The translations under genes and the position numbers were made by a program. Under the pieces are notes generated by a model that saw only the letters and a list, made by a program, of their open reading frames with translations, searched no databases and had not been told where the DNA came from. Positions 1 to 42,473 of a DNA stretch of 42,473 nt are shown piece after piece. How positions within the stretch are numbered: position 1 is the first letter of the stretch; the number at the start of each line of letters is the position of its first letter. Origin of the DNA: Dysgonomonas sp. HGC4 (lineage in GTDB: Bacteria; Bacteroidota; Bacteroidia; Bacteroidales; Dysgonomonadaceae); the NCBI RefSeq assembly GCF_001261715.1, contig NZ_CVRU01000059.1:1-42473 (forward strand), read 5' to 3'.

Positions 1-1
1 T

Positions 2-112
2 AAAAAAGTAATGCGTAGTGTACTTAAGAAGAACTTATACCAACGTTTATTTGAAGGTAAAAACATATCGTTGAATTGGAATGAAGAAATTTTTAAACCT
101 TTTGATGAATAA
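2..112 (+). CDS. C-terminal end of an unidentified protein (partial)
   Basis: An open frame enters from the left edge and ends at a TAA at 110-112. It encodes about 36 residues ending in EIFKPFDE. The piece is basic in its first half and acidic at its tail, with no recognisable motif, so no function is offered. It is followed directly by a strong hairpin, as expected at the end of a transcription unit, and it converges on trpS. Confidence 0.6.
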   Translation, partial: KKVMRSVLKKNLYQRLFEGKNISLNWNEEIFKPFDE

Positions 113-130
113 AAGGTCCTTTGAGAATAT

Positions 131-166
131 AGAAAAGGCTTATTTCCTACGAAATAAGCCTTTTCT
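131..166. terminator. Bidirectional intrinsic terminator
   Basis: A perfect 16-bp stem (131-146 with 151-166) closes a CTAC loop. The stem starts with AGAAAAGG and ends with CCTTTTCT, so each strand has a T-rich 3' side. It lies between two convergent genes, the partial gene at 2-112 and trpS, and probably serves both. Confidence 0.9.
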
Positions 167-224
167 TATATATGTATATTAAATATGTTCTAATAATTAC
201 GAAATAAAGATAAGGTCTGTAACC

Positions 225-1214
225 TTAAAATCCTTTGAATCCCATAATCTCGCGTACCTCACGTAATGTTTTTCTGGCACTTTCGCGAGCTTTCTCCGTA
301 CCTTCTTTCACTACTTTGTGTAGGTAAGCTTCGTTATCCTGAATATCGAGAATACGATCGCGGATAGGTGAAGTAACTGCAATAATATCTTCAGCCAATT
401 GCTTTTTAAGATCGCCGTAGCGGATTTCGCAACTATTCCATTTGTCATCAAAGTGTTTTACTACTTCTTCTGTTGATACCACTCGCAGAATAGTGAATAG
501 ATTTTCGATACAATCGGGCTTAGGAGAATTAGGGCTTTGAGGTCCTTCATCGGTTAAAGCTCTTTTTACTTTCTTTTCTATTACCTTAGGTTCATCAAAA
601 AGATAGATACAATTACCTTCCGATTTACCCATTTTTCCGCTTCCGTCTAATCCCGGAATTTTTATTAATTCGCCTCCGAAGTTATAGGCAATAGGCTCCT
701 TGAAATATTCTACACCGTAAAAATTATTAAAGCGACGGGCAAATTTGCGAGTCATCTCCAAATGTTGTTCCTGATCTTTTCCTACGGGTACTTTATCCGC
801 ATTGTGCATCAATATATCAGCAGCCATCAGAGTGGGGTAGGTTAGCAAACCTGCATTCACATTTTCGGGCTGTTTACGGGCTTTATCTTTAAACGATGTA
901 GTTTTTGCCAGCTCACCCATGTAGGCGTGCATATTAAGCAATAGGTAGAGTTCGCAAACCTCAGGTACATCACTCTGAATATAGATTGTCGAGATATCTG
1001 GATCGATACCCGCAGCCAAATATTCGGTTAATACGTTTTTTACATTGCCATGTAATATTTTAGGGTCGGGGTGAGTCGTAAGAGAATGATAGTCTGCAAT
1101 AAAGAAGAAACATTTGTTTTCTTCCTGCATTTTAATAAAATTCCTCAGGGCTCCATAGTAATTGCCTAAGTGCAGATTACCGGTTGAGCGAATCCCGCTC
1201 ACTACTGTTTCCAT
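225..1214 (-). CDS. trpS: Tryptophanyl-tRNA synthetase
   Basis: A class I aminoacyl-tRNA synthetase that charges tRNA-Trp with tryptophan using ATP in the cytoplasm. The 329-residue length is normal for bacterial TrpRS. The HIGH-type motif is HLGN at residues 15-18, and the KMSKS-type loop is KMGKS at 194-198. The block GKDQEQHLEMTR, about residues 145-156, is typical of the family. The ATG at 1214 is the only sensible start, because the family N-terminus begins with the stretch leading to GIRSTGNLHLG. A TAACTTTG box lies about 25 bases upstream. It is transcribed leftwards and ends just before the shared terminator at 131-166. Confidence 0.97.
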   Translation of the reverse strand: METVVSGIRSTGNLHLGNYYGALRNFIKMQEENKCFFFIADYHSLTTHPDPKILHGNVKNVLTEYLAAGIDPDISTIYIQSDVPEVCELYLLLNMHAYMGELAKTTSFKDKARKQPENVNAGLLTYPTLMAADILMHNADKVPVGKDQEQHLEMTRKFARRFNNFYGVEYFKEPIAYNFGGELIKIPGLDGSGKMGKSEGNCIYLFDEPKVIEKKVKRALTDEGPQSPNSPKPDCIENLFTILRVVSTEEVVKHFDDKWNSCEIRYGDLKKQLAEDIIAVTSPIRDRILDIQDNEAYLHKVVKEGTEKARESARKTLREVREIMGFKGF

Positions 1215-1238
1215 ACTATGTTATTTAGTTTTCTAGTA

Positions 1239-1246
1239 CAAAGTTA
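1239..1246 (-). promoter_or_regulatory. Putative -7 box for trpS
   Basis: On the minus strand this reads TAACTTTG, matching the Bacteroidetes -7 consensus TAnnTTTG, 25 bases before the trpS start. I see no good TTTG -33 box at the usual distance, so this is moderate evidence only. Confidence 0.45.
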
Positions 1247-1321
1247 ACGATTATTCCAGATTTATTAGCAGTTTATGCTCTTTTTCAGAATCTGATGAAG
1301 TTGTGATTGTGAGGATTTCTG

Positions 1322-1353
1322 TCTCAAAATCATTAAAAGATTCGATTTTGAGA
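1322..1353 (-). terminator. Hairpin downstream of trkH, possible terminator
   Basis: A perfect 10-bp inverted repeat, TCTCAAAATC with GATTTTGAGA, and a 12-base loop lie between the end of trkH (1426) and the start of trpS (1214). There is no long T-run after the stem on the minus strand. It may be a weak terminator, an mRNA-end stabiliser, or a regulatory hairpin in the trpS leader region. Confidence 0.4.
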
Positions 1354-1425
1354 TCGACTTTGGGTTGAATGTTTACACTGCTTATTGTCTTCTTATGAGG
1401 TAGATATAAGGAAGTCGTATTTCAT

Positions 1426-2880
1426 TTATTTTCGCCAGAATGCAGGCATAAATAAAGATAGTATTGTGAATAGTTCGAGACGTCCTGTTAGCATTAAGAA
1501 AGAAAGATACCATTTGGCTGTATTCGAGAGATGCCCAAAGTGTCCGCTATCGCTTAGACTGCCAAGTCCGACATTCCCCATACAAGAAACAGAAGCTGTA
1601 ATTGAATCTTCGAAATCGATACCCGTAAATGATAATACAAGAAAACTCACAAATAGAATGAGCAGATATAGAAATATAAAAGCAAGAATTTTGGTTACTA
1701 CATCTACGGGAAGCACCTGATTGTTTATACGTACGGGAAGAATTGCATTTGGATGCACTTGGCGTTTAAACTCATTTATAGCATTCTTGAAAAGTACTAC
1801 AACCCGAATGACCTTGATTCCTCCGGAAGTAGAGCCTGCACAGGCACAAATCATCATCAAACAGTAAATAAGGAACATATAAAAAGGTCCCCAACTTGTA
1901 AAGTCGGCAGTAGAGAATCCTGTGGTGGTTATGGCTGAGGTTACTTGGAAAATAGACGTTCTAAAAGCGTCTTCAGCTACACTTATTTTACCCGAATATA
2001 TTAAGCCAAGAGTTATAATAGCGGTGAAGGTGATATATATAAAGAAGTACCATTTCAATTCTTCATTTTGAAACAGCTTTTTGTACTTCCCCTTAAATAA
2101 GAAATAAATCAGAGAAAAGTTAATTCCTCCTACAAACATAAATATAGTAATAACATAGTCTATATATGCCGAATCCCAATATGCAATACTAGCCTGTTTT
2201 GTGGAGAATCCTCCCGTTGAGGCAGTAGACAGTGCATGGCATATGGCATCAAAAGCATTCATGGGACCTAGCCACAATAATACTGCTATGATAGATGTGA
2301 TAGCTATGTATGTGAACAGTAGTCTTTTTGCGACTTGGGTAACTCTGGGTTGAAAACGTTCGCGAGCAATACCTGTGGTTTCGGCATCGAATAAGAAAGA
2401 CGCATTTCCTCCGATAATGGGTAGTACTGCTAATGCAAATACAACTATACCAAGACCGCCGACCCATTGAGTAAGGCAACGCCAAAATAATAATCCTAAG
2501 GGAACAACATCAACATCGGGTATAATGGTAGAACCTGTGGTTGTAAAACCCGACATAGTTTCGAAGTACGCATCACTTACTTTGGGGATAACACCACTGA
2601 ATAGGAAAGGAAGCATTCCGAAAGCCGATAAAACCACCCATGAAAGGCTGACAACAAGGAAACCTTCGCGTTTTCCGATAAATTGCTCTCTGGTTTCTGC
2701 TCCCAATAAGCGGAATATTACTCCCACACCAATAGTGATAGAAGCACTTATAAGAAAAGCGTCTCCACTTATTTCATGGTAATAGAATGATACAACAGCC
2801 GACAGCATCAATAAAATAGATTCTATAATTAATAAGAATCCCATTGTTTTAAAGATGAATCGGAAATTAAAATTTCCCAT
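1426..2880 (-). CDS. trkH: Trk-type potassium uptake channel subunit TrkH
   Basis: An inner-membrane K+ channel-forming subunit that works with the cytoplasmic regulator TrkA. The 484-residue protein is highly hydrophobic, with about ten membrane segments. All four pore-loop filter segments of the TrkH/KtrB family are visible: SGFTTTGST near residue 110, STGGFST near 220, TTTGFST near 315 and MGNVGLG near 435. The start at 2880 gives the usual short N-terminal tail before the first helix. trkA lies 132 bp upstream on the same strand, so the two may be co-transcribed from the dxs side. Whether this intergenic gap holds a separate promoter is unclear. Confidence 0.96.
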   Translation of the reverse strand: MGNFNFRFIFKTMGFLLIIESILLMLSAVVSFYYHEISGDAFLISASITIGVGVIFRLLGAETREQFIGKREGFLVVSLSWVVLSAFGMLPFLFSGVIPKVSDAYFETMSGFTTTGSTIIPDVDVVPLGLLFWRCLTQWVGGLGIVVFALAVLPIIGGNASFLFDAETTGIARERFQPRVTQVAKRLLFTYIAITSIIAVLLWLGPMNAFDAICHALSTASTGGFSTKQASIAYWDSAYIDYVITIFMFVGGINFSLIYFLFKGKYKKLFQNEELKWYFFIYITFTAIITLGLIYSGKISVAEDAFRTSIFQVTSAITTTGFSTADFTSWGPFYMFLIYCLMMICACAGSTSGGIKVIRVVVLFKNAINEFKRQVHPNAILPVRINNQVLPVDVVTKILAFIFLYLLILFVSFLVLSFTGIDFEDSITASVSCMGNVGLGSLSDSGHFGHLSNTAKWYLSFLMLTGRLELFTILSLFMPAFWRK

Positions 2881-3012
2881 CTTAAGATTATAGCCAAAGT
2901 AAAGTTGAGGTTTTTAGACCTCCTATAATAGCTTTGGATAGCGTACTAACCAAAGACTGTAAACTCTAAATATGTGATCTTGTTTTACGTTATTAATTGA
3001 GGTTCGTCTACC

Positions 3013-4350
3013 TTAATTAAAAAGTTTTTCCGCATTACGTAAAGCATCATCTAAGCAGAATACAACAACATTATCGTATGGTTCTACCTGAGTATCACCG
3101 TCTATCAACATTGGTTCGCCATTGCGTATTAATCCTCCCAAAGTCACATTATTAGGCAAAGATAGGCGCTTTATTTCTTTTTTGGTAATTATTGAATTGG
3201 GGCGTGCAATAATCTCAGCTACGTCTGCATTTGCAAATGTTAGAGACTTGACGTTTGAAACGTCCGCATTCAATAAAAAACGGTATATATTACTTACTGT
3301 AATCAACTTTTTATTAATGATAGAGCCGATGTCGAGATTCTCAGCCATAGAGATATAGTCCATGTTTTCAACCTCAGCAACGGTTTTTCTTACACCAAAC
3401 CTTTTTGCGGCAAGACAAGCCAATATATTGGCTTCAGAGTTTCCGGTTACGGCTATAAAAGCATCTGTGTCTTTAATACTTTCTTCTTGTAGAAAATCAG
3501 AGTTACGACCGTCATCATGGAATACGGTCACATTTTTTGGGACTTTTTCGAGTAGCTTGTAGCATTTCTCTTTATCCGACTCCAGTAGTTTTATATTTAT
3601 ATCGCTAGGTAAATACTGACAGGTACGAATAGCAATACGACTACCGCCCATAATCATTATGTTCTTTACCTCAAAGTCTTTCTTTCCCGTTATAGCCGGA
3701 ATTTCTTTTATAAACTCTTGGGTAGTAGTAAAGAACAGAATATCACCAGACAATATCTGATCAGATCCTTTCGGAATAATAGTTCTGTTGTTTCTTTTTA
3801 TAGCTACAATGTGAAATTTCTTCGGGGCAACCGATATTTCGTGCAGGTATTTTCCTACTAATTCAGAGTTATTTCTAATTTTCACTCCTACAAGTATAAT
3901 TGCACCTCCAAATAATTCGACCCATAGTCTTACCCAAGGTCTTTTTATTGCCGATACAATTTCTTTAGCCGCCAGCATCTCGGGATATACCATCGAATCG
4001 ACTCCGAGGCTTTCAAAGAAATCTTTATTTTTTGGTAATAAGTATTCGAAGTTATCTATACGGGCAAAAGTTTTTTTTGCTCCCATTTTCGAGGCAAGCA
4101 TGCAAGAGGTTACGTTGACCGATTCATCAGGAGTTACACCAATAAATAAGTCAGCATCTTCAACCCCTACTTCACTTAAGTCCTTCAATGAAGTGGAAGA
4201 CCCTTCCATAGTCATTATTTCGAAATGGCTTTTCGAGAAATTTAATTTCTCTTTATCGGGATCCATGATGATAACATCTTGATTCTCGCCCGATAATAGT
4301 TTAGCCAAATGGGTTCCTACAGCTCCTGCGCCGGCAATAACTACTCTCAT
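3013..4350 (-). CDS. trkA: Trk system potassium uptake regulatory protein TrkA
   Basis: A cytoplasmic nucleotide-binding regulator of the TrkH channel. The 445 residues form two tandem RCK modules. The first Rossmann fold starts at residue 1 with [13 protein letters not shown] and an acidic ribose-binding position in [10 protein letters not shown]. The second starts near residue 230 with [16 protein letters not shown], and each fold is followed by a TrkA-C domain. The second Rossmann glycine pattern (MGGSRIA) is looser than the first, as is common in two-RCK TrkA. Its ATG overlaps the dxs stop in an ATGA arrangement at 4347-4350, which implies translational coupling to dxs. Confidence 0.96.
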
Positions 4351-6281
4351 GTCATAGAAGTCTCAATTTTCTCGTTTTTCAAGGCATAGACAATATGCTT
4401 CTTTATGCCTTCAACATCCAGTTCACATAGTTTGTTCAGTTCGGCAATAGAACCATGTGTAACGAATTCGTCTGGTAATCCTACACGTGTAACATCTATG
4501 TTGCGGAAGTCATTGTCTGAGAAATGTTCTAATACGGCCGATCCTAGTCCTCCGTTTATAACACCATTTTCAACAGTCATCACTTTTGTGAATCTTGCTG
4601 CAACCTCATTCAAGAGATCTTTATCTATGGGTTTTAAGAATATGATATCGTAATGAGCTATGCTGTAACCTTTAGTCTCGAGGTCTCTGATTGCTTTCGT
4701 AACAGTATTTCCTATTGGTCCGATCGAAATTATAGCCATATCCGATCCGTCTTTTAATTTACGACCTTTACCTATTGGCAAAATCTTCATTTCACATTCC
4801 CAATCTTTTAATTCGCCTTGCCCTCTAGGATAACGTATTACAAAAGGACCATCATTACCATAGGTAGCTGTGTACATCAGGTGTCTTAAGTAATGCTCAT
4901 TATAGGGTGATGCGATAATCAGGTTGGGTATGCAACGCATATAAGCAAGGTCAAATGCTCCATGATGTGTGGGGCCATCTTCACCAACAAGTCCGGCTCT
5001 GTCTAGACAGAATATTACATGTAACTTTTGCAATGCAATATCGTGTATTACCTGATCGTATGCACGTTGCATAAATGAAGAATATATATTACAGAACGGA
5101 ATTAGTTCTTCTTTTGCTAATCCTCCTGCATAAGTAACAGCATGAGCTTCGGCAATACCTACGTCAAAACTTCTTTCGGGAAACTCTTTCATCATAAAGG
5201 TCATAGAGCATCCAGAAGGCATGGCAGGTGTTACTCCTACTATACGCTTGTCTTTTTCAGCCAACTCTACCAATGTATGACCAAATACGTTTTGATATAG
5301 CTGAGGTTGGTCTTTTGCCTGATTGATTATTCTTTCTCCTGTATCTTTATTGAATTTACCAGGAGCATGCCATTCGGTAGCCGATTCTTCGGCAGGTTTA
5401 TAACCTTTTCCTTTTATGGTATGTATATGAAGAAGTTTAGGTCCTTTTAGGTCTTTGATGTTTTGGATGATACGGATCAAACCTTTCAGATCATGACCGT
5501 CTATTGGTCCGAAGTATCTGATATTTAGACCTTCGAAGATATTCTGCTGTTTGGTAATTAATGATTTCAAACTGTTGTTGAATCTCAGTATGAAGTTTTT
5601 ACCTTTTTCTGTAATTAGATTCTTTCTTTTGAATTTTTCGTAAACATCATTGCGTACTTTGTTATAGGCATGCGAAGTTGTCATTTTTACGAGATAATCT
5701 TTCAAGCCGCCCACATTGTCGTCAATCGCCATATCGTTATCATTAAGAATGATAAGTAAGTCGTTGGGCTGAGAGCTGGCATTGTTTAAGCCTTCATAAG
5801 CTAATCCTCCTGTGAGCGAACCATCTCCGATAACAGCAACTACATGTTTGTTCTCGTTTTTAAGGCTCGAAGCCACAGCCATACCTAATGCTGCAGATAT
5901 AGAATTGGATGCGTGACCTGCTGAGAAGGTATCATATTCGCTTTCATCAGGACTAGGGAAACCTGCCAATCCTCCGAATTTGCGGTTTGTATGGAACTTG
6001 TCTCTTCTTCCTGTTAGTATTTTGTGACTATATGCTTGGTGCCCAACGTCCCATACGATGCGATCGAATGGAGTGTTGTAGACATAATGAAGAGCTACTG
6101 TAAGCTCTACTGTGCCTAAGCTTGATCCAAAATGTCCCGGATTTTCGGATAATTGATCTATGATAAAAGTTCTAAGGTCTTTGCAAAGAGTTTCCAATTG
6201 GTCTAGACTTAAACTTTTAAGGTCTTTTGGATAGTCGATGCTTTTTAGCAACGATATATTATTATTTTGGTTTTCGGGCAT
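4347..6281 (-). CDS. dxs: 1-deoxy-D-xylulose-5-phosphate synthase
   Basis: A thiamine-diphosphate enzyme that condenses pyruvate and glyceraldehyde 3-phosphate in the first step of the MEP isoprenoid pathway. I use the ATG at 6281 (protein begins MPENQNNN, 644 residues). The frame stays open to 6335, but the extra 18 residues do not look like the family N-terminus. The ThDP motif GDGSLTGG starts at residue 152 with the conserved DNDMAID near 181. HTIKGKGY, the transketolase pyrimidine domain ([15 protein letters not shown]) and the C-terminal domain (IRYPRGQG) follow in order. It is the first gene of a dxs-trkA-(trkH) leftward run, a pairing of isoprenoid and K+ genes that I believe is common in Bacteroidales. 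Confidence 0.97.
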
Positions 6282-6444
6282 ATGTGTGAGTATAAATAAT
6301 CGATCATTTCTTAAGAAACGAAAAATAAAGAGCAAAATTATAAAACAATTATATCTTATCCTATGTTTAGTGAGTAAAATAAAAAAGTATGAGGTTTATA
6401 GGCTTACAAATCAATAATAAATAAAATTTATAAACCGTGGCGTA

Positions 6445-6475
6445 TTGCTGTATTAACAAAAATCAACTACTTTTG
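6445..6475 (+). promoter_or_regulatory. Promoter for tRNA-Arg
   Basis: The -7 box TACTTTTG at 6468-6475 is preceded by TTG at 6445-6447 with a 20-bp spacer. The tRNA begins 17 bases after the -7 box. The match to the Bacteroidetes pattern is good. Confidence 0.6.
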
Positions 6476-6492
6476 TTGCTATCATAGTACTA

Positions 6493-6564
6493 GGCGCGGT
6501 AGTTCAATGGATAGAATAGAAGTTTCCTAAACTTTAGATCCGGGTTCGATTCCCGGCCGTGCTA
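6493..6564 (+). tRNA. tRNA-Arg (anticodon CCT)
   Basis: The cloverleaf is complete. The acceptor 6493-6499 pairs with 6557-6563 with two G-U pairs, and the discriminator is A6564. The anticodon stem GAAGT/ACTTT encloses the loop TTCCTAA, giving CCT. The T arm is CCGGG-TTCGATT-CCCGG. CCA is not encoded. It reads AGG codons. Confidence 0.93.
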
Positions 6565-6650
6565 CTATAATCTTTTATTTCCTTCGTCTATTAAAACAAT
6601 TTTAGGTCATTCTTTGTTTCAACTGCATAAAGAACTTAAAATATTACAAA

Positions 6651-7259
6651 ATGAAAAAATTAAACTTAAGATTACTGGTTATTCTGTGTATCGCATTATT
6701 AAATGTAGGTTTTGCATCATCACAAATTAGATTTGGTGTGAGAGGTGGTACCGATGTGAGTAATAACCGTATCAATAAAGATATACTGAATGCTAATAAT
6801 CGCTTAGGATTTCAGGTCGGAGGAGTATTGGAGGTTATGGCTCCTATAATAGGTTGGGGAGCTGAGGCTGCTGTTCTTTACGGACACCAACAATTTGATG
6901 TTACTAAAGATGGTTACGATCTTTCTAATTATAACTATTTAAGAGTTCCTGTAAGTTTGAAGAAAAAATTTAGTGTAGTTGGTCTATTCGGTATCTTTAT
7001 CGTGGTCGGACCATATGCCGAATTTAGACTTAGCGGTGGCGATCTTTCAGGTGAAAGTTTGGCCGAGCAATATAAATCAAAATCATTTGGAATGGGATTT
7101 GATGCAGGTGCAGGGGTTGAGCTTCTTAAACACCTAGAAGTGGGTATGTATTATAGAAAGGCTTTGACCGAAAATTATTCGAGTGATGCCCCCAATCTTG
7201 GAGATGCTTTGAGAAAAAGACCATCTAACTGGGCTGTAAACTTAACTTATTTCTTTTGA
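6651..7259 (+). CDS. Outer-membrane beta-barrel protein (PorT-like / OMP_b-brl_2 type)
   Basis: A 202-residue secreted protein. Residues 1-25 are a signal peptide (KK, hydrophobic LLVILCIALLNVGF, then ASSQ). The rest alternates polar and hydrophobic residues with glycine-rich turns such as FGVRGGTDVSNN, GFQVGGVLEV and GMGFDAGAGVELLKHLEVGMYYR, and it ends in an aromatic residue (NLTYFF). This is the pattern of small 8-strand Bacteroidetes barrels. The exact role is unknown. It ends 6 bp before priA, so the two are probably co-transcribed, although nothing links their functions. Confidence 0.8.
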   Translation: MKKLNLRLLVILCIALLNVGFASSQIRFGVRGGTDVSNNRINKDILNANNRLGFQVGGVLEVMAPIIGWGAEAAVLYGHQQFDVTKDGYDLSNYNYLRVPVSLKKKFSVVGLFGIFIVVGPYAEFRLSGGDLSGESLAEQYKSKSFGMGFDAGAGVELLKHLEVGMYYRKALTENYSSDAPNLGDALRKRPSNWAVNLTYFF

Positions 7260-7265
7260 GAATAA

Positions 7266-9719
7266 ATGCTATACATTGATGTAATAGTTCCACTGCCACT
7301 GCCAGGCGTGTTTACTTATAAGATACCCGATCTGCTTGCAGATCGGGTTATTGTTGGTAGCAGGGTTATTGTGCAGTTTGGTAAGAAGAAATTCTATACT
7401 GCAATTATTCATCATGTATATCATTCGCAAGAGCCTAAAGAAGGGATTAAAGAAATAATATCTGTTCTAGACGATCATCCGATAGTATTACCAGAACAAC
7501 TTCAGTTTTGGGAGTGGATATCCTCTTATTATATGTGTACCTTGGGGGATATTTATAAAGCAGCATTACCTTCGGCTCTAAAATTAGAGAGCGAAACACT
7601 AGTTTTTTTGGATGCATCGTTTGAGGCGAAAGAACCTCTTACAACTAATGAGTCGAAAGTGTTTTATGTACTTTCAGATTCTAAGCCTCTCCGTATTGCG
7701 GAAATAGAAAAGCTTACGGGATTATCTAATGTGATTCCCTATGTGAAATCTCTCACAGATAAAGGAGCAGCATACCTTAATGAAAACATTCAAAACAAAT
7801 ACACTGCAAAAACAGAGGTTTCGATACGATTGGCTAAAAACTATTCGGAAAGCGAACTTAATGAGATTTTAGATAAACTAAAGCGGGCTAAAAAGCAAGA
7901 GCAAGCTTTAATCTTATTTCTTGAGCTGAAAAAAGAAGCAGGAGATCATCCTGAGTTTTTTATTCAGAAAAAACTATTTCTGGAACAAACGGGAATAAGC
8001 TCTTCTGTTGTGGACGCATTAATCGAAAGGAGCGTATTAATTGCATTTCAGAATGAGATAGGACGTTTCGATTATGGAGATCCCGACCTTCTGTCTTCTA
8101 AAATGCTTAACCCTTTTCAGGAGAAGGCATACAATCAAATATATGATAGCTTCAAAGAAAAACCAGTTGTGTTACTTCATGGGGTGACATCTTCGGGGAA
8201 AACCGAAATATATATTCAGCTAATAAAAGATGCCATTGAGCGTGGTGAACGAGTTTTGTACCTTTTACCCGAAATTGCATTAACTACTCAAATAACTGAA
8301 CGGCTTAAATCGGTTTTCGGAAATAAATTACTTGTATATCATTCCAGATTCAATGATAATGAACGTGCCGAAACGTGGCAGTCTTTACTTCAAAAAGAAG
8401 AATGTCAAGTGGTATTGGGTGCACGCTCTGCTGTTTTTCTGCCTTTACGAAATCTAGGATTAGTTATTGTGGACGAAGAGCACGAGGCTTCTTATAAGCA
8501 GCAAGATCCGGCTCCACGTTACAATGCACGTAATGCGGCTATTGTGTTGGCTGGGATTTATCAGGCAAAGACATTGCTGGGAACGGCAACCCCTGCTATC
8601 GAAACTTATTACAATGCGCTTTCGGGAAGATATGGTCTGGTGATTCTTAGTAAACGTCATTCTGAAATAGAGTTGCCCGAAATAGTACCCGTAAATACAA
8701 AAGACCTCAGAAAAAGAAAACAAATGAAGTCTATCTTATCTCCTCCGTTGATTGAGGAAATGAGAAACGCCTTAGGACGAGACGAGCAGGTGATTTTGTT
8801 TCAAAACCGAAGAGGATTTGCTCCTTTGATAGAATGTAAAACCTGTTCTTGGACTCCAAAATGTTTGCATTGCGATGTAAGTCTCACTTTTCATAAAGGA
8901 CAACGGGTGATGGTTTGTCATTATTGTGGAGCAGTTTATTCGATACCTACCGAATGCCCTGAATGTAAAACTCCGACGTTGGAGATGCAAGGGTATGGAA
9001 CGGAAAGAATTGAAGAATTAGTGCAGGAAACTCTTCCCGAGGCTAATGTGGTGCGTATGGATTTAGATACAACCCGAAGCAAAAGATCTTTTGAAAGGAT
9101 AATTGCTGATTTTGAAGCGAATAAAACCAATATTTTAGTGGGTACTCAGATGGTATCGAAAGGGTTGGATTTTGATAATGTAAGTGTAGTGGGTATTCTC
9201 AATGCTGACAGTATGCTTAATTATCCCGATTTTAGAGCGCATGAACGAGCTTTTCAACTAATGATGCAGGTGAGCGGACGTGCAGGTAGAAGGCATAAGC
9301 GTGGGTTGGTGTTGTTACAAACGGCTCATCCAGGACATCCGATTATTTCTTATATCAGAAATAACGATTATGCATCGTTCTACGAAATGCAAATAAACGA
9401 ACGTCAACTTTTTAGATACCCTCCTTTTTATCGATTGATAGAAATTGTAATTAGAGGAAGAGAAGAACACGTAGTTGATGGTTTAGCCGTAGAGTTTGCT
9501 CAGGTTCTAAGACAATCTTTTCAAGAAAGGGTGTTAGGTCCAGTAAAACCGGGGATATCAAGGGTGCAATCTCTTTATATTCGCAAAATAGTATTGAAGA
9601 TCGAAAATCAGGCATCACCCCAGAAAATTAGAGAATTAATTGAATTCTATCAAAAGCTGGTGATGCAGAATTCTAAATATAAATCGGTACTTTTACATTA
9701 CGATGTCGATCCGATGTAA
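7266..9719 (+). CDS. priA: Primosomal replication restart helicase PriA
   Basis: A superfamily 2 3'-5' DNA helicase that recognises stalled forks and loads the replisome. The 817-residue length is typical. The N-terminal 3'-end-binding domain starts at once with YIDVIVPLPLPGVFTY. Walker A is GVTSSGKT at about 306-313, and the Walker B/DEXH box is DEEH near 402. The eight-cysteine zinc module runs from CKTC to CPEC at about 525-569. The late helicase motifs GTQMVSKGLDFDNV and QVSGRAGR follow. The ATG at 7266 follows the upstream stop by 6 bp and matches the family N-terminus. Confidence 0.97.
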   Translation: MLYIDVIVPLPLPGVFTYKIPDLLADRVIVGSRVIVQFGKKKFYTAIIHHVYHSQEPKEGIKEIISVLDDHPIVLPEQLQFWEWISSYYMCTLGDIYKAALPSALKLESETLVFLDASFEAKEPLTTNESKVFYVLSDSKPLRIAEIEKLTGLSNVIPYVKSLTDKGAAYLNENIQNKYTAKTEVSIRLAKNYSESELNEILDKLKRAKKQEQALILFLELKKEAGDHPEFFIQKKLFLEQTGISSSVVDALIERSVLIAFQNEIGRFDYGDPDLLSSKMLNPFQEKAYNQIYDSFKEKPVVLLHGVTSSGKTEIYIQLIKDAIERGERVLYLLPEIALTTQITERLKSVFGNKLLVYHSRFNDNERAETWQSLLQKEECQVVLGARSAVFLPLRNLGLVIVDEEHEASYKQQDPAPRYNARNAAIVLAGIYQAKTLLGTATPAIETYYNALSGRYGLVILSKRHSEIELPEIVPVNTKDLRKRKQMKSILSPPLIEEMRNALGRDEQVILFQNRRGFAPLIECKTCSWTPKCLHCDVSLTFHKGQRVMVCHYCGAVYSIPTECPECKTPTLEMQGYGTERIEELVQETLPEANVVRMDLDTTRSKRSFERIIADFEANKTNILVGTQMVSKGLDFDNVSVVGILNADSMLNYPDFRAHERAFQLMMQVSGRAGRRHKRGLVLLQTAHPGHPIISYIRNNDYASFYEMQINERQLFRYPPFYRLIEIVIRGREEHVVDGLAVEFAQVLRQSFQERVLGPVKPGISRVQSLYIRKIVLKIENQASPQKIRELIEFYQKLVMQNSKYKSVLLHYDVDPM

Positions 9720-9776
9720 GGTCGTAAATTTTTGTCGTATTTCTGCAAGTATAGTAATCGATAGATAATTATAATA

Positions 9777-10532
9777 ATGAAAAAGAATTTGTTGGGCATG
9801 ATTGTTTTGTCTCCTCTTTTTATGCTTTCGTGTCAAAATAAAGCGGAAGTTACTCCCTCTCAAACTATAGAACAAGATACTCTGCAATCGGATATTGTGG
9901 TTGTTGAAGAGGTTTCTGCTCCTCAAAAGTCTACGATGGCATTGTATATGGAGGAGCAAGGTTTGGTGAATATTCATACATTAGACTCAACTATTCGTGT
10001 TGATTTGAAATATGCAACAACTGATAATTTCACTAAAGAAATACTTTACGATGATCTTGCTGAAGCATATCTGCATCCTATTGCGGCTAAAAAACTAGCG
10101 AAGGCTCAACAACTATTGAAGGAATGCGATTCTAATTTGTCTTTATTAGTATATGATGCTGCCAGACCGATGTCTGTTCAGAAGAAGATGTATAAAGTGG
10201 TGCAGAATACTCCATATCGAGAATATGTTGCCGACCCTAGTAAAACGGGTATGCACAACTATGGTATGGCAGTAGATCTGACGATTTGCGATTCTGACGG
10301 GGTGGCTTTAGATATGGGTACATCTTTCGATTTTTTTGGAAAGGCTGCAGGAATCAATCAAGAAGAACAGCTTTTAAAGGAGGGTTTGTTGACTAGAGAA
10401 CAAATCGATAATCGGAAATTACTTCGTAAGGTGATGACCGAGGCCGGATTTATTACCATACGCGGCGAATGGTGGCATTTTAATGCCAGCTCGCGAGCTG
10501 AGGCCAAAAGTAATACTAAGCTTATTGATTAA
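9777..10532 (+). CDS. VanX/DdpX-type D-Ala-D-Ala dipeptidase, lipoprotein
   Basis: A zinc metallopeptidase of the M15D family, expected to cleave D-Ala-D-Ala or related muropeptides. A lipoprotein signal peptide precedes the lipobox cysteine (FMLSC, residue about 19), so it should sit in the periplasm or on the membrane rather than in the cytosol. The M15D zinc site is clear: S-K-T-G-M-H-N-Y-G-M-A-V-D near residues 154-166 supplies His and Asp, and GEWWHF near 230 supplies the catalytic Glu and the last His. The arginine in YDAARPMSVQ fits the VanX substrate site. No vancomycin-resistance genes are nearby, so a role in wall recycling is more likely than antibiotic resistance. Confidence 0.9.
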   Translation: MKKNLLGMIVLSPLFMLSCQNKAEVTPSQTIEQDTLQSDIVVVEEVSAPQKSTMALYMEEQGLVNIHTLDSTIRVDLKYATTDNFTKEILYDDLAEAYLHPIAAKKLAKAQQLLKECDSNLSLLVYDAARPMSVQKKMYKVVQNTPYREYVADPSKTGMHNYGMAVDLTICDSDGVALDMGTSFDFFGKAAGINQEEQLLKEGLLTREQIDNRKLLRKVMTEAGFITIRGEWWHFNASSRAEAKSNTKLID

Positions 10533-10616
10533 GATACTGTCTCTTCTTTTATTTTTTTCTGATGCATCTATAATTGGTGTAGTCAAAGAAGGGGAGGTTT
10601 CTATCTATTTTATCGA

Positions 10617-10647
10617 TCGGCTTAATTTTAAAAAGCCCGATTTTTTT
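10617..10647 (+). terminator. Intrinsic terminator before dnaX
   Basis: The stem TCGG-CTT pairs with AAG-(C)-CCGA across one bulged C with an AT-rich loop, and seven T follow. It lies about 85 bp after the dipeptidase stop and just upstream of the dnaX -7 box, separating the two units. Confidence 0.65.
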
Positions 10648-10649
10648 CT

Positions 10650-10657
10650 TAGATTTG
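10650..10657 (+). promoter_or_regulatory. -7 box for dnaX
   Basis: TAGATTTG matches TAnnTTTG exactly. It implies transcription starting near 10664, which rules out the longer TTG-initiated frame from 10655 and supports the ATG at 10682 as the dnaX start. A -33 box is not obvious. Confidence 0.55.
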
Positions 10658-10681
10658 TATCTGAAAAATGAAATACTTCAA

Positions 10682-11809
10682 ATGGATAATTATATAGTTT
10701 CGGCACGTAAATACAGACCTTCGACATTTAAATCGGTGGTAGGGCAGCGTGCGTTGACAACTACACTCAAAAATGCAATTGCAACCAATAAATTGGCTCA
10801 TGCTTACCTGTTCTGCGGACCTCGTGGAGTGGGGAAGACTACATGTGCCCGTATTTTTGCAAAAACTATTAACTGTCTTTCACCGTTAGCTGATGGTGAG
10901 GCATGTAATACGTGCGAATCGTGTGTAGCTTTTAACGATCAGCGATCTTTTAATATTCATGAATTGGATGCGGCATCTAATAACTCGGTTGATGATATTC
11001 GTTCATTGATCGATCAGGTACGTATTCCTCCACAAATAGGGAAATATAAAGTATATATTATAGATGAGGTTCACATGTTGTCATCGGCAGCATTCAATGC
11101 ATTCCTTAAAACATTGGAAGAGCCTCCTCATCATGCTATTTTTATTTTAGCAACAACCGAGAAACATAAAATTCTGCCTACTATTCTTTCGCGCTGTCAG
11201 ATTTATGATTTCAGCCGTATAAGTATTTCAGATACGGTAGAACATCTTAAATATGTAGCCTCACAAGAAGGTGTTAATGCAGAATTGGAAGCATTAAACG
11301 TTTTAGCTCAAAAATCGGATGGGGGAATGCGAGATGCACTTTCTATATTCGATCAGGTAGTAAGCTTTACAGGAGGAAATGTTACATACAAAGCCGTAAT
11401 TGACAACCTGAATGTGCTTGATTATGAATATTATTTCAAACTGACAGATGCAGTCCTTACTAATAATGTAGTGGATAGTCTACTTATCTTGAATGATATT
11501 CTCAATAAAGGATTCGACGGACATAATATTATCTCAGGAGTTGCTTCACACTTCCGTGATTTGTTGGTTTGTAAAGATCCTCGTACAGCCGAATTGTTTG
11601 AGGTTGGAGCATCTATTCGCGAAAGATATGTAACTACATCTCAGAGATGTCCTGTTGAGCTTTTATACAGAGCCATAGAGCTTGTTAATGAGTGTGATCT
11701 GAATTACAGAGTTAGTAAAAATAAAAAACTTCTAATCGAACTGACGTTAATCCGCTTGTGTCAGCTTTCGAGCAATCCACAATCAGTGGACGAAAAAAAA
11801 AAGTCATAA
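10682..11809 (+). CDS. dnaX: DNA polymerase III gamma/tau subunit, zero-frame (short, gamma-like) product
   Basis: The clamp-loader ATPase of the replicative polymerase. From the ATG at 10682, the zero frame encodes 375 residues: the AAA+ domain and clamp-loader domain III. Walker A is GPRGVGKT at 46-53, the zinc cysteines are near 65, 75, 78 and 81, Walker B is YIIDEVH at 125-131, and sensor 1 is ILATTE. The frame ends in DEKKKS and TAA immediately after ten consecutive A (11793-11802). The rest of the usual Bacteroidetes protein lies in the -1 frame, with no break in homology-like content. Short and long products may therefore both be made, as in Escherichia coli and Thermus, but here the unshifted product is the short one. 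Confidence 0.93.
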   Translation: MDNYIVSARKYRPSTFKSVVGQRALTTTLKNAIATNKLAHAYLFCGPRGVGKTTCARIFAKTINCLSPLADGEACNTCESCVAFNDQRSFNIHELDAASNNSVDDIRSLIDQVRIPPQIGKYKVYIIDEVHMLSSAAFNAFLKTLEEPPHHAIFILATTEKHKILPTILSRCQIYDFSRISISDTVEHLKYVASQEGVNAELEALNVLAQKSDGGMRDALSIFDQVVSFTGGNVTYKAVIDNLNVLDYEYYFKLTDAVLTNNVVDSLLILNDILNKGFDGHNIISGVASHFRDLLVCKDPRTAELFEVGASIRERYVTTSQRCPVELLYRAIELVNECDLNYRVSKNKKLLIELTLIRLCQLSSNPQSVDEKKKS

Positions 11810-11839
11810 TTGAACCTATCTTTCCTGTTGGAGAGGTAG
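11793..11839 (+). promoter_or_regulatory. Candidate -1 frameshift or slippage signal in dnaX
   Basis: Ten A (11793-11802) are read in the zero frame as GAA AAA AAA AAG TCA TAA. A slip by -1, or one extra A in the mRNA, gives GAA AAA AAA AAA GTC ATA and continues. The heptamer A-AAA-AAG is the known E. coli dnaX slippery sequence. Twelve bases later a 10-bp stem, CTATCTTTCC with GGAGAGGTAG (two G-U pairs, loop TGTT), spans 11816-11839. The spacer is longer than in classic ribosomal sites, so RNA-polymerase slippage as in Thermus dnaX is an alternative. Confidence 0.65.
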
Positions 11840-12402
11840 TAACTAATGCCCAACCTACTCCGGCAAGATCAGTAGGAGCGCCTTCTCAAGCCGCTTCGGC
11901 ATCTGCACCTCCAACAGTAAGACAACAACCCAAAGCAATAAGAAATTCTTCTATTGCAGGTTTTGGTGTGTCTCTTTCTGCTCTGTCTCAAAAAAAGGAA
12001 GAGGAAGAAGTTGTAGAGGCTCAGCAAACCGAAATTCTTACGGAAACCTTTACACCTTTGCAGCTTCTGAGTGAGTGGAAAGCGTATGCAGAATCTATTC
12101 CCGAAGAACATCATCTAAAGAATACAATGCTTAATTGTTTACCCGATCTTTTAAATAGGGATACTTTTGAAGTTGTTGTTAATAATCCTGTACAAGAACA
12201 GAGGTTGTTGGATAATGCTGTTAATATTATGCCGATTCTTCGTAAGAATTTGAGAAATACTCAGGTTCAAATGAAGGTGAGGGTAACTGTGGAGAATGAG
12301 AAAAAGCTGGGATTCACATCTTTAGAAAAGTTCAATCTAATGGTTGAGCAAAACGAAAGTGTGAAAAGGTTAAAGGACGAATTTGGTCTTGAATTGATGT
12401 AG
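11803..12402 (+). CDS. dnaX: DnaX tau-specific C-terminal part, reached by -1 frameshift
   Basis: This frame continues the clamp-loader protein after the A-run. A shifted product would have about 573 residues, normal for Bacteroidetes DnaX. It has a proline/alanine/serine-rich linker (residues after VIIEPIFPVGEVV), an acidic stretch, then a compact C-terminal domain beginning FTPLQLLSEWKAY and ending GLELM. The frame is open upstream of the A-run only by overlap. Its first ATG lies deep inside the C-terminal domain, at NTMLNC, so independent initiation cannot give the whole domain. Tau parts of this kind bind the polymerase core and the helicase. A sequencing error in the homopolymer is the main alternative. 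Confidence 0.8.
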   Translation, partial: VIIEPIFPVGEVVTNAQPTPARSVGAPSQAASASAPPTVRQQPKAIRNSSIAGFGVSLSALSQKKEEEEVVEAQQTEILTETFTPLQLLSEWKAYAESIPEEHHLKNTMLNCLPDLLNRDTFEVVVNNPVQEQRLLDNAVNIMPILRKNLRNTQVQMKVRVTVENEKKLGFTSLEKFNLMVEQNESVKRLKDEFGLELM

Positions 12403-12445
12403 GGAAAAAAAAGATGGAAAATAATTGAATTTTTTTCTGATTTTA

Positions 12446-12476
12446 TTTGCAGCAAAAGAAAAAAGCCATATCTTTG
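12446..12476 (+). promoter_or_regulatory. Promoter for tRNA-Val
   Basis: TTTG at 12446-12449, a 19-bp spacer, then TATCTTTG at 12469-12476 form a near-perfect Bacteroidetes promoter. The tRNA starts 35 bases after the -7 box. Confidence 0.8.
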
Positions 12477-12510
12477 CATCGCATTTGAGAGAAAGTGCTA
12501 CCCTTTAAAA

Positions 12511-12585
12511 GGGCGATTAGCTCAGTTGGTTCAGAGCATCTGGTTTACACCCAGAGGGTCGGGGGTTCGAATCCCTCATCGCCCA
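12511..12585 (+). tRNA. tRNA-Val (anticodon TAC)
   Basis: The acceptor GGGCGAT pairs with ATCGCCC (12578-12584), with discriminator A12585. The anticodon stem CTGGT/ACCAG encloses TTTACAC, giving TAC. The T arm is GGGGG-TTCGAAT-CCCTC, with its outer pairs slightly imperfect. CCA is not encoded. Confidence 0.95.
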
Positions 12586-12593
12586 CAACAGAA

Positions 12594-12627
12594 ACATCTA
12601 CAAAGAAATTTGTGGATGTTTTTTTTG
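12594..12627 (+). terminator. Terminator after tRNA-Val
   Basis: An 11-bp stem, ACATCTACAAA with TTTGTGGATGT (one G-U), closes a GAAA tetraloop and is followed by eight T. It is a textbook intrinsic terminator starting 9 bases after the tRNA. Confidence 0.93.
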
Positions 12628-12758
12628 CTTATATACTGTCTCTGTTTATTCCTTCAAAAAAAAGAAGAAGCGCATTGGCTTCCTCTTGAATATAGAGTGT
12701 CATTTATTTCCCTATCCTGATAGAGGTCTTACGACATATCTGTTAAGAATATATTATA

Positions 12759-13808
12759 TCAGATACTGAAGTCTACACTTATCGCGAAATATTGTTCCGA
12801 TTTACCTCTTGTTGGATTTGTATTGCGGATATTAGGAGATATCTTTAATTGTTTTGCCGGTTGGAATTCGAAACCTAAAATCATAAGTTGTCCATCGAGT
12901 TTGTTCCAGCTGTTAGGGTAGTTATCAGCTTGGCTCGATTCAGTTAAATCATAACGTCCATATACCCCATATTTAGGGCTTAGTTTTACCGAAGAGTAAA
13001 ACGAGAAGCCATGATAGTCTTTCTTTTCTATGAATCCTAAATTGTAAAGGTGATTATATTCTGCACCAAGAGAAACTTTTTTATTCTGATACCCTACAAA
13101 TAAAGCTGTGATATATTTGTTCTTAAAATTGACTCCTGTTACACCTTCGGGGAGTTTGTCGCGCAGATCTTCACTCTCATTGTAAACATCGCCGTAAGCT
13201 CTTAAAACAAGCCCTTTGATGGGTTTTGCTGTAATGCCTAGTGCGTAGCGTGCGCTTGTGCTTTTCTGAATTTTTCGTATACCTTGTCCATTGGTGAATG
13301 AAACGTCAACAGAGAACATGGGGTTAAAGGCATATTCGGCAGTAATACCTAGATCTACACTAGGTCCCATATTGTTTAGATCCTGATAAGATTTTTCTAC
13401 ATATCGATGTCCCCAATATGTTTCTTGAAGATTGTACTCTAATAGTCCTAGTAAACCAAAATTTATATTGAATCCGTTGTCTCTCCAATTGACAAAAGCG
13501 TTACGTACATACATATTTACGGTGTTAGCATCGGTGCCTGAGATGGGCGATTGATAAGAGGCTCCATCCAGTACTAATTGAGCTTGCCATGTGGGTGTGA
13601 ATTTATAATTGTACCCAAGGAATGCTCGTCCGATGTTAAAACCTCGCACGTGTTCGGCATTACCCAGTCCCATGCTGTAGTCGAGGAAACCTTTTGCTAT
13701 AACGGTTCCTGTGGGTTTAAAGCTGAGGGTGTCTTCTGGGGATGATGTTTGTGCGTGCATGAATGCAGGTAGAAAGAGAATCAGGATAAGGTAATAAATT
13801 TTAGTCAT
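12759..13808 (-). CDS. Phosphate-selective-type porin (OprO/P-like) family protein
   Basis: An outer-membrane channel protein. The frame begins at a TTG (13814), but the ATG at 13808 starts a normal signal peptide (MTKIYYLILILFLPAFMHAQ), giving 349 residues. The mature part has many amphipathic strands with aromatic girdles: KGFLDYSMGLG near the N-terminus, VYNESEDLRD, VSLGAEYNHLYN, KYGVYGRYDLTES and a C-terminal strand ending SVDFSI. These fit the Porin_O_P family of Bacteroidetes. The substrate cannot be read from sequence. The XRE regulator gene lies upstream on the same strand but is separated by a terminator-like hairpin. Confidence 0.8.
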   Translation of the reverse strand: MTKIYYLILILFLPAFMHAQTSSPEDTLSFKPTGTVIAKGFLDYSMGLGNAEHVRGFNIGRAFLGYNYKFTPTWQAQLVLDGASYQSPISGTDANTVNMYVRNAFVNWRDNGFNINFGLLGLLEYNLQETYWGHRYVEKSYQDLNNMGPSVDLGITAEYAFNPMFSVDVSFTNGQGIRKIQKSTSARYALGITAKPIKGLVLRAYGDVYNESEDLRDKLPEGVTGVNFKNKYITALFVGYQNKKVSLGAEYNHLYNLGFIEKKDYHGFSFYSSVKLSPKYGVYGRYDLTESSQADNYPNSWNKLDGQLMILGFEFQPAKQLKISPNIRNTNPTRGKSEQYFAISVDFSI

Positions 13809-13931
13809 GTTCAATTCTTATTAAATTTCTACAAATGAAATCCAATAAGGTTAAATAGATATTTCGAGATTGCTAAGTTGTTGTTAAGAGTGATTAAAGA
13901 TGTGTAACAATAAACAGGGTGGGGCATATAA

Positions 13932-13964
13932 AGAAAAAAGCTCATGGTTTGAATCACGAGCTTT
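13932..13964 (-). terminator. Terminator after the XRE regulator gene
   Basis: The inverted repeat AAAGCTC (13937-13943) with GAGCTTT (13958-13964) is followed on the minus strand by TTTCTTTAT. It lies 21 bases beyond the regulator stop codon. Confidence 0.65.
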
Positions 13965-13984
13965 GATGGTATAAGTTTTCTGAA

Positions 13985-14422
13985 TTACTTCTTCTCTTTT
14001 AGTAACTCTTCCAATAGAGCTATTTTCTCTTTCTCTACTTGTAATAGGCGTTCGTAGAGAGCAGCCTTTTCATTAGATAGTTCGATAATCTTTTCTATGG
14101 GATTGTAAATATTAGTATTTTCACCCATTAATCCCACAGTCCCTACTTGACTACCATCTTCAAAGGTGTTATTCTCTATATAGATGGTTGCGGGGTCTTC
14201 TTCTAGTTCTTTGATTAATTCAACAGAAATGTTCAAAGCTTGAGCTATCTTCACTAAAGTATCATCGTCAATCTCTTGCTTTTGTTCATAATGAGAAACC
14301 GCTTGTTGGGTAATGTTTAATGCAGAAGCTATTACCTCCTGCTTGATGCCCAAAGCTTGACGTAAGCGCCTAACATTGCGTCCCTGATGCTTTTTTTTAG
14401 TGGTTGTGCTATCTGTTTTCAT
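13985..14422 (-). CDS. XRE-family HTH regulator with C-terminal coiled coil
   Basis: A 145-residue DNA-binding protein. Residues about 17-72 are a Cro/CI-type helix-turn-helix: RRLRQALGIKQEVIASALNITQQAVSHYEQ, with a recognition helix QQAVSHYEQ. A middle section (IYIENNTFEDGSQVGTVGLMGENTNIYNP) is followed by a heptad-rich C-terminal helix, EKIIELSNEKAALYERLLQVEKEKIALLEELLKEKK, that should dimerise it. Such short XRE proteins are common Bacteroidetes housekeeping regulators. Its target is unknown. The direct repeats at 14512-14543 in its own upstream region are a plausible autoregulatory site. Confidence 0.85.
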   Translation of the reverse strand: MKTDSTTTKKKHQGRNVRRLRQALGIKQEVIASALNITQQAVSHYEQKQEIDDDTLVKIAQALNISVELIKELEEDPATIYIENNTFEDGSQVGTVGLMGENTNIYNPIEKIIELSNEKAALYERLLQVEKEKIALLEELLKEKK

Positions 14423-14511
14423 TACAACGTTGTTTTTTATTTGTATCGAATATGGGAATGAAATATTTTAATTATAGCAAATGTATAAAAATAAGTTGAG
14501 AAAACTGCTTG

Positions 14512-14543
14512 GTTATTACAAGCGTAGGCGTTGTTATTACAAG
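14512..14543. repeat. Two GTTATTACAAG direct repeats, possible operator
   Basis: Exact 11-bp copies at 14512-14522 and 14533-14543 start 21 bp apart, two helical turns, in the 446-bp space between the divergent XRE gene and the lipoprotein gene. A -7 box TATATTTG for the lipoprotein gene lies at 14820-14827. The remainder of this gap shows nothing else that I recognise. Confidence 0.5.
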
Positions 14544-14819
14544 TTGTTTCGGGACTTTATTTTTCGATAATTTTATTTTCATTTGTGTAATGTTGTTTCT
14601 GGAATGTATTTCCTTCATGCTGAACTAACATGAGTCTATTTTAATTCATTTTCTAAATCAATAATTAGAGACATGACAGTGCTGCAATTTATCTGTACAA
14701 CCAACTAGCTAATATTTATCGATTTGTCATGTGGTATGAAGGCGGGGGAAGGCTAATCTATTAGATTGGTCTTTCTTTGCGTAGAGTGGTGTCTATTCGG
14801 AATTTTTAAATTATATCTT

Positions 14820-14827
14820 TATATTTG
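14820..14827 (+). promoter_or_regulatory. -7 box for the lipoprotein gene at 14869
   Basis: TATATTTG matches TAnnTTTG and lies 41 bases before the ATG. No clear -33 box is visible. Confidence 0.5.
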
Positions 14828-14868
14828 AACCGACTAACGATTACTTTAACTATACCTATATCGAAAAT

Positions 14869-15573
14869 ATGAATAAAGTTGCTTGCTTTGCAATACTGCT
14901 GTTTTTACTGCTTTCATGCCAAACTAAAGTAAAGAATGATACTCAGGTAATAAAAGAGACCTCCGAAAATAGAGAAATTAAAATAGTGCATGATAGTGTC
15001 TCTTCAATTAAAAATATAGAAGAAAAGGATTTACCTTCCGAAATTTCTTTTGAGGGAAAATTTAAAGATGCAATATCATGGAGGGATAGGTTAGGCCAAC
15101 ATATTGCCTTGATAGCTGAAACGGGTATTTACGTCAGTCCAAAGTTTAAGCATGAATCTGATGGAGGTGATGCTGAATTGTTCGGTTATCATTATTTATT
15201 GAATGGTAACAATAAGCAGTATAATCTGACTTGGAAGGTTTATGATTTTATTTCGGATTGTCCCGTAGATATTTTTGCTGAGTTTATAGACAATACTTTT
15301 AAGGTGACAGATCTGGATAAGAATGGTATTGCAGAAGTTTGGATAATGTATATGAAGAGTTGTCATGGAGATGTGAGTCCGGAGGAAATGAAAATAATTA
15401 TGTATGAGGGCGATAAAAAGTATGCCATGCGTGGAGAAAATAAGATTCGCATAAGTAAAAACGAATCATACGGAGGAGATTTTAAATTTGATGACAACTT
15501 CAGAAATGCTCCGAAAGAGTTTCGCGATTTCGCTTTAGATATGTGGAATGAGAATGTGGAAAAGAGATTATGA
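14869..15573 (+). CDS. Uncharacterised lipoprotein with a DxDxNG motif
   Basis: 234 residues. The first 18 form a lipoprotein signal (ACFAILLFLLLSC, lipobox LLSC), followed by a polar linker to about residue 60. The folded part starts near EISFEGKFKDAISWRDRLGQHI. TDLDKNGIAEVWIMYMKSC near residue 145 has the D-x-D-x-N-G calcium-loop form seen in VCBS/FG-GAP-like domains. The sequence around CHGDVSPEEMKIIMYEG suggests a family that databases call M949_RS01915 surface polysaccharide biosynthesis protein, but I recall this from memory and the function is not established. It is convergent with the small gene at 15583. Confidence 0.75.
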   Translation: MNKVACFAILLFLLLSCQTKVKNDTQVIKETSENREIKIVHDSVSSIKNIEEKDLPSEISFEGKFKDAISWRDRLGQHIALIAETGIYVSPKFKHESDGGDAELFGYHYLLNGNNKQYNLTWKVYDFISDCPVDIFAEFIDNTFKVTDLDKNGIAEVWIMYMKSCHGDVSPEEMKIIMYEGDKKYAMRGENKIRISKNESYGGDFKFDDNFRNAPKEFRDFALDMWNENVEKRL

Positions 15574-15582
15574 AAATGGTCG

Positions 15583-15876
15583 TTAATCCGATAATCTTAT
15601 CCATGCAACAAGTTTGCTATCCTTGCCTCCGCAACCGTAACGGAAAACTGCTATCATAGTTTCGTCTGCAGCTATCCCGTAACATTCTTCGTTGTTAGGT
15701 ATTTCAATTTGTGCTGCAAGATATTTTTTATTGTCCTCTAAAATTTTACCTGTTTTTCCGTTTGGCAATAGACTTTCAAGATTGATGTAATCGCCGTTTA
15801 GTTCATTTAAAGAGTTAATATTTTCAAGCTCTGGTATGCCAAGTGCTTTTAGTCTTGAAATTATTTTTTCATCCAT
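15583..15876 (-). CDS. Small uncharacterised cytoplasmic protein
   Basis: 97 residues with no signal peptide or membrane segment. The N-terminal half is helical and acidic (ISRLKALGIPELENINSLNEL), and the C-terminal half looks like beta strands with a YGCGG turn and ends VAWIRLSD. I do not recognise the family. It converges on the lipoprotein gene with only 9 bp between stops. It is the last chromosomal gene before the tRNA-Leu-associated islands, and is separated from them by the terminator at 15917-15948. Confidence 0.6.
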   Translation of the reverse strand: MDEKIISRLKALGIPELENINSLNELNGDYINLESLLPNGKTGKILEDNKKYLAAQIEIPNNEECYGIAADETMIAVFRYGCGGKDSKLVAWIRLSD

Positions 15877-15916
15877 TTTTTTTCTTTTAATTGTTGAACT
15901 ATAACAAAAGAAAAAA

Positions 15917-15948
15917 GGGACTTAACAGCGAAAAATCTGTTAAGTCCC
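15917..15948 (-). terminator. Probable original tRNA-Leu terminator, displaced by island insertion
   Basis: A perfect 12-bp stem, GGGACTTAACAG with CTGTTAAGTCCC, encloses an 8-base loop. Only the minus strand carries a T-run after it (TTTTTTCTTTTG). It lies 5 bp outside the leftmost core repeat, exactly where a terminator of the minus-strand tRNA-Leu gene would sit if the region 15954-42363 were absent. Confidence 0.8.
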
Positions 15949-15953
15949 CTTGT

Positions 15954-15966
15954 GTACTCGGAGCGG
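15954..15966. repeat. Attachment core, left end of element 1
   Basis: GTACTCGGAGCGG is identical to the last bases of the tRNA-Leu gene at 42364-42376. After this copy the sequence diverges into AAAAATT instead of the tRNA body, as expected for the tRNA-distal junction. Confidence 0.9.
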
Positions 15967-16062
15967 AAAAATTAATAATGAAATGACTTGCAGGGTGTTG
16001 CAATGTATATCATTAAATACTAATAATTTATGAGATTTCGGCATTTCATCTGATTGTATCAG

Positions 16063-16112
16063 ATTGTGCGAAATTGCATACATGTTGTGCAAGTTTGGCT
16101 ATCTTGCACAAC
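16063..16112. repeat. Left arm-type sites of element 1
   Basis: GATTGTGCGAAAT (16062-16074, degenerate), GTTGTGCAAG (16084-16093) and its inverted copy CTTGCACAAC (16103-16112) lie 97-158 bp inside the left core. The perfect 9-bp inverted pair has a 9-base spacer. The same GTTGTGCAA motif occurs twice in tandem near the right end, which marks these as candidate integrase arm sites. Confidence 0.6.
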
Positions 16113-16152
16113 CGAAAATACAGATGGGATATTGATGTTAAATTTGTTCCTT

Positions 16153-16196
16153 ACTTGTTTCTTCTTGTCTCAGCTTGCTGACAAGGATACACAAGT
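16153..16196. repeat. 44-bp direct repeat, copy upstream of the integrase promoter
   Basis: 36 of 44 bases match the copy at 18573-18616. Both begin ACTTGTTTCTTCTTG and end in CACAAGT, with inner CTTG/CAAG inverted halves. This copy ends exactly 31 bases before the -7 box at 16228. The other copy has the same spacing to its own -7 box. Confidence 0.75.
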
Positions 16197-16227
16197 CAAA
16201 TTGTTCGATTACAGATAGTTGATGCCA

Positions 16228-16235
16228 TACATTTG
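16228..16235 (+). promoter_or_regulatory. -7 box for element 1 integrase
   Basis: TACATTTG matches TAnnTTTG, 40 bases before the integrase ATG. There is no good -33 box, which fits a promoter that needs an activator at the 44-bp repeat. Confidence 0.5.
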
Positions 16236-16275
16236 CATTCAAAATATAAGAATGTAAAATTTAAATTAAGAAATT

Positions 16276-17619
16276 ATGGCAACAGTAAAAGCTATTGTAA
16301 GAAGTAATAGAAAAAATGCAGAAGTTAATGTAAGATTTAGAGTGAGTGATGGTAGGGACATACAATTATTCCATAGTAGTGATATCAAAGTAAAACCTGA
16401 TGTATGGGATAGTAAAAACGATTGTATTAAAGCGAGGGTAGTTTTCGCTACCGAAAAACGCAATGAAATCAATCGAGCTGTGATAGCAAGAAAACAACTT
16501 CTATCCGATTTATATGAAGGAAATAAACATAAGGTAGGGTTAACAAGCGAGATTTTAGAACATTTGGTTGATGAAACTTTGTATCCTGATAAATATAAGA
16601 AACCCCAAGATAACCTCTTTGATTTGATAGAGTTATTTTTAACTAAAAGAAGATTATCTAAGGTTAGAGAAAATAATTATCATGTACTTATTAGAGCCTT
16701 GAAGCGTTATGAGCTGTTTTATCAGATAAAAAATGGTAAACTCAAATTTAGTCTATCCGTTGAAACCATTAATAGCGATGTGATAGAAGACTTTGAAGAT
16801 TTTATGAAGAATGAACACATACTTTATGATAAATATCCAAATATATATAAGCAAATACCTTCAATTGTTAATACCAAGCGTAAATGTCCGAAACCACACG
16901 CAAGAGGGAATAATACCATCTGTGCATTATTTAATAAATTACGAGCATTCTTTAATTGGTGCAATGAACAAGAGATAACAAGTAATAGACCATTTGATAA
17001 GTATAATGGAATCGCAGAAAAATATGGTAAGCCTTATTACATTTCATTGGAAGAACGAAATCAGATAGCAGATTATGACCTATCTAAATATCCACACTTA
17101 GAAGTTCAAAGAGATATATTCGTATTTCAATGTCTAATAGGTTGCAGGGTCTCAGACCTTTTAAAAATGACAAAAGACAATGTAGTAGATGGAGCTATTG
17201 ATTACATACCACATAAGACAAAGAATGAAAGCCCTGACCCTGTTAGCGTTCCATTAAATGATAGGGCAAAAGCACTTGTGAGAAAGTATCAGGGTATAGA
17301 CAAAAGGGGAAAACTGTTTCCTTTTATCAGTACTCAGAAATACAATGATTCGATAAAAGATATATTTTTGCAATGTGGTATTACTCGTATCGTTACCATA
17401 TTGAATCCAACAACAGGAGAAGAAGAAAAACGACCTATCAATGAGGTAGCCTCTTCACACCTTGCGAGACGAACTTTCGTTGGAAATTTGTATAAACAGG
17501 TAAAAGACCCTAACTTAGTTGGTGCGTTATCAGGTCATAGCGAAGGGAGTAAAGCATTTGCCCGATACAGAAGTATTGATAAAGATATGAAGGTAGAACT
17601 TGTAAAATTGATTGAGTAA
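16276..17619 (+). CDS. int: Tyrosine recombinase, integrase of element 1
   Basis: 447 residues. An N-terminal arm-binding domain (residues 1-90, with DGRDIQLFHSSDIKVKPDVWD) is followed by a SAM-like core-binding domain (about 105-235) and the catalytic domain. Catalytic residues are visible: R291 in GCRVSDLL, a lysine in PHKTKNE, H395 and R398 in SHLARRTF, H421 in SGHSEG and the nucleophile Y431 in FARYRSI. It should catalyse insertion into and excision from the tRNA-Leu 3' end. It is next to the left core copy, with arm sites between. The gene is probably followed in the same transcript by the 17637 gene (17-bp gap). Confidence 0.95.
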   Translation: MATVKAIVRSNRKNAEVNVRFRVSDGRDIQLFHSSDIKVKPDVWDSKNDCIKARVVFATEKRNEINRAVIARKQLLSDLYEGNKHKVGLTSEILEHLVDETLYPDKYKKPQDNLFDLIELFLTKRRLSKVRENNYHVLIRALKRYELFYQIKNGKLKFSLSVETINSDVIEDFEDFMKNEHILYDKYPNIYKQIPSIVNTKRKCPKPHARGNNTICALFNKLRAFFNWCNEQEITSNRPFDKYNGIAEKYGKPYYISLEERNQIADYDLSKYPHLEVQRDIFVFQCLIGCRVSDLLKMTKDNVVDGAIDYIPHKTKNESPDPVSVPLNDRAKALVRKYQGIDKRGKLFPFISTQKYNDSIKDIFLQCGITRIVTILNPTTGEEEKRPINEVASSHLARRTFVGNLYKQVKDPNLVGALSGHSEGSKAFARYRSIDKDMKVELVKLIE

Positions 17620-17636
17620 TATATTTAAGTTAGAAA

Positions 17637-18512
17637 ATGAATCTTACAACTATTTTAAAAAGATTTAAGTCTCAAGATAAATTATATAATGGGTTTCAGG
17701 CACAGACATTGGATGATGTTCGTGCCTATTCTACATATCTAAATAATCTTCATGATGAGTACTTTATAGAGATAAAAGAACATATTGACAAGATAATACT
17801 AAAAGATAATCCATTATCAATACTGAGGTTATATCTTCAAGGAAAAATTTCAGATTTTAATGAAGTGGAACAAAAACGTAATCTTAGAAATGATGAAATA
17901 GATAGAATAATTGAGTTTCATAAACAAAAATTAGAAGAGTATCCTAATAATGGTTTTTATGGGATAACTCTTCCTACTTTAATGATAAAGAACTATCAAT
18001 TAGTACAAAATTACTTTAACAATATCGTTGATTCAGAAACCTTATTAAGAGAACTATCATCTCATGAGAAAGAATATAAGGATATGGTTTCTATATCTTA
18101 TATGATGGAAAAATCACAAAGAGATTTGATACAAAAATCAATTGGAAAAATCAATGAATTATATACTTTTTATTTCCCAGAGAGCACGAAAGTTCAAGAT
18201 AAACAGAATTTATTTTTAGAAAAATGTTTTAGTGATTATCTCCACCATGACAAAAAAGATGCTCTAATGGAGAAACTTCATGGATTAATAGATGGAAAAA
18301 AGGGTAAATTAGTAGCAACGATAATAAAATCTTTGGAAAAACTAAGTTTCATTGGTGGCTATGAAAATCGTTCAACACTATATAATGCTATGAGAAATGA
18401 GTTTGGCGACATTGGAGCAAATGCAGGATTGAATGATTTTATAGCTAATGATTATAAAATATCTGAGATAGAACTTAATAAATACATAGATATACTTAAG
18501 ACTATCAAATAA
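17637..18512 (+). CDS. Uncharacterised integrase-linked protein
   Basis: 291 residues, largely helical and charged, with no signal or membrane segment. The last third (GKKGKLVATIIKSLEKLSFIGGYENRSTLYNAMRNEFGDIGANAGLNDFI) resembles a C-terminal module I have seen in Bacteroidetes mobile-element proteins next to integrases, with basic, winged-helix-like character, but I cannot name the family. It begins 17 bp after the integrase stop and ends just before a strong terminator, so it is the last gene of the integrase operon. A role in controlling integration or excision is plausible only from context. Element 2 also has a large unknown protein coupled to its integrase. Confidence 0.75.
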   Translation: MNLTTILKRFKSQDKLYNGFQAQTLDDVRAYSTYLNNLHDEYFIEIKEHIDKIILKDNPLSILRLYLQGKISDFNEVEQKRNLRNDEIDRIIEFHKQKLEEYPNNGFYGITLPTLMIKNYQLVQNYFNNIVDSETLLRELSSHEKEYKDMVSISYMMEKSQRDLIQKSIGKINELYTFYFPESTKVQDKQNLFLEKCFSDYLHHDKKDALMEKLHGLIDGKKGKLVATIIKSLEKLSFIGGYENRSTLYNAMRNEFGDIGANAGLNDFIANDYKISEIELNKYIDILKTIK

Positions 18513-18537
18513 CTATCTCTCATAAATAAAATAGTTG

Positions 18538-18567
18538 GTGCAGTGTGAAAACATTGCACTTTTTTTA
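18538..18567 (+). terminator. Terminator of the integrase operon
   Basis: A 9-bp stem, GTGCAGTGT with ACATTGCAC (one G-U), has a GAAA loop and eight T follow. It lies 25 bases after the upstream stop. Confidence 0.88.
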
Positions 18568-18572
18568 TGTCA

Positions 18573-18616
18573 ACTTGTTTCTTCTTGCGTGGGCTTGTCG
18601 ACAAGTATGCACAAGT
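18573..18616. repeat. 44-bp direct repeat, copy upstream of the excisionase-like gene
   Basis: Partner of 16153-16196. This copy contains the perfect palindrome CTTGTCGACAAG. It ends 31 bases before the -7 box at 18648, the same geometry as at the integrase promoter. Confidence 0.75.
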
Positions 18617-18628
18617 TTAATTATTTAT

Positions 18629-18655
18629 TTGTCAATTATTTATCCTATATTTTTG
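18629..18655 (+). promoter_or_regulatory. Promoter for the 18754-20430 operon
   Basis: TTG at 18629-18631 and TATTTTTG at 18648-18655 are separated by 16 bp, shorter than the usual 19-21. The box continues as TTTGTAGTGT, identical to the bases after the -7 box of the 25353 promoter. Confidence 0.55.
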
Positions 18656-18753
18656 TAGTGTGAAAAGTATAGAGAGGATATGCGAACCTCTATGACTGCT
18701 TTGAATAGCTCGTATACTATTTGAGAGTGGACGTAACCAATAAACATAGAACA

Positions 18754-19050
18754 ATGAATAAAATGTTTGATTTGGTAAATAAATACCCTGACCTGAATAT
18801 TACAGTAAAAGCAGGGGAGTTAAAAGAGTGGGCTGAATATATCGTAAGATTGACGCACCAAGAGTTAGAACAGCAAGTTGTTAATGCCAAATGTGAGACT
18901 TACCTAAGTCGTGATGAAGTCGCAGAGATGCTCCGAGTAAATAAATCTACATTATGGCGATGGAACAAGCAAGATTATTTAAAACCTATTGAAGTAGGTG
19001 GAAAACGTAAGTATAAAATGAGTGATGTTAAACGAATTTTAAACAATTAA
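18754..19050 (+). CDS. Excisionase-like HTH_17/MerR-type DNA-binding protein
   Basis: The ATG at 18754 (98 residues) is preferred over an upstream TTG. The C-terminal half is a winged-helix domain of the excisionase type: YLSRDEVAEMLRVNKSTLWRWNKQDYLKPIEVGGKRKYKMSDVKRIL, residues about 50-97. The N-terminal half is a short helical region (FDLVNKYPDLNITVKAGELKEWAEYIV), as in many Bacteroidetes helix-turn-helix proteins of integrated elements. It probably acts as a recombination directionality factor or as a regulator of the replication genes that follow in the same direction. Confidence 0.85.
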   Translation: MNKMFDLVNKYPDLNITVKAGELKEWAEYIVRLTHQELEQQVVNAKCETYLSRDEVAEMLRVNKSTLWRWNKQDYLKPIEVGGKRKYKMSDVKRILNN

Positions 19051-19061
19051 AAAAATAAATA

Positions 19062-19394
19062 ATGAATAACTATATATTGAACTCAGTGAAGGTTGTAGGG
19101 AATACCAATGAGGTAAAACGATTTATTACAAACCATTTATATCAGAAGTATGAAGATATTATATACAATTCTGTATTGGCAATGGAGCATTCTTACTTCT
19201 TTGGTGAAACCGAAGAACGTAGTATGTATTCAATAGACTTTATAACTATTTCAACTTTTGCTTTACCTCTAATAATACACCTCAGTAAGGTTTATTATGA
19301 TTTAGAATTTTGTTATTCATGGCATTCATATCAACAAACCTTCGATTTTGGAAATGTAATAGTAGTATCAGGAGAAATTTTAGAATTACCTTAA
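19062..19394 (+). CDS. Small protein resembling the Api92-like/DUF1281 ferredoxin-like family
   Basis: 110 residues, 11 bp after the HTH gene. The layout (NSVKVVGNTNEVKRFI at the start, then IDFITISTFALPLIIHLSKVYYDLEFCYSWHSYQQTFDFG) recalls the Api92-like proteins of phages and plasmids, which have the pattern of an N-terminal strand-helix followed by a conserved PL-I--LS--Y-DLEF segment. The tryptophan-glycine signature of the family is weak here, so this is a tentative assignment. It lies between the excisionase-like gene and the helicase and probably belongs to the same transcript. Confidence 0.6.
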   Translation: MNNYILNSVKVVGNTNEVKRFITNHLYQKYEDIIYNSVLAMEHSYFFGETEERSMYSIDFITISTFALPLIIHLSKVYYDLEFCYSWHSYQQTFDFGNVIVVSGEILELP

Positions 19395-19419
19395 TTAAAT
19401 TAAATACCTAATAATCAAA

Positions 19420-20430
19420 ATGAAAATAAATAATATACAAGAAACTATTGAAGGGGCTGTGCCAAGCACTCCCCTTTCACAATACAAAGACTTACTCATT
19501 ATAAAATCTGCTAATGAGTGGATACAAGAAGCTAAAAAGAAACCCACGCCCAAAATGTTATGTGGAGAACTATGGTTTGAAGGAGAGCTTTGCATATTAT
19601 TTGCGAGTAACAACATTGGAAAAACTATTCTTGGGGTACAAATAGCAGATAGCATAAGCCGTGGAGTGCAAATGGGGAACTTTAAACTTCAAACACCAAA
19701 ACAGAAAGTTTTATATCTTGATTGTGAGTTGACTGACAAGCAATTTCAAAGAAGATATAGCAATGAGGACGAAACTGATGAATATTCTTTTGATAACAAC
19801 TTCAAACGTGTTGAGATAAATTCTAATGCTGACGTTCCAACTTATACCGATTTTGAAACTGGTGTATATCATGCGGTAGAACGAGCAATTATAGAGACTC
19901 AAGCAAAAGTTCTTATCATTGACAACCTTACCTTTCTCAAAAGTGGAACGGAGACAGCTAAAGATGCTATACCTCTGATGAAGACACTGAAAATGTTGAA
20001 AACGAAGCATGCTTTATCAATCATGGCATTAGCACATACACCAAAACGTGATGCAACTAGCCCATTAACTATAAATGATATGCAAGGGAGTGCTATGATT
20101 GGTAATTTTATAGATAGTTGTTTTGCCATAGGTAAAAGTGTCTCTGATGACCTACGATATATCAAACAACTGAAACAGCGAAGTTGCGAACATGTGTACC
20201 ATGCAGATAATGTTGTTATTGCTGAAATATCTAAACCATCTAATTTTCTGCAATTAGAGTTTGTAGGGAACGGGGAAGAAAGTAAACTTCTGAAACTTCC
20301 AAGCGAAAAAGATAAAGATGAGTTGATTACTAATGTCAAGAAATTACGCTCAGAAGGTTTTACTGTCAGAGAGATAGCAGAACAATTGAATATTAGCAAA
20401 AGTACGGCTGATAGATTATCAAAGAAGTAA
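19420..20430 (+). CDS. RepA-like AAA ATPase (AAA_25), replicative helicase candidate
   Basis: 336 residues with a RecA-type fold. The P-loop ASNNIGKT near residue 67 has Ala in place of the first Gly. Walker B is VLIIDNLTFL near 165, followed by MALAHTPKR and NDMQGSAMIGNFIDS, the usual AAA_25/RepA motifs. The C-terminus carries a small helix-turn-helix (LRSEGFTVREIAEQLNISKSTADRL). Such proteins act as DnaB-like or RepA helicases for plasmids and islands. It converges on the primase-like gene, with a repeat-rich 316-bp gap between them that is a candidate origin. Confidence 0.85.
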   Translation: MKINNIQETIEGAVPSTPLSQYKDLLIIKSANEWIQEAKKKPTPKMLCGELWFEGELCILFASNNIGKTILGVQIADSISRGVQMGNFKLQTPKQKVLYLDCELTDKQFQRRYSNEDETDEYSFDNNFKRVEINSNADVPTYTDFETGVYHAVERAIIETQAKVLIIDNLTFLKSGTETAKDAIPLMKTLKMLKTKHALSIMALAHTPKRDATSPLTINDMQGSAMIGNFIDSCFAIGKSVSDDLRYIKQLKQRSCEHVYHADNVVIAEISKPSNFLQLEFVGNGEESKLLKLPSEKDKDELITNVKKLRSEGFTVREIAEQLNISKSTADRLSKK

Positions 20431-20438
20431 TAATTTTC

Positions 20439-20712
20439 TGTCCCAATCTGTCCCGAATGTCCCACTTCTCAGAGATTGAGACAATGGGACACGTGGGGCA
20501 ACTCATTGAACCTCTTTCTGCCTATTGCAATATATATAATAAGGGTATGGCGGATAAAGTAGCAAGTTTGGATAGAATTCAGGGAGCGACTATCCGTTTT
20601 AGGCAAGCAGGAGATAGGTAGCCATACCGTCCCATGCTCTAGGGTTGGTGTATCCGTATATCTAAAGAACACCAAACTATACCCATCTATATAGTGAGTA
20701 TGGTTGGGTGTA
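20439..20712. other. Repeat-rich convergent intergenic region, candidate replication origin of element 1
   Basis: The gap between helicase and primase-like genes contains three direct TGTCCC copies (20439, 20449, 20458), one inverted copy (20486-20491), and GTCCCA at 20629. It also has nested inverted repeats: GGTATGGC (20544-20551) with GCCATACC (20621-20628), CGGATA (20551) with TATCCG (20591-20596), and TTGGTGT (20645) with ACACCAA (20669). A bulged 10-bp stem near 20672-20710 precedes TTTTTT and may be a terminator. No convincing gene lies here. Confidence 0.5.
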
Positions 20713-20746
20713 TTTTTTAGCTTTTGATAAAAATTTTCTAAAAAAA

Positions 20747-22174
20747 TTACCGATTATCCACAAGTTGACCTTCAAGTTTCTTCTTATATGCCTGTATGGT
20801 CTTATCTGATATCCCAGTAAGTTTTGCAAGACCCCGAATTGTAACATTCCGATTATCCATGTATACCTTCACGAACCTATCATATTTCTCCTGATTAGAA
20901 GTTTTAATATTATTATCCTTTAAACTACTTCTGACTGTGTTTTCAGATATACCCAATTCTTTAGCATTCTCTTTTACCGTTTTTGTAAAATCATAACTAC
21001 CTAAAATATTAGAGTCTCTTGTTTTTCTGCGGGCTTTACCTAATGCTTTAGACTTTTCGGGTCGGGATAGATGCTTTTGCTCAGGGGCAATTAGATACTT
21101 CCTTTTGCCTAAATTATCATATTGGCTCATATCTGATTTATAAACGCTGATAGCAATAGTACATATTCTTGATACATTCCAATCGTCAGACTTCTCACAC
21201 TTGGTTATATATAGCCAATAAATATTTTGAGCAAGTTCCTCTAAAGTTATTTCAGGCTTTATATTTCTGATAGTAATACCCCAATTGAATAGCATATTAT
21301 TACGATAACCTTTCTTTACTTTCCTAATCTTGTTATCTATATCAAATAGAAAATTTATCTTATATATTCCTTGGTCAGATACATTTGTGTATACATCATT
21401 TTGATTAAGAACAGCAAATGATTCATTAGTTAAAGTTGGTCTGAATGTTTCCATATCAAATGAGCCTAACAACGTTACAAGGTCTGATATGGGTGTAGTA
21501 ATTTGCTCATTTAGCTTTAATGTTCCTCTCTCTTTTTCTAAAATATTACTTTTGAGCTTTTTACTACACTTACCTTTATTTAATAAATTAGTAATATTAT
21601 AATTATCAATTATATATAGAAATGAATCCAGGTTATATATTTTATCATTTGTAATAATGGTAGCGGAATGACCGCTACCGAACATTTGTTGTGAAACATT
21701 GAAACAATTATTATCTATATAATTCAAATAATCATTACCTAAATCTATCAAAATGGTATTTAATAATAAATTCAAATAGTATTTATAACTTTCATTTGAG
21801 TCAATGATAAAATCAACTAAGTATACTAATCTAAATCTGTTTAGTTTACCATCCTGTAAATTGCTGATTGTAGTGTAGCTAATATTGGGTTTAAAGGTCA
21901 GCTTTTGATAGATACTATCTAAGCTATTAATGCTATCATCAAAATCAAACCAAATGAAATTGGTCTGCTTAAAATTATTAATGGTCTTTTCTTTATTCCC
22001 ATATTCTCCCTGAACATGGAATGAGTGGCTAAAGCTATATCCTTGTCGAATCAATCCGACCATATCTTTGCAGCTTATATTTTTTCTTATACCATATCTT
22101 ACATTCTTGAAAATTGGTTTTGTGGTGTAATTCATTATTGATACACCGAGTTCGTTAATCTTAAAACTTTCCAT
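20747..22174 (-). CDS. Primase-like replication protein with C-terminal HTH repeats
   Basis: I use the ATG at 22174 (475 residues); the frame is open further upstream but only to a TTG. The N-terminal part has TNFIWFDFDDS near residue 75, then TTISNLQDGKLNRFRLVYLVDF and later QQMFGSGHSATII. This D-x-D plus R-x-R-x-V pattern is that of archaeo-eukaryotic-type primases found in Bacteroidetes plasmids and phages. No helicase motifs follow; the convergent AAA_25 gene may supply that function. The C-terminus has two helix-turn-helix segments, NAKELGISENTVRSSLK and GLAKLTGISDKTIQAYKKKL, which may bind origin repeats. Confidence 0.7.
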   Translation of the reverse strand: MESFKINELGVSIMNYTTKPIFKNVRYGIRKNISCKDMVGLIRQGYSFSHSFHVQGEYGNKEKTINNFKQTNFIWFDFDDSINSLDSIYQKLTFKPNISYTTISNLQDGKLNRFRLVYLVDFIIDSNESYKYYLNLLLNTILIDLGNDYLNYIDNNCFNVSQQMFGSGHSATIITNDKIYNLDSFLYIIDNYNITNLLNKGKCSKKLKSNILEKERGTLKLNEQITTPISDLVTLLGSFDMETFRPTLTNESFAVLNQNDVYTNVSDQGIYKINFLFDIDNKIRKVKKGYRNNMLFNWGITIRNIKPEITLEELAQNIYWLYITKCEKSDDWNVSRICTIAISVYKSDMSQYDNLGKRKYLIAPEQKHLSRPEKSKALGKARRKTRDSNILGSYDFTKTVKENAKELGISENTVRSSLKDNNIKTSNQEKYDRFVKVYMDNRNVTIRGLAKLTGISDKTIQAYKKKLEGQLVDNR

Positions 22175-22443
22175 AAACTTATATTTATAGAAAATATAGG
22201 ATTCCAATGATTAAAGTAAATAGTTAATGTATTTTCAAATAATTATTCTTTTAATCTAAATAAAAATAGTGTTGATAAATAGCCAATATGTAGCTTCACA
22301 GACACCTATCGTATATATAATTCAAATGTGCCTTTTTAGTGTTTTTGTTTGTTGATAAGGGTTACAAGAGATATTTAGTATAAAATAGGCTCGAAAACAG
22401 CGAATGTGATGGATAGCTAAATAAAATTGTGCTGAATTTTCGG
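22175..22443. other. Gene-free AT-rich spacer
   Basis: Upstream region of the primase-like gene and downstream region of the MORN-TonB gene. I see no convincing promoter, repeat or RNA apart from the terminator that follows at 22444. Confidence 0.5.
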
Positions 22444-22473
22444 AAAATGAAAAAGGTGGAGTAAATCCACCTT
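22444..22473 (-). terminator. Terminator after the MORN-TonB gene
   Basis: The stem AAGGTGGA (22453-22460) with TCCACCTT (22466-22473) is followed on the minus strand by TTTCATTTT. It begins 11 bases after the stop of the leftward gene. Confidence 0.85.
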
Positions 22474-22483
22474 CTGATTTTCA

Positions 22484-23575
22484 TTATCGTACCTCAATAA
22501 TCAATAATTTTGTCATACTCCAAAAACTGACAGGGTCTAATATGCGTATTGCTAAGTATCCATCATCTTCTTTCTGCAATCGATAACTGTCAGTAGGATG
22601 TTTAGAGAGTACTTTAGCCATTTTAGAATAGGGTGATATTCGTCTTACCTTGTTAATATTAACTTTAAGCAGAGAGCTTTCTTTAATATTTCCATTCAGG
22701 ACTTCACTTAATTCTTTAGTAGTGCCAAATATATAATAAGCTGTTTCAGAATCAGTAACCTTAATATCCTTTGTAGTTGAACTTGTTGTAGTATTGGTTG
22801 TTCTATTTGCATTTCCTGATAACTTAAATATAATCGGCATTGTATATATATCTAGCACATTAACTCCATTTTTAGTTGCAGGAATCCATTTAGGCATACT
22901 TTTGACTATACGGATAGCTTCTTGGTCAAGAGCAGAGTCAACACCTATTTTAACTTGGGGATTGACTATACTTCCATCTGAATTTACAATAAAACTTACC
23001 GTAACACGTCCTTCTATTCCGTTTTCAGCAGCATTGATAGGATACCTTAAGTTCTCACCTATAAATTTCATAAGAGCCTTATCACCCCCTTGAAATTGAG
23101 GCTTTGTTTCAGTATCTTCATATCTCAGGCTACCATCTTCTCTATTCACAATAACATTATTGTTAGATTGGTTAGAAGATAATCCATTGCCACCTTTCGG
23201 GTAATATATGCGTTGCCCATATTCATATTTTCCGTCCTCTCGTAGCTTCCCATTTTCATAGTATTCTTTGAAAACTCCATGTTTTTGACTATCCTGATAT
23301 GTATAGGAACTTTCCAACTGACCATTATTGTAGTAGGAACTAAAGATTCCGCTAGCGACACCATTATCATTATATGACTCCTCATATTGTAATTTCCCAT
23401 TTTCATAATAGTATTTGCATATTCCAATCTTTCGTCCATTCTTATAGGTCTCATCACTTTTTACTTTTCCATTCTCATAGTAGGATTTATATGTACCATT
23501 TTTTGATTGGCTTTTTATAGTTGAAAAACTTGAGCTTATTATGGTAATGATTAGTAGTATCAATAATTTTTTCAT
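22484..23575 (-). CDS. Exported MORN (YwqK-type) repeat protein with TonB C-terminal domain
   Basis: 363 residues. A signal peptide at 1-22 (LLILLIITIISSSFSTIKSQ) is followed by four YwqK/MORN-variant repeats of the form YYENGKL---E-Y--G (about 26-128). A linker leads to a TonB C-terminal domain (about 160-255), with NLRYPINAAENGIEGRVTVSFIVNSDGSI and VKSMPKWIPATKNGV. The last 100 residues form a further domain that I do not recognise. The YwqK family is annotated in databases as antitoxin-like, but the role of exported versions is unclear. It lies 28 bp downstream of the MORN lipoprotein gene, so the two probably form one operon of envelope proteins. Confidence 0.85.
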   Translation of the reverse strand: MKKLLILLIITIISSSFSTIKSQSKNGTYKSYYENGKVKSDETYKNGRKIGICKYYYENGKLQYEESYNDNGVASGIFSSYYNNGQLESSYTYQDSQKHGVFKEYYENGKLREDGKYEYGQRIYYPKGGNGLSSNQSNNNVIVNREDGSLRYEDTETKPQFQGGDKALMKFIGENLRYPINAAENGIEGRVTVSFIVNSDGSIVNPQVKIGVDSALDQEAIRIVKSMPKWIPATKNGVNVLDIYTMPIIFKLSGNANRTTNTTTSSTTKDIKVTDSETAYYIFGTTKELSEVLNGNIKESSLLKVNINKVRRISPYSKMAKVLSKHPTDSYRLQKEDDGYLAIRILDPVSFWSMTKLLIIEVR

Positions 23576-23603
23576 ATTCTATGTTTTATTTGTGGTGGCT
23601 TAA

Positions 23604-24575
23604 TCAATACCTAGGTTCATAATCATCATTATTTTGATACCCTTCTTCTTTTACTTGCCCATTTTCAAAGTATGATTTGAATTTTCCATTGGGATAGTTG
23701 TCTTTAAATGTTTCTTCACGCTCTAGTTTTCCACTCTCATAGTATGTTTTGCATACACCATCAAGTTTCCCATTTTTGAATATTTCCTCAGATTTAAGTT
23801 TTCCGTTTTCATAGTATGATTTTACAAGACCATCTTTTTCGCTATCCTTATATTTTCCCTCACTACTTAATTGCCCATTTTCGTAATATGTTTTAAATGC
23901 TCCGTTAAGAATGTCTTGTACAAATGTGAATTCTTGTTTTAATTGACCGTTTTCTTCATAATAGTCTTTATAGACACCATCGTGGGCATTATTTTTAAAT
24001 GATTTTTCTGTTTCTACCTTTCCATTTTTATAATAGACCCTTGAGACACCTTCCATTTTGTCGTTCTTGTACATATCCTCACTTTTAAGTACCCCATTTT
24101 CATAGTAGCTTTTAGATATTCCATTGAGTTTACCATCTGTATACATTACTTCATCCTGAACCTGTCCATTATTATAATAGGATTTGTGGACACCTACTTT
24201 TTTCCCATTGTTGGTTTCACCTTCATTCCATAATTGCCCATCTTCATAGTACCATTTGTACTTACCATGAGGAACACCTTTTTCAAATTTTACATCTTCT
24301 TTTAGTTGCCCATTTTGGTAATACGATTTTGTGCTTCCATCTATCAAGCCATCCTTGACAGACATTTCTGTTTGTATCTGCTTGACCTTAACATAATCTA
24401 GGTCTGCATTATAGTAGGTGACAGCCTTACCTGTAAATGGTTGGGAAGAGTTTACTTCATAAAAAATACCATTGCGGTTTTGTAGTTCTTTTTCGTCAAT
24501 GGTTTTTTCTTCTTTACAACTGATTAAAGTTATCGAAAGAATTAGTGCTAGAGATAAGTAGTTTCTTAAAAACAT
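23604..24575 (-). CDS. MORN/YwqK-repeat lipoprotein
   Basis: 323 residues. A lipoprotein signal (LALILSITLISC, cysteine near residue 20) is followed by about eleven YwqK/MORN-variant repeats of roughly 23 residues with the core S-Y-Y-E-N-G-Q-L---E---K-G---G. The tandem repeats are also obvious at DNA level as recurring CCCATTTTCATAGTA-like blocks. Such proteins form elongated beta sheets on the cell surface and may bind partners. The stop at 23604 is 28 bp before the next gene, which shares the repeat family and may be a paralogue with an added TonB domain. No catalytic motif is visible. Confidence 0.85.
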   Translation of the reverse strand: MFLRNYLSLALILSITLISCKEEKTIDEKELQNRNGIFYEVNSSQPFTGKAVTYYNADLDYVKVKQIQTEMSVKDGLIDGSTKSYYQNGQLKEDVKFEKGVPHGKYKWYYEDGQLWNEGETNNGKKVGVHKSYYNNGQVQDEVMYTDGKLNGISKSYYENGVLKSEDMYKNDKMEGVSRVYYKNGKVETEKSFKNNAHDGVYKDYYEENGQLKQEFTFVQDILNGAFKTYYENGQLSSEGKYKDSEKDGLVKSYYENGKLKSEEIFKNGKLDGVCKTYYESGKLEREETFKDNYPNGKFKSYFENGQVKEEGYQNNDDYEPRY

Positions 24576-24631
24576 ATAGTGATAGATTCATTTTGTTCAT
24601 CTGTCCCAAATGAACTATATAAATACAATGA

Positions 24632-24779
24632 AGACGTAGGACATTAGCCATCCGCCATCAGGTATCGCCAAACACCTCACTACAAACGACTAAAGCCTAC
24701 GTCTCATTATATTGAAACGTAGGCATTTAGTTATCTAATCCTTGTAGTGGTTGAAATTTTGGCGATTTCGATGGTGAGG
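24632..24779. repeat. Nested long imperfect inverted repeat in element 1
   Basis: Paired arms from outside in are ATCGCCAAA (24664-24672) with TTTGGCGAT (24758-24766), CACTACAA (24678-24685) with TTGTAGTG (24742-24749), and ACTAAA-GCCTACGT (24689-24702) with ACGTAGGC-A-TTTAGT (24717-24731), one bulge. An upstream AGACGTAGG (24632-24640) can instead pair with CCTACGTCT (24696-24704), so two folds exclude each other. CCTCAC (24675) also matches GTGAGG (24774-24779). No ORF fits. It may be a structured RNA, a transfer or replication origin, or a recombination site. Confidence 0.7.
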
Positions 24780-24868
24780 ATTATACTAAACGCTTCTTTT
24801 TAATTCTAATATGTAACTATATCATCAACGCTTTGAATTTATAGTTAATACAAAGTTATAATATATTT

Positions 24869-25183
24869 TTAATCTATTTGCTTTTCGTGTAGTATTTTAG
24901 CTTGGTTATAAACCTGTTCCAATGTAGGGAAGTTGTCCACAATCCAAACATCTTCATTGATTTTGACTAGACCAAAGACTTGTATATCTTCTTTTTTAGT
25001 ATCCTTAAATAAATCCTTAATATCCGCATTCAGGCAATCCGCAACCTGCTTAAGCCTTTCAAATGTTGGATTACCATTTAAGCTATTTGATAAGTTGACC
25101 CGATTGATTCCAATCATATCGGCAAGGTCTTGCATAGTCTTTTTCTGTTGCTTGAGCAGCTCTTTTATTCTTAATTCTTCCAT
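24869..25183 (-). CDS. XRE-family repressor-like HTH protein
   Basis: The ATG at 25183 gives 104 residues beginning MEELRIKELLKQQ. Residues 5-58 are a Cro/CI-type helix-turn-helix (KKTMQDLADMIGINRVNLSNSLNGNPTFERLKQVADCL). The C-terminal half (VFGLVKINEDVWIVDNFPTLEQVYNQ) is a small domain often seen behind XRE domains in Bacteroidetes elements. It is divergent from the 25353-26213 operon, and two palindromes with CACTA/TAGTG half-sites lie between them, one over the operon's -7 box. It is therefore probably a repressor of that operon and of itself. Confidence 0.85.
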   Translation of the reverse strand: MEELRIKELLKQQKKTMQDLADMIGINRVNLSNSLNGNPTFERLKQVADCLNADIKDLFKDTKKEDIQVFGLVKINEDVWIVDNFPTLEQVYNQAKILHEKQID

Positions 25184-25231
25184 ATATATGCTGTAATGGT
25201 TTATTAATAACAAATATACTTATCAAATCGA

Positions 25232-25253
25232 AACACTATTACAAAATAGTGTT
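25232..25253. promoter_or_regulatory. Palindromic operator candidate 1
   Basis: AACACTATT and AATAGTGTT form a perfect 9-bp palindrome with a 4-base centre. It lies 49 bp before the XRE start codon on the minus side, well placed for autoregulation. Confidence 0.6.
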
Positions 25254-25289
25254 AAATATTTATTATACCATTACATTACTATCGTTTCA

Positions 25290-25321
25290 TTTGCTTTTTT
25301 AATAATTTAGCACTACATTTG
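25290..25321 (+). promoter_or_regulatory. Promoter for the 25353-26213 operon
   Basis: TTTG at 25290-25293, a 20-bp spacer and TACATTTG at 25314-25321 match the Bacteroidetes consensus exactly. The start codon is 32 bases further on. Confidence 0.85.
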
Positions 25322-25326
25322 TAGTG
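25311..25326. promoter_or_regulatory. Palindromic operator candidate 2 over the -7 box
   Basis: CACTACA-TT-TGTAGTG is a perfect 16-bp palindrome covering the -7 box of the promoter above, so a bound protein would block RNA polymerase. It shares the CACTA/TAGTG half-sites with candidate 1. Confidence 0.7.
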
Positions 25327-25352
25327 TAAATGATTAATAAAGCATTACAGAT

Positions 25353-25553
25353 ATGAAAGCAAAAGTCGGTCAGTATTATTTCGGAAGACATCGCAATATA
25401 TGGGGTGTATGGGTTTATGACGTAGTTAATACTGAAACAGGCTACACAAGCGGAAAATTCATTAAAGACTGTGTAAATTATGAGGATGCTGTGCGTGAAA
25501 TGTATGCTTTGAATGGTTGGAGACAACCTAGCACAATATCAAAAAGGTTCTAA
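25353..25553 (+). CDS. Small uncharacterised protein
   Basis: 66 residues, MKAKVGQYYFGRHRNIWGVW at the start, rich in aromatic residues and Gly; predicted to be a small beta-rich cytoplasmic protein. Placement supports it as real: it follows a consensus promoter by 32 bases and is the first of three closely spaced small genes. The family is one I have the impression of meeting in Bacteroides mobile elements, with no known function. Confidence 0.65.
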   Translation: MKAKVGQYYFGRHRNIWGVWVYDVVNTETGYTSGKFIKDCVNYEDAVREMYALNGWRQPSTISKRF

Positions 25554-25572
25554 TTAAAATATAATTATTTAT

Positions 25573-25899
25573 ATGAAAAATACTATCAACAACTTAGCAT
25601 TACTAAATAGAGCCACAAACATGGTTATCAAAGGTTATGACCTTACTCAGTCATTACAAACATCTGTTTTGATTGAAACATTACAATTCAAGTTGATTAA
25701 TGGAACTGCACATTTTATTTACAGAAAGACTAATGGTAAGCTTCGTGAAGCATTTGGTACATTGCTTGAAAGAGTTGCTGACAGAAATATTAATGGTCGT
25801 GGTTATCCAAGAAAGTTAGATGGAATACAAGCCTACTTTGATATTGAAGAACAAGCATGGAGAAGTTTTAGATATGAAAATCTAGTAACAATACTTTAA
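25573..25899 (+). CDS. SH3-like beta-barrel (WYL_2/DUF2693-type) small protein
   Basis: 108 residues. The segment FKLINGTAHFIYRKTNGKLREAFGTL (about residues 38-63) is characteristic of a short Sm/SH3-like barrel family common in Bacteroides phages and islands. The later GIQAYFDIEEQAWRSFRYENLV completes the pattern. The family is thought to bind nucleic acid but has no proven role. It lies 19 bp after the upstream gene and 2 bp before the next, consistent with one operon under the XRE repressor. Confidence 0.7.
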   Translation: MKNTINNLALLNRATNMVIKGYDLTQSLQTSVLIETLQFKLINGTAHFIYRKTNGKLREAFGTLLERVADRNINGRGYPRKLDGIQAYFDIEEQAWRSFRYENLVTIL

Positions 25900-25901
25900 T
25901 C

Positions 25902-26213
25902 ATGGAAATTGCAAACTACATCTTATCTATTCTAAAAACCGATTTGAATATTGTTTGGTCTTGGGGATTCAATTCCCCAAAGCCATTAGAAAATGGTTTA
26001 TCATTTAAAGTTCAGGGATTTTTATACAAAGGTTGGGTATCGGTGGAATACAATGAAGGTTCTGACCTATTTGATATAAAATTATTATCAGACCACCTAA
26101 AAGAAGTGAAATCTATTGAAGGTGTCTATGTAGACCAATTAGTCGATGTGATTGATGCTAGTGTGGAGTGCTCTGATAACTATGAAGAAAAAGTAAAGTC
26201 TACATATGGATAA
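25902..26213 (+). CDS. Small acidic uncharacterised protein
   Basis: 103 residues with no signal or membrane segment. It has an N-terminal helix, then a tryptophan-rich strand region (VWSWGFNSPKPLENGLSFKVQGFLYKGWVSVEYNEG) and an acidic C-terminus (VDVIDASVECSDNYEEKV). I recognise it only as a kind of protein often found in Bacteroidetes mobile elements. It is the last gene of the repressor-controlled operon; the large TGTCCC palindrome follows 4 bases after its stop. Confidence 0.65.
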   Translation: MEIANYILSILKTDLNIVWSWGFNSPKPLENGLSFKVQGFLYKGWVSVEYNEGSDLFDIKLLSDHLKEVKSIEGVYVDQLVDVIDASVECSDNYEEKVKSTYG

Positions 26214-26217
26214 TAAA

Positions 26218-26259
26218 TGTCCCACTGTCCCAACTCATTATACATGGGACAATGGGACA
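26218..26259. repeat. TGTCCC palindrome upstream of the small recombinase
   Basis: TGTCCCACTGTCCCA (26218-26232) and TGGGACAATGGGACA (26245-26259) pair over 14 of 15 positions with a 12-base loop. There is no T-run, so an operator or protein-binding site is more likely than a terminator. The TGTCCC unit also recurs at 20439-20491 and 24602. A second small inverted repeat, TTCACTT/AAGTGAA, follows at 26272-26292. Confidence 0.65.
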
Positions 26260-26384
26260 CTTCAATTAATATTCACTTCTCTTATAAGTGAAACAGATAA
26301 AGTGCTGATAAACTAATGATTAAATGTTTTATACAAAAACAAGCATTCACTATCAACGATTAACCAATAAAACTGAATATTATT

Positions 26385-26972
26385 ATGAGTAAGAAATTTC
26401 AAAATACAACTGCTGATTATCTTGAATGGGATAGTAATATATTACTAATTTTTAAATTGTATCAAGACCAAAATTATAAATTCAGTTTACTAATTGCTTT
26501 GGGTTCTTTCTTTGGTATTAGGATTTCTGACCTATTAAATTTGAATTGGTGTGATATACTCAATACTGACATACTGACCATCATTGAGAAGAAAACTAAA
26601 AAACAACGTACTATCAAAATCAATGACCAACTAAAAAAACATATCCAATCCTGTTATAAAGAAATTAAACCTCAGTCAACTAATGATTTTATATTCAGAA
26701 GTCAAAAAGGTGGTATTTATTCAGTTCAACGAATAAATGTTGTTTTTAAAGAGATTAGAGTAAAGTATAATTTGAAAATAAAAAATTTCTCAACGCATTC
26801 CATGCGTAAAAGTTTTGGGAGACAAGTCTACAACAATGCAGGTTCTAATGCAGAATTAGCATTGGTAAAACTCTCAGAACTATTCAATCATAGTGATGTG
26901 AGAACCACTCGTAAATATTTAGGTTTACGAAGTGAGGAACTTATGGAAGCTTATGATTTGTTGAGTTTTTAG
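26385..26972 (+). CDS. Catalytic-domain-only tyrosine recombinase
   Basis: 195 residues, less than half the length of a normal integrase. It lacks arm-binding and most of the core-binding domain, yet the catalytic set is complete: R46 in GIRISDLL, lysines in EKKTKKQ near 72, H138 and R141 in HSMRKSFG, H169 in FNHSDVRTT and Y178 in RKYLGL. It could work with the main integrase, resolve element dimers or invert a DNA segment. A shortened remnant is possible, but the intact active site and the starting ATG argue against decay. It converges on the GIY-YIG gene, 20 bp apart. Confidence 0.88.
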   Translation: MSKKFQNTTADYLEWDSNILLIFKLYQDQNYKFSLLIALGSFFGIRISDLLNLNWCDILNTDILTIIEKKTKKQRTIKINDQLKKHIQSCYKEIKPQSTNDFIFRSQKGGIYSVQRINVVFKEIRVKYNLKIKNFSTHSMRKSFGRQVYNNAGSNAELALVKLSELFNHSDVRTTRKYLGLRSEELMEAYDLLSF

Positions 26973-27001
26973 GATAAATGATAACATTATTATCATTTAT
27001 C
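26973..27001. terminator. Hairpin between convergent genes
   Basis: A perfect 12-bp AT-rich stem, GATAAATGATAA with TTATCATTTATC, and a 5-base loop lie between the recombinase and the GIY-YIG gene. Its right arm covers the stop codon of the leftward gene. It is probably a shared terminator, although the T-run is poor. Confidence 0.5.
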
Positions 27002-28693
27002 ATTATATATATTAATGTGTTGACTGAAGAAGTCTCTTAAATCTTTATTACAACAATACACATAAACACCCTTAATACCTCTAAGCAGTAGGGTTTTATA
27101 AATATTGATAATATATTGATTCAATGTAGAATCATTTGTGTTATTCTTCCCATTTTTATCTTTGTAATTATCTTTGTAAACTTCGATAGAGTTGGTCTGT
27201 TTGTTATAACCAATCTCTTCTCCAAAAATAACCCCTACATAATTTAAATCATAACCTTGTGTAGTATGTATACATCCAACTTCATTCACAGCATTGGGTG
27301 AATTAATAAAACTTATATATGTAGAATTCCATTTTAATTTAGTCTTATCAATTACAATATCAAATAAGCCCTTATCTTTTTTGCTAATCCATTCCCAACT
27401 ATATCCTGCAACTAAACGAGACAATCCTACTTGATTGTCTCTTTCTATTATTTTATCCCTAAGTAGGGATATATCATCAAATAATAAAAATTCAAATTGT
27501 TCTGATTCGAATCTCTCATCATTCATCAAAGTGTTATCCAATAGCTGATTTACAAAATCGGTAAATAGATTGCCTCCTTTAGAGCGAATCTGTGTTTTTA
27601 AAAAGATATTGGTATATTCAGGTAATGAAGCAATAGATGTAAATTTCTCTTCCTCGATATCACTTGGCTTAATCGATTGTTGCCTATCATAAAAAAATAT
27701 TTGATTATTAGACTGTTTCAAAATCCAATCTAATTCTGTCCCTTTATCTATTTCAAATCCTAACGTTCTGTTAGACTCATCAAAAGAACCATAATTGGGG
27801 ATATTTTTACGCTGTTTTAATCTATGGCTTTCATCTACAAGAACTAACTTGTATTTTCTCTTCACAATATCTGTAGGAGAAATTACCATTTTTCTATCTA
27901 ACCCCGTAATTTTAGAAAAAACATCTTGTAACGTTTTACGTAGTGATGACATAGAGACGACGAGGGCTATGTCATCCTTCTCGAGATTAAATTTTTGGAG
28001 ATTAAATTTTAATAAGGAGATAACTTCGGATGAAAAGGAATCATCAATCTCATAATTTTCGTAATATTCAATAGGAGTTACGAGTAACTTAATTAGGTAA
28101 ATAGCCAAAACAGTTTTACCTGTCCCTGCACTGCCATTTATAATTATTCCTTTTTTATTGTTGGATAAATCTGTTAGTATTTGAATTATAGCATCTTGTT
28201 GGTCTATGGTTAGACTTTTATATGGAGAATACTTAAATACATCTGAATTATTTATTTCCTGAATATTTTTTTTTGCAATATTCAATTCTTGCAGTTTTTC
28301 CCAAACAAGAGGAAAAACCCTCTCATACTCCTCTTTTTGATAATAATAATGGCTATTATTTCCTAAATTCCCATTTAATAGATTAAATGAACCTTCTGCT
28401 GAAAAGTGACTGATTAAAAAGGCTTCTAAATGTAAAATTACAGATTTGTTGAAAAAATCTGAGTGAATTATATGCCTGATAGATAAATTTTTCTTTGATT
28501 GATTGTTGTTATGAGAAACAAATCGATTTAAGATATTTATAGTTTCACCAATGTATAAATCTTTTTTATTATTCAGTAAATATACTATTGGTGAATTATA
28601 TATGCTTGATTCTGATGATATTTTTCCTAAATATTTTCCACTATTATTTACGGGAAAGATTTGAACGGAGTTTTCGTATAGGTTTTTGAACAT
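26993..28693 (-). CDS. GIY-YIG nuclease fused to DUF2075-type (Schlafen-like) P-loop helicase
   Basis: I use the ATG at 28693 (566 residues); a GTG at 28699 overlaps the upstream stop and is an alternative. The N-terminal GIY-YIG domain (about residues 35-110 counted from the GTG) has VYLL and YIGET, catalytic R59 and E92 (HLEAFL), and NLLNGN. A DUF2075-like helicase follows, with Walker A NGSAGTGKT at about 188-196, LVLVDESHRLK as Walker B near 290, and later GCIHTTQGYDL and a distal arginine region. Nuclease-helicase fusions of this kind recur beside MazG-like genes in defence islands. It forms a two-gene unit with the MazG gene, 2 bases apart. Confidence 0.88.
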   Translation of the reverse strand: MFKNLYENSVQIFPVNNSGKYLGKISSESSIYNSPIVYLLNNKKDLYIGETINILNRFVSHNNNQSKKNLSIRHIIHSDFFNKSVILHLEAFLISHFSAEGSFNLLNGNLGNNSHYYYQKEEYERVFPLVWEKLQELNIAKKNIQEINNSDVFKYSPYKSLTIDQQDAIIQILTDLSNNKKGIIINGSAGTGKTVLAIYLIKLLVTPIEYYENYEIDDSFSSEVISLLKFNLQKFNLEKDDIALVVSMSSLRKTLQDVFSKITGLDRKMVISPTDIVKRKYKLVLVDESHRLKQRKNIPNYGSFDESNRTLGFEIDKGTELDWILKQSNNQIFFYDRQQSIKPSDIEEEKFTSIASLPEYTNIFLKTQIRSKGGNLFTDFVNQLLDNTLMNDERFESEQFEFLLFDDISLLRDKIIERDNQVGLSRLVAGYSWEWISKKDKGLFDIVIDKTKLKWNSTYISFINSPNAVNEVGCIHTTQGYDLNYVGVIFGEEIGYNKQTNSIEVYKDNYKDKNGKNNTNDSTLNQYIINIYKTLLLRGIKGVYVYCCNKDLRDFFSQHINIYNDK

Positions 28694-28695
28694 AG

Positions 28696-29028
28696 TCACA
28701 ATTCATTATATTTTTTAGCACTACCTTTTGCTTTATCAATAGGGTATTTCTCTGCGTTCTTTTTTATTTTCTCTAATACAATTTCCTTTACATCTAACTC
28801 TAATTTTGAAGCAAGCAATAATGAATAGTTTATGACATCAGCTAATTCTTCTTTCAACTTTTGAATATTGACATCTTCGGCAGACTTCCATAAAAAAAGT
28901 TGATTTAATTCTGATGCTTCTATGGATATCGCAAGAGCTAAATCTTTTGCATTATGAAATTGTTCCCAATCCCTTTCTTTTGCAAATAAATTTATTGCTT
29001 GTTTTAATTCTTCTAAATCGCTCATCAT
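28696..29028 (-). CDS. MazG-like nucleotide pyrophosphohydrolase
   Basis: 110 residues with two adjacent ATG starts (29028, 29025). All-alpha NTP pyrophosphatase of the RS21-C6/dCTPase kind: FAKERDWEQFHNAKDLALAISIEASELNQLFLW, then KLKEELADVINYSLLLA. The magnesium-binding pattern E-x-x-E in the first block and E-x-x-x-D in the second is intact. It should hydrolyse (d)NTPs to monophosphates and PPi. Its stop overlaps the GTG of the nuclease-helicase gene, so the two are translated together. Depleting or policing nucleotides next to a nuclease-helicase suggests anti-phage defence, by inference. Confidence 0.9.
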   Translation of the reverse strand: MMSDLEELKQAINLFAKERDWEQFHNAKDLALAISIEASELNQLFLWKSAEDVNIQKLKEELADVINYSLLLASKLELDVKEIVLEKIKKNAEKYPIDKAKGSAKKYNEL

Positions 29029-29235
29029 ATATTCTATTAAAAATTAGAGATAAACCTAACTGATAATTCATATTTTGGAAATACTACATATCAGAACAAA
29101 GTTAAATAATAAATCTAATTTTGGATTCGCATTCAAAGGAAAGTATTAAAAATCAATCCTATTGATAAATAATATGTTTTGTGTGTTAATCTTTTTACTT
29201 GTAGAATAGTAGTCTCAATCTTAAAGATTATCTTT

Positions 29236-29257
29236 GTTGTGCAAATGTTGTGCAAAT
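29236..29257. repeat. Right arm-type sites of element 1
   Basis: Two exact tandem copies of GTTGTGCAAAT (29236-29246, 29247-29257) lie 56 bp inside the right core. The motif matches the GTTGTGCAAG sites near the left end. Confidence 0.7.
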
Positions 29258-29269
29258 GACTAAATGAAA

Positions 29270-29306
29270 AAACGCTAACCAATTGATAAAACAATGATTA
29301 GCGTTT
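29270..29306 (-). terminator. Element 1-borne terminator next to the core
   Basis: AAACGCTAA (29270-29278) pairs with TTAGCGTTT (29298-29306), with an inner ATTG/CAAT pair. The minus strand continues TTTTTTCATTT. It lies 6 bp left of the middle core copy and would terminate a tRNA-Leu transcript if this were the tRNA-proximal junction. Confidence 0.8.
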
Positions 29307-29312
29307 CTAAAA

Positions 29313-29326
29313 GTACTCGGAGCGGG
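29313..29326. repeat. Attachment core between the two elements
   Basis: GTACTCGGAGCGGG, identical to the tRNA-Leu end at 42364-42377; the identity extends one more base (A). It marks the right end of element 1 and the left end of element 2. Confidence 0.92.
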
Positions 29327-29438
29327 AGTGGTCTAATATCAAAACCAAATTTGATTATTTTTAATTAATTGATTCTCAATATCAGTTTATTATAAAAATT
29401 ATTTTTCATCCTTTTTAATCGTATATAATCTAAAATTT

Positions 29439-29473
29439 ATCCCTATTTTTATCCCTCAATAATTTTAAGGGAT
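29439..29473. repeat. Left arm-type sites of element 2
   Basis: ATCCCT at 29439-29444 and 29451-29456 (12 bp start to start), and the inverted AGGGAT at 29468-29473, just before the first gene of the element. The pair with identical spacing recurs near the right end. Confidence 0.65.
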
Positions 29474-29481
29474 AGAATACT

Positions 29482-29841
29482 ATGCAAAAAGAAATTAGTT
29501 CAAATGAAAATATTAAAGAGGTTATAGATAAAAACGACCTCTTAAACCTGTTCTCCACATCAATGGGCAACTCCGAATATAAACTGATTGAGTATTGTGA
29601 GTCAAATGATTTTAAAAACTACTCGACCATTATAGAGGAATTTGAGGCTATTCAAAACGATATTTATGATTATATTTTTAAATTAACAGAGCCTAATATT
29701 CAATTATCAGGTGTAGAAATAGAGGAAATTAGTTTTCAATATTGTACACAGAAATATAGTTGGGTAAATGAGGTCGGGGTGAAAGCAATTAATAGATGGT
29801 TAGTTTGGATGTGTTGGCATGAGGGAATATTTAAAAATTAG
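29482..29841 (+). CDS. Uncharacterised protein preceding the integrase
   Basis: 119 residues, acidic and helical, ending WVNEVGVKAINRWLVWMCWHEGIFKN, with a tryptophan-rich C-terminus. No signal peptide, membrane segment or known motif. It ends 9 bp before the integrase start, so the two are likely co-transcribed. It starts 9 bases after an ATCCCT arm site, so integrase binding could repress it. A helper or regulator of integration is a guess from position only. Confidence 0.65.
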   Translation: MQKEISSNENIKEVIDKNDLLNLFSTSMGNSEYKLIEYCESNDFKNYSTIIEEFEAIQNDIYDYIFKLTEPNIQLSGVEIEEISFQYCTQKYSWVNEVGVKAINRWLVWMCWHEGIFKN

Positions 29842-29850
29842 GAGCTAGTT

Positions 29851-31086
29851 ATGGAAGTTTCATTTTACTTACGCAAAGAACTACTAAACAAGAATGGGTT
29901 AGCACCAATACGAATGCACATTACATTTAATGGGCAATTGATAAAGAAATCCATTAAAGGTGTAAATACAAAACCCGACCAATGGAAAGATAAAAGGATG
30001 CGTATTCGTGCCAACTATAAAACCGAAGAATACAATTTTCATGTTGAATATAACCAAATCTTAGATGACCTTGAGGAACGCATAAGGGATATAGAACGTT
30101 ATGCTTTGCTCAATAAGATAGAATTGACAAAAGAGTTTATTCTTGATAAGTTGGAGCAAAAACAGAAAATTAATGTAGAACATGATTTTTTCGACACTTT
30201 CAATGAATTTATAGAAACGAACCGTTCTGTATCTTCACCCAATACAACAAAAGGACGAGTAACGATTCTGAACTTCTTAAAAGATTTTGCGGAGCATAGA
30301 GGTAGACAAATAATCCTCGATAATATCAACAACCAATTTTATGAAGAATTGAGAGAATATGCTTTTGAGGAAAAAGAAGTCCGAAACAACTATTTTTCTA
30401 AGATAGTTTCTATTATTAAGCGTTTTATGTCGTGGGCGGAAGAACGAAACTACCATACCAATACACAGTATTCTAAATTTAAAGCTTCGGAAGAAGAGAT
30501 AGAAGTTATATTTCTGAACACGGAAGAGCTTATGACTTTATATAATTTCAATTTCAAATCGGAAAGATTATCTAAAGTGCGTGATTTTTATTGTTTTGGC
30601 TGTTTTACAGGATTGAGATTTTCTGATATTCAGAATTTGAAACCTTCTAATATCTATGAGGATTATATTAAACTCAATATTAAGAAGACAAAGCAAACCG
30701 ACCATGTAATACCCTTGAACAAGTTTAGTCAAGGAATACTCGATAAATATAAAGACACTCCTTTTGAGCCTCTCCCCTCTATATCTTCTCAAAAGTTGAA
30801 TAAGTACATCAAGGAATGTTGCAAAGAGATGGGGCTTGACACTCCTGTTACAATAACCCGATATGTAGGTAGTCAAAGAATTGATACAACAATGCCCAAA
30901 TATGAGCTAATAACAAGCCACACAGCTAGAAAAACATTTGCCACAGTTTCCCTAATACTTGGTATGACCGAACGATTTGTTAAAAGTGTAACGGGTCATA
31001 AGCGTGACGCTTCGTTTAATCGCTATGTGAAAATTGCAGAACAGGAGGTGAAAAAACAAATGGAAAATACTTGGGATAAGTTATGA
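29851..31086 (+). CDS. int: Tyrosine recombinase, integrase of element 2
   Basis: 411 residues, preceded by an AGGAG-like sequence. An N-terminal arm-binding domain (VSFYLRKELLNKNGLAPIRMHITFNGQLIKKSIKGVNTKPDQW) is followed by a SAM-like domain and a catalytic domain. Catalytic motifs are the arginine in CFTGLRFSDIQ, lysine in KKTKQTDHVIPL, H-x-x-R in SHTARKTF, histidine in TGHKRD and tyrosine in FNRYVKI. It is related to Bacteroides-type conjugative transposon integrases but clearly different from the integrase of element 1. The stop overlaps the next gene's ATG (ATGA), which implies coupled translation. Confidence 0.95.
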   Translation: MEVSFYLRKELLNKNGLAPIRMHITFNGQLIKKSIKGVNTKPDQWKDKRMRIRANYKTEEYNFHVEYNQILDDLEERIRDIERYALLNKIELTKEFILDKLEQKQKINVEHDFFDTFNEFIETNRSVSSPNTTKGRVTILNFLKDFAEHRGRQIILDNINNQFYEELREYAFEEKEVRNNYFSKIVSIIKRFMSWAEERNYHTNTQYSKFKASEEEIEVIFLNTEELMTLYNFNFKSERLSKVRDFYCFGCFTGLRFSDIQNLKPSNIYEDYIKLNIKKTKQTDHVIPLNKFSQGILDKYKDTPFEPLPSISSQKLNKYIKECCKEMGLDTPVTITRYVGSQRIDTTMPKYELITSHTARKTFATVSLILGMTERFVKSVTGHKRDASFNRYVKIAEQEVKKQMENTWDKL

Positions 31087-32351
31087 TAAAGGATAATAGA
31101 CATTCCCCAATATTAGATTTATTCTTGAAATCTATTAACCCTCAAGAATATACAAGTTCTGATTATATTAAAAATCTCATATTAGATTTAGTCGATTATT
31201 CTCATAATCTGTTAGAGATAGAACATGTTATACACACCATATTAGAAAAAGTAAATTTCATTGAATGTGAGTGTCCAACCAATGATTTAGGTGTAGAATT
31301 TGATATTGTTGAGATTCTAAGTAATAAAGGATATAAAACTATTGACTACTATTTTAATAATTTTGAGTATCCCAAAGCAATAAGTAAGCTTGCCAATTTG
31401 AGGTTTTCATTTGAAGGGCGACTTTTAGAACTAGCAACTGCATCTATATTTAAACTGGTCTATGAAAATCAGATTGCCTGCATCAATGATCATTTGCATC
31501 GATTATGGACTCTCCAACGGGAGCAAATAAAAGCAAAGACATATAATAGGCAAGGGAAACAATACTATTCACAAAGACATCAAACATTAGATATTATAGA
31601 TGCTATTGGAGCATATATGGTATATCCAAAATCAGAAGCAGATAGTATTCTGTCTCATATAGGTGTAGCCTATGATGATTCTCTTATGTATCGAATGGAA
31701 GTCTTATTGAGTGATTGCTATATAGATCATAATGGAGATTGTGGAATACCTTTTATTTACATTAAAAATAGCAATATTGAAATAGATATATTGACAAAAC
31801 AGCTAATTGATAGAAATTTAAAATCAAACCAATTTGGGTCAAACTCAATTATTCTAACAAGCTATTTAGATTCAAGTGCGGTAAATGATATTATCTTGCT
31901 CGAAGAAAAGATATATTTACTTTTTAATAATTTCAATTCTGAAATATCTAAGATACATATTCACATATTTATAAGTACGTTACAAAAGAAAAACATACAT
32001 GAGTTTGGATATGGAGAGGCTATTTATGTGAGAACTTTACTTATTGAAACAATAAAAGCTAATAAAGACCTAAATCGCAAATTTATTTTATTACTATATT
32101 TCTTGAAATATGACAAAGATCTATCTACCGATATATTTTGTGTCAGAAATGTGACTAAATTTATTGAGGTTCTTTCTGATTATTTCCCCGAATCAACATC
32201 GTTAAGCTATGATTCGATAAAATCTTATTTAACTAGAAAAGATAGGGTAAGTAAAAATTTTAAGGACTTTGGACTAGAAATTGGAAATATTTGTCATTTT
32301 CCATCTGATTTTATAGAAAAACACAGAACATTACTAAATAGTGTAGAATAG
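31083..32351 (+). CDS. Large uncharacterised integrase-coupled protein
   Basis: 422 residues with no signal, membrane segment or recognised motif. Mostly helical, with one His/Arg-rich stretch (DHLHRLWTLQREQIKAKTYNRQGKQYYSQRHQTLD) near the middle that could contact nucleic acid. The C-terminal 90 residues (CVRNVTKFIEVLSDYFPESTSLSYDSIKSYLTRK) resemble the C-terminal module seen in other Bacteroidetes island proteins of this kind; I cannot name the family with confidence. Translation is coupled to the integrase by an ATGA overlap. The equivalent position in element 1 also has an unknown protein. Confidence 0.75.
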   Translation: MIKDNRHSPILDLFLKSINPQEYTSSDYIKNLILDLVDYSHNLLEIEHVIHTILEKVNFIECECPTNDLGVEFDIVEILSNKGYKTIDYYFNNFEYPKAISKLANLRFSFEGRLLELATASIFKLVYENQIACINDHLHRLWTLQREQIKAKTYNRQGKQYYSQRHQTLDIIDAIGAYMVYPKSEADSILSHIGVAYDDSLMYRMEVLLSDCYIDHNGDCGIPFIYIKNSNIEIDILTKQLIDRNLKSNQFGSNSIILTSYLDSSAVNDIILLEEKIYLLFNNFNSEISKIHIHIFISTLQKKNIHEFGYGEAIYVRTLLIETIKANKDLNRKFILLLYFLKYDKDLSTDIFCVRNVTKFIEVLSDYFPESTSLSYDSIKSYLTRKDRVSKNFKDFGLEIGNICHFPSDFIEKHRTLLNSVE

Positions 32352-32404
32352 TGTAATTAGATACCCTCTAAGTTTGCCATCAAATCATTTAAAAATAATT
32401 TGAC

Positions 32405-32716
32405 ATGGCGAAAACAAATTTAAAGCAACTCAAGGCTGTTGAGAATATACAGCTTAACACGGATGGTTCGATTATAATTAAATTGAATCAAGAAGAAACT
32501 CCTCAAAATCTCACTCTCCCAAAAGAAATTCAGTTTGAAAAGGATAGATTATCTCAAGTAGAAGCAGCAAATCTATTTCAAGTGACTGTTCAGACAATCA
32601 TTAATTGGTCTAAGAAGGGCATAATTTGTAGGTATAAACTAGGAAATCGAGTTTTTTATTTAAAGTCGGAATTGTTGGAAGCAGCCAAAACAAGTTCTTC
32701 TCTACAGAAAATTTAA
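32405..32716 (+). CDS. Excisionase-like HTH_17 protein
   Basis: 103 residues. The C-terminal half has LSQVEAANLFQVTVQTIINWSKKGIICRYKLGNRVFYLKSELLEA, the MerR-like winged helix typical of excisionases and Bacteroidetes DNA-binding island proteins. The N-terminal half is a strand-rich segment with many Asn, Gln and Leu. It starts 53 bp after the previous stop and ends 10 bp before the helicase gene. It is probably an excisionase or a replication regulator. Confidence 0.85.
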   Translation: MAKTNLKQLKAVENIQLNTDGSIIIKLNQEETPQNLTLPKEIQFEKDRLSQVEAANLFQVTVQTIINWSKKGIICRYKLGNRVFYLKSELLEAAKTSSSLQKI

Positions 32717-32726
32717 AATTGAACAT

Positions 32727-33932
32727 ATGGATAAAAAGAGCATTCCTTATGTGAGAATAGGTACAACCTATTACAAAAAGGTAAAGAAGCCGTTAGCGTC
32801 TGGTGACACGGTAGAAATACTTATACTTTGGAACAAGGATACAATAATATCTGATCACGGAAAAGATTATCTTGCTAAAATAGAGTGTTATGATGGATTC
32901 TGTAGTATACCATCTCACATTCAATATAAAGCAACGATTGGGAGTTTCTACAATCAATATCATGAGTTAGATTATAAGCCAAAAGCAGGAAACTGTACTA
33001 CTATTCTTACATTTTTAAAGCACATATTCGGAGAACAGCATGAGTTTGGCTTGGATTATCTCAAAATACTCTATGAGAATCCGTTGCAAGCCTTGCCAAT
33101 TCTTTGCCTTGTCAGTTCCGAACGTGGAACAGGTAAGACTACATTTTTAAATCTCCTCAAATTGATGTTTGGCAAAAATATGACACTTAATACCAATGAT
33201 GATTTCCGTTCTCAATTTAATTCAGATTGGGCAAATAAACTTGTGATTGCTGTAGACGAGGTATTACTTGATAAACGAGAAGATTCAGAGCGGATTAAAA
33301 ACCTATCTACCGCTCGACAATTCAAAGCAGAAGCTAAAGGTAAAGATAGACAAGAAGTTGAGTTCTTCGGCAAATTTATTCTTTGTTCGAATAACGAAAT
33401 TAACTTCATTTGCATTGATAATGAAGAGACTAGGTATTGGGTGCGTAAAATATTGCCTTTCGAAAAAGAGTTGAACTCCACGTCATTAATGTTTATTGAA
33501 CATCTAAAAACAGAAATTCCTGCTTTTTTAGATTTCATAATAAATAGATCATTCCATACAGAGAATAAGTCTAGAATGTGGTTTACTCCTAAGCAACTTG
33601 AGACCAACGCATTGATAAGATTGAAAAGTAACAACAAATCATTGATAGAAAAAGAAATGATAAATGTACTTGAAATGATATTTGAAGATAGGGATTTAGA
33701 CATTATACAATTTCAGTTGCAAGATATTATTGCCTCAATGAATAATCTTAATTATCGAAGCCTCTCTATAAGCAAAGTAAAAGAAATACTAGTTTCAAAA
33801 TGGGGGTTATCTACATTCAATTCCTCGTATACAAAATATATAGTATTCCCTGATGGAACAATTTCAACTAGTTCACATAAGGGTAGGTATTACGAATTGA
33901 CTAAAGAAAAATTCTTCGGAATAAATTACTAA
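32727..33932 (+). CDS. SF3-type helicase (DUF5906-like) replication protein
   Basis: 401 residues. Walker A is SERGTGKTTFLNLL near residues 131-144, then LVIAVDEVLLDKREDSERIK as Walker B and FILCSNNEINF as motif C, the order of superfamily 3 helicases. EETRYWVRK follows as a further conserved element. No primase domain precedes it. The C-terminal part ends in a winged-helix-like segment (SISKVKEILVSKWGLSTFNSSYTKYI). It should unwind the element's origin; the TCAACA repeats start 3 bases after its stop. Confidence 0.88.
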   Translation: MDKKSIPYVRIGTTYYKKVKKPLASGDTVEILILWNKDTIISDHGKDYLAKIECYDGFCSIPSHIQYKATIGSFYNQYHELDYKPKAGNCTTILTFLKHIFGEQHEFGLDYLKILYENPLQALPILCLVSSERGTGKTTFLNLLKLMFGKNMTLNTNDDFRSQFNSDWANKLVIAVDEVLLDKREDSERIKNLSTARQFKAEAKGKDRQEVEFFGKFILCSNNEINFICIDNEETRYWVRKILPFEKELNSTSLMFIEHLKTEIPAFLDFIINRSFHTENKSRMWFTPKQLETNALIRLKSNNKSLIEKEMINVLEMIFEDRDLDIIQFQLQDIIASMNNLNYRSLSISKVKEILVSKWGLSTFNSSYTKYIVFPDGTISTSSHKGRYYELTKEKFFGINY

Positions 33933-33935
33933 TTC

Positions 33936-34126
33936 TGTTGAATCGTTGATAGCTATATATAAGTGGATATATAATAATGAATTAACTATCAACAATAAGT
34001 TCAACAGTTGTCAACACGATCAACAGTACAATGTAAATTAAAAATTAAGTCTCTTTGTTGTTGATACTCTTGTTGACGATAACTAATTGATTGATAGAGC
34101 CTGTCAACAAATCAACAGTTTCAACA
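33936..34126. repeat. TCAACA iteron cluster, candidate replication origin of element 2
   Basis: Within 191 bp there are seven TCAACA copies (33989, 34001, 34011, 34020, 34104, 34112, 34121) and three inverted TGTTGA copies (33936, 34059, 34071). TTGATAG (33946) and CTATCAA (33986) form an additional inverted repeat. The region lies directly downstream of the SF3 helicase gene, the usual place for its origin. Sequence before 34350 also holds ATTAAGC/GCTTAAT (34247-34263) and AAATGT/ACATTT (34294-34306). Confidence 0.6.
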
Positions 34127-34246
34127 GCATTTTCATCCCTTAAGATAAATAGAAAACTAAATGATACTTTTTTCCCTTTTGTTTTTTCTCTTTTTATTAT
34201 TGAATTGATTAGCAAGAGGGGAACGTCACAGAGTAACATTCCGAAT

Positions 34247-34263
34247 ATTAAGCATAGCTTAAT
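34247..34263. other. Small perfect inverted repeat upstream of the mob genes, possible oriT element
   Basis: ATTAAGC and GCTTAAT flank a 3-base centre, about 90 bp before the BfmA-like start. Transfer origins usually lie just upstream of mobilisation genes and contain such inverted repeats. The nick site itself cannot be read from sequence. Confidence 0.3.
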
Positions 34264-34353
34264 GAGATAGTTGCAATGTCATATAAAATCCTAAAATGTA
34301 ACATTTGTAACTAAAGGGAAGAGAAATGTCTGTCCAACAATAAATTACAGATT

Positions 34354-34818
34354 ATGGAACAAAAAATAATACGCATATCTGCATCATTACACTGCGAATA
34401 TAAAGAATTGGTGTCTAGGTTTCCAAAACTGACGTTATCTACTGCAACAGAGCTTTTAATCAAAAAGGCTCTCAAACGTGGAGAGATTGAAGACAGTAAA
34501 GACACAGCTTACAAAGCAGTTAAAGAATTAGACCAGACATTTAGAAAATGGATGCGACAACAAGAAAAGACCCATCTCTCGAAAATTTCAGAAGAGTTAC
34601 TTGCTTTAGCTCATGAGCTACAAGATACAGCCACAAAAACAGATATGGAAAAGGTCGGAAATATGCAAATATCCATCATTGAGAAAGCCTTAAGTAACCT
34701 TGCTACTTTTCTAGTTAATGATTACGAAAAGACAAAATCAGAACTTAGCGAATTAAAAAGCCAAATAAAAAAACAGTCAAATATTATAGACGAAAAACTA
34801 TCTAAAAAGATATTCTAA
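34354..34818 (+). CDS. BfmA/BtgA-like mobilisation accessory protein
   Basis: 154 residues. The N-terminus (KIIRISASLHCEYKELVSRFPKLTLSTATELLIKKAL) is a ribbon-helix-helix-like DNA-binding segment, and the C-terminal half is a long coiled coil (YEKTKSELSELKSQIKKQSNIIDEKLSKK). This is the layout of BtgA/BfmA proteins, which bind oriT and assist the relaxase. Its TAA overlaps the relaxase ATG by one base, the usual gene pair order in Bacteroides mobilisable elements. The name is from pattern memory. Confidence 0.8.
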   Translation: MEQKIIRISASLHCEYKELVSRFPKLTLSTATELLIKKALKRGEIEDSKDTAYKAVKELDQTFRKWMRQQEKTHLSKISEELLALAHELQDTATKTDMEKVGNMQISIIEKALSNLATFLVNDYEKTKSELSELKSQIKKQSNIIDEKLSKKIF

Positions 34819-35582
34819 TGTACACCAAGATTATAAATCCCGCTGTACATGGGAAAACAGCTTACAGTAACACAGGCTCATGTGGTGCATTAGTCAATTA
34901 TCTGAATAAAGAGAATGCAGATTATCAATTAGTTGATAGAGAACTCTTCTTTAATCACGAGAGTTATAATATAACTTCTAACGAAGTTTTACAAGCTATA
35001 GACAACAATCACAAAGGCTTGAGGCGAAACACGCCTAAGTTTCATAGTCTTGTAATTGCACCTACGGCTCAAGAGCTTTACCATATTCGACAAAGTACCG
35101 AAAAGATGAAAGAATATACACGAGCAGTTATGGAGCAGTATGCTAAAAGCTTCAATCTCCCCAATGGAAAAAAGCTATCAAGTCATGATTTAGTTTGGTT
35201 CGCTAAATTGGAACATAAGCGAAACGGTGAGTATTCGGCTAATAGTATGCACATTCACATCATTGTATCGGCTAGAGATAAGAGCCAATCAATAACAGTG
35301 AATCCCAATATCAATAATAGAGACCGCTTTAATCGGGTGCAATTCTACATGAATAGTGAAAGAGTCTTTGATAATATGTTCGGATTCAAAAGAAAGGAAT
35401 CATTGTTATACAACCATCAAATAAACAAACATGGTTCTTTCTCCGAAAAGTTAAGTTTGTGTCAAGAAAATTTGAAACATCGAGAAGCCAAAGAGGCTAT
35501 TCATAATATTGTCGGTATTTTTCAAGGATTGGATTATGAAAATGAGCAAGATAATGCAAGAAGACGGAGACGAAAAAGGTAA
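34818..35582 (+). CDS. Relaxase/mobilisation nuclease (BtgB/BfmB or DUF5712 type)
   Basis: 254 residues. YSNTGSCGALVNYLNKEN near the N-terminus, then FHSLVIAPTAQEL and HIHIIVSARDKS (near residue 145), the HUH-like histidine motif that coordinates the metal in relaxases. A tyrosine suitable for nicking may be Y15 or Y18 near the N-terminus. The C-terminus is highly basic, ending RRRRRKR. It is short compared with multidomain relaxases but normal for Bacteroidetes mobilisation proteins. It should nick at oriT so that element 2 can transfer with a helper conjugation system. Confidence 0.82.
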   Translation: MYTKIINPAVHGKTAYSNTGSCGALVNYLNKENADYQLVDRELFFNHESYNITSNEVLQAIDNNHKGLRRNTPKFHSLVIAPTAQELYHIRQSTEKMKEYTRAVMEQYAKSFNLPNGKKLSSHDLVWFAKLEHKRNGEYSANSMHIHIIVSARDKSQSITVNPNINNRDRFNRVQFYMNSERVFDNMFGFKRKESLLYNHQINKHGSFSEKLSLCQENLKHREAKEAIHNIVGIFQGLDYENEQDNARRRRRKR

Positions 35583-35676
35583 TAATATGATATTATCATA
35601 ATGTAATATTGTTATATTTGGGAATGCTATCACTATATATTTTAGAATGGCAATGAGTAATAATAATTAATTATTT

Positions 35677-36474
35677 ATGGATACACTAAATCAATTAGTA
35701 GTAATTCTTGGAGGGTGGGCTGTTATTGTTAGTGCAGTTATTTATTTTTTTTCAAAAAGAATTGCTGACAAGCTTAATGTAAGGTGGAAAGAGAGTGCAG
35801 AGAAGAATGTTACAATTTTACAGAGTGAATTGACAAAAAACAATAATAGTCTTAGTCATTTAATTTCTCTTTATGGAACTAGTTATCACCAAGCTCAAGA
35901 GCGAAGGATTAAAGCTATTGAGGTTTTATGGATAAATTTATTGCAATTTAAAGATACAATACCCTCTACGGGATATATGATTTATAATATATTGTCAGAT
36001 GACGAAATTGAGGCATACTGGAAAAAAGAGACAGATAATAAAAATTTTCTTGCAGGACAGAATATATTGTTGAATATAAATGAAATAGAACGCTCAAATA
36101 AAATTTTAGCCTTAATTACAGAGATTGATAGAGAAAGACCTTTTATAGGAGAGAATATTTGGCTATATTATGATATTTACAAAACTTTTATTGGTCGAAT
36201 TGGATTTCTCTTAATTAATGGTACTGAGAAGAGATATTTCAAACATTGGCATAAGGATTCACTGATTAATAGTCTTTTTGATAAGACATTAACGCAAGAA
36301 GAGATAAACTATATTTACTCATCTAAAAATGAATCACTAAGAATAACAATGAGTTTTTTAGAAAGTAAATTGTTAAATGAAATAAATAGAACATTATCGG
36401 GGGAAGTATTGTCGGAATCAGCACTTGATAGGATAAAAAAAATGGATGAAGTTCTTAATTTTTCAAAATTATAA
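35677..36474 (+). CDS. Membrane-anchored uncharacterised protein
   Basis: 265 residues. One N-terminal transmembrane helix (about residues 7-25, LVVILGGWAVIVSAVIYFF) is followed by a basic SKRIADK that keeps the rest in the cytoplasm, then a long helical soluble domain with charged residues and YWKKETDN, HWHKDSLINSLFDKTL. No known catalytic motif. The stop is one base before the histidine phosphatase ATG, so the genes are tightly coupled. Single-pass proteins with a large helical domain are frequent in defence islands, but I cannot assign a function. Confidence 0.75.
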   Translation: MDTLNQLVVILGGWAVIVSAVIYFFSKRIADKLNVRWKESAEKNVTILQSELTKNNNSLSHLISLYGTSYHQAQERRIKAIEVLWINLLQFKDTIPSTGYMIYNILSDDEIEAYWKKETDNKNFLAGQNILLNINEIERSNKILALITEIDRERPFIGENIWLYYDIYKTFIGRIGFLLINGTEKRYFKHWHKDSLINSLFDKTLTQEEINYIYSSKNESLRITMSFLESKLLNEINRTLSGEVLSESALDRIKKMDEVLNFSKL

Positions 36475-36475
36475 A

Positions 36476-37099
36476 ATGCTCACAATCTACCTTCTTCGCC
36501 ATGCCGAAACTGACTACAATGCCCACGCACAATTTATCGGCGGTCGGTCAAATCATATTCCATTATCAACTAAGGGGAAAAAACAAGCATTGGAAATTGG
36601 TAAGGTTTTGAAAGATTCAAACATTCAGTTTAACCAAGTATATTGCTCCATAGCCAACCGAACCCGTGAAACACTTGATTTAATCCTTTCTCAAGCTCAA
36701 ATAACAAGCAATCCGATTATCTATTCCGAAGAATTGCAAGAACTTTCTCAAGGCTATTGGGAGGGCAAACTTCGCTCCGAAATATATACTTCCGAACAAT
36801 TAGCTGAAATTAATTCCAATCAATGGCTTTTTACTCCTCCCAATGGAGAATCTCAAAAGGAGGTAGAAGATCGGATGTTAGCCTTTATCTTGTCCGAAAT
36901 ATTAGATAGGCATACAGAAGGTGATTTTTTGATTGTAGGTCACGGAATCGCTTTTAAATGCTTGTTGAGAGGTATTCTTGACATATCTTCCCAAATGGCT
37001 TACAAACTCACTATTGACAATACTTCACTCACAAAGCTATCCTATGATAAAGAAAAAGGTTGGTTCGTAAATTATCTGAACCAAACCTTAATCATTTGA
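36476..37099 (+). CDS. Histidine phosphatase (phosphoglycerate mutase-like) family protein
   Basis: I use the ATG at 36476 (207 residues, MLTIYLLRHAETDYN); an upstream ATG at 36446 inside the previous gene is unlikely. The catalytic RHA motif is at residues 8-10, with second conserved arginines in CSIANRTRETLD, the acid in ELSQGYWEGK and the second histidine in VGHGIAFK near residue 158. This is a branch 1 histidine phosphatase, similar to cobalamin phosphatases, phosphoglycerate mutases and small-molecule phosphatases. The substrate is unknown. Its only obvious partner is the membrane protein immediately upstream. Confidence 0.88.
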   Translation: MLTIYLLRHAETDYNAHAQFIGGRSNHIPLSTKGKKQALEIGKVLKDSNIQFNQVYCSIANRTRETLDLILSQAQITSNPIIYSEELQELSQGYWEGKLRSEIYTSEQLAEINSNQWLFTPPNGESQKEVEDRMLAFILSEILDRHTEGDFLIVGHGIAFKCLLRGILDISSQMAYKLTIDNTSLTKLSYDKEKGWFVNYLNQTLII

Positions 37100-37115
37100 T
37101 AAATATATTTTACTT

Positions 37116-37529
37116 TTAATTAGCTAGTGTATAATAAGACACAGAAGCATTTTTATTCGTGGCTGTAAACGTCTTTACTCCATCAACAAAAATAGATGTA
37201 GTAAACATTGTATTTTCGTCTATGATCTCTGAATCGTCATGAGCCTGTGCAGAAATATAGCATACCTCACTATATTTCATATCCAATTCAACATAAAAAG
37301 GAGATTTCACATACATAATTTTTGCGTCTTCATCTACATGTGCCAAATCTGTATTTTTCGTGCTGTACATAATCCGCATAGTTATATCAGGATTATCACA
37401 AGAAGCCTCATAGCGTACTTTGTAAGTTTTGTTAGTGCCTGTACCCTCATTCTCATTCTCGTTATCATCACCACATGAGGAAAGAACAAAAGGGAGAAAA
37501 AGGATAAGTGTCAGGATAAATTTATTCAT
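37116..37529 (-). CDS. Small lipoprotein
   Basis: 137 residues. A lipoprotein signal with the lipobox VLSSC (cysteine near residue 19) is followed by DDNENENEGTGTN, an acidic linker typical of Bacteroidetes surface lipoproteins. The remaining 100 residues look like an immunoglobulin-type beta sandwich (YKVRYEASCDNPDITMRIMYST and later YVELDMKYSEVCYISAQAH). No catalytic motif. Convergent with the phosphatase gene, 16 bp apart. Function unknown. Confidence 0.75.
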   Translation of the reverse strand: MNKFILTLILFLPFVLSSCGDDNENENEGTGTNKTYKVRYEASCDNPDITMRIMYSTKNTDLAHVDEDAKIMYVKSPFYVELDMKYSEVCYISAQAHDDSEIIDENTMFTTSIFVDGVKTFTATNKNASVSYYTLAN

Positions 37530-37627
37530 AATATGTTTAAATGTAAATTGATAATCATTTAGTGTATAATATTTTATTGTAATTTTATAATATTATCACA
37601 TTGTTATAATGTAACATTATCATAAAA

Positions 37628-37969
37628 TCATATTTTCTTGAAGTTTTCGGCTATGTCAAAATAGATTTGCTTGTCTATTGTTTCAGCAGATAATACCAAG
37701 CCTCGAAATGGGTTGTTTTCTATATCAATAATGGTAGCCTCTAATTCTTTTCCTGTGTTGTTATGCTGAACATTTTCGGTTACAATAACTTTATCGCCTA
37801 CTTTGAAATCCGATTGTTGTAATGCTAAAATCTCCGATTCGGAGGCAGGAGTCAATAAATAATATTTACTATTCCATCTACCACAAACAATCACTATTGG
37901 TACTGTTTCGGCTAATGTTAAGTATTTATTAATGCTACGAACAAACTGTGATAAAGTAATTCCTATCAT
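37628..37969 (-). CDS. Uncharacterised small protein with KOW/SH3-like middle
   Basis: 113 residues with no signal. It begins MIGITLSQFVRSINKYLTLA and contains VGDKVIVTENVQHNNTGKELEATIIDI, a strand-turn-strand pattern reminiscent of a KOW/SH3-like barrel. The N-terminus loosely resembles Phd-type antitoxins, but there is no partner toxin. It ends 98 bp before the lipoprotein gene and lies 9 bp downstream of the next gene in the same direction. Function unknown. Confidence 0.6.
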   Translation of the reverse strand: MIGITLSQFVRSINKYLTLAETVPIVIVCGRWNSKYYLLTPASESEILALQQSDFKVGDKVIVTENVQHNNTGKELEATIIDIENNPFRGLVLSAETIDKQIYFDIAENFKKI

Positions 37970-37978
37970 AATGTTATA

Positions 37979-38527
37979 TTATTGTTTTATCATATTATTA
38001 CATTTTTCGCCATCGGCAGAGAGAATAAACAGAGCAGAAAGTTCCTGTCTGGTTTGTAACTGTGGATTGAAGAAAGAAAATTTACAATCTGCTGTCTTGG
38101 CTAATATCTCAGAAGTGTTGCGGGAATCATATCTATTCAGATAGTCCACTTGCCAATTTTCAGCAATGGTAAGTTCGGATTGGCATTTCTCAAGTTCTTT
38201 CTCCCATCGAGAGATAAGAGATTTTGCTACAACTTGATTCTTTTTTCCCCTTTGTTCCTGTATTTTATCTTGTAGACGTGAAATAGAGTTTTGAATAGAT
38301 TCAATTTTCTTCGCTTTCTCCGCCTCAAATTGTTTCCGCAGAATAGATATACTATCAGCTACCGTAATATCCGAAACATCAATAGATAAAATTTCTATTA
38401 GCAAATCAGTTTTAATACCCTTTTTATCAGTTTCTAAGTAATTAATTATTGTTTTCTCATAGTTAGAGGGTGGAGAACAAGATAACCAAACTAAGGGGAG
38501 AAGAATAAGGTAATATATCTTTCTCAT
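37979..38527 (-). CDS. Coiled-coil lipoprotein
   Basis: 182 residues. A lipoprotein signal (YYLILLPLVWLSC, lipobox WLSC, cysteine near residue 17) precedes a long heptad region (ISILRKQFEAEKAKKIESIQNSISRLQDKIQEQRGKK and KELEKCQSELTIAENW). It is therefore an envelope protein with an extended helical stalk. No family recognised. Its ATG overlaps the stop of the upstream 79-residue gene (ATGA), so they form an operon with 37628-37969. Confidence 0.7.
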   Translation of the reverse strand: MRKIYYLILLPLVWLSCSPPSNYEKTIINYLETDKKGIKTDLLIEILSIDVSDITVADSISILRKQFEAEKAKKIESIQNSISRLQDKIQEQRGKKNQVVAKSLISRWEKELEKCQSELTIAENWQVDYLNRYDSRNTSEILAKTADCKFSFFNPQLQTRQELSALFILSADGEKCNNMIKQ

Positions 38528-38763
38528 GATGCAATAGATTGATAGGTGTTAGAAAATAGATCAAAAGCTATTGATAATCCTTGTGACTCTGTTTGCCCGT
38601 TTTCTATTGCTTCATCATATAAATTGCTAGCGGACCAAAGCATTTTCCATGCAAGAGACAAAGCATCTATGTCGTCAATGTCAGGATTTTGTTTCTTGAC
38701 AATCTCAAAGGCGGTAGGCATAAATAGAGCCTCGATTTGCTCTATAGAACTAATTTTACTCAT
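38524..38763 (-). CDS. Small acidic helical protein
   Basis: 79 residues, acidic, predicted to be all alpha (SKISSIEQIEALFMPTAFEIVKKQNPDIDDIDALSLAWKMLWSAS). No signal or membrane segment. It is the first gene of the leftward 38763-37628 group, overlapping the coiled-coil lipoprotein gene by 4 bases. I recognise no family. The long inverted repeat at 38860-38971 lies directly upstream. Confidence 0.6.
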   Translation of the reverse strand: MSKISSIEQIEALFMPTAFEIVKKQNPDIDDIDALSLAWKMLWSASNLYDEAIENGQTESQGLSIAFDLFSNTYQSIAS

Positions 38764-38836
38764 ATTCTGTATATTTTGTGGTTAGTAATCATTTGGTAAC
38801 TATTTCTTAGGTAGCATTTCACTAAACCACAAAAAG

Positions 38837-38971
38837 AAGACGTGGTACTCACCAAGTCCGTAGGAGAGGTACTGGTATACCCGACAAACGAAACAAGGCA
38901 AGCCCACGCCTAGACGGCATGAGCATTGCACAGTTTCCTTGTTTGTCTAAAAATTACCAGTTTTCTCCTAC
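38837..38971. repeat. Nested long imperfect inverted repeat in element 2
   Basis: Arms from outside in are GTAGGAGA (38860-38867) with TCTCCTAC (38964-38971), ACTGGTA (38871-38877) with TACCAGT (38955-38961), GACAAAC (38883-38889) with GTTTGTC (38941-38947), and AAGG (38895-38898) with CCTT (38937-38940). AAACAAGG/CCTTGTTT is an alternative register. GAAGACGTGG lies at 38837-38846, and its CGTGG can pair with CCACG (38904-38908) inside. No ORF fits. It is comparable in size, and in leading GAAGACGT motif, to the structure in element 1. Confidence 0.65.
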
Positions 38972-39097
38972 AAGGTTTATGTGAACGCTAATGTTATATT
39001 TTTATATGCGACGCTTCGCTTTTATGTTATTGGCAAAGATATAAATAATTCTTTTTTAATTACTTCTAATCTAATAGATTTGCTTTTAACTTTTTTA

Positions 39098-39105
39098 TAT
39101 ATTTG
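39098..39105 (+). promoter_or_regulatory. -7 box for the Ppl-type gene
   Basis: TATATTTG matches TAnnTTTG, 26 bases before the ATG. A second match, TAGATTTG, occurs at 39075-39082. Neither has an ideal -33 partner. Confidence 0.5.
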
Positions 39106-39131
39106 TTAGTGATAAACTTAACAGACTCAAT

Positions 39132-41906
39132 ATGATTAAATCAAATACTCGAGGTTCAGAATGGAGGAAATGGGATTTGCACATTCATTCTAACGCTTCT
39201 GACGGGAATGGAAGTCCATCAGATATAATTGACGCTGCAATAAATAGAGGTTTATCTGCAATCGCAATAACAGACCATCATACAGTTGATAATTTAGATG
39301 AAATTAAGCAGATTGGTCGCGAAAAAGGGGTATTAGTAGTTTCGGGTATTGAATTTAGAACAGAATATGGAGCTAAATCTGTACATATGATTGGTCTGTT
39401 TCCAGATTATCATGATGGAGTTAAATTGGATGCAAAAGCTATTGAAGATTTCATCCTAAGCCCTCTTTGCTTGTCAAAAACACATATTATTTCTTTAGGT
39501 CGAAGAAACAAACCAAAAGAGAACTTGACAGACGAACAAGCTTTTAAAGAAGGGATGTTTCTTTGTCAAGTAGACTTCAAAGATGCTGCAAATTTAATTA
39601 GAAAACATGGAGGTATTATATCTGTACATGCTGGTTCTAAGGCGAATTCTATCGATGAAGAAATTAAACATCAAGGAAAATCTACAAAAAATGTTCAAGA
39701 GTTGTATGATTCTTTAGGAACATTAAAGGAGGAATTGTTAAATGGGTATGTTGATATTTGTGAAATTCGAAAAGAAAATGATAGTGAAAGCTTTTACCTA
39801 AAAACATTTGGGCTTCCATCAATTATTGCATCGGATGCTCATAGAATAGACGAAATTGGGAACAAGTTTGTTTGGATAAAAGCAGATTTATCGTTCGAAG
39901 GGTTGAAACAGATAATATATGAGCCAGAACAAAGAGTAAAAATTCAGGAGTCCGAACCTGATACAAAGGAAAATCACTTAGCTATTGATTCTGTTAAATT
40001 TCATTGTTCAGATAATACATTTACTGACAGTTCTATTTACTTTAATCGTAACTTGAATGTCATTATAGGAGGGAAATCTTCTGGAAAATCATTATTGTTA
40101 ACATGTATTGCAGAAGTTTTAAGAGGAAATACTGATTTGAGGACAAAATACGATCTTCAAGATAAGGTGAAAGATTTTGATTTTGAAGTAAAGTTAGTAT
40201 CAACTGAATTAAGTGATAAGTTGAGTAATCATAAAGGTGTACGTAAGGCTAGTATTATTCCAGAGATAAAATATATTTCTCAGAATGAATTAGCAACATT
40301 AGCAGACCATCAAATAAAAAAAATAAGTAATCAACTAAATAAATTAGTGAGGGGATTGCTAAGAGAGGATTCTGATACAAACTTGTATTATGAAAACTTT
40401 CTTCAAAATGTCAAGGCTTTTGATAAAGAGCGAGAAGATATTATAAATAAATATTTTGAAATATTAGAGACGAAACAAGCACTCCAAACTAATATTTTCG
40501 AATTAGGACAAAAGAATGTTATAGAAGTTGCAATAAAAGAAAAGCAAGATGCGATAAAAATAGTTACAGATAAAATAGGGTTTGTTGAAGAGGAAAAAAA
40601 ACAATATGAAGAAATAAAGCTAGCAATAGATAGTAAACAAAAAGAATTAGAACAGTTAAAAAAAGAATCTTTATTAATAATAAATTTCTTCTCCAATAGC
40701 GAAAACTCTTTAAAAGAAATAAATGCGGAAAAAGAAAGACTAGTTCATAGTACTAGCTCAAATTTATTAGACGCTCTAAAAGAGCCTTTGACAACTTTAA
40801 ATAATATCTTGAGTTCTTTCTTTAAAATAAATTCGGAAAATGAGATTCAAAAAATTGTAGATAATCTATTCTCTAAAATAAATGAAGAAATAGGAATATT
40901 AAATGAAAAGCTGAAACCTTTTTTGAGTAAGATTGAGAATCAAAAAATATTAGAAGAACTCGAGAATACTCTAAAAAATCAAACCGCTAAAAAGAAGGAG
41001 ATTGAGAAAAAGGAAAAAGAATTGGTAGATATAGAGACTAAATTATCTGAAACGAAGGAACTGTTGCTCCAATCCTTTAGAAATACTCATACAGAATATA
41101 CAAAATTGATTCAAAATTTCGGAACGAGATGTTCTTTATTGCAGGATGACAAATTGTCTATAACAGGAAAAACCTTTTATAACTTCTCTAAGTTTAGAAA
41201 AGCGGTTATACAACACATAAGTGGAAGGAAGAATAGCAACTGGGATTATACAAAATATCCAGTATTGAATGATAAAATGTCTAGTATGTCATCGGAGGAT
41301 GCAAATTTGGATAATATCTTATTATTTTCTCTTAGCAATTTATTTGATGCAGTAATAGCGGGAGATTATTCTCTTAATCAATCGACCTCCTCAAAGAATT
41401 TCTTAAAACTAATATTTGATGACTACTTTTATGATTATTGGAATGTAGAGTATCAAGGAGACAATTTAGGTAAAATGTCCGCAGGTAAAGCCAGTTTTGT
41501 TATTTTAATGCTTATTGTAGGTCTTAGTAAATCAAAATCACCACTATTAATAGATCAACCAGAAGATAATTTAGACAATCGTTCTATTTCTACAGATTTA
41601 GTTAATTACATTAGAAGTAAAAAAATAGAAAGACAAATTATTCTAGTGACTCACAATCCTAATATAGTTGTAAATGCTGATGCAGAGAATATTATTGTAG
41701 CGGACCAAAGGGGACAAGATAATAATTCTACCTGTCTTTTTCAATTTAATTATATCAATGGTGCAATAGAAGATACCAAACCTAAAGATATATCTGTCAC
41801 TGATACTTTAAATAGTATGGGGATTCGAGAGCATATCACGGAAATAGTAGAAGGTGGAGAAGAGGCATTTTTGAAAAGAGAACGAAAATATAATTTTAAG
41901 AGATAA
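39132..41906 (+). CDS. PHP-domain SMC-like ATPase, Ppl/TrlF-type anti-phage protein
   Basis: 924 residues. The N-terminal PHP phosphoesterase domain (about 10-275) has intact metal ligands: DLHIHS (15-20), TDHH (47-50), GIEF (E74), HMIG (H85), SVHAG (H166) and SDAH (234-237). An SMC/RecF-type ATPase follows: Walker A GGKSSGKS at 313-320, a coiled-coil stalk to about 650, the MSAGKASF signature, LLIDQPEDNLDN as Walker B/D-loop near 805-820, and VTHNPNI. This architecture is that of Ppl, a single-gene phage defence reported experimentally in other bacteria. It probably senses DNA ends or phage structures and cleaves nucleic acid. The 118-residue gene follows 32 bp later. Confidence 0.92.
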   Translation: MIKSNTRGSEWRKWDLHIHSNASDGNGSPSDIIDAAINRGLSAIAITDHHTVDNLDEIKQIGREKGVLVVSGIEFRTEYGAKSVHMIGLFPDYHDGVKLDAKAIEDFILSPLCLSKTHIISLGRRNKPKENLTDEQAFKEGMFLCQVDFKDAANLIRKHGGIISVHAGSKANSIDEEIKHQGKSTKNVQELYDSLGTLKEELLNGYVDICEIRKENDSESFYLKTFGLPSIIASDAHRIDEIGNKFVWIKADLSFEGLKQIIYEPEQRVKIQESEPDTKENHLAIDSVKFHCSDNTFTDSSIYFNRNLNVIIGGKSSGKSLLLTCIAEVLRGNTDLRTKYDLQDKVKDFDFEVKLVSTELSDKLSNHKGVRKASIIPEIKYISQNELATLADHQIKKISNQLNKLVRGLLREDSDTNLYYENFLQNVKAFDKEREDIINKYFEILETKQALQTNIFELGQKNVIEVAIKEKQDAIKIVTDKIGFVEEEKKQYEEIKLAIDSKQKELEQLKKESLLIINFFSNSENSLKEINAEKERLVHSTSSNLLDALKEPLTTLNNILSSFFKINSENEIQKIVDNLFSKINEEIGILNEKLKPFLSKIENQKILEELENTLKNQTAKKKEIEKKEKELVDIETKLSETKELLLQSFRNTHTEYTKLIQNFGTRCSLLQDDKLSITGKTFYNFSKFRKAVIQHISGRKNSNWDYTKYPVLNDKMSSMSSEDANLDNILLFSLSNLFDAVIAGDYSLNQSTSSKNFLKLIFDDYFYDYWNVEYQGDNLGKMSAGKASFVILMLIVGLSKSKSPLLIDQPEDNLDNRSISTDLVNYIRSKKIERQIILVTHNPNIVVNADAENIIVADQRGQDNNSTCLFQFNYINGAIEDTKPKDISVTDTLNSMGIREHITEIVEGGEEAFLKRERKYNFKR

Positions 41907-41938
41907 GAATTATTTAAGTCAAACTAAAAGATTACATT

Positions 41939-42295
41939 ATGGAAGCAAAAGTACAGTACAATGATTTTAAAGGCACAGTAGCTGCTGATGGTATTGACCC
42001 GCATAGTGCAGGCGTATTAGTGCAGTTTTTGGAGGAGAAAGGAATCGATACAGAAAGGTATAATCCAGTAGGATTCGATTTTTATACAGGAGAGAGAGAA
42101 TATTGTAGTTTTAGTATTATTTGTATAGACAATCAAGAGCAAAATCTCGTTAAATTTGGTTTTGAGAAAAAACAAACACTACAAGAATTTTTTAATTTAT
42201 TTAAACGATTTAATGTTATTGGCATTAGCAAATATGCTAGAATTGAAGGGTTAGAGTTAAAACCTGAAAGTATAATGATTGAAGATAGAGAATAA
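41939..42295 (+). CDS. Uncharacterised protein downstream of the Ppl-type gene
   Basis: 118 residues, acidic, no signal or membrane segment. It starts MEAKVQYNDFKGTVAADGID and has a central strand-rich block (GFDFYTGEREYCSFSIICIDNQEQNLVKFGF), followed by a helix and LKPESIMIEDRE. It may be a partner, inhibitor or unrelated passenger of the ATPase. It is the last gene of element 2, and its stop lies 2 bases before the right arm-type sites. Family unknown. Confidence 0.65.
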   Translation: MEAKVQYNDFKGTVAADGIDPHSAGVLVQFLEEKGIDTERYNPVGFDFYTGEREYCSFSIICIDNQEQNLVKFGFEKKQTLQEFFNLFKRFNVIGISKYARIEGLELKPESIMIEDRE

Positions 42296-42298
42296 TCT

Positions 42299-42316
42299 AT
42301 CCCTCAAATCATCCCT
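42299..42316. repeat. Right arm-type sites of element 2
   Basis: ATCCCT at 42299-42304 and 42311-42316, again 12 bp start to start, exactly as at the left end. They lie 48 bp inside the right core. Confidence 0.7.
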
Positions 42317-42326
42317 CTTTAAAAAT

Positions 42327-42362
42327 AAAAAAGCTTATAATTAATCGATTATAAGCTTTTTT
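42327..42362 (-). terminator. Terminator of tRNA-Leu, supplied by element 2
   Basis: A 15-bp stem, AAAAAAGCTTATAAT with ATTATAAGCTTTTTT, encloses a 6-base loop. The arms supply T-runs on either strand. It lies 2-3 bases beyond the 3' end of tRNA-Leu on the minus strand, so it now terminates that transcript, and may also end the 41939 gene. Confidence 0.85.
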
Positions 42363-42363
42363 T

Positions 42364-42377
42364 GTACTCGGAGCGGG
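42364..42377. repeat. Attachment core at the intact tRNA-Leu
   Basis: GTACTCGGAGCGGG, the reverse complement of the last 13 bases of tRNA-Leu plus one flanking base. This is the tRNA-proximal junction; the tRNA remains functional because the element restores its 3' end. Confidence 0.92.
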
Positions 42378-42447
42378 ACTTGAACCCGCACAACCATATG
42401 GTCACAAGATTTTAAGTCTTGCGTGTCTACCATTCCACCATCCGAGC
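42365..42447 (-). tRNA. tRNA-Leu (anticodon TAA)
   Basis: On the minus strand the acceptor GCTCGGA (42447-42441) pairs with TCCGAGT (42372-42366), with discriminator A. The anticodon stem CAAGA/TCTTG encloses CTTAAAA, giving TAA. It has the long variable arm (TGACCATATGGTTGTG) of a class II tRNA. CCA is not encoded. Its 3' end is the integration target for both elements. Confidence 0.95.
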
Positions 42448-42473
42448 AGCCTATGAGCGAAAGACGGGATTCG

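Follow-up and report, generated by a model that had tools for sequence, protein, structure and literature searches.

The dnaX gene of Dysgonomonas sp. HGC4, which encodes clamp-loader subunits of DNA polymerase, is probably a single functional gene that gives two subunits, gamma and tau, through programmed slippage of RNA polymerase on a run of ten A residues (A10). We infer the slippage itself, its step, and its ratio from sequence. RNA polymerase would slip on the run and thereby produce mRNAs in which the count of A differs. Gamma, ending in DEKKKS, would be translated from those with 10 A, or with 10 A and any multiple of 3 added, and messages with one A more or two A fewer would give a tau of 573 amino acids (aa) that reads DEKKK-VIIEPIF... 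Messages in the third phase would stop at a TGA at 11811-11813, giving another product of gamma length. In what we regard as the best reading, RNA polymerase slippage would require the run alone, and gamma and tau would arise whatever the frame of the DNA.

With somewhat less assurance, we consider it likely that in much of Bacteroidota dnaX is frame indifferent at the gamma/tau junction. A selected A10 would spread messages over all frames, and stops would shut off both frames other than that of tau. The tau frame would thus have drifted no fewer than 11 times, and perhaps 30, in our sample, with both subunits apparently kept each time. Because slippage would feed all three frames, the DNA frame given to tau would matter little, and such frame-indifferent slippage would account for a run that is widely kept in Bacteroidota while the tau frame flips. 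Much of a phylum appears to use a single A-run site.

Anatomy of dnaX in the window

The window, that is, the whole stretch of DNA analyzed, comprises 42,473 nucleotides (nt), and all dnaX features described here lie on its forward strand. The gamma open reading frame (ORF) begins with an ATG at 10682, ends at 11809, and encodes 375 aa in the zero frame. Its product matches positions 1 to 371 of the NCBIfam gamma/tau model NF011531 and also matches the gamma/tau model TIGR02397. Close to the end of the ORF is the putative slippage run, A10 at 11793-11802, where the zero frame reads GAC GAA AAA AAA AAG TCA TAA, with the gamma-ending TAA at 11807-11809. The tau C-terminal tail occupies 11803-12402 in the −1 frame, with 199 codons past the shift and then a stop at 12400-12402. 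This −1 ORF matches positions 430 to 613 of NF011531 (E value, 1.1e-30), and a Pfam search with it found no family. Since the zero-frame product and the −1 ORF match the same NF011531 model, we take the −1 tail to be the C-terminal part of tau; joined to gamma, it would make up the 573-aa protein.

A sequence-only reading of this DNA had placed the A10, the gamma stop, and a −1 tau tail just here, and the coordinates and model matches agree with it. It had also described gamma as the unshifted product and tau as requiring either −1 shifting or one more A in its message, and the frames bear this out. The two non-tau frames remain open for 2 and 3 codons past the run in the window locus (L002), the second being the +1 frame closed by the TGA at 11811-11813, as read from the sequence. 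Both would yield a product of gamma length.

Two further elements are present as that reading had claimed. The heptamer A_AAA_AAG lies in phase with the zero frame at 11797-11803, and 12 nt past it there is a 10-bp stem with a TGTT loop (11816-11839). The arms of the stem are CTATCTTTCC (11816-11825) and GGAGAGGTAG (11830-11839), and 2 of its 10 bp are G-U.

Upstream of dnaX are two ORFs, at 7266-9719 and 9777-10532, whose translations we take to resemble a PriA helicase and a D-Ala-D-Ala dipeptidase-like lipoprotein, respectively. A tRNA-Val (TAC) gene is located at 12511-12586, ~110 bases beyond the stop codon of tau.

The two-ORF gene in the genus and family

A two-ORF dnaX was found in all six genomes of the genus that we compared (G000 to G005), five of them with A10 and one with A11. 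In the last of these, G004, the A11 is followed by T, and the frame relation is unchanged. The zero-frame stop falls at the same codon in all six genomes and persists (TAA, TAA, TGA) while the −1 codons lying over it vary (ATA, GTA, CTG). Within the tau tail, amino acid changes are rare relative to silent ones in all 15 pairs of genus genomes; in the closest pair, pN was 0.011 versus a pS of 0.50 over the last 115 codons. These substitution patterns indicate that the tau tail is under purifying selection.

A two-ORF dnaX is easily taken for a pseudogene or a sequencing error, yet it is conserved here. The sequence-only reading had warned of an error at the homopolymer, in which case the true sequence would have a single frame, and an A10 in a draft genome of 196 contigs does invite that suspicion; alternatively, the gene might have decayed, leaving tau dead. 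Neither fits the agreement of all six genus genomes, G005 among them in a single contig, nor the low pN relative to pS in every pairwise comparison of the −1 tail, nor the presence of two-ORF dnaX genes in further families. We consider error or decay extremely improbable, and, judged by these comparisons, the arrangement in the window is not a sequencing error.

It is also conceivable that the −1 ORF is translated separately, by reinitiation or internal initiation, to give a C-terminal protein of its own. A region in which ribosomes could stop and restart is present, and a GTG at 11758 lies in the −1 frame inside gamma. However, no start is conserved in position. One sister locus (L003) has no ATG, GTG, or TTG among its first 60 tail codons, and the other five genus loci have starts at differing places, a GTG at codon 55 being common to L002 and L004 only. 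In addition, a −1 frame stop stands immediately 5' of the run in L004. The earlier claim that the −1 frame has no usable start therefore holds in the sense that no start is conserved, and it goes too far in that the GTG at 11758 exists. On this evidence, a separately translated protein is highly improbable.

In the family, 101 genomes were searched and 89 gave a match. Among the full-length matches, only the six genus genomes and G018 had an open frame shorter than 480 aa; the other short or split ones were partial matches (G039, G066, and G085). The nearest named relatives found belong to Proteiniphilum, at 79 to 80% identity, which makes Dysgonomonadaceae the probable family; the search behind this may omit records that are very close to the window. 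The genus forms a single clade of six in the gamma tree, with a support of only 58. One family genome contains a second DnaX-like match of 39% identity (G079:C62:1694-2764), which is either a paralog or contamination.

Conservation of the A run across Bacteroidota

The wider sample comprised 294 loci with 293 distinct junctions: 6 from the genus, 24 from the family, 80 from named records, 103 from the order, 72 from the class, and 8 from other classes of the phylum. The order loci were the best 24 matches listed, 25 chosen for a short frame, and 54 distinct ones of the 55 listed next, with G377 and G382 left out; this second part of the non-short loci was taken because the long rows came next. 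The class loci were all those listed bar one partial row (G650) and were not selected by frame. The 8 loci from other classes were picked by hand, and G754, which has a short frame, is among them.

A run of A9 to A13 was located at the junction in 224 of the 293 Bacteroidota junctions sampled. Most of these runs were A10 (164), followed by A11 (31), A9 (24), A12 (3), and A13 (2). Tau lies in the zero frame in 141 of the 224 run-bearing loci, in the −1 frame in 75, and in the +1 frame in 8. The class set had the run in 70 of 72 loci, with tau in the zero, −1, and +1 frames in 35, 34, and 1, respectively; genus g221 gives many of the −1 loci. Three of the eight loci from other classes carried the run. 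Among the 78 order loci not picked for a short frame, 35 had the run and 43 did not, and so many Bacteroidales without the run are a point against the slippage reading.

In families f3, f17, f53, f54, f71, and f99 and in named Bacteroidaceae, dnaX has no A run (3, 6, 4, 3, 3, 5, and 3 genes sampled, respectively). These run-less families may have lost gamma or may make it another way.

The 383,951 coding bases of the same 224 genes contained only 5 other runs of nine or more A. Of the lysine codons in gamma, 71% are AAA, and the chance that all full lysine codons within the runs would be AAA corresponds to a log10 sum of −102, a value inflated by shared descent. The run is found even in gene copies of ~60% G+C (e.g., L080, L085, and L089), and among loci with a G+C content of at least 55% it is present in only 8 of 18.

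Stops also cluster behind the run. In 206 of 222 loci, a stop closes each of the non-tau frames no more than 10 codons past it, compared to 17 of 67 loci without the run and 25% of 4,480 random gamma positions. The stop and tree counts exclude two loci in which no frame is open for 60 codons, L068 because of a contig end and L165 because its best frame closes after 40 codons. L165 (G126) does have A10, and either a further frame change or a downstream error may account for the lack of any longer frame after it.

The position of the run relative to the codons is variable. It starts at any of the three codon positions, and the next base is G, C, or T. The heptamer A_AAA_AAG is in phase in 36 of the 75 loci with tau in the −1 frame, in 32 of the 141 with tau in the zero frame, and in 1 of the 8 with tau in the +1 frame. 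The Bacteroidota sample conserves the length of the run, whereas its phase, the base after it, the heptamer, and the stem vary.

Two other observations concern short runs. In L103, the +1 frame is open over a long stretch near the junction, and the A run close by is only A5; the locus comes from a metagenome assembly and may be an error. Genus g167 of family f25 has a two-ORF dnaX with a short run, either A6, as A_AAA_AAG TAG, in L174 (G419), or A8, in L171 (G306). These two genes may have shifted to ribosomal frameshifting; no strong stem was predicted after the run in L174.

Changes of the tau frame

We mapped the frames onto a one-gene tree, built with FastTree from the gamma portion of 293 proteins. 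The tau frame changes at least 30 times on this tree, 21 times when branches below 95 are collapsed, and 11 times without lone two-ORF tips. Loci in two frames occur within six genera (g3, g234, g222, Aquimarina, Flavobacterium, and Chitinophaga). The Chitinophaga case is doubtful, because L127 groups with a Flavobacteriales record, L117, and may be misnamed. All eight loci with tau in the +1 frame are lone tips, four of them with A10, and some of these loci may be assembly errors. If RNA polymerase spreads messages over all frames, the DNA frame of tau would thus have been able to drift to and fro.

The range of run lengths, from 9 to 13, and the presence of congeners in different frames, such as L120 and L124 or L269 (A9, tau in the −1 frame) and L270 (A10, tau in the zero frame), could also be brought forward for phase variation of the DNA itself. 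The A10 would then gain or lose a base by slipped-strand replication, and cells would switch between a gamma-only gene and a fused one. The frame relation is, however, constant in all six genus genomes. In E. coli, tau carries the polymerase- and helicase-binding domains, so that switching it off should be lethal. We regard phase variation as a very remote possibility.

Transcriptional slippage or ribosomal frameshifting

Tau could instead be made by ribosomal −1 frameshifting at A_AAA_AAG with the aid of the stem, that is, by the E. coli signal with a reversed outcome. The window has both the in-phase heptamer and the 10-bp stem, and the heptamer is in phase in many of the −1 loci, as noted above. 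What is available of PMC5009743 also phrases the reversed type as ribosomal and gives a Chlorobium candidate.

Predicted structure past the run lends this alternative some weight. The fold z score of the 50 nt past the run averaged −0.54 over 222 loci, versus −0.06 for tau and −0.25 for gamma controls, and 11% of loci had a z score below −2, versus 5% in each control. A scan of 224 loci gave a peak of −0.53 at +8, versus −0.07 to −0.32 from +60 to +240; upstream of the run, values ranged from −0.07 to −0.52 and included comparable dips at −75 and −105. Structure appears slightly enriched past the run, and no clear shared element emerges; the enrichment counts somewhat for ribosomal frameshifting. 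As structure past the run is above that of the controls, a weak stimulator is possible.

The stem in the window is another matter. It is strong there, weaker in L003, and reduced to 6 bp in L005 and L006, these three being weak or displaced, and fold prediction after the run gave no comparable stem in L004 and L007. As it is weak, displaced, or missing in five of the six genus genomes, we rejected it as a conserved stimulator in the genus. The sequence-only reading had held up the A10 and the stem alike as elements that relatives might keep; the two-ORF form with A10 or A11 does recur in all six genomes, and the stem as a conserved element had to be given up.

Several other features of the junction argue against the ribosomal route. 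The spacer of 12 nt is long compared to that of E. coli dnaX, in which heptamer and stem are ~5 nt apart. No Shine-Dalgarno-like stretch was seen upstream when the window sequence was inspected by eye. G004 has no A_AAA_AAG, because its A11 is followed by T, and the genome encodes a tRNA-Lys with a CUU anticodon. In all eight loci with tau in the +1 frame, tau is out of reach of a −1 ribosomal shift, which would lead into a frame that a stop closes no more than 10 codons on. On the other side, two of these loci, L157 and L321, have their zero-frame stop directly after the run; a ribosome might conceivably shift +1 at that stop, which is a point against slippage. Finally, ribosomal −1 shifting does not require a ten-base run and would be expected to depend on heptamer and stem, yet both of these vary.

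Taken together, we consider it rather unlikely that ribosomal −1 frameshifting is how tau is made. With its in-phase heptamer and 10-bp stem, the window could nevertheless be a place where such shifting acts too. Between transcriptional and ribosomal slippage, a choice that the sequence-only reading had left open, the comparison makes the former the more probable.

Lysine tRNAs and homopolymer avoidance

A tRNA search of the genome, in which 150 of the 300 first candidates were scored, found 39 tRNAs, among them two genes for tRNA-Lys UUU and one for tRNA-Lys CUU. The presence of both lysine tRNAs was suggested to be possibly relevant to slippage in Thermus (PMC5009743, in the text available). 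We also counted homopolymers in the 168 ORFs that were 150 aa or longer, amounting to 208,368 coding bases within 262,473 bases of the 4.5-Mb genome. The dnaX run was the only A10 in these ORFs. Runs of nine or more A were seen twice, versus 16.8 expected from synonymous shuffling, and runs of nine or more T were not seen, versus 5.0 expected. The examined ORFs of this genome avoid long A and T runs. A lack of such avoidance excludes genomes from the slippage candidates in PMC1088944, as far as the accessible portion of that study goes.

Comparison with known dnaX systems

Reversed-polarity dnaX is already known. According to the sections available of Antonov et al. 2013 (PMC3711429), 17 two-ORF dnaX genes from 12 genera, all −1, need recoding to make tau; nine of the 17 have exactly 10 A, and the authors favor transcriptional realignment. 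Their data include 20 Bacteroidetes species, and Bacteroidota may be among the two-ORF dnaX cluster. PMC4066793, likewise in the part available, states that the dnaX shift makes the product longer in a restricted set of bacteria. The gene in the window resembles the genes of Antonov et al. in having a gamma ORF followed by a −1 tau tail without a conserved start of its own and in having poly(A) at the junction, here in all six genus genomes. It differs in its context, as the run is also present where tau lies in the zero frame (141 loci) or in the +1 frame (8 loci).

As measured against the available portions of these papers, that context across Bacteroidota is new here. In a literature search of limited scope, we recognized no account of how widely the run is conserved, of loci with tau in the +1 frame, or of repeated changes of frame. 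If slippage is the mechanism, dnaX in Bacteroidota is an example of transcriptional slippage releasing a coding sequence from dependence on one frame, and the need for gamma becomes testable by way of clades that keep the run and clades that lack it. There may also be a practical side to this, as gene callers are likely to truncate tau at the run.

With E. coli dnaX, which uses ribosomal −1 frameshifting in the account given by the available text of PMC5009743, the window shares the gene, the two products, and an A_AAA_AAG in the zero frame. The polarity is opposite, as the sequence-only reading had recognized: the unshifted product is tau in E. coli and gamma in the window, where tau would be the shifted one. 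The window also differs in that no Shine-Dalgarno-like element was seen upstream by eye and in that its stem is farther away and not conserved. E. coli has a single tRNA-Lys (UUU), whereas the genome examined here has UUU twice and CUU once.

The likeness to Thermus thermophilus dnaX, in which slippage is transcriptional and occurs on A9 (PMC1088944 and PMC5009743, in the parts available), would extend to the mechanism if our reading is correct. Both systems have at least nine A irrespective of phase, close stops in both non-tau frames, and two lysine tRNAs. They differ in the frame of tau, which is the zero frame in T. thermophilus and the −1 frame in the window.
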